Source: a virus | IMG/VR virus record: IMGVR_UViG_3300025101_000170 | Span: 1-25,075 of that record | Length of the DNA stretch: 25,075 nt | Direction: 5' to 3' (one strand) | Part shown: positions 1 to 25,075 of the stretch, in pieces | Numbering within the stretch: position 1 is the first letter of the stretch | How the letters are laid out: each line of letters begins with the position of its first letter | The notes under the pieces: generated by a model | Seen by the model: only the letters and a program-made list of their open reading frames with translations | Databases searched by the model: none | What the model was told of the DNA's origin: nothing | Program-made: the position numbers and the translations under genes

Positions 1-113
1 TCTGCTATAACTCTAACATACTCTATACCATCTGCAAAAGCAGCAGTTTGAGATGAAGATCCTGAAGATGCTAATTTTTCAGTTGTTGTTGGCTTCATTG
101 CTATGTATGACAT
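1..113 (-). CDS. Partial small phage protein (N-terminus only), in the head-gene operon
   Basis: Only the first 37 codons are inside the window; the gene continues past base 1. The protein begins MSYIAMKPTTTEKLAS and is Ser/Thr/Ala-rich. The start at 113 is chosen because AAGGAGA lies about 7 nt upstream on the minus strand; an in-frame ATG at 98 is a weaker alternative. It follows the decoration-like gene and a G+C-rich hairpin, so it is probably a late virion gene. I do not recognise the family and too little is visible to assign a role. Confidence 0.7.
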   Translation of the reverse strand, partial: MSYIAMKPTTTEKLASSGSSSQTAAFADGIEYVRVIA

Positions 114-130
114 TTATTTCTCCTTTAGTT

Positions 131-148
131 GGGGGTGTTGCCACCCCC
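131..148. repeat. G+C-rich hairpin between two late head genes
   Basis: GGGGGTG at 131-137 pairs perfectly with CACCCCC at 142-148 around a TTGC loop. No T-run follows on either strand, so it is not a classical intrinsic terminator. It lies just after the stop of the 156-503 gene and before the ribosome site of the next gene, a place suited to an mRNA-stabilising or processing hairpin. Confidence 0.6.
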
Positions 149-155
149 TAATTTA

Positions 156-503
156 TTATCTTCTTATCACGAATGTAATAAGACATTTTTTAGCTCCAGT
201 AGAGCCACCATCTGTAATGATTTCAATTGTACCATCTTCTTCTACTCTATTAGCAGCAGTAGGTGCAGATGAATCTACAGTTCCAGCAGCTGATCCTGAA
301 TGTGCAACAGTAATGCCACCACCAGTTATAGCTGTTCCACCAATCTCAAAAGATAGGGCAGCATCTCCACCTGATATAGCACCTTGTAATGCAGAGATAA
401 TTTTAATTACTCTACCACCATCAGGTACTGCAACAAATGTAGATGAAGCTGTACTAATATCTTCAATTTCAGCAGTTAAAAAATAGTCGTTTAATGTTCT
501 CAT
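156..503 (-). CDS. Putative capsid decoration / head-associated protein
   Basis: A 115-aa protein rich in Gly, Ala, Ser, Thr and Ile/Val with no Cys cluster or membrane segment, ending in a basic KKCLITFVIRR strand. The composition suggests a compact all-beta structural protein. It is the first gene after the major capsid gene, where phages often carry a head-decoration or head-stabilisation protein. The start is supported by AAAAGGAGA about 8 nt upstream. The gene is flanked by two strong hairpins (566-592 and 131-148), which fits a separately stabilised late mRNA. The role is inferred from position and composition; I see no specific family motif. Confidence 0.6.
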   Translation of the reverse strand: MRTLNDYFLTAEIEDISTASSTFVAVPDGGRVIKIISALQGAISGGDAALSFEIGGTAITGGGITVAHSGSAAGTVDSSAPTAANRVEEDGTIEIITDGGSTGAKKCLITFVIRR

Positions 504-565
504 GTTTTCTCCTTTTTATGTTCCGTATTATTGACCTCTTAATACTTCATATTTGGATTAATGCA

Positions 566-592
566 AGGGGAGTATTTTGAGGTTACTCCCCT
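566..592 (-). terminator. Hairpin after the major capsid gene (partial terminator or processing site)
   Basis: AGGGGAGTA (566-574) pairs with TACTCCCCT (584-592), giving 9 bp around a 9-nt loop, 14 nt beyond the capsid stop codon. On the minus strand the stem is followed by TTGCATTAA rather than a U-run, so read-through to the downstream head genes is likely. It may instead protect the 3' end of the capsid mRNA. Confidence 0.55.
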
Positions 593-605
593 ATACATGT
601 ATAGA

Positions 606-1553
606 TTATGATGTTGTTAGGTCGAATACTCCACCTGAAGCACCTTCATTTCTAGAGATCAAAGTAAGTTCAGCTAAAAGCTGTCTTTTCTCTGAGTCAC
701 CAGTTTTTGAAAGTTCATGCATAGTAAAGTCTCTTAAGAACCCAACTGCCCAGTAATCCATGTCTAGTACTAAAGCGTCTCTTTCTCTAGAGAATCTGTT
801 AGGTACTACTTCAAGATCACCGAAGTCAGAAGAATACACATCGATTGAAGTGTATAAAGTCTTATCTTCAGAAGCATCAAATCTTGTAGATCCACCTGTG
901 AATCCTGAGATCTTTTGCTTATTGAAAGGGCCTACCATGATTACAGATGGGTTACCACCTGAGTTCCATGTACCTTTGATAACGTCCTTCAACATAGCTT
1001 CTGTTAAGCCTCTTTGAGTTCCGTCATTTCTAGCGTCAGAACCATCAGCAGCTGTTGGAGATGTTCCATCGGCAGCTAAGTTATCATTTGTTGCAATGAA
1101 AGCTCCGATTGAACCAAATTTTCTAGCTGTTGATGCGTTACCAGCAACTCTTGCTTGGTTAGTTAATAAAGTAGACTCGATGTCTCTTTTTAACTCTTTT
1201 GATTTCTTAGCTATTTGGTATGCAAGTTCACTTGCTCTACCAGCTTTGTCTACTGCTTCTTGTGTACCAGTAATTACAACAGTCTTATCCATGATCTGTG
1301 TGTGGTTACCGATTCTTACAGTAGCAGTTGATGCATCTAAAGTAGCTTCGTCACCTTCGATTACAGCGTTTGATGTAGACGCTGAAGCCAAAGAATCTGT
1401 TTGCCACTCATGTTTAGTAAAAGAAGCTGTTCCAGTTCCTATACTTGACATAAATGGTGTTTCAGTTGGAGAAATATTATAAATAATATTCTGCAAATCT
1501 TCTCTATTACCAACAGCATCATACGTTTCAAATGTATTTGTTAATTGTGCCAT
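606..1553 (-). CDS. Major capsid protein, SU10 type (DUF5309-like)
   Basis: A 315-aa HK97-fold-type major capsid protein. The start (MAQLTNTFETYDAVGNRED), the INxSPTETPFMSSIG-like segment at about 25-40, the central EGDEA region and the C-terminal LLAELTLISRNEGASGGVFDL block match what I know of the SU10-type capsid family. The length is typical. Neighbours agree: the scaffold-like gene lies 38 nt upstream, with portal and large terminase further up the same strand. Codons look more G/C-rich than in neighbouring genes, as expected for the most abundant virion protein. AGAGG lies upstream of the chosen start. A 9-bp hairpin follows the stop. Confidence 0.93.
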   Translation of the reverse strand: MAQLTNTFETYDAVGNREDLQNIIYNISPTETPFMSSIGTGTASFTKHEWQTDSLASASTSNAVIEGDEATLDASTATVRIGNHTQIMDKTVVITGTQEAVDKAGRASELAYQIAKKSKELKRDIESTLLTNQARVAGNASTARKFGSIGAFIATNDNLAADGTSPTAADGSDARNDGTQRGLTEAMLKDVIKGTWNSGGNPSVIMVGPFNKQKISGFTGGSTRFDASEDKTLYTSIDVYSSDFGDLEVVPNRFSRERDALVLDMDYWAVGFLRDFTMHELSKTGDSEKRQLLAELTLISRNEGASGGVFDLTTS

Positions 1554-1591
1554 TTTTAATTACACCTCTGTGTTTAAAGTTAATTTAAAGA

Positions 1592-2632
1592 TTAAGACAT
1601 TGTAGCTTTTATTAATGCTGCCGCATCATCTAATTTACCAGTTCTTCTTAATCTAGCTTTTTGTTTCATTACTTTCTCGCTACTAATATCTCCACGAGTA
1701 ACGCCAGTGCCTGGCTTAGTTACTTTAGGTACATTTTTACTTTTTTTGTTAGATATTTTAGTGTTTTGTAAGTTATCAAACTGCATAGCTTTATATAAAA
1801 CTAAAACACTTTTTGCATCAAAGATATTATCCATTTCTTGTTGTGAAAAACCTTGATTTAACCCAAAAGTTTTAATGGCTCTTTTTATAGTAGGGCCTTT
1901 TTGAGGGTCGTTTATAATAGGTAATTCTCTTGCAAGAATACTTTGGTTTTCTTTAATCAACTCTTTCATTTTAGTTTGATTTTCCAAAGTTGTTTTTTCT
2001 AACAACTCTTTCTTTTCTAACTCTGCTTTAGTTTGATTTTCTTTTAACTCTAAATATCTACCTTTTTTTTGTAAAAAAGTATCGCGGTCATTAATCTCAA
2101 GGTCAGTCCAGTTAGTCCTTTCAAGTTCCTTTAACTCTCCATTCGTTTGTGAATTGTATGTCTCAAGTGCGTTTAAATAATTTTGTCTTTCTAAACGAGT
2201 TTTATCTAACTCTGAATTAAGTTCTTTTTTCTCGTCTGACAAAGACATGGTTTTTTTAGTGTAATCAGCGTGTCTATAATATCCTCTCTTTAACTCATCG
2301 AGGGTGACTTCACTTTCGTTGCCGTCTAGATTGACGGTGTAAGTTGGTTGTTCCTCTTGAGTTTCTGTTTGTACATCTTCAACTAAATTGTCATTAAGAA
2401 GAGCCTCATTTGTTTCCATTTGTGGTGTGTCTTCTATTTGCTCAACTGATTCGGTGTTTTCCATTACCTGTTCAGAAGTATTATCCTCTACTTCTGTTTG
2501 TACCTCAACTTCATTAGATGTCTCCTCTTTAGGTTTCTGTGAAGCTAAAATAGCAGCCTGTGCTGACGAAAGGTCAGTTACAGGAATTCCTCCAACATTA
2601 CTTTGTTTAGTGGGTATAGTACCTTTACTCAT
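1592..2632 (-). CDS. Putative capsid scaffolding protein
   Basis: A 346-aa protein with the usual three-part scaffold layout. An acidic, Glu/Gln/Thr-rich disordered N-terminal part covers about residues 35-95. It is followed by a VNLDG-type short domain with GYYRHADYT at about 115-130, and a long Lys/Glu coiled coil at about 130-220. The C-terminal end is basic (KKSKNVPKVTKPG, then KARLRRTGKLDDAAALIK), where capsid-binding helices normally lie. The gene sits directly before the major capsid gene, the standard scaffold position. The start overlaps the previous gene by 8 nt, implying coupled translation. No protease motif is visible. The assignment rests on architecture and position. Confidence 0.78.
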   Translation of the reverse strand: MSKGTIPTKQSNVGGIPVTDLSSAQAAILASQKPKEETSNEVEVQTEVEDNTSEQVMENTESVEQIEDTPQMETNEALLNDNLVEDVQTETQEEQPTYTVNLDGNESEVTLDELKRGYYRHADYTKKTMSLSDEKKELNSELDKTRLERQNYLNALETYNSQTNGELKELERTNWTDLEINDRDTFLQKKGRYLELKENQTKAELEKKELLEKTTLENQTKMKELIKENQSILARELPIINDPQKGPTIKRAIKTFGLNQGFSQQEMDNIFDAKSVLVLYKAMQFDNLQNTKISNKKSKNVPKVTKPGTGVTRGDISSEKVMKQKARLRRTGKLDDAAALIKATMS

Positions 2633-2888
2633 TTTTACCCTCCCTTATTTCGTTTTTAGCAATTTTACCATTATCTACAGTAGATATAAGTGTTTGCTTA
2701 AACTCCAACGTTGCTCTTTGTTGGTAATAAAGACTTTCTCTAGTTTTAGTATCGCTGGGTTCAGTAGAAATCCATGCTTGGTAACCTGCATTCAAAATTT
2801 GATTAAATGCTCCTACCACTACAGGACTCTCTAAAACGTTTTGCGCTTCTTCGCCAGTCTTTATCTTCTCGTTGTTATCTGTTGTCAT
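2625..2888 (-). CDS. Small conserved-type phage protein before the scaffold gene
   Basis: An 87-aa soluble protein. Its centre (SPVVVGAFNQILNAGYQAWI, then RESLYYQQRATLEFK) looks like two amphipathic helices, a pattern I associate with small proteins encoded between portal and scaffold in podovirus-like phages. The role is unknown. A ribosome site (AGGAG) lies inside the end of the upstream HTH gene, with which it overlaps by 14 nt. Its own end overlaps the scaffold start by 8 nt, so it belongs to a coupled translation unit. Confidence 0.72.
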   Translation of the reverse strand: MTTDNNEKIKTGEEAQNVLESPVVVGAFNQILNAGYQAWISTEPSDTKTRESLYYQQRATLEFKQTLISTVDNGKIAKNEIREGKNE

Positions 2889-3054
2889 TTTTTTCTCCTA
2901 TCTGTTTGATTCGATCTGATAAATTATCAGGTATCGTTTTTCTCCCAGCAAGATATCCCTTAATATCGTTATGTTTCATACCGGTATATAAAGATAACTC
3001 ATTTACTGAAATTCTATATTTCAACATAAGTTGTTGTAATTGTGTGTTATTCAA
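2875..3054 (-). CDS. Small XRE/Cro-like helix-turn-helix protein, TTG start
   Basis: A 59-aa protein read directly from the sequence. The segment ISVNELSLYTGMKHNDIKGY followed by LAGRKTIPDNLSDRI matches the XRE fold: helix 2, turn with Gly, recognition helix, then the G-R-K-x-I-P loop typical of Cro/CI-like proteins. The TTG start directly follows the TAA of the Lys-rich gene (TAATTG), which suggests re-initiation. It also keeps helix 1 (NTQLQQLMLKYR), which the later ATG at 3027 would cut. It is a candidate DNA-binding regulator placed oddly inside the head operon. No catalytic motif is present. Confidence 0.68.
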   Translation of the reverse strand: MNNTQLQQLMLKYRISVNELSLYTGMKHNDIKGYLAGRKTIPDNLSDRIKQIGEKNDNR

Positions 3055-3144
3055 TTATTTTTTCTTTTTCTTGTCTTTTTTCTTATTTTTTTTCTTTGGT
3101 CTTCCTACTTTACTACCGTAAGTTCCTTTTCCCATTGGACACAT
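3055..3144 (-). CDS. 29-aa Lys-rich micro-protein (GKGTYGSKVGRPKK type)
   Basis: A 29-codon gene beginning MCPMGKGTYGSKVGRPKK and ending in an almost pure Lys tail. The GKGTYGSKxGRPxKK signature resembles tiny proteins I have seen annotated in the head regions of marine phages. AGGAG lies about 8 nt before the ATG. The GRPKK segment resembles an AT-hook, so minor-groove DNA binding is possible, but this is inference. The stop abuts the TTG of the HTH gene. Confidence 0.65.
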   Translation of the reverse strand: MCPMGKGTYGSKVGRPKKKNKKKDKKKKK

Positions 3145-3154
3145 AATGTTTCTC

Positions 3155-3361
3155 CTATAAAAGTTTTAGTAATTGTGTAAATTTATCTGTCATTAATATA
3201 AATATAACTAAAGCTCCCCAAACAACATATTTAAATCTAAAAACCTCAATCTTTACATCTCTCATATCTCTTTCAATATGCTGTAAGTGATTGTTTTTTA
3301 TATCATTAATATCTTTTTTAATTAACTCTATTTCTATATTTAATTCGTTTAAATCTTTCAT
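3155..3361 (-). CDS. XhlA-like membrane protein: coiled coil plus C-terminal TM helix
   Basis: A 68-aa protein. Residues 1-40 form a heptad-like coiled coil (LNELNIEIELIKKDINDI). Residues about 46-60 (YVVWGALVIFILM) form one membrane helix, followed by a short amphipathic tail. This layout matches XhlA/hemolysin-type holin accessory proteins and some phage tail-associated membrane proteins. The start forms an ATGA overlap with the stop of the preceding 56-aa gene. A lysis role is possible, but its place among head genes is unusual and no endolysin is visible in the window. Confidence 0.68.
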   Translation of the reverse strand: MKDLNELNIEIELIKKDINDIKNNHLQHIERDMRDVKIEVFRFKYVVWGALVIFILMTDKFTQLLKLL

Positions 3362-3528
3362 GCTAATGGTAACAAATAAGTCTTTTTAGTATTGTTTTTA
3401 GCGATTTTTAAAGCATTTCTTTCTGATACTCCTCTTTTTTCTAACATTTTTATAGTTTTTGATAATGTTTTTGAGTATTCTCTTGGTGGTAATCCGCCAT
3501 ATACTGGAAAATCTTTATATATTTTCAT
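3358..3528 (-). CDS. 56-aa protein directly after the portal gene
   Basis: Read directly from the sequence: MKIYKDFPVYGGLPPREYSK, then a Lys-rich helical region (SKTIKMLEKRGVSERNALKIA) and an end at YLLPLA. Both ends use ATGA overlaps, with the portal stop upstream and the coiled-coil membrane gene downstream, which strongly supports translation. The middle could form a small helix-turn-helix-like bundle, but I do not recognise a family. The dense coupling argues for a real component of head assembly. Confidence 0.68.
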   Translation of the reverse strand: MKIYKDFPVYGGLPPREYSKTLSKTIKMLEKRGVSERNALKIAKNNTKKTYLLPLA

Positions 3529-5570
3529 GTTTTACCTATTCCTATTGGTCTTTTTTGAGTTGCTTCCAAAGCCAGTTCAGCTTCATTTATTTTCATTTGT
3601 TGTTTTTTCAACATTAATTCTTGTGATTTAATTGCTAAATTAATTTCAGATTCCTGTTTCTTAATACTAACTTCTTGTGCTTTTAACTGTGTATCTATTT
3701 CTAATTCTTTAGCTTGTAGTTGTAGTTTTTGCATTTCTAATTGTGATTTTTGCGCTTGTATTTTTTCATCTATACTAGGTTTTGGTTGTTTAGGTGGCAT
3801 ATTAGCAGGATTAGAAACAAATTGGTCTGCGTTTTTAAAACCAGCAGTTTCTATAAATTCTGTTACTGCATTGTATATATTTTGTGGTGATACTAACGTT
3901 CCCATACCACCTTGTTGTACTAGACTTTGTATTATAGTCATAATACTAGACATAGATTGTATTTTTGTTTGTTGGCTACCACTACCTATCCCAACGTTTA
4001 CACTACAATTTAACTTTTCTTTCCAACGTGAAACATCTACTGGTACAAATTTATTTCGTAAATAGAAGACTTTCTCCCTATCTTCATATCTTTGAATTAA
4101 CGAATAAATGTTTCTAAATAAATCTTTAATACCTGTTTCTGCAAATATACGAGCAATTAACTCTATTCTCTGCATAGAAGATTCTGTTGCAGCAGAAATA
4201 GCTCCTGATGTTACATGAGAAGTAAGTACATCAGGGTTTAACCCTTGTGTCATTTTAGATACTCCACTTCTTTCTTCTCTTACGCTATCTAAATACTGTA
4301 CCATCTGGAATGCGTATGGTTGTATAGAAGGTGTTGGTAAGGGTGTTACTGCGTTTGGAGCTCTCATTCTAACAATACCACCTGGCTTAGATGTGAGTAA
4401 ATCATCTAATTCTACTTGACCAGCTAATACAGCGTATCTAGCATTATTTGTTAAATACATATTATCTAACAAGTTTCTCATTATTGTAGATTTTATCAAT
4501 TGTATATCTTTTACTGTATCTGCTACAGACATACCATAAAATTTATGAGGTATAGGGAGTGGACAAATTGTTGAAAAAGGAATCATGTCTATTTCGACAT
4601 TATCTAGTATTATATTACCACCTTTGGTAATTTTTCTTAATTCTGCTATACCATCTCCATCATAATCTATTCTTGTATAACATTCATCTAACCATATTTG
4701 TCTAGTTGCTCCTTCGCCTTCGTCAGGGGGTATAGAATCATCGTCATAACTATATCTTGCTAGTCTTTCTTCATCGTATTCTGCTTGACTACTGTTATAT
4801 GTAGGTAAGTTTTCTATTACTTTCTCATCATATCCTTCTAAAATTAAATCAGTTACAGATTTTTTTACTCTATGACAAACGAATTGTGCAGATTCTATAC
4901 TCGTTGCCCTTCTAGATATTAAAAATTCTTCAGGTGGAACTGATAATATTTTTACTTGTCCGTTAATTTTTATACGTTGTACAACACAGTCATAGGTGTA
5001 AATAGCAGGTATAACATTACCCATTTCATCTTGAGTTTCTTTTTGTTGTAAATTTTCTGTTTTTTCTAATATTTTTAAATCATCGTTGGCTAATATTGCC
5101 TGATATTCTATTTCTGTTAAATTTGTGTATGTTTCTGTTTTAGATTCTACTTTTTCTTCCCAAAAATGTTTAACAACACCTGTTTTACTAATTAAAGCAT
5201 CTTTAAACACATCATATAAAACTTTGAAACCGTTGTTTTGCTTATTAAAAACATAGTTTACATAGTCTGTTGCTTGTTGCGCCATTTCAACATCTTCAGG
5301 GCCTTCAGGCTCAAACTCTGCTACATTGTTGTGTGTAGTAAATATTCTCATCAACGATGGCATTATATACTCTATTGTATCTCTTACATCAGTAGTAACA
5401 ATCTCAGACCTTCCGTCTATTTCGTTACCAAACTTTTCACCTAAATAGTATTTCATAGAATCTTCACGTTGCCCTGAAAGCTCACTATTCATGTGTCCGG
5501 TTGCATTTTGAACTTCGCTTTCTAAACGTGAAGCTAGTTCATCATTACTCATTTTTTTGGTTTTAGCCAT
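3525..5570 (-). CDS. Portal protein, P22-like family
   Basis: A 681-aa protein of the length expected for podovirus portals, the dodecameric ring at the capsid vertex through which DNA is packaged. The N-terminus carries the family pattern with ELSGQREDSMKYYLGEKFGN, GRSEIVTTDVRDTIEYIMPS and LMRIFTT within about residues 28-80. DYVNYVF and KDALISKTGVVKHFWEE follow. The centre contains WLDECYTRIDYDGDGIAELR and PLPIPHKFYGMSVAD. The last 90 residues form a long Lys/Gln/Glu coiled coil, consistent with a barrel helix. It lies two genes after the large terminase. AAGGA precedes the start. Confidence 0.92.
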   Translation of the reverse strand: MAKTKKMSNDELASRLESEVQNATGHMNSELSGQREDSMKYYLGEKFGNEIDGRSEIVTTDVRDTIEYIMPSLMRIFTTHNNVAEFEPEGPEDVEMAQQATDYVNYVFNKQNNGFKVLYDVFKDALISKTGVVKHFWEEKVESKTETYTNLTEIEYQAILANDDLKILEKTENLQQKETQDEMGNVIPAIYTYDCVVQRIKINGQVKILSVPPEEFLISRRATSIESAQFVCHRVKKSVTDLILEGYDEKVIENLPTYNSSQAEYDEERLARYSYDDDSIPPDEGEGATRQIWLDECYTRIDYDGDGIAELRKITKGGNIILDNVEIDMIPFSTICPLPIPHKFYGMSVADTVKDIQLIKSTIMRNLLDNMYLTNNARYAVLAGQVELDDLLTSKPGGIVRMRAPNAVTPLPTPSIQPYAFQMVQYLDSVREERSGVSKMTQGLNPDVLTSHVTSGAISAATESSMQRIELIARIFAETGIKDLFRNIYSLIQRYEDREKVFYLRNKFVPVDVSRWKEKLNCSVNVGIGSGSQQTKIQSMSSIMTIIQSLVQQGGMGTLVSPQNIYNAVTEFIETAGFKNADQFVSNPANMPPKQPKPSIDEKIQAQKSQLEMQKLQLQAKELEIDTQLKAQEVSIKKQESEINLAIKSQELMLKKQQMKINEAELALEATQKRPIGIGKT

Positions 5571-5584
5571 TATATTCCTTTGTT

Positions 5585-5809
5585 TTAATCGTAAAAAATA
5601 CTATCTGCTAGTTTTTTAAATTTTGTTCTTTTATCTTTAGTGTCAGCTTTTCCACCACCAACAAATGTTTCTTGTTCTTTAATTAAACTTTTTTCTCTAT
5701 CAGATATAGCTCCTGAAAAATTTCTTAAATTTTCAAGATTATTGAGCCTATCTTTAGTCTTCCCTCTTATTTTAGCTATTTTATTTTTAAAATCTTCTAA
5801 TGTTGCCAT
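5585..5809 (-). CDS. Small hypothetical protein between terminase and portal
   Basis: A 74-aa, charged and helical protein (MATLEDFKNKIAKIRGKTKD, later LADSIFYD) with no Cys cluster or membrane segment. AGGAG lies about 8 nt upstream, and only 9 nt separate it from the large terminase stop. A role in head assembly or packaging is suggested only by the neighbours. I do not recognise it. Confidence 0.68.
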   Translation of the reverse strand: MATLEDFKNKIAKIRGKTKDRLNNLENLRNFSGAISDREKSLIKEQETFVGGGKADTKDKRTKFKKLADSIFYD

Positions 5810-5818
5810 TTTATACTC

Positions 5819-7240
5819 CTATACTATTGCTACTTTAGGGCCTAATCGACCTTTTTTATGCCATCTAGATGTTTCAACATCTGCATGCCTTAAACTCATA
5901 ACAGCGTAACGTGTTGCCGCCATTAAATCATCTTTTAATTTAACCAATTTACCATCTTTCCTGTGATACATTCTGTATTCTTCAAACCAATCATACATTG
6001 TATTAAATACTCTAAATTTACCCTGTTCCATTCTAGTCAACATTTCCATTAACCCAGCTTCAACCGAGTTACCACCTTTTTTCTCACCCAAAGCTGGCGG
6101 ATTCTCAAAATGAAATGGTAACATATTTACACGAGCTGTACGGTATTGTTCTGCAAGTGTTATACCACTCCCTTTATCGTGTTGATATCCGTCATGAGGC
6201 CACGAAATTGGTATGAAATGGCTACCTTCACGACTATTTATGTGTGATGCATGGTAATCAGGTGTTTGTTTAGATTCTCGGTAACAATCGTAAACATATA
6301 CAATATCCTTATCTCTATCCCACGCAACCCAAACTACTGCTGTAGGGTGGTCGTAACCAAAATCTAGACCTGCGATTCTCGGAAAGTGCGAGGGTATGAT
6401 GAACGGGTCGCAGGTCAGGGTATCCTCATCTATAGGAAATACCAATCCAGAGCCAATCATTGGAATCCCTTTACTTCTCAACTCTCTTTCGTGTGGTGGT
6501 AACGCTGAAAGTATTTGTTCTTTCATGTCATCTGTTAAATGACTTGCGTCTTCCCAACCAGCTGTTATTAGAGCTTGTTTAGGTTTTAAGTTGGATGTAA
6601 AGTTTTGTACTACTTCTGTCATACCTGATTCAGGCGTAAACGTTAAATAAACTTGTCCTTGTCTATCTAGGGTACGAGTAATACATTGTGAGTATATATC
6701 TTGTGATGGTTCTTCGTCTAACCACACTAAATCTATAGACTCTCCCATAAATTTTTCTGCACCCATTTCATACGCTTTAAACGCAATTCTTGACCAACCA
6801 CCTGTAATGTGTTTAACCATAACTGATGAAAAAGCATTTGGTACTCCAGGCTTTCTTACAAAATCACCTAATAAATGCTTGGGAATACTACCTTTTCCTT
6901 TGTCATTAGGATTATCAGGTTGTCCAAATAACTCCCTTTGACAAATATCTCGTGTAGTTTCATTGCTCGCTCCACAAACCCAAGCCCGTATAGGTTTATC
7001 AAATCTTCTCCCTTTCCACCATTTAGGGTATAATCCGGTAGAGTGTATAGCCATTTCCATAGCTCCAACATAACTTTTACCAACCCTATTGGCAGCCATT
7101 AATAAACGTTGATTCGCCTCCAATCCGGTTTCGTGGAAGTTTTTTTGAAACCTGTAAGGCTCGTAATAATTTAACTTATTCTCCTCTGTCCGTTTTTTGA
7201 GGGTTTTTAGTATTTCGTTTACTCTTTTATTTTTGTCCAT
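5819..7240 (-). CDS. terL: Terminase large subunit (packaging ATPase and nuclease)
   Basis: A 473-aa motor protein that cuts concatemers and pumps DNA into the prohead. The ATPase domain has Walker A AANRVGKS at about 49-56, Walker B LVWLDEE at 171-177 and a coupling-motif-like TFTP at about 200-203. The RNase H-like nuclease domain shows GLDFGYDHPT with Asp293, WPHDG with Asp350, and DD at 437-438 before LMAATRYAV, giving the three acidic positions expected. The start at 7240 has no good Shine-Dalgarno; a promoter at 7273-7302 would give a leader of only about 25 nt. The small subunit is encoded more than 10 kb away. Confidence 0.95.
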   Translation of the reverse strand: MDKNKRVNEILKTLKKRTEENKLNYYEPYRFQKNFHETGLEANQRLLMAANRVGKSYVGAMEMAIHSTGLYPKWWKGRRFDKPIRAWVCGASNETTRDICQRELFGQPDNPNDKGKGSIPKHLLGDFVRKPGVPNAFSSVMVKHITGGWSRIAFKAYEMGAEKFMGESIDLVWLDEEPSQDIYSQCITRTLDRQGQVYLTFTPESGMTEVVQNFTSNLKPKQALITAGWEDASHLTDDMKEQILSALPPHERELRSKGIPMIGSGLVFPIDEDTLTCDPFIIPSHFPRIAGLDFGYDHPTAVVWVAWDRDKDIVYVYDCYRESKQTPDYHASHINSREGSHFIPISWPHDGYQHDKGSGITLAEQYRTARVNMLPFHFENPPALGEKKGGNSVEAGLMEMLTRMEQGKFRVFNTMYDWFEEYRMYHRKDGKLVKLKDDLMAATRYAVMSLRHADVETSRWHKKGRLGPKVAIV

Positions 7241-7272
7241 ATCGTAATTACAAAGCAGGGTGGGTCATCTCC

Positions 7273-7302
7273 ATTATAATACTTTTTCAAAATTGTTTAC
7301 AA
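7273..7302 (-). promoter_or_regulatory. Sigma70-type promoter for the terminase/head operon
   Basis: On the minus strand TTGTAA (7302-7297) is followed after 18 nt by a perfect TATAAT (7278-7273), 33 nt before the large terminase ATG. The expected start point near 7266 gives a leader of about 25 nt with no clear ribosome site. This is the best promoter match I found in the window. Confidence 0.55.
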
Positions 7303-7482
7303 GTACCAATGTACATTATTCGCCGAAAACACGTGAAAAAGGGTGTTATTCGCCCTGATATAAGGTTATTTGTGTGTGTATGGTAATGGTAGTAGTAGAT
7401 GAACTTTATTTCTGAGAATAATAAGTGAACTGGACGACCTCAAACTAATGGATTCGTAAAGGGGGTTAATGGGTATTTAATA

Positions 7483-7530
7483 ATATTATAATAAACTAAC
7501 TACAGATAACCTTATATTATAATAAACTAA
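7483..7530. repeat. 17-nt direct repeat pair in the control region
   Basis: ATATTATAATAAACTAA occurs at 7483-7499 and again at 7514-7530, a 31-nt period close to three helical turns. The very A+T-rich units could be a DNA-unwinding or protein-binding element. No protein partner can be named. Confidence 0.6.
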
Positions 7531-7755
7531 TAAACCAATTAACCTAATAAGTAATGGTTATTATTTAAACCCTTGTAATTACAACCCATAAGGTATTATT
7601 AAACTTTTATTTAACGTTATAGTGTGGGAAGAAGTACGTCTTTTAAACCCATAATACCACCCATATAACCTTATAATTATATAATAATATATATACTCTC
7701 CCCTTACATATAAGTAATAAAAATACACGGTATATATAGGTCTTCGGGAAATTTA

Positions 7756-7784
7756 ATAGGTATTGGTTTTTGTTTAATACCTAT
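7756..7784. repeat. Inverted repeat ATAGGTATT in the control region
   Basis: ATAGGTATT (7756-7764) is the exact reverse complement of AATACCTAT (7776-7784), with an 11-nt T-rich spacer. It may be an operator for a dimeric regulator or an RNA hairpin. No T-run directly follows, so it is not an obvious terminator. Confidence 0.5.
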
Positions 7785-8248
7785 AATGAAAATAATTACT
7801 TAATTAATTAATTATTTCTTGTAATTTGTATTATTTGGGTATACAGTATCTTTAGTGGGTAGTATTAATTTACTATATATGGAATTAACCACTTGGTAGA
7901 ATAATGTTTTAGAGTTTCAACTACCACAAGCCAACAAGAAACTAGGTACACCTACCAACCGGCAATCCGTTTGAGTAACGTTTAACAGTACCTTTAAGTA
8001 TTAACAGATATTTAACTCCACCCAACATTTGTTAGTTTGGGCGAAATTTAAAAAAATGGGAAACAAATATAGACTTATTGGTAAACATTAAAACCGGACT
8101 TAATTTAATAAAAAGGTAACATCCATAGGTACTGTACAGAGGTTTCCAACACCTAGTATTTTCCGATAATAAAGCCAGAGAGTTAATAAAACGGAACACG
8201 TGAAACATTAACATTTGTTAGTGTTTTTAATTGACCTGTAAAGGTAAT

Positions 8249-8261
8249 ATTCCTCCTCCTT
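8249..8261 (+). promoter_or_regulatory. Anti-Shine-Dalgarno-like stretch upstream of the ribozyme operon
   Basis: The stretch ATTCCTCCTCCTT can pair over 7-8 bp with the AAGGAGGAA ribosome sites of the downstream genes, and its CCUCCUUA resembles the 3' end of 16S rRNA. It lies about 100 nt before the first gene and before the putative first ribozyme cut at 8311/8312. If transcribed it could mask ribosome sites until cleavage separates it. This is inference from complementarity only. Confidence 0.35.
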
Positions 8262-8268
8262 AATTGGT

Positions 8269-8298
8269 GGGGTTATTTTGTATATTCATTATAACCCC
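8269..8298 (+). repeat. 8-bp hairpin in the leader before the first array gene
   Basis: GGGGTTAT near 8269-8276 pairs with ATAACCCC near 8291-8298 around an A/T-rich loop of about 14 nt. No T-run follows. It lies between the anti-Shine-Dalgarno-like stretch and the divergent ribozyme, so it is probably part of the leader RNA fold or an operator. Confidence 0.45.
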
Positions 8299-8307
8299 CT
8301 GTATGTA

Positions 8308-8353
8308 CGTTTTACGGTGTAACCGTAACTGATGATTACAAAAGTATGAAACG
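8308..8353 (+). ncRNA. Divergent, permuted (type III-like) hammerhead ribozyme candidate, HHR1
   Basis: Stem I is a perfect 7-bp hairpin, TTACGGT (8312-8318) with ACCGTAA (8322-8328), directly followed by the exact core CTGATGA (8329-8335). GAAA lies at 8348-8351. Stem III is short: C8308-G8353, G8309-C8352, T8310-A8351. This places the cut after T8311 (GUU triplet). Stem II is weak: three pairs (8337-8339 with 8344-8346) and a U-U mismatch where G-C is usual. Its place just before the AGGAGG of the first gene matches the other ribozymes, but it may be slow, degenerate or inactive. Confidence 0.45.
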
Positions 8354-8371
8354 GCAACAAAGGAGGAAAAA

Positions 8372-8650
8372 ATGCAAAAAATAAATTTAAGTGAAGTTAC
8401 AGTATTTAAAACAATTAACAAAAACGGACACAAATTAAATAATTGGTTTGTAGATGTAAACGGTGAAAAAGTACATTCAACCTTAATGAGTGAATTTTTT
8501 TATTTATTAACAAAAGAAGGCGTTGAGTTGGTTGACGATTTAAATGTTTACGAAAATATAAATGTAATTAATATTGCAGAAGGTGATTTTGAACATATTA
8601 TTATTAGTAGACTGGAAATGCACAAAACATACGAAATAGAAGGCGCATAA
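8372..8650 (+). CDS. Array gene 1: small protein of unknown function
   Basis: A 92-aa soluble, acidic protein (pattern VTVFKTINKNGHKLNNWFVD, then EFFYLLTKEGVELVDDL). The N-terminal half looks like a beta-hairpin followed by a helix. No Cys cluster, membrane segment or known catalytic motif is visible. The strong ribosome site AAAGGAGG lies 7 nt before the ATG. The stop codon directly abuts the first base of HHR2, with zero spacing. Small early phage proteins of this kind often act on host targets, but nothing here shows which. Confidence 0.72.
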   Translation: MQKINLSEVTVFKTINKNGHKLNNWFVDVNGEKVHSTLMSEFFYLLTKEGVELVDDLNVYENINVINIAEGDFEHIIISRLEMHKTYEIEGA

Positions 8651-8766
8651 GTAATACTGATGAGGTTTTAGTAACCGAAACGGTGTTGGGTATTTGATGT
8701 AGACTAAGACTGGGGCGTACGAACCCACGAGCAACAAAAACACATTTAACCAATACCGTATATTAC
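8651..8766 (+). ncRNA. Type I hammerhead ribozyme HHR2 with enlarged stem III
   Basis: Stem I: GTAATA (8651-8656) pairs with TATTAC (8761-8766). Core CTGATGA is at 8657-8663. Stem II GGTT/AACC (8664-8667, 8673-8676) has a 5-nt loop. GAAA is at 8677-8680. Stem III pairs 8680-8689 with 8750-8759, 10 bp including one G-U. The predicted cut is after A8760 (GUA triplet). Unlike the other copies, stem III is capped by about 60 nt that may hold further structure. The ribosome site of the next gene starts 5 nt after the ribozyme. Confidence 0.9.
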
Positions 8767-8781
8767 AAAAAGGAGGAAAAT

Positions 8782-9090
8782 ATGAGATCATATCCAATAT
8801 GGTGCGTTGTAGATGCGCCAAATTATAACAGTTCTAAATCATACGGAACAAGAGAATATACTACTACCGATATTAAAATTGGTACTAGTGCGAGTAATTC
8901 TTTTGATTTTGTTAAAACAGAAACTAAAAAAACTGTTTTTAGATGTGAAACAACTGAAACTGAATATGTAAAATATGAGTTTTTGGTTGATGATGTAGTT
9001 ATTAAAACTGCATTATATAACCCAAAAAATCGTAAAGTTGAAATATTACAGTTGACTTCGGTAGGAAGTAGACAACAATATAGACTATAG
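8782..9090 (+). CDS. Array gene 2: small beta-rich protein of unknown function
   Basis: A 102-aa protein rich in Thr, Tyr, Glu and Val (MRSYPIWCVVDAPNYNSSKS start; repeated ETETK/TTETE stretches). It probably forms a small beta barrel or sandwich. The centre (KKTVFRCETTETEYVKYEF) alternates polar and hydrophobic residues as in beta strands. AGGAGG lies 6 nt before the ATG. The last base of the TAG stop is also the first base of HHR3. No family is recognised. Confidence 0.72.
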   Translation: MRSYPIWCVVDAPNYNSSKSYGTREYTTTDIKIGTSASNSFDFVKTETKKTVFRCETTETEYVKYEFLVDDVVIKTALYNPKNRKVEILQLTSVGSRQQYRL

Positions 9091-9146
9091 TAATACTGAC
9101 GAGGATTTAATATCCGAAACACCCAATTTATTTGGGTGTATATTAC
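9090..9146 (+). ncRNA. Type I hammerhead ribozyme HHR3
   Basis: Stem I: GTAATA (9090-9095) with TATTAC (9141-9146). Core CTGACGA at 9096-9102 carries the allowed variable base. Stem II GGAT/ATCC (9103-9106, 9112-9115) has loop TTAAT. GAAA is at 9116-9119. Stem III is C9120-G9138 plus ACCCAA with TTGGGT. The predicted cut is after A9140 (GUA). It overlaps the stop of the previous gene by one base and ends 4 nt before AGGAGG of the next. Confidence 0.93.
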
Positions 9147-9163
9147 AACAGGAGGAAAATAAA

Positions 9164-9382
9164 ATGTCAAAATTAAAAGTATATTATTTAGATGTTGATG
9201 TCGTACTTAGACTTCAAGTTGAAGTAAATGCACACAACAAAAAAGAGGCTAAAGAAAAAGCAGTAGAAGTTGCACGTGATACCTATTTCAACGAGTTTGT
9301 AAGCGCTAAAGCAGATAAAAACGAATATATAGAATGTGTAGGTAATTCTGATGAATTAGGTACATATGATAGAATTAGGTAA
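9164..9382 (+). CDS. Array gene 3: small protein with strand-helix fold
   Basis: A 72-aa protein starting MSKLKVYYLDVDVVLRLQVE, followed by an Ala/Glu/Lys-rich helix (NKKEAKEKAVEVARDTYF). A beta strand with the pattern V-x-V-x-A and then an EA-x-x-KA helix is seen in small phage proteins, and also in the 69-aa protein at 11823-12032 of this window. The function is unknown. AGGAGG lies 8 nt before the ATG and directly follows HHR3. Confidence 0.72.
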   Translation: MSKLKVYYLDVDVVLRLQVEVNAHNKKEAKEKAVEVARDTYFNEFVSAKADKNEYIECVGNSDELGTYDRIR

Positions 9383-9394
9383 TTCTAGACAAAA

Positions 9395-9451
9395 GTAATA
9401 CTGATGAGGATTCAATATCCGAAACCCAATCTTATTGATTGGGTCTATTAC
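9395..9451 (+). ncRNA. Type I hammerhead ribozyme HHR4
   Basis: Stem I: GTAATA (9395-9400) with TATTAC (9446-9451). Core CTGATGA at 9401-9407. Stem II GGAT/ATCC has loop TCAAT. GAAA is at 9421-9424. Stem III CCCAATC/GATTGGG has a TTATT loop, closed by the A-U pair. The predicted cut is after C9445 (GUC, the most common natural triplet). AGGAGG follows within 4 nt. Confidence 0.94.
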
Positions 9452-9467
9452 AATAGGAGGAAATATA

Positions 9468-9683
9468 ATGACTTGCGAAAACAAAGTAATTCAAGTTATA
9501 GAAAAAGGTTATGACGTAAAAGAGGTTCAAGTGCCTTGTGGTAGCACAAGTATTCACGGAGACCGCTTATTATGTGATAAATGCTTGAACAATAAAAAAT
9601 TACAAAAACAACTTCAACAACAAGACCGAAACCAAAAAGCAGATGATGATTGGTTGAGTTCTAGTAATTGGGGTGAAATGTAA
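9468..9683 (+). CDS. Array gene 4: small Cys-containing (zinc-ribbon-like) protein
   Basis: A 71-aa protein. PCG at 23-25 and CDKC at 36-39 give three or four potential metal ligands (Cys24, Cys36, Cys39 and perhaps His30), resembling half of a zinc ribbon. A Gln/Lys-rich helix and an acidic DDDW segment follow. The start at 9468 is chosen because AGGAGG lies 7 nt upstream; an in-frame start at 9435 would fall inside the ribozyme. DNA, RNA or protein binding is possible; the target is unknown. Confidence 0.72.
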   Translation: MTCENKVIQVIEKGYDVKEVQVPCGSTSIHGDRLLCDKCLNNKKLQKQLQQQDRNQKADDDWLSSSNWGEM

Positions 9684-9688
9684 ATAAA

Positions 9689-9745
9689 GTAATACTGATG
9701 AGGGTTAGATACCCGAAACCTAATCTTATTGATTAGGTCTATTAC
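9689..9745 (+). ncRNA. Type I hammerhead ribozyme HHR5
   Basis: Stem I: GTAATA (9689-9694) with TATTAC (9740-9745). Core CTGATGA at 9695-9701. Stem II GGGT/ACCC has loop TAGAT, a compensatory change relative to GGAT/ATCC in HHR4. GAAA is at 9714-9717. Stem III CCTAATC/GATTAGG also covaries with HHR4 at one pair (C-G to T-A) while keeping the TTATT loop. The predicted cut is after C9739 (GUC). Confidence 0.94.
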
Positions 9746-9762
9746 AAAAGGAGGAAAATAAT

Positions 9763-9981
9763 ATGAAAAGATATACTGTACACTCAAAAGATAAAGTTGT
9801 TAGAAAAATAACAGGTTGGGTCGCTGATTTTGGAGAAAATAGTGGCGTTGAAGGTATTGTTAAAAACGGAATACATGACATTAAATACAATGTTAATAAT
9901 GTATCTTTTATAGGTAAAAGCGCTAAACATTTAGCAAATTTTTTTAAAGATACTTATTCTTTCAAAATAACAGTTAAATAA
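9763..9981 (+). CDS. Array gene 5: small basic protein of unknown function
   Basis: A 72-aa, Lys-rich protein (MKRYTVHSKDKVVRKITGWV start; later KSAKHLANFFKDTYSFKI) with alternating short beta strands and one helix and no Cys. The basic charge would suit nucleic-acid binding, but no motif confirms it. AGGAGG lies 7 nt before the ATG. The TAA stop abuts the first base of HHR6 with no spacer. Confidence 0.72.
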   Translation: MKRYTVHSKDKVVRKITGWVADFGENSGVEGIVKNGIHDIKYNVNNVSFIGKSAKHLANFFKDTYSFKITVK

Positions 9982-10048
9982 GTAATACTGATGAGAGTTA
10001 AATACTCGAAACCCCTGAAAACATGAAACTCTTTCAGGGGTCTATTGC
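9982..10048 (+). ncRNA. Type I hammerhead ribozyme HHR6
   Basis: Stem I: GTAATA (9982-9987) with TATTGC (10043-10048), one G-U wobble. Core CTGATGA at 9988-9994. Stem II GAGT/ACTC, a new compensated pair set, has loop TAAAT. GAAA is at 10008-10011. Stem III is the longest of the compact copies: CCCCTGAAA with TTTCAGGGG, 9 bp. The predicted cut is after C10042 (GUC). AGGAGG begins 4 nt after the ribozyme. Confidence 0.93.
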
Positions 10049-10062
10049 AACAGGAGGAAAAT

Positions 10063-10428
10063 ATGAATACATTAACAATTTTAATTTTTGGTATAATAGA
10101 CAATCTTGTATTGTGTATAGCTTTCTATTTTACTTATCTTTGTTTAGAGGTATATATAGAAAAATACTTTAAAACCATAGTATCAGCCTTTTTGTTGGGA
10201 ATTATTTCTGCTGGATTATCAAATACTATTTCAGACGGATTAGGTTTCTTTTTACAAATGGAGTTTTATTTTGGTTTCGTGGTAATGCTAGGTTGTTTGT
10301 TGGGTATGTTGATAGTTCCGTTCATGGAATTTATTAAATATATAAAGAAAAAAAATAAAGAATGTAGATTACACCCTAAAATTCATATATGGGGCGAAAA
10401 AATAAAGAGTAAAACTGACGAGGATTAA
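10063..10428 (+). CDS. Array gene 6: small membrane protein with about three TM helices
   Basis: A 121-aa integral membrane protein. Hydrophobic segments cover about residues 3-25 (LTILIFGIIDNLVLCIAFYF), 40-60 and 68-90 (FGFVVMLGCLLGMLIVPFM). A basic cytoplasmic tail (KYIKKKNKE) and KSKTDED follow. The start at 10063 is set by AGGAGG 6 nt upstream; a TTG at 10045 would lie in ribozyme stem I. The last codons overlap HHR7, and the TAA stop falls in its loop II. A holin-like or superinfection-exclusion role is possible but unsupported. Confidence 0.72.
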   Translation: MNTLTILIFGIIDNLVLCIAFYFTYLCLEVYIEKYFKTIVSAFLLGIISAGLSNTISDGLGFFLQMEFYFGFVVMLGCLLGMLIVPFMEFIKYIKKKNKECRLHPKIHIWGEKIKSKTDED

Positions 10429-10458
10429 TTATCCGAAACGCCTTCGGGCGTCTTTTAC
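10409..10458 (+). ncRNA. Type I hammerhead ribozyme HHR7, overlapping the upstream coding end
   Basis: Stem I: GTAAAA (10409-10414) with TTTTAC (10453-10458), a compensated change from GTAATA/TATTAC. Core CTGACGA at 10415-10421. Stem II GGAT/ATCC has loop TAATT. GAAA is at 10435-10438. Stem III CGCC/GGCG has a UUCG tetraloop. The predicted cut is after C10452 (GUC). The core also encodes KTDED of the upstream membrane protein, whose stop lies in loop II, yet the cut falls after that stop. Confidence 0.93.
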
Positions 10459-10474
10459 AACAAAGGAGGTAAAC

Positions 10475-10765
10475 ATGAAACAATGCTTTGATGTAATGCG
10501 CAGAGATTATTGCAAAGAAAAAGATGTTGCTGGGTATTTTTATAGATATTTTCTAGTAAAAACATTTAGTAATGAAGATGACGCTAAATCTTACGCACAC
10601 AAATGTCATGATTATCCGTCAGGTAAAGTTAATTTACCAAACGATGATTATGAAAAAATAGGTAAAGTAAACGAGGTAAGCTCCAAAATAGAAAAACAAA
10701 CTGGAAACATTGTGTGTTCGGTTGGTTATTTAGTAGCAAAACCTCATCAACAATTAACATTTTAA
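10475..10765 (+). CDS. Array gene 7: small soluble protein of unknown function
   Basis: A 96-aa protein (MKQCFDVMRRDYCKEKDVAG start; FSNEDDAKSYAHKCHDYPSG). The first 50 residues resemble a strand-helix unit in which a sequence such as YFLVKTFSNEDDAKSYA packs as in small phage proteins that handle post-processing or binding tasks. The scattered Cys and His residues are not arranged as a zinc finger. AGGAGG lies 6 nt before the ATG. No ribozyme lies between this gene and the next; only 15 nt separate them. Confidence 0.7.
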   Translation: MKQCFDVMRRDYCKEKDVAGYFYRYFLVKTFSNEDDAKSYAHKCHDYPSGKVNLPNDDYEKIGKVNEVSSKIEKQTGNIVCSVGYLVAKPHQQLTF

Positions 10766-10780
10766 AACAAGAGGTAAAAC

Positions 10781-10993
10781 ATGAAATATGGATTAGTATA
10801 TATAAGCGAAACAACCGGTAGCATTTTGACAGCGTCAAGTGACACTTATGAGAACGAAGATGACACTATTGATTTGAAAAATGCTCAACAGAAATTGTAT
10901 CCGAAAAGACAATATATAGTAGTACCTATACCGTCTGTTTGGAAAACAGAAGATACAACTGATTGTCCGGTTTGCGAACAAACATTGAAATAA
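10781..10993 (+). CDS. Array gene 8: last gene of the ribozyme operon, CxxC near the C-terminus
   Basis: A 70-aa protein (MKYGLVYISETTGSILTASS) ending in CPVCEQTLK. The single CPVC pair could bind metal in a dimer or be redox-active. The first half resembles the strand-helix pattern of its neighbours (YISETT... NAQQKLYPKRQYIVVPIP). The ribosome site is a weaker AGAGG, unlike the AGGAGG of genes 1-7, and no ribozyme precedes it, so it is probably translated from the same final mRNA as gene 7. The operon terminator follows. Confidence 0.68.
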   Translation: MKYGLVYISETTGSILTASSDTYENEDDTIDLKNAQQKLYPKRQYIVVPIPSVWKTEDTTDCPVCEQTLK

Positions 10994-11017
10994 CTAGTTA
11001 AAACTAGTTTTTCCTCC

Positions 11018-11052
11018 CCCCTCATTATTAATTTAGTGAGGGGTTTTTTTTT
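11018..11052 (+). terminator. Intrinsic terminator of the ribozyme operon
   Basis: CCCCTCA (11018-11024) pairs with TGAGGGG (11037-11043), extendable to about 10 bp, and is followed by nine T residues (11044-11052). This is a classical rho-independent terminator for plus-strand transcription, lying exactly between the convergent operons. A smaller palindrome, AACTAGTT repeated at about 10992-11009, precedes it. Confidence 0.88.
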
Positions 11053-11613
11053 CTAAATTTTCATCTTATCTAATTTGTCTAACGCTGATATTTCTAAATT
11101 TTTAACGTAATCTAATATTTCTAAATATATTTTTTTAAATTTTAAGTAATCGTTAGTCTTCACTTTCAAAATATTTTTTCTTACATCATCTGTATAATTG
11201 AATATACCGTTTTTACAATGTGGACATGTGCTTATGTTGTTTAAATTTATTAAAAAACCAGTACCGGAACAAACAAAACATTTATCAACAGTAACCTCTA
11301 TAATTGCCATTTTTAATAATTTACCTATTTTTATAGGAGTTTTGTTCGTATAATGTACTTTGTTACGTTTTAGAATATTTTTGTTATCTAACAGCTCTAA
11401 TATTTCTTGTTTTATAATTTTGTAAAATTTACTATTTAAACCTTGTTCACTGTCCAAATATTTATTAATAACGAACATATATTCTGTTTCAGTTAAGCCA
11501 CTATATCCCATTAAAGTATTTACATCTTCAGATGTCATACAGTTATGTGATTGTCCGGTAACTTCTAATACAGGTGAGCTTGGCAACAATAATTTTAATA
11601 ATTCAACATTCAT
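11053..11613 (-). CDS. Putative Q-like antiterminator with four-Cys zinc finger
   Basis: A 186-aa protein. CFVCSGTG at 112-119 and CPHCKNG at 130-136 form a DnaJ-like CxxCxGxG...CxxCxxG zinc site. Helices with basic residues follow (DYLKFKKIYLEILDYVKNL). This arrangement, with the zinc finger after about 110 residues and a helical C-terminus, is what I know from phage antitermination proteins of the Q82 type, which load on RNA polymerase and switch on late genes. The family call is tentative; any small zinc-binding protein would look similar. It is the last gene of its operon. Confidence 0.5.
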   Translation of the reverse strand: MNVELLKLLLPSSPVLEVTGQSHNCMTSEDVNTLMGYSGLTETEYMFVINKYLDSEQGLNSKFYKIIKQEILELLDNKNILKRNKVHYTNKTPIKIGKLLKMAIIEVTVDKCFVCSGTGFLINLNNISTCPHCKNGIFNYTDDVRKNILKVKTNDYLKFKKIYLEILDYVKNLEISALDKLDKMKI

Positions 11614-11616
11614 AAA

Positions 11617-11826
11617 TCACCACGAATAAATTATTCCACTTCCTAGTATTATTATACCAACAACGTTAATAAAAATTATAGAGTAATCTTCCCATAAAAC
11701 GCCAACATAAACCCAACCCATAACGCCAACAAATTGAACATAAAGGTTTAAAGGGTATATATTTAAAGCTGTTAAACATAAACCACTTGAAAGTATTATT
11801 GAGCTCGTCCATTTTAATATATTCAT
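11617..11826 (-). CDS. Small membrane protein, two to three TM helices
   Basis: A 69-aa very hydrophobic protein with segments such as SSIILSSGLCLTALNIYPLN, FVGVMGWVYVGVLW and IIFINVVGIIILGSG. The start overlaps the stop of the upstream gene by 4 nt (ATGA type). It may be a holin-like or envelope-modifying protein; the sequence shows only that it is an integral membrane protein. Confidence 0.62.
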   Translation of the reverse strand: MNILKWTSSIILSSGLCLTALNIYPLNLYVQFVGVMGWVYVGVLWEDYSIIFINVVGIIILGSGIIYSW

Positions 11827-12032
11827 AATTCATATTTTGGGTCGTGATATAAGCCAACCTCTGGTTTTTTTTGTAATTTTCTTACTTTGACTTCTTTGTG
11901 TGTAAATGAAACAGTTTCAGGTAATCTTTCACTTTCTTTGACTACCTTGTTTATAGCATCTTTTTCTGATGTTGCCCCAACAGCGCCACTAAATACAACT
12001 GTTGCTCTATAACAATAATAATTTTTTTTCAA
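11823..12032 (-). CDS. Small strand-helix protein, similar in layout to array gene 3
   Basis: A 69-aa protein (MKKNYYCYRATVVFSGAVGA, then TSEKDAINKVVKESERLPET). A beta strand ending in V-x-A, followed by a helix with S-E-K-D-A-x-x-K-V, resembles array gene 3 at 9164-9382 and small phage proteins of the DpnD/PcfM-like type. ATGA overlaps occur at both ends. The function is unknown. Confidence 0.66.
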   Translation of the reverse strand: MKKNYYCYRATVVFSGAVGATSEKDAINKVVKESERLPETVSFTHKEVKVRKLQKKPEVGLYHDPKYEL

Positions 12033-13465
12033 AACAAACTCCCTTGTCTATCGCGTTCTGTTTTATAATCTTCAAAATAATCTATATTGTTTTTACCAAA
12101 ACACCATATATTTTCTATGTAATGTGCTAATAGTTTATTATCATCATCCATTAAAGCCAAATTTTCGTTTAACCCTTTTTCGTTGTTTTTACGTTGTATA
12201 GCTGTGCGTTTTAACGGTCTTTGTGCCATAGTCATACCAACTATACCTTTATAAGAGTCTAACAATTCATCAACAATAACATCACAACAACGATAACGTT
12301 TACTTTTAATAGTTGGGTCTATAATGTTTATAAGCAAATGACCTTTATCTGACAAACTGTTAAAACAATTTATACTTACTGGCATAAAAAACTTATACAA
12401 CCAATCATCAAATGTTACAAATTTTTTCCATGATTGGTCTTCTTCTTTGTCGCCACCCTCGTTATACTTTTCTGTTGAAAAATATGGTGGACTAGTAAAC
12501 GAGCAATCTATGTTTTTTATATCTTGCCATGGCAAGTTTTCAGCGCCAGACCTGTAAATTGTTACTTTTTTAACACCATTACAATGAAAAAAGTTTTCTT
12601 CTATATGTAAATCAGGGTTATTGTTACCTAAAAATTTTTCATAATCTTTAGTTTGTTGTATGTATTTTAAAAATGTAAATGGGTTTGGGTCTGAACCTAT
12701 GTATTCTTTTGCATTAGATGTATAAAAACCTGCTAACCTGTCGCCCCAACCACAACTTGTGTCTAATACTTTTTCTGCTTTAGTCATGGTGTATATAGTT
12801 TTTGCAACTAACGGTTTAAATTGTGTTGCAATAAAACTACCCAACCTAAACGTACTTCTGTAAGCATCTTTTGTTAAAGCACCACCCATTCTTTGTTTTA
12901 CACCGTTTATTTCTACTTCTTTCATGTTGTTTATGCCACCCCAACATGCTTTCAAACATCTCCATATATCGTTAGCAGTACCCTCAGACCATGTATTTGC
13001 AACTGCTTTACCTCTGGCGCTTGGACAATTAAGTCTAAGTAATTGGTGGTAATAATTACTTACAGCGTTGTGTGTACCTGATGTATCTATAATACCTAAA
13101 CCGTGTGTTTTATAAGGATATTTATAGTCATCATGTTTTTCGTTTACATTTTTTATAATATCTTCTTGGGGTTTTGTATATTGGTAAGTATAGGTATCTT
13201 TTAAACTGAAAAATGTTTTTGCAACATCTTCCATTGTTATATCTTGTGTTGGGTATGGTGGTCTTACTTCGTAAATATACTGAGATAAATCTTTTCTAAA
13301 TTTATCAACCCCAATTTCGTTGGTTAATTTAGCAAAATCTTCATGATACAGTATAGGGATTTTTTCTTCGTTAGCATATTTTGTTAAATATTGTATTTCT
13401 TTAGATACATTTATAACCGGTCTGTTTTTTTCAACGAATAAACTTTGTGTTTTAACATCTTTCAT
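12029..13465 (-). CDS. SAM-dependent DNA methyltransferase with long N-terminal domain
   Basis: A 478-aa protein. Motif I VLDTSCGWGDRLAGF at about 233-247 forms the SAM-binding loop, and GSDPNP at 257-262 supplies the acidic ribose contact. The catalytic motif IV TSPPYF at 324-329 is the DPPY/SPPY type used for exocyclic amino methylation (N6-adenine or N4-cytosine). The SAM motif precedes the catalytic motif. About 230 residues of unassigned sequence come first and may hold target recognition. No restriction partner is adjacent, so self-protection or gene control is more likely than a restriction system. It overlaps the nuclease gene by 4 nt. Confidence 0.82.
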   Translation of the reverse strand: MKDVKTQSLFVEKNRPVINVSKEIQYLTKYANEEKIPILYHEDFAKLTNEIGVDKFRKDLSQYIYEVRPPYPTQDITMEDVAKTFFSLKDTYTYQYTKPQEDIIKNVNEKHDDYKYPYKTHGLGIIDTSGTHNAVSNYYHQLLRLNCPSARGKAVANTWSEGTANDIWRCLKACWGGINNMKEVEINGVKQRMGGALTKDAYRSTFRLGSFIATQFKPLVAKTIYTMTKAEKVLDTSCGWGDRLAGFYTSNAKEYIGSDPNPFTFLKYIQQTKDYEKFLGNNNPDLHIEENFFHCNGVKKVTIYRSGAENLPWQDIKNIDCSFTSPPYFSTEKYNEGGDKEEDQSWKKFVTFDDWLYKFFMPVSINCFNSLSDKGHLLINIIDPTIKSKRYRCCDVIVDELLDSYKGIVGMTMAQRPLKRTAIQRKNNEKGLNENLALMDDDNKLLAHYIENIWCFGKNNIDYFEDYKTERDRQGSLF

Positions 13466-13836
13466 TTGTCTTTATCTCCAAATTCATTTACAAAACCACT
13501 TTGTTTATCTCCATATTCATCCCATTCTAAATACCGTTCTGATTCTTGTTTTTTATACCATTCTAACAATGATATTTCTGACTCAAATTTTTTTTCCCAT
13601 GCCTTTTTTCCTATACCGTGTATAGCTTCAGGCCCAAACATATGGTGTTTTACACATAAACAAATAAATTGGTCATGATTTCGTTGTCCCATGCCTACAC
13701 CTGTTCGTAAATGGTGTATAGTTACATCGTGAGTATTGGTTATTCCATAGTATTTTTTACAAATGAAACAACCAAACTCAGCCATTTTAGACATTTCTTT
13801 TTTGTGTTGTCTTTTGTTGTGGTTTTTTTTAGACAA
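13462..13836 (-). CDS. Ref-like (RecA-dependent nuclease family) HNH protein
   Basis: A 124-aa protein. CFIC at 23-26 gives a zinc pair, followed by THDVTIHHLRTGVGMGQRNHD (HH at 41-42) and LCVKHHMFGPEAIHGIGKKA with His64/65 and His73, then W80 and E81. This order, including the HGIG-x-x-x-WE ending, matches the P1 Ref-type beta-beta-alpha-metal nucleases, which cut DNA within RecA filaments. The basic N-terminus fits DNA binding. The methyltransferase gene overlaps its stop. A recombination or repair role is likely. Confidence 0.78.
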   Translation of the reverse strand: MSKKNHNKRQHKKEMSKMAEFGCFICKKYYGITNTHDVTIHHLRTGVGMGQRNHDQFICLCVKHHMFGPEAIHGIGKKAWEKKFESEISLLEWYKKQESERYLEWDEYGDKQSGFVNEFGDKDK

Positions 13837-13838
13837 AA

Positions 13839-14045
13839 TTATACTAAACGGTATGTTGCAAAATGTACGCCATCATCACCGTGTGTTCTAATACTTTTAA
13901 TATTTAAACCTCTTTCTTTAAGGGTAAAAATAATACTAGATAACCTTGTGGCTTTATACTTTGTTATAGCTTCCCAACTAGTTATTTTTTTGTATTTTTT
14001 TAAATGTGATTCTATTTGTTTTATTTTTGATGTCTTGTTTTTCAT
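13839..14045 (-). CDS. Small helix-turn-helix protein (HTH_39-like)
   Basis: A 68-aa protein: IKQIESHLKKYKKITSWEAI, then TKYKATRLSSIIFTLKERGL and a short strand pair ending ATYRLV. The pattern ITSWEAIxKYxxTRLSxxIxxLKERG is that of the short winged HTH domain found in many phage early regions. It probably binds DNA, either as a regulator or as a replication accessory protein. It ends 2 nt before the Ref-like nuclease gene. Confidence 0.72.
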   Translation of the reverse strand: MKNKTSKIKQIESHLKKYKKITSWEAITKYKATRLSSIIFTLKERGLNIKSIRTHGDDGVHFATYRLV

Positions 14046-14053
14046 GTGTTCTC

Positions 14054-14482
14054 CTATCCTAGACTAGAATAAGTTGTTAATTGACTTCTATTGCTTGCCT
14101 GATGTGTTCTATACATTTGACATGCAATTTCCGTTTGTGTAATTAGACCTTTAAATACCTCAACCATATAACTGGCATGATTAATTTCAACGTCTAAATC
14201 TATTACTTCTTTAGATAATTTGGCTTTGACTTCCCTGTCTTTGTTTGTACCGTATTCTTTACCTAATTTGGTGTATTCTTGTAATTCTTTTTGTTTCTGT
14301 AGTTTTTCCAACCTAGATAATGTTTGTTGCCATGTCGCTTTTTTTTCGTAAAAAACAAAAATGTTATGTATTACCTTTTCTATTTCTTCTTCTCCTAGTG
14401 AGATTGGGCAAGTATTTACTTTGTTTAATAAATTTTTTATATATTCTTCGTTTTGTTGTTTAAGTTCATCGTGTGTTTTCAT
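14054..14482 (-). CDS. Coiled-coil protein of unknown function in the replication operon
   Basis: A 142-aa, mostly helical protein, rich in Glu, Lys and Gln, with heptad-like stretches (LSRLEKLQKQKELQEYTKLG; KLSKEVIDLDVEINHASYM). There is no zinc site, Walker motif or membrane segment. It lies 3 nt after the putative helicase loader gene and before an HTH gene. It may be an accessory replication or recombination protein, but no family is recognised. Confidence 0.66.
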   Translation of the reverse strand: MKTHDELKQQNEEYIKNLLNKVNTCPISLGEEEIEKVIHNIFVFYEKKATWQQTLSRLEKLQKQKELQEYTKLGKEYGTNKDREVKAKLSKEVIDLDVEINHASYMVEVFKGLITQTEIACQMYRTHQASNRSQLTTYSSLG

Positions 14483-14485
14483 TGT

Positions 14486-14938
14486 TTAATCCATAAATAA
14501 TTTGTTTTTTTGGTCGTTAGTCAATAACTGGTAGTGTTCCCTGTGTTTACTTAATTTATACATTTCAACAAATTCTTTTTCTTTTATAATGTACTCTTTC
14601 TGTGTAATTCTACTCAATTTACTACCACCCATTTGCTTGTATAGTTTAACAGCTAAGTCGTCTTTAACTTCTTTGTGTTGAAAGAATGCTTGAAACTTTG
14701 ATTTTATTTCCAAATCAGTGTTTGCAAGAAATTTAGTAATATTAACTGGTACTTGGGGTTTCCATATACCAAATTCTTTGTCTTCTGTGTGTGATATAAA
14801 TGCGAGGAACACTTGTTCTTTTGTGTATCTTTGCAAAGACATCCAAAAAACCCCCTGTTGCTCTGTTGTTAGTGGTACTTGTTTAGGGTACGTTTTGTCA
14901 AACAAACCAATGATTTGCTTAAATTCTTGTTTAGTCAT
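14486..14938 (-). CDS. Putative replicative helicase loader (G39P-like)
   Basis: A 150-aa protein. Its first half (FDKTYPKQVPLTTEQQGVFW, then SLQRYTKEQVFLAFISHTED and GIWKPQVPVNITKFL) follows the pattern of G39P/DnaI-N-type loader proteins. These have a YP start, a helix with W-x-x-x-L, a helix with V-x-x-A-x-x-x-H, then W-x-P and a final helix. The C-terminal half is charged and helical. It is the first gene of the minus-strand early operon. No helicase is in the window to confirm pairing. Confidence 0.55.
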   Translation of the reverse strand: MTKQEFKQIIGLFDKTYPKQVPLTTEQQGVFWMSLQRYTKEQVFLAFISHTEDKEFGIWKPQVPVNITKFLANTDLEIKSKFQAFFQHKEVKDDLAVKLYKQMGGSKLSRITQKEYIIKEKEFVEMYKLSKHREHYQLLTNDQKNKLFMD

Positions 14939-15193
14939 ACACTTTCCTTATAATTATATTTATATATATATGTAATTATATATCTATATATATTTAATTA
15001 TAACATCACCATACATAATTAATTATTTCATGTCCACTCTTTTATTGTGTAAATATCTCTTTAAATAATTATTTTTTTATGTTAAGTTCTTTATCACTAC
15101 TAATGTAGTTAGAGATGAGAGCAACGGTGGTAGGGTTTTCCTCTTTTGTAATAATAGATATTACCTTACCACCACTAAAACAAGAGGCAAAAT
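14939..15193. promoter_or_regulatory. Divergent A+T-rich intergenic region with early promoters
   Basis: This 255-nt gap separates the divergent early operons. Its first 65 nt are nearly pure A/T with TATATA runs. A perfect TATAAT on the minus strand (15002-14997) lacks a good -35. On the plus strand I see no convincing promoter pair, only A/T-rich hexamers. The last 70 nt hold the hairpin leader of the annealing-protein gene. Confidence 0.5.
15126..15187 (+). promoter_or_regulatory. Leader hairpin with anti-Shine-Dalgarno loop before the annealing-protein gene
   Basis: GGTGGTAGGG (15126-15135) pairs with CCTTACCACC (15164-15173), 10 bp with one G-U. The 26-28-nt loop contains CCTCTT (15140-15145), complementary to AAGAGG (15182-15187), the ribosome site of the gene at 15194. 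Pairing would give a pseudoknot that hides the ribosome site. It suggests translational control by temperature, protein or ribosome competition. This is seen from base pairing only. Confidence 0.5.
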
Positions 15194-15748
15194 ATGGAAA
15201 ACAAGACAGAATTTGCTGAGATATGGGATACACTAAGTCGTGTTAATGTAAACGAATACACCGACACAAAAGGTGAAAACACCCAATTAACCTATTTATC
15301 ATGGGCTAGTGGGTGGGATATACTAATGAGGTACTATCCCCAAGCAACATACAAATATCTACCTAGAATCAAGTACCCTGACGGTACAGAAGAAGTTATT
15401 TGTGTTGTAGATATTGAAGGCAATAGTAGAGAAATGTCCCTACCGGTAATGAATTACGCTAATAAACCCATAGCAAACCCTAATTCATGGCAAGTTAATA
15501 CAGCTAAAATGAGATGTTTGGTTAAATGTATTGCTATGTTTGGGTTAGCTTTGTACATTTATCGTGGCGAAGACTTACCTGATGAAGACAAAACAGTAGA
15601 AGTAAATGTTATTGACAAAGATTTACTAAAACTAGAACAAGCAAAGAAAAAAGACAAGAAACAAGTGTTTGAAACACTATTTAAAGAGGATAAAATAAAT
15701 GAAAAAACAAGCCCAACCCAACTCGCAAAAGCGATACGAACTTCATAG
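15194..15748 (+). CDS. Single-strand annealing protein (DUF1071-type, Rad52-like)
   Basis: A 184-aa recombinase that would anneal complementary single strands during phage recombination. Diagnostic blocks are LTYLSWASGWDIL at about 32-44, SLPVMNYANKPIANPN at 82-97 and VNTAKMRCLVKCIAMFGLAL at 101-120, followed by YIYRGEDLPDED. These match the DUF1071 family of annealing proteins. The next gene, overlapping by 50 nt, is a lambda-type exonuclease, giving the classic exonuclease/annealase pair. The leader carries a possible pseudoknot over the ribosome site. Confidence 0.9.
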   Translation: MENKTEFAEIWDTLSRVNVNEYTDTKGENTQLTYLSWASGWDILMRYYPQATYKYLPRIKYPDGTEEVICVVDIEGNSREMSLPVMNYANKPIANPNSWQVNTAKMRCLVKCIAMFGLALYIYRGEDLPDEDKTVEVNVIDKDLLKLEQAKKKDKKQVFETLFKEDKINEKTSPTQLAKAIRTS

Positions 15749-16373
15749 TTCACAATTTATTAATATAGCATTTGGTAAGTACACAAATCGTTGCGATATG
15801 TTATTACAAACCAAAAACCCTAGTCTTACACCTGAATTTAATGATTTTGCTAAAAATCGTATGAATTGGGGGTCTGAACATGAGATAGATGGGGTTTCTA
15901 ACTGGTTAATTAGGTGTAGTAATGGTAAATACCCAAAATTTACACTAGATGACCAAAAAGATTTTTTGTTAGAAGATTTTGATAAAAACGATGAAACAAC
16001 TGTAGCGCTTTCATCTAAACCTGACGGACTTTCTGATGATGAAAAAACTATTATTGAAATAAAATGTCCAAACGAAGGTGGTAAATTAAAAGATGATTTT
16101 GATAAAACAAGATTACCACAGATATTTGGACAACAACTAGTATTAAAACATAACGGTTATCCAATAGAAAAAACCCAGTTATGTGAATGGACACCTAATG
16201 TATTTAGGGTATGGGAAATATTTCCTGATGAAAAGTTTGAAGAACACTTGTTAAACCTACTTAAAGAGTTTAGTAATTGTTTGTTAAACGGTGGAGATAT
16301 AGACCCAAAACCTAAGAGATATGGTGGAAAATACGAAACTTATGAAAAATTATTTGAGGTAAAAATAAAATGA
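15699..16373 (+). CDS. Lambda-type alkaline exonuclease (YqaJ-like)
   Basis: A 224-aa 5'-3' exonuclease that resects double-stranded ends to feed the annealing protein. The PD-(D/E)xK core is clear: WGSEHE at 57-62, SSKPDG with Asp109, and IIEIKCP with Glu120 and Lys122. The spacing is the same as in lambda exonuclease within one residue. QIFGQQLVLK at 141-150 is the conserved Q-x-x-x-Q-L helix. The start overlaps the upstream gene by 50 nt, and its ribosome site (GAGG) lies inside that gene. The last codons overlap the next gene by 4 nt. Confidence 0.9.
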   Translation: MKKQAQPNSQKRYELHSSQFINIAFGKYTNRCDMLLQTKNPSLTPEFNDFAKNRMNWGSEHEIDGVSNWLIRCSNGKYPKFTLDDQKDFLLEDFDKNDETTVALSSKPDGLSDDEKTIIEIKCPNEGGKLKDDFDKTRLPQIFGQQLVLKHNGYPIEKTQLCEWTPNVFRVWEIFPDEKFEEHLLNLLKEFSNCLLNGGDIDPKPKRYGGKYETYEKLFEVKIK

Positions 16374-16768
16374 AAAATATAAACATAAGAATATTCCCTA
16401 ACGAAGAATATAATCAAGAATGTGAAAGCATTATAGATAAATCTTCATTGTTGTTGAAAGACAAGAAAGATGAAGCTTATTTAAAAAACCCTAATATAAC
16501 CCCTGATGAGCTAGAAAAAATAAGAATTAGACCATTTGGTAGTAACAGCAAGTTTATGTTACCGGAGGGTTTAGCTCCTAATCAAGACTATACATGGAAT
16601 TTTTGGGTAGGAAAAGACGATAATGGTAAGTTGTACTTTACGTTACAAATTAAAAAAGCATTTGTTAAAGACGGAAGTTATACACCTAACAACAAAAATA
16701 ACCAACAAAATCAAACAGTTGCACAAAAAATGCAACAAAGTGAGGGGTTTATTGATGACGTCTTATAG
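16370..16768 (+). CDS. Putative single-stranded DNA-binding protein
   Basis: A 132-aa protein with a probable OB-fold-like core (NFWVGKDDNGKLYFTLQIKK), then a Gln/Asn-rich flexible linker (NNKNNQQNQ) and an acidic hydrophobic tip GFIDDVL. A Gln-rich linker ending in an acidic tip is the hallmark of bacterial and phage SSB tails that recruit partner enzymes. Its position directly after annealase and exonuclease fits. Direct sequence likeness to SSB is weak, so the call rests on architecture and neighbours. Confidence 0.65.
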   Translation: MKNINIRIFPNEEYNQECESIIDKSSLLLKDKKDEAYLKNPNITPDELEKIRIRPFGSNSKFMLPEGLAPNQDYTWNFWVGKDDNGKLYFTLQIKKAFVKDGSYTPNNKNNQQNQTVAQKMQQSEGFIDDVL

Positions 16769-16934
16769 AGATTACATAGAAGAAAACCAAGATACATTAA
16801 TGATAGATTGGCAGAAATACATAATTGATATAAACAAAACAAGGGAAAAACATGGTTTAACACATCAAATTTTTTCAACAGAGGAAAAAAAAGAGTTTGA
16901 ACAACAATGGGTAAACAATAGAATTGCAAGGTAA
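16755..16934 (+). CDS. Small hypothetical protein overlapping the SSB-like gene
   Basis: A 59-aa protein (MTSYRDYIEENQDTLMIDWQ). The start at 16755 is chosen because GAGGGG lies 7 nt upstream; a longer in-frame reading from 16623 would run through the SSB-like gene and lacks a ribosome site. It overlaps that gene by 14 nt. It is mostly helical and charged, with no family recognised. Confidence 0.6.
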   Translation: MTSYRDYIEENQDTLMIDWQKYIIDINKTREKHGLTHQIFSTEEKKEFEQQWVNNRIAR

Positions 16935-16937
16935 AAC

Positions 16938-17249
16938 ATGGATAAAAAAACAACTTTAAGTAGAGCTTTGTACAACAAATTGTACTATAAAAAAAATGCA
17001 ACAAAACTTAAAAAACAAAGATTATTAAAATTAAAAAAATTAAAACCTGATGAATTATTAAAACTCAAACAGGAAAAACATGATTATTATTTAAACAAAA
17101 TTACATTATTTAAAAAACGTAATCAAAAAAGATACAAAATGCAAAAGAAAAAACTAGAAAGATTACATGAATTAGAAAAATTAATTAAAAATAATGCTAC
17201 AAAAGAAGAAAAAGAAATCGATTGTAGTGATAGCCCATTTGATGATTAA
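16938..17249 (+). CDS. Lys-rich coiled-coil protein with acidic tail
   Basis: A 103-aa protein that is extremely Lys-rich over residues 1-85 (for example NATKLKKQRLLKLKKLKPDE, KKLERLHELEKL), forming a basic helix or coiled coil. It ends in an acidic tip EIDCSDSPFDD, which resembles SSB-type interaction tails. It may bind nucleic acid and a partner protein. Only 3 nt separate it from the upstream gene and 2 nt from the next. The family is unknown. Confidence 0.65.
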   Translation: MDKKTTLSRALYNKLYYKKNATKLKKQRLLKLKKLKPDELLKLKQEKHDYYLNKITLFKKRNQKRYKMQKKKLERLHELEKLIKNNATKEEKEIDCSDSPFDD

Positions 17250-17251
17250 AT

Positions 17252-17440
17252 ATGTTAGATACTTTAATAACAATTAAAAAAATAAAAAAGATGTATTTGT
17301 TAAAATCAAAAGATGATTTTGTAAAATGGTTAAATAATTTTGAAAAAGATGAAGAGATAAGTTTAAAATTAGCATTAAAACAAGTAAATATGTTTATAGA
17401 AGACAACATAGGAGAAAAACATGGGAAGAGTAAAGAGTGA
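17252..17440 (+). CDS. Small hypothetical helical protein
   Basis: A 62-aa charged helical protein (MLDTLITIKKIKKMYLLKSK; LKLALKQVNMFIEDNIGEKH) without Cys or membrane helices. It starts 2 nt after the previous stop and overlaps the next gene by 20 nt. The function is unknown. Confidence 0.58.
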   Translation: MLDTLITIKKIKKMYLLKSKDDFVKWLNNFEKDEEISLKLALKQVNMFIEDNIGEKHGKSKE

Positions 17441-17660
17441 AGCTATGGAAAAATTTGTTGAGTTTGAGGATAAACTAAGAGAAGTTGATATAGAAATAGA
17501 ACAAAACCGGTATAATTGTAGTGAACAAGCTATAAGAAACTGGCATGAATACAGAAGAAAAAAACTAGAAGAAGACCCAACTCTAGTGTTTACAGAAGAA
17601 AATAAAGTAAATTTTTTAGATACTTATGTAGCTAATTATAACTTTAAGTTTCCTGAATAA
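17421..17660 (+). CDS. Small hypothetical protein ending the recombination operon
   Basis: A 79-aa acidic helical protein (MGRVKSEAMEKFVEFEDKLR, RNWHEYRRKKLEEDPTLVF). AGGAG lies 8 nt before the ATG. It is the last gene of the plus-strand operon, followed by a 104-nt convergent gap. No family is recognised. Confidence 0.64.
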   Translation: MGRVKSEAMEKFVEFEDKLREVDIEIEQNRYNCSEQAIRNWHEYRRKKLEEDPTLVFTEENKVNFLDTYVANYNFKFPE

Positions 17661-17764
17661 AATAAATTAATAAGGTGTGTAATGGTAATGTCATGACAAG
17701 TACACTTAATGAAGACTAAATAAATGCCACCAAATCTTCGCCTTAATAAATTAATAATGAATAT
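17661..17764. other. Convergent intergenic gap with short repeats
   Basis: AATAAATTAATA occurs at both ends of this gap (around 17660 and 17746) as a direct repeat. A bulged pairing of TAAGGTGT with ACACTTA gives a weak hairpin. No T-run terminator is evident for either operon. Confidence 0.4.
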
Positions 17765-18238
17765 TTAATTTAAAAGTTCTTTGTTTTTACTTTTGGTGTT
17801 TATTATACTTACTTTTTTGTTAGTAATATCTTTTTGTTTTTTAAGTATTGGGTTGTTGTCTAACAACGTATTTAACTCATCTAACAATTCTTTATCTGTT
17901 TTACTGTTTACGTTATCTACCACTAAATTAATGTTTTGTGATGAATAGTTAGATAAATCTAATATAGCTTGGGCTGCTTTTAATTTTACTGCATCTTGGT
18001 CAGAATGTAACAAATCTTGTAAAACGGATATAGCTGGACTTGATGTTGCCAATATACGTTCTTCATTTTTTTGTCTTATTTCTGCAGATAATTTTCTTTT
18101 TAAATAAGCACCCATTTGCGCAGGAGTTTTATTCCAACCTGCTTTTTCAGCAGATTTAGTTGCATTTCCCTGTGTTGAGCCTTCAGTAAAATAATCTACA
18201 AATGCTTGTTCTTTTTCTACATCTATTTTTTTTGGCAT
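17765..18238 (-). CDS. terS: Terminase small subunit
   Basis: A 157-aa DNA-recognition subunit of the packaging motor. The N-terminal region (EKEQAFVDYFTEGSTQGNAT, then KSAEKAGWNKTPAQMGAYLK) is the typical small-terminase HTH with F-V-x-x-x-x-x-G-x-x-x-x-A-A-x-x-A-G. AISVLQDLLHSDQDAVKLKA and QAILDLSNYS form the oligomerisation helices. A Lys/Asn-rich tail follows. It is more than 10 kb from the large subunit on the same strand, an uncommon split for phages. The upstream gene ends 2 nt before its start. Confidence 0.85.
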   Translation of the reverse strand: MPKKIDVEKEQAFVDYFTEGSTQGNATKSAEKAGWNKTPAQMGAYLKRKLSAEIRQKNEERILATSSPAISVLQDLLHSDQDAVKLKAAQAILDLSNYSSQNINLVVDNVNSKTDKELLDELNTLLDNNPILKKQKDITNKKVSIINTKSKNKELLN

Positions 18239-18240
18239 AA

Positions 18241-18468
18241 TTATTGACTTAGAGGGTTGTCTGACCTAGCTTTTATTTCATCAACTTTAGCATTTAATAC
18301 TGCTATTTCTGCTTTGTTGATAGCAATTTCTGCTGTCAAGGGTTTAATATCTACTGTTTGTTTAGCTTCTAATACTTCTACTCGTTGGATTAATTGTCCC
18401 TGATAAACGAATAATCCACCTAAAGTTATTACTAGACCTACAGCTCCTGTTATTACTTTAATATCCAC
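18241..18468 (-). CDS. TM plus coiled-coil protein, possible inner-membrane spanin or holin accessory
   Basis: A 75-aa protein. One N-terminal membrane helix (VITGAVGLVITLGGLFVYQG, about 5-24) is followed by a coiled coil (RVEVLEAKQ... IAINKAEIAVLNAKVDEIKA) that would lie in the periplasm or cytoplasm. This is the layout of inner-membrane spanins and of XhlA-like proteins. A lipoprotein, as an outer-membrane spanin would be, is encoded nearby at 20164-20283. It overlaps the end of the 569-aa gene by 11 nt. The lysis role is inference. Confidence 0.62.
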   Translation of the reverse strand: MDIKVITGAVGLVITLGGLFVYQGQLIQRVEVLEAKQTVDIKPLTAEIAINKAEIAVLNAKVDEIKARSDNPLSQ

Positions 18469-20167
18469 GTATCCTCCTTAAATGTTCTTCTGCTCTAATT
18501 GTTTCATCTATAGTTTTTTGTAAATTTTCATTATGTTTCGTAACTTTGTCTTGATAAATGACTTGACTTTGAGCATATATATTTCGATTGTCAATATAGT
18601 TTCTTGTTTCAAAATAATCACCTCCATTAATATTTAGTTGATTATTAAATATATCGTTGTTTGTGTTTCCATAATTCTCTATAGAAATGGGGCTTTCCAT
18701 AGCCCTAGCTACAATGAGGGAAGTAGCAATTAGTCTTTGGTCAACTCGTTTTAGAGTTTCGTTGACTTTCTTTTCTATAGATTCTACTGAAATAACTTTA
18801 GTATTGAGTGTAGTGTTTCCACTATCCCTGCTTTCTTCCACCTCCGTATCTCTGCTTTCGATGGTTTCTTCTCTTTCAGCAACTGTTTCAGTTCTTCCAT
18901 TTCCTGATTCACTATCTGTTGTTTCTCCTTCTCCGATAACCTCATCTACTTCTTCAGTAGCAACAGTAGTTTCTTTTTCAGGTTTAGGAGTATTGTTTTC
19001 AGTTTCCTCCACAGCTTCAGGTGTGTTTTCTGCGACTGTGCTTTCTTCTCTAGGCTCTGTAGAAACTCTTTCTTCGTTTTTTCTTGGTGTTGTTGCATTT
19101 CCTGTTCCTGTTTCAGTTTGTACGATTGTGCTAGTTTCTTCTCCTCTTCCAATTTCTTGTTGTGTAGGCTCTCGCTCAATTTCTCTGCTAGAGTTAGGGG
19201 TTTCGATGAGGGTCTCCCGTTCTTCAAAGAACTCTTGTATAACTTCGCTTGTTGGCGTGTTGTTAAAACTTTCTGTTGTTTCAATTCTTTCTTCAAAACC
19301 TTTGATTTCTGTTGTGAACGCTTCGATGGTCGTTGGTTTTTCATATGCTACCTCCATAGGTATAATTTCTTCTTCAATAGCTATTGTAAATATTTCAACA
19401 ATTCCTGTGTTGATTTCTTCCATAGCTATTTCTTCAATATATATTTCTTCAATTATTTGAATAACTGGTTCTTCATATGCCTCAAAAGTAAATTCTTCTA
19501 TTGGTATAAACTCTACTGTTTCTATTTCTGTAGATAATACTTCTTCTATTTCTTGAAAAGTGGTTGTTATATGTGATGTTTGTATTGCTGACAACACCTC
19601 ATCATCATAAGACATTGTTACAGAAATATTATCCAAATTAGGCCCGCCAAGATTAGCAGGGCTATTAGCGTCACTACCACTAAGAAAAATATTTCCAATG
19701 TTGCTACCAACACCTGAATACGAGACACTATCTGTAAAATCTTTGCCATTAATTCCTGTAACATTAGTTCTCTCCTGTGTTGTAGTAGCTAATACATTAC
19801 TATCTGAATCTCTAATTTGTAAACGTATTGTAAAGGTATCTGCTTCTCCTTGACCTCCCCAACAACCTGATATACCACATTCACCATTCTGTACTTGTAC
19901 ACTTGAATTCAAGGTAATACCGTTGTTCAACATAGGTTGGGTTATTACATCAGATGTAAGATTAAATGATTGTTCTATACTACCACTATCTCCAAACTCT
20001 AAATCGTAATTACTACCACAACAGTCACCTAGTACCTGAACATTACCATTAGTTGTCCAACCAGTAGTATTGTTGTTTTCAAACGTTCCGTTTGTAATCA
20101 AGTTATTAGTAATTTGTGTATCTGCAAATACTACAAAAGGGAATAACAAAAGGCTTAAATATTTCAT
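18458..20167 (-). CDS. Large exported protein: signal peptide, beta domain, acidic disordered region
   Basis: A 569-aa protein with a Sec signal peptide (MKYLSLLLFPFVVFAD). Residues about 17-190 form a Cys-containing beta-sandwich-like domain (NLITNGTFENNNTTGW; GECGISGCWGG; PNLDNISVTMSYDD) resembling carbohydrate-binding modules that begin NxxxxGxFExxxxxxW. Residues about 195-430 are very Glu/Thr-rich and probably disordered. The last 130 residues are helical and Asn/Ile-rich, ending in a Lys/Arg/Glu helix. Export by a phage is unusual; envelope binding or superinfection blocking is possible. Its ATG overlaps the stop of the lipoprotein gene (ATGA). Confidence 0.72.
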   Translation of the reverse strand: MKYLSLLLFPFVVFADTQITNNLITNGTFENNNTTGWTTNGNVQVLGDCCGSNYDLEFGDSGSIEQSFNLTSDVITQPMLNNGITLNSSVQVQNGECGISGCWGGQGEADTFTIRLQIRDSDSNVLATTTQERTNVTGINGKDFTDSVSYSGVGSNIGNIFLSGSDANSPANLGGPNLDNISVTMSYDDEVLSAIQTSHITTTFQEIEEVLSTEIETVEFIPIEEFTFEAYEEPVIQIIEEIYIEEIAMEEINTGIVEIFTIAIEEEIIPMEVAYEKPTTIEAFTTEIKGFEERIETTESFNNTPTSEVIQEFFEERETLIETPNSSREIEREPTQQEIGRGEETSTIVQTETGTGNATTPRKNEERVSTEPREESTVAENTPEAVEETENNTPKPEKETTVATEEVDEVIGEGETTDSESGNGRTETVAEREETIESRDTEVEESRDSGNTTLNTKVISVESIEKKVNETLKRVDQRLIATSLIVARAMESPISIENYGNTNNDIFNNQLNINGGDYFETRNYIDNRNIYAQSQVIYQDKVTKHNENLQKTIDETIRAEEHLRRIRGY

Positions 20168-20283
20168 TGTTTATTAGGAACAGGTATTTCTTGTTCATTA
20201 CTCCCATAAATTGTCATAGGCCCTAATGTTACTGTGTGTTTAGCACAACTACTTAGTAACAGGCAAATTAGTATTATTTTCAT
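20164..20283 (-). CDS. 39-aa lipoprotein, possible outer-membrane spanin
   Basis: Read directly from the sequence: MKIILICLLLSSC is a complete lipoprotein signal with lipobox L-S-S-C (Cys13), followed by about 26 mature residues (AKHTVTLGPMTIYGSNEQEI, then PVPNKQ). Its TGA overlaps the ATG of the 569-aa gene as ATGA. Its first codons overlap the end of the 39-aa gene above in another frame, recalling Rz/Rz1-type overlaps. Outer-membrane spanin is one option; small lipoprotein toxins or entry blockers are others. Confidence 0.66.
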   Translation of the reverse strand: MKIILICLLLSSCAKHTVTLGPMTIYGSNEQEIPVPNKQ

Positions 20284-20368
20284 GTTTTTTTTGTTTATTA
20301 AATATTTTACTAAAGTTTTCATTAAACTTTTTTTTGTCCATAGGTCTTGGTCTAGAGCCTTTACTCAT
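20249..20368 (-). CDS. 39-aa basic micro-protein (MSKGSRPRP type)
   Basis: Begins MSKGSRPRPMDKKKFNENFS and ends in Lys/Asn-rich sequence. The MSKGS-x-x-RP-x-x-x-x-x-F-x-x-N-x-x-x-IF pattern is one I have seen in tiny proteins of marine phages. GAGG lies 8 nt upstream. It overlaps the first 35 bases of the lipoprotein gene in another frame. The function is unknown. Confidence 0.62.
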   Translation of the reverse strand: MSKGSRPRPMDKKKFNENFSKIFNKQKKHENNTNLPVTK

Positions 20369-20378
20369 AACATTATCC

Positions 20379-20987
20379 TCATTTATTCCAAGTCATACTA
20401 GGTTTGGTTTTAGTACCACCTGTTAATTCTTGTTTGCGTTTTTCAATCCATTTTTCTTTAGCTTTTTCACCTATCAAGCCATCTATTGGGCATGGAGTAC
20501 CTGCGTCCATCATTGCTTGCCATACGTTTTTATCTTGACACATCAATGATATTGCTGCGACTTTCATACCAAGTTTAGCTAATACAGATACAGACTTTCT
20601 TCTCTCGCAATTTGGGTCGACATAATAACTTCCAAACGTTCCACTAAAACCTATTACAGTTATGCCTGCCGCAAGAGGTATAACACAACTGTCTTGCCCG
20701 TAAACGCTCATAGCAGGCGCTGATGAACTATTAACAGCGGTTTTGGTATTAGTTGAGTTATTCGTTTCATTGTTTGTAGTCGTGTTAGAACTTGAGCCTG
20801 ATTGATATGTAGTCGAACTTTCATATCCACCGGTAATTGCAGTATTCGAGCCTGCGTTATTAGATTGAGTGTTTGTCGTACTACCACTAGAAGTAACATC
20901 TCCAATAGCATCAGCTATACCATAAGCTAATATAATTACTATCATTACTATGAAACATTGTTTTGCTATGATTTGCGACATCGCCAT
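20379..20987 (-). CDS. Membrane-anchored protein with Ser/Thr/Asn-rich linker
   Basis: A 202-aa protein. An N-terminal membrane helix (CFIVMIVIILAYGIADAIG, about 11-29) is followed by a long low-complexity Ser/Thr/Asn/Gly linker (about 30-90). A C-terminal domain with four Cys residues follows (YGQDSCVIPLAAGITVIGFS; DPNCERRKSVSVLA; LMCQD; GTPCPIDG). A basic tail ends the protein. The domain contains further hydrophobic stretches. It may be an envelope or virion-associated protein. The start lies inside the end of the DUF6321-like gene, with a 22-nt overlap. Confidence 0.66.
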   Translation of the reverse strand: MAMSQIIAKQCFIVMIVIILAYGIADAIGDVTSSGSTTNTQSNNAGSNTAITGGYESSTTYQSGSSSNTTTNNETNNSTNTKTAVNSSSAPAMSVYGQDSCVIPLAAGITVIGFSGTFGSYYVDPNCERRKSVSVLAKLGMKVAAISLMCQDKNVWQAMMDAGTPCPIDGLIGEKAKEKWIEKRKQELTGGTKTKPSMTWNK

Positions 20988-21217
20988 TTCCTAAGTGCTA
21001 GGGCTTTTCTAGTTGGTCTTCCTTTACTGTCTTTCATAGGGCCTTTAACGCCACTCATTCTTGCGCAAAAACTAGCTCTTCGTTTAGCCGCCTTAGAGCC
21101 TGGCTTAACTTTGCCGGTTACAGGTCTTTTAAGATTAGCTCCTGTAGTTCTTTTAAAAAACTTTCTACCAGCCTCGTTTAACCCACCGGTTTTGTTTTGG
21201 TATTTTTTTAAAACCAT
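20966..21217 (-). CDS. DUF6321-like small basic phage protein
   Basis: An 83-aa, strongly basic protein. The block RASFCARMSGVKGPMKDSKG, followed by RPTRKALALRKWRC, is the conserved core of a family I know from marine phages (DUF6321-like). GGLNEAGRKFF precedes it. The charge and paired Cys suggest a nucleic-acid-binding or virion-packaged protein. Its function is not established. The start codon overlaps the stop of the DUF5872-like gene by one base. Confidence 0.8.
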   Translation of the reverse strand: MVLKKYQNKTGGLNEAGRKFFKRTTGANLKRPVTGKVKPGSKAAKRRASFCARMSGVKGPMKDSKGRPTRKALALRKWRCRKS

Positions 21218-21498
21218 TATTTTCTACCTCTTTTTGCATAAGTTGAAACATTAGTAGGTTTACCACCTACTCCTTGTTTCTTAGCTCTTTTCCTTGTAAC
21301 AGCAGATTTTTTTTGTGATTTAGACATACTTTTTGCTTTAGATAAAGGTACACACTTAGGATAACCACGTTTACTACCTTTAGAACGGCCACAAGGTTGA
21401 TATTTACCTTTTTTCTTCGGAGCTCCTATATCTACCCATTTATCTTTAAACCACTTGGTAAGCCCACCACTAGCCCTAGCCACTTCTGTAACCACCAC
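21217..21498 (-). CDS. DUF5872-like small basic phage protein
   Basis: A basic protein of up to 93 aa. GGLTKWFKDKWVDIGAPKKK at about 11-30, then CGRSKGSKRGYPKCVPLSKA and KSMSKSQKKSAVTRKR, match the DUF5872 pattern (WVDI-x-x-PKK...PCGR...YPKCVP...A-x-x-MS-x-SQ). It would bind nucleic acid if charge is a guide. The start is uncertain: GTG at 21498 overlaps the upstream gene by 23 nt, while GTG at 21483 gives an 88-aa form nearer to the usual family start. Confidence 0.8.
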   Translation of the reverse strand: MVVTEVARASGGLTKWFKDKWVDIGAPKKKGKYQPCGRSKGSKRGYPKCVPLSKAKSMSKSQKKSAVTRKRAKKQGVGGKPTNVSTYAKRGRK

Positions 21499-21631
21499 CT
21501 CTTTTCTTGTATGTTCTTACAAGCCAGGCGTTTGCATAAGCTGAAGGGTAAACTTTAAACTTTTTTTTAGCTTCTGCTTTTACTCTTGAATATAACTTTT
21601 TGTTAGTGGGTATGTTTTTAGTTTTAGCCAT
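21476..21631 (-). CDS. 51-aa basic protein (KFKVYPSAYAN type)
   Basis: Read directly from the sequence: MAKTKNIPTNKKLYSRVKAE, then KKKFKVYPSAYANAWLVRTY and KKRGGGYRSG. The KFKVYPSAYANAW-x-V-x-x-YK-x-RGGGY motif is a strong signature of a small basic phage protein that accompanies DUF5872-like genes in marine phages, and sometimes is fused to them. The gene is too short for simple gene calls but is clearly coding. Confidence 0.78.
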   Translation of the reverse strand: MAKTKNIPTNKKLYSRVKAEAKKKFKVYPSAYANAWLVRTYKKRGGGYRSG

Positions 21632-21633
21632 AA

Positions 21634-22068
21634 TTATTTACGTGTCAAACTGCCTCCAAAATATAATCCTATGATTGAAAAAATTGTATGTGATTGTAGG
21701 TTTGTTATGAAAATTGAATTGCCTTCTTTCCAAACAGACGTTTCATAAGTAGAACCAAAAATCCACCAACCACTATCTGCTTCAGTGACTATTTGGTAAA
21801 TTACATTAACATCAGTAAATATTGGCGCCATAATAGGTACAACAATAATAGAAAATACACACATTAAAGCAATCCAACGTCTAGTGTGTTTAGTATGGGC
21901 ATCTTTAACATCTCTTGCTTTGTCAGTTTGTTTTGCGGCAAACCCAGCACGTTGCATTAACATTTTTTGTTTTTCTTGTTCAGCTTGCCCTTTCTGAGCT
22001 AAAATACTCATAACACCACCCAATACGGTAGAACCTAACATAGAAATTAATTCCATCGGTATCATCAT
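21634..22068 (-). CDS. Membrane protein with two TM helices, holin-like
   Basis: A 144-aa protein. A hydrophobic N-terminus (ISMLGSTVLGGVMSILAQKG) is followed by a charged amphipathic helix (EQEKQKMLMQRAGFAAKQTD). A long membrane helix (WIALMCVFSIIVVPIMAPIF) and a C-terminal hydrophobic segment (HTIFSIIGLYFGGSLTRK) complete it. Proteins with this plan are common near the structural genes of marine podoviruses and are often listed as holin-like, but no pore-forming function is shown. The ATG overlaps the stop of the 861-aa gene (ATGA). Confidence 0.68.
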   Translation of the reverse strand: MMIPMELISMLGSTVLGGVMSILAQKGQAEQEKQKMLMQRAGFAAKQTDKARDVKDAHTKHTRRWIALMCVFSIIVVPIMAPIFTDVNVIYQIVTEADSGWWIFGSTYETSVWKEGNSIFITNLQSHTIFSIIGLYFGGSLTRK

Positions 22069-24650
22069 TTACCTCCAATTATTTCATTTATAGTTTCATC
22101 ATCTACATCACTTCCGCCTACATTTGGCATTATAGGGTCTAAATTAGTTGGGCTGTATTGTCCTCTAGGGTCTGTATAGGTATCTTCTATTTGTTTAATA
22201 CTACTACCTATAAAAGTAGGTTTTATACGTTTATCTTTAACTAAATCTATAGATTTTTTAAAATCAACTGCTCCAATTTCTTTAATATCTCTTGTCAAAA
22301 CTTTATATGCGTATAGACCTTCTAGTCCAGCTTGTTTGTAAGAAAATAATTGTGCTATATCGTTTACAGAACCAGTTCTGAATAACGCTGATGCACCTGT
22401 GTCTATAACTTCTTCAGATATTTTAAAATTAGTTTGTTTGTTAGTTGCTAAAACAACTTCTAATAAAGTATTTAAATCTTGCTTGGTACTTTTAGATTCT
22501 ATACCAAAAATATTATCAAATATATCTCTAGAAGATTTAGTACTAGACCATTTATCTATAGCTGATTTAAGTAAATCAGGGTCTACTACTACTCTGTTTA
22601 CATTACCTTTCCCACCTTCTTTTACGGCTGTAAAAGCAATTTCACTTAAAGTAGATTTTTTAATGAGATCATTAAATTTTAATAAAGCATCAGGGTCATC
22701 CTTTAGTATTCCTCTAATTTTGTTTACAGTTCCAATAACTCTTTCACTCAAACCCATGTTTTTATTATTTTGAAACCAAAAACCTATTTCCAAAGGACTC
22801 ATGTCATCTACATTTACTATTCTATTTATAAAGTTGTCATCTAATTTGTTTTTGCTACCCATTTCTCTTGATATAACAGGCCCAAAATCATCGTATAATT
22901 TATGGTATAAACGTCTAGCTTCTTTTATATCAGCTATTTTTGTTGCAGTCATATTACTAGATGGCTTATACATTAGACTGTCAAATAAACCGTCTATGTG
23001 TTCATCTACTTTATGAAAATATTTTAAAACTTGTGCTTGTTGTACTGTGTCATCTTTTGGAACTTGATTATAAACATTTTGTATCTTAGTTCTAAAATTT
23101 AAAACACCCTTTAAATCAAAACCTTTAACAAAATCACCACTTTTACCAACCATATCTTTACTATATTGTTGTGTCATTTCGTGTATTTTTAAAAGGTAAT
23201 TATCTGTTTTTAAGTTTTTTAATTGTTTGGCAGATAAAGCTGTTTGACCTTTTATAAAGGCTTCCATGTTACTAGATAATTTCTCAAACTCTCTTGGTAC
23301 TATCTGTAATTTATCGTCTATGAATTTATCATATTGTAATTTTATTTGTTTTTCTAAACCATCTTTTTGGTTTTTTAAACTGTTCTGTACAAACAACCCT
23401 AGTTGTTCTGTAAATTGAGTATTACCACCTTTTTGGTCTTTTATAAATTTTGAAATTAAATCATTAGTTACATTTTCATCTGTTATTCCAAGTGTTTTTG
23501 TAAAAGCTCTTAAAGCATTTTCTTCTTGTATTAATTTAACTTCTAATGCTAATTTTTGTGCATCAGCTCCAAATTTACCTTGTAAAAACTCGTCAAACCT
23601 AGTTTCATCTACACTTTGTTGTAATGGATTACTTGAGTTTGTTGCACCTCTAGCTTGAAATCCTAAAAGAGGTATTCCTAAATCATGGGCTCTTGCTGAT
23701 AAAAATGCTTCTTTTGGAGATAAACCATTTTCTATATTTTTTAAAGTATTAACTAATATTGAATCGTTTGCTTGATAAATTATACCATTTGCGTCTGTTA
23801 TAAACTCGCCTTTGTCATCTTTAACTTTTCTAATGCCAATGTCTTTTAGTTTTCCAAAACCTTGTTGGTTAATTTCTTGGGTTTTTACATCAAAATATTT
23901 AGGAAAACGTTCACGTTTAAAATCAATAAATTTTGTTACACCTTTGCCTAATTGATTACTTAATACATTAGCTACAGGTAGTACAGCTGTAGTAATACCA
24001 GCTTCAGTACCTACTTTTGTAAAGTCTACTTTTAAATCAGTTCCGGGAAGATACGTTGTACCTTGTTCACCACCTAAAGCACTTGTTCCAGCTTGTTGCG
24101 CTATACTAACGGCTGAGCCTCCAAGAAATAAACCCACACCTTTTTTTAGGTATTCAGTACCTACACCTGCAATACTTGTAGCTTTAACTGGTCTAGATAC
24201 CATAGCAATAGGTGGATACCACATAGCTGTTTGGGCTGCTAACTGGTAATAATCTATTCCTGATGCGCCTCTAGGGTTTACATAAAATGTATATGGGTCT
24301 ACTTGTTTACCATTTTCTTGTCTAGGTATGCTGGCTATTATATTGTCATATTTATCTTTATTAAAATATGTGTTTGGAAACTGTGCTTTTATAACATCAG
24401 CTATCTCGTTTGTATCTGTAGTTAAAGTATAGGCTCCAGCTACTGCAGTCCATTGTTTAGCAGTGCTAAAATCATCTGCTGAATCTATAGAAAAGAAACT
24501 TCGTGGCATATCTTTATATTCCACAGCTTCATCGTAAAATAATTCATCAATAAAACCTACATCTTCTTCTTCGTTTGCTACTACATTTACCGCAGGTAAA
24601 CTAATAACTTCATCTATAATTTGTTCTGATTTTTCGTCAAATTCACTCAT
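22065..24650 (-). CDS. Large probable internal virion / ejection protein
   Basis: An 861-aa protein. Residues 1-50 are acidic and disordered. An Ala/Gly-rich hydrophobic stretch at about 160-200 (VGLFLGGSAVSIAQQAGTSA) may insert in membrane. From about 270 to 830 it is mostly long helices rich in Lys, Asp, Leu and Phe. This is the general plan of podovirus internal core proteins that leave the head during DNA entry. No lytic transglycosylase or peptidase motif is visible. It overlaps genes at both ends by ATGA. The role is inferred from size, composition and late position. Confidence 0.62.
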   Translation of the reverse strand: MSEFDEKSEQIIDEVISLPAVNVVANEEEDVGFIDELFYDEAVEYKDMPRSFFSIDSADDFSTAKQWTAVAGAYTLTTDTNEIADVIKAQFPNTYFNKDKYDNIIASIPRQENGKQVDPYTFYVNPRGASGIDYYQLAAQTAMWYPPIAMVSRPVKATSIAGVGTEYLKKGVGLFLGGSAVSIAQQAGTSALGGEQGTTYLPGTDLKVDFTKVGTEAGITTAVLPVANVLSNQLGKGVTKFIDFKRERFPKYFDVKTQEINQQGFGKLKDIGIRKVKDDKGEFITDANGIIYQANDSILVNTLKNIENGLSPKEAFLSARAHDLGIPLLGFQARGATNSSNPLQQSVDETRFDEFLQGKFGADAQKLALEVKLIQEENALRAFTKTLGITDENVTNDLISKFIKDQKGGNTQFTEQLGLFVQNSLKNQKDGLEKQIKLQYDKFIDDKLQIVPREFEKLSSNMEAFIKGQTALSAKQLKNLKTDNYLLKIHEMTQQYSKDMVGKSGDFVKGFDLKGVLNFRTKIQNVYNQVPKDDTVQQAQVLKYFHKVDEHIDGLFDSLMYKPSSNMTATKIADIKEARRLYHKLYDDFGPVISREMGSKNKLDDNFINRIVNVDDMSPLEIGFWFQNNKNMGLSERVIGTVNKIRGILKDDPDALLKFNDLIKKSTLSEIAFTAVKEGGKGNVNRVVVDPDLLKSAIDKWSSTKSSRDIFDNIFGIESKSTKQDLNTLLEVVLATNKQTNFKISEEVIDTGASALFRTGSVNDIAQLFSYKQAGLEGLYAYKVLTRDIKEIGAVDFKKSIDLVKDKRIKPTFIGSSIKQIEDTYTDPRGQYSPTNLDPIMPNVGGSDVDDETINEIIGGK

Positions 24651-25075
24651 TGGTTACCTACTAGGTTGTTATATCTTTCCGGTGTAATTACTATTTGTTT
24701 TTTTAATAAATCATTGTTAATAAATCTTGGTAAAAAAGTAAATTTATCATCCTTAACTCCTTTTCCATCTGTTGCATATTTATAAATATAAACATCTTTT
24801 GTTGGGTGTTTTATCCAAGAAGACTCACTTCTAAAATCTTTAGCCCCTTTAGCTTCTAATGTAAAGTTAAGAAAATCTCTATCTTGATTATTTAAAACAC
24901 TTATTTGTAAATTACCTATATTTTCTTTTGTTGGCGTTACTTTTGCTCCATTTTTATCTACTAATTCATAACCTTTACCAAATAAATAATCTTTTTGAAA
25001 TTCGTTAAAATCATAGTTTTCTTGTTTTCCAGTTATATTACTTTTTCCAACAGTAACAGTATCATCTAAAGATGC
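24647..25075 (-). CDS. Partial gene (C-terminal 142 residues), late virion operon
   Basis: An open frame enters from the right edge and ends with ...RYNNLVGNQ and a TGA that overlaps the ATG of the 861-aa gene (ATGA). The visible part is Lys/Asp/Asn-rich with alternating strands (DYLFGKGYELVDKNGAKV; NQDRDFLNFTLEAKGAKDF; KDVYIYKYATDGKG). The beginning is outside the window. It is probably another internal virion or tail protein; I do not recognise it. Confidence 0.72.
   Translation of the reverse strand, partial: ASLDDTVTVGKSNITGKQENYDFNEFQKDYLFGKGYELVDKNGAKVTPTKENIGNLQISVLNNQDRDFLNFTLEAKGAKDFRSESSWIKHPTKDVYIYKYATDGKGVKDDKFTFLPRFINNDLLKKQIVITPERYNNLVGNQ

Follow-up and report, generated by a model that had tools for sequence, protein, structure and literature searches.

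Organization of the operon

The stretch of DNA analysed here, referred to as the window, is a whole IMG/VR virus record of 25,075 bases. Its portal, terminase, and major head protein mark it as a tailed phage. The terminase is 60% identical to that of Pelagibacter phage Baldr and the head protein is 54% identical to that of Pelagibacter phage HTVC106P; because both resemble proteins of Pelagibacter phages, the host may be a marine alphaproteobacterium. Eight small genes follow each other on the + strand between positions 8372 and 10993, and the series ends at a strong terminator. A ribozyme precedes seven of these eight consecutive genes. The features of the operon are as follows.

8252..8261, + strand: complement of the gene A Shine-Dalgarno, CCUCCUCCUU (RNAfold pairing)
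8269..8298, + strand: hairpin immediately upstream of the type III ribozyme, GGGGTTAT/ATAACCCC
8306..8355, + strand: type III hammerhead 0; predicted cut 8311^8312 (GUU), 60 nt before gene A
8361..8367, + strand: Shine-Dalgarno of gene A
8372..8650, + strand: gene A, 92 aa
8651..8766, + strand: type I hammerhead 1; R1 E 7.2e-7; predicted cut 8760^8761, 21 nt before gene B
8782..9090, + strand: gene B, 102 aa; its stop codon overlaps the first base of hammerhead 2
9090..9146, + strand: type I hammerhead 2; R1 E 6.3e-14; predicted cut 9140^9141, 23 nt before gene C
9164..9382, + strand: gene C, 72 aa; weak match to phrog_9348
9395..9451, + strand: type I hammerhead 3; R1 E 6.6e-16; predicted cut 9445^9446, 22 nt before gene D
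9468..9683, + strand: gene D, 71 aa, with a CXXC motif
9689..9745, + strand: type I hammerhead 4; R1 E 5.6e-14; predicted cut 9739^9740, 23 nt before gene E
9763..9981, + strand: gene E, 72 aa
9982..10048, + strand: type I hammerhead 5; R1 E 1.6e-11; predicted cut 10042^10043, 20 nt before gene F
10063..10428, + strand: gene F, 121 aa, hydrophobic; loop II of hammerhead 6 contains its stop codon
10409..10458, + strand: type I hammerhead 6; R1 E 2.3e-18; predicted cut 10452^10453, 22 nt before gene G
10475..10765, + strand: gene G, 96 aa
10781..10993, + strand: gene H, 70 aa; alone in the operon in lacking an upstream ribozyme
11018..11043, + strand: intrinsic terminator, end of the operon

No promoter-like sites were found in the gaps of the operon, and a terminator was found only at its end. 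Two type I elements begin 6 and 13 nt beyond the stop codon of the preceding gene, and in the remaining four the element directly adjoins or overlaps this codon. The predicted type I cuts lie 21, 23, 22, 23, 20, and 22 nt from the next ATG. A preliminary description of this DNA had placed all six type I elements in intergenic spaces; hammerhead 6 is not purely intergenic, since it contains the stop codon of gene F. Hammerhead 6 also scores as terminator-like, and a U-run is absent in five of the six type I elements. The homologue of gene H in L402 does have a ribozyme in front.

Identity of the ribozymes

The six type I elements share the architecture and have exactly the coordinates given in the preliminary description: stem I has 6 bp, stem II has 4 bp and a 5-nt loop, and a stem III is present together with CUGANGA, GAAA, and a triplet that is either GUA or GUC. 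The core CUGANGA...GAAA is present in all seven elements of the window, and the three helices around it, the 15.1-16.1 A-U pair, and an NUH cleavage triplet are found in them as well. Fast cutting by hammerheads requires a peripheral tertiary contact between stem I and stem II. As regards the parts concerned, stem I has a fixed length of 6 bp and is flanked by A, and loop II, UNAAU, is 92–99% conserved at three positions. The minimum-energy fold predicted by RNAfold is the hammerhead for each of the six type I intervals. Hammerhead 1 is the longest; its 10-bp stem III carries an apical region of 60 nt.

Detection relied on models that had not been built from the window. Covariance model R1 was made from 22 hammerheads of other contigs, none of them from the window or its close relatives, and was run with filters off. 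On both strands of the 25 kb it finds exactly the six type I elements, with E-values from 2.3e-18 to 7.2e-7, and its next match has an E-value of 0.58. In hammerhead 1, R1 aligned well only the 5' half; the full 116-nt form comes from a structure descriptor and the minimum-energy fold. For type III, covariance model R2 was made from 38 hammerheads of that type on other contigs, and its one site in the window is 8306-8355 (E 6.7e-11). A further, weak R2 match at 11483-11543 on the - strand (E 0.12) was treated as chance, because it falls within an ORF and has no stem I. The structure descriptor finds seven hammerheads on the + strand of the window, none on the - strand, and none in 60 shuffled windows.

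The element at the head of the operon had been described as a divergent seventh candidate. It is a genuine hammerhead, refined here to a permuted, type III form with a closed stem I and an open stem III. The latter has only 3 bp in the window and 6 bp in the homologous element of phage L097; in the window element, the first pair of stem II is U-U.

A search with Rfam hammerhead models had also been proposed. At gathering thresholds Rfam 15 gives no match in the window. R1 and R2 between them score all seven elements. The best Rfam match is RAGATH-1-hammerhead (RF03152), which has the same core and a similar stem I and stem III; in E-value mode it matches three window elements at 27.7–32.8 bits, below its gathering score of 56.3.

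The helices are also backed by compensatory change between homologous elements of L402 and L403 and of the window and L402. Stem II, for example, is GGAT/ATCC in L402 and GTCT/AGAC in L403. Alignment A2 contains 96 double-change cells, a count that is partly circular because its rows were chosen by structure. On sequence grounds, it is nearly certain that the elements of the window are hammerhead ribozymes.

Hammerheads in viral contigs

A pattern fixing one (5') strand of stem I, the core, and CGAAAC matches 71 stretches in viral contigs. The pattern itself does not require structure, and 77 of the 81 distinct viral matches form the whole type I hammerhead; of the four left over, three keep the stem I partner. 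The same pattern gives seven matches in 84,980 bacterial and archaeal genomes. One of these, located between genes in Flavobacterium sp. A45 (L396), is a genuine hammerhead, and for this reason a strictly virus-only distribution was rejected; the other six are chance matches. Wider patterns yield 275 type I and 194 type III calls in viral contigs, a pattern-chosen and partly redundant set, and no calls in shuffled loci. No hammerhead was reported at Rfam gathering thresholds in 20 array loci.

The preliminary description considered phage hammerheads to be usually single. This is correct for most contigs, since 30 of the 40 that were checked whole have one type I copy and 10 have two, but it overlooked clusters published in 2011 (PMC3088659). 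In all 111 viral loci with at least two hammerheads, the copies lie on one strand. A stop codon lies within about 25 nt upstream at 196 of the 209 type I sites that have enough upstream sequence, and the median distance from the predicted type I cut to the next ATG is 27 nt. Type III sites mostly lie 25–75 nt past the upstream gene, with a median of 69 nt to the next ATG. The possibility that type III occurs only at promoters was rejected, as a same-strand gene ends 25–75 nt upstream of most of these sites.

The idea that the ribozymes serve one gene family was likewise rejected. The 265 downstream genes form 183 clusters without a family in common, and thus the ribozymes follow junctions rather than particular genes. 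Junctions can also hold another ribozyme class: in the L132 operon, the hammerhead series gives way to three pistol ribozymes, placed between the genes that follow.

Arrays and gene cassettes

Long arrays are found in a minority of contigs. The window has six type I and one type III element, and the L097 contig has about 14 type I and two type III, or about 16 hammerheads in 6.6 kb. Elsewhere there are 10 in the L123 contig, nine in L329, seven in L356, and six plus one in L335. A type III element followed by a run of type I elements is seen in the window, L097, L335, L230, and L380. One L097 element has the core change CCGATGA and another has a broken stem II; because of these defects, some L097 copies may be dead.

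The array is not essential to the lineage, because gene H does without a ribozyme and most terminase relatives lack the array. The two Pelagibacter phages that come closest in terminase and head protein have no hammerhead. When four other array operons were compared with named phages, no DNA match was obtained, and no cultured phage with an array was found.

Relatives carry common genes in different orders. This applies to the window, L001, L402, and L403, in which ribozymes stand at the borders. L001 is 99.7% identical to the window in the flank and has an extra gene and hammerhead after the type III element. Gene D is 86% identical to an L402 gene that sits in another gene order. A homologue of gene F with its hammerhead is present in L402 and in Votkovvirus S28C10 (Autographiviridae); stem I of this hammerhead is GTTGTA/TACAAC in Votkovvirus S28C10 versus GTAAAA/TTTTAC in the window.

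The leader of the first gene

In the RNAfold prediction for 8245-8385, CCUCCUCCUU pairs with the Shine-Dalgarno of gene A and encloses the hairpin and the ribozyme (z -3.3). The same leader pairing is predicted in L097 (z -5.1). In the 3' cleavage product, the ribosome site is predicted to be unpaired. The head ribozyme could accordingly be imagined as a gate, in which the uncut leader would mask the first Shine-Dalgarno with CCUCCUCC (8252-8259) and cleavage would unmask it, so that the timing or conditions of cutting would set expression. Such a gate is compatible with a role of the array in mRNA processing, and the pairing is predicted in both leaders and gone from the cut product. It is nevertheless a rather doubtful proposal: the two sequences are related and their paired bases do not covary, the 5' fragment could remain bound after the cut, and masking is not seen at the other type III sites listed.

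The hairpin upstream of the head ribozyme is typical of type III. A stable hairpin of this kind fills the wider gap that separates type III elements from the gene before them. In 150 viral sequences the 45 nt preceding type III elements have a median folding energy of -14.2 kcal/mol, compared with -4.9 kcal/mol for the 45 nt before type I elements and for random places. As a consequence, both ribozyme types would leave an upstream product that ends in a hairpin.

Proposed role in mRNA processing

The explanation that we consider probable is that the operon RNA is processed into gene-sized mRNAs. The following mechanism is proposed: The transcript of an early or accessory operon of a tailed phage would start at one promoter upstream and stop at the terminator (11018-11043), and while nascent it would cut itself into six single-gene mRNAs, for genes A to F, and one joint mRNA, G+H. 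Type I elements would fill the tight gaps. After the cut, the upstream mRNA would carry a cyclic phosphate and finish in a hairpin made of stems II and III. Because type I motifs are cut at their 3' end, this mRNA would retain its stop codon and end in stem III. The downstream mRNA would receive a 20–23-nt leader with a 5'-OH and an unstructured start just before the Shine-Dalgarno. At the head, the type III element has its own upstream hairpin, which would likewise give a hairpin-ended upstream product.

The likely benefit would be that the fates of neighbouring small genes are uncoupled: 3' ends would be protected, 5' ends standardized, and translation independent, and the process would require no host RNase. 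We infer cutting from the intact core and from what is known of the family, and the advantages of 5'-OH and hairpin ends from general knowledge of RNA decay.

Cutting of a polycistronic RNA had already been suggested in the preliminary description, and this part of it is partly supported: position, orientation, uniform leaders, compensatory change, and recurrence make it the best-supported role. All seven elements are recovered by held-out models, their cores are intact, and arrays keep to one strand. The gaps free of promoter-like sites and the terminator confined to the operon end speak for processing as well, as do the 77 of 81 matches that complete the hammerhead although the pattern fixes no structure. 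The pistol class occupies the same kind of position in L132, and the two hammerhead types appear to converge on a hairpin-capped upstream 3' end. There is also a precedent in prophages, whose tandem hammerheads cleave in vitro and, for one set, in E. coli (PMC3088659). Gene H without a ribozyme, the terminase relatives without an array, and the possibly dead copies of L097 count against processing.

Other explanations have been weighed against it. The sharp differences in gene order and content among the window, L001, L402, and L403, with ribozymes at the borders, would also be expected if the elements were kept mainly as homology modules, that is, as spacers of ribozyme and ribosome site for the swapping of single-gene cassettes, with cutting as a secondary matter. 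The one extra gene and hammerhead of L001 and the presence of gene F and its hammerhead in a phage of another family fit this idea. Plain homology, however, would keep the letters, whereas the stems change in a compensatory manner around a fixed core, and in many contigs there is a lone copy; we regard homology modules as improbable. It is more improbable still, indeed very unlikely, that the elements are only hairpins that stabilize or terminate RNA and that their catalysis is unused. Stem III does provide a stable hairpin at each junction, and the terminator-like score of hammerhead 6 points the same way, but a hairpin function gives no reason for the conservation of CUGANGA...GAAA, NUH, and a matching stem I, would not account for five of six elements without a U-run, and would not place a second ribozyme class at the same position in L132.

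Hammerheads are capable of ligation, and tandem copies flank single genes. Pairs of ribozymes could in principle excise each gene, with re-ligation into a circular or spliced RNA. Nothing in the window points there, and Perreault et al. sought such products and found none (PMC3088659), which leaves excision with hardly any likelihood.

A wider version of the processing model is put forward tentatively, as something that may hold and somewhat more probably does not. It states that environmental tailed phages possess a protein-free mRNA processing system in which interchangeable type I, type III, and pistol ribozymes stand at nearly every junction and would produce single-gene mRNAs whose 3' ends are capped by hairpins and whose leaders are uniform, with the head gated by an unmasked ribosome site and the whole travelling with gene cassettes.

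Comparison with known systems

The basic idea has been known since 2011, when Perreault et al. described clustered prophage hammerheads flanking single genes, suggested processing into single-gene mRNAs, and showed that three tandem sets cleave in vitro and one in E. coli (PMC3088659). The window has the same arrangement of several same-strand hammerheads flanking single phage genes, and processing into gene- or operon-length mRNAs was proposed for those clusters also. In contrast to the tested prophage examples, which are tandem or triple, the window has six plus one and a relative about 16, in viral contigs. The window further differs in having one element per junction nearly throughout, uniform leaders, a type III element followed by type I elements, and variable cassettes. 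A hammerhead variant of haloviruses HF1/HF2 lies 13 nt upstream of an early phage gene, and the mRNA 5' end is within 3 nt of the cut (PMC3088659); unlike the window elements, it is single and has an altered core. Pistol ribozymes (RF02679) are self-cleaving and phage-associated (PMC4604425) and share the L132 operon with hammerheads, but their fold is unrelated and none occurs in the window.

A review from 2017 considered the role of prokaryotic and phage hammerheads to be still an open question (PMC6155905), and reviews that appeared after the 2011 study note that types I, II, and III all occur in phages. Among open-licence PMC papers, no report of arrays like that of the window was found. 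The arrangement in the window is more extreme and more regular than the known clusters. What is new is the scale, the regularity, the layout of type III and type I elements, and the spread in viral contigs missed by Rfam.

Significance

Such ribozymes escape Rfam at gathering thresholds, as the 20 array loci illustrate. Since almost all junctions hold a ribozyme and homologous operons have the same genes in other orders, the processing hypothesis can be tested directly, gene by gene. The array is also a natural design for balanced multi-gene expression and, if the hypothesis is true, RNA catalysis would take part in the routine maturation of phage mRNA.

The leader of the operon

The roughly 1 kb of the window that separates the operon from the terminase gene (7241-8300) holds no convincing genes, and the counterpart of this region in the homologous phage L097 is similar though diverged. 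Both phages carry a short site in the leader:

Window 8252-8261, with its L097 counterpart: CCUCCUCCUUAA, similar to the 16S rRNA 3' end (anti-Shine-Dalgarno)

In both, CCUCCUCCUUAA is predicted to mask the ribosome site of the first gene.

Variant hammerheads

Window 8682-8755, L097 homologue 3749-3820: large apical insert in stem III of hammerhead 1
L097 4986-5040: hammerhead whose core reads CCGATGA in place of CTGATGA, stems otherwise intact
L091 5645-5728; L118 2999-3080 and 3537-3616: hammerheads with a 3-bp stem III

The stem III insert is present in both phages with differing sequences, and may act as a ligand-sensing domain or be mere filler. The L097 copy with the altered core is possibly inactivated. 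Beyond the short stem III of the hammerheads in loci L091 and L118 lies a recurring internal loop, CTAGA...TCGAT, followed by a G+C-rich hairpin.

Ribozymes in other loci

L393 (AP013540.1), matching stretch of the record 22584-22967: gene F homologue, annotated N-acetylmuramoyl-L-alanine amidase
L396 4162-4222, minus strand: type I hammerhead of the window's subfamily, Flavobacterium sp. A45
L132 5688-5767, 6145-6190 and 6749-6813, plus strand: three pistol ribozymes (Rfam RF02679, 40-54 bits)

A hammerhead overlaps the 3' end of the gene F homologue; the amidase label is unsupported by its short hydrophobic sequence. The Flavobacterium hammerhead is genuine and intergenic, with both flanking genes on one strand. 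The pistol ribozymes are likewise intergenic, and four hammerheads lie directly 5' of them in the same operon. The L132 operon is a mixed ribozyme array, hammerheads followed by pistols.
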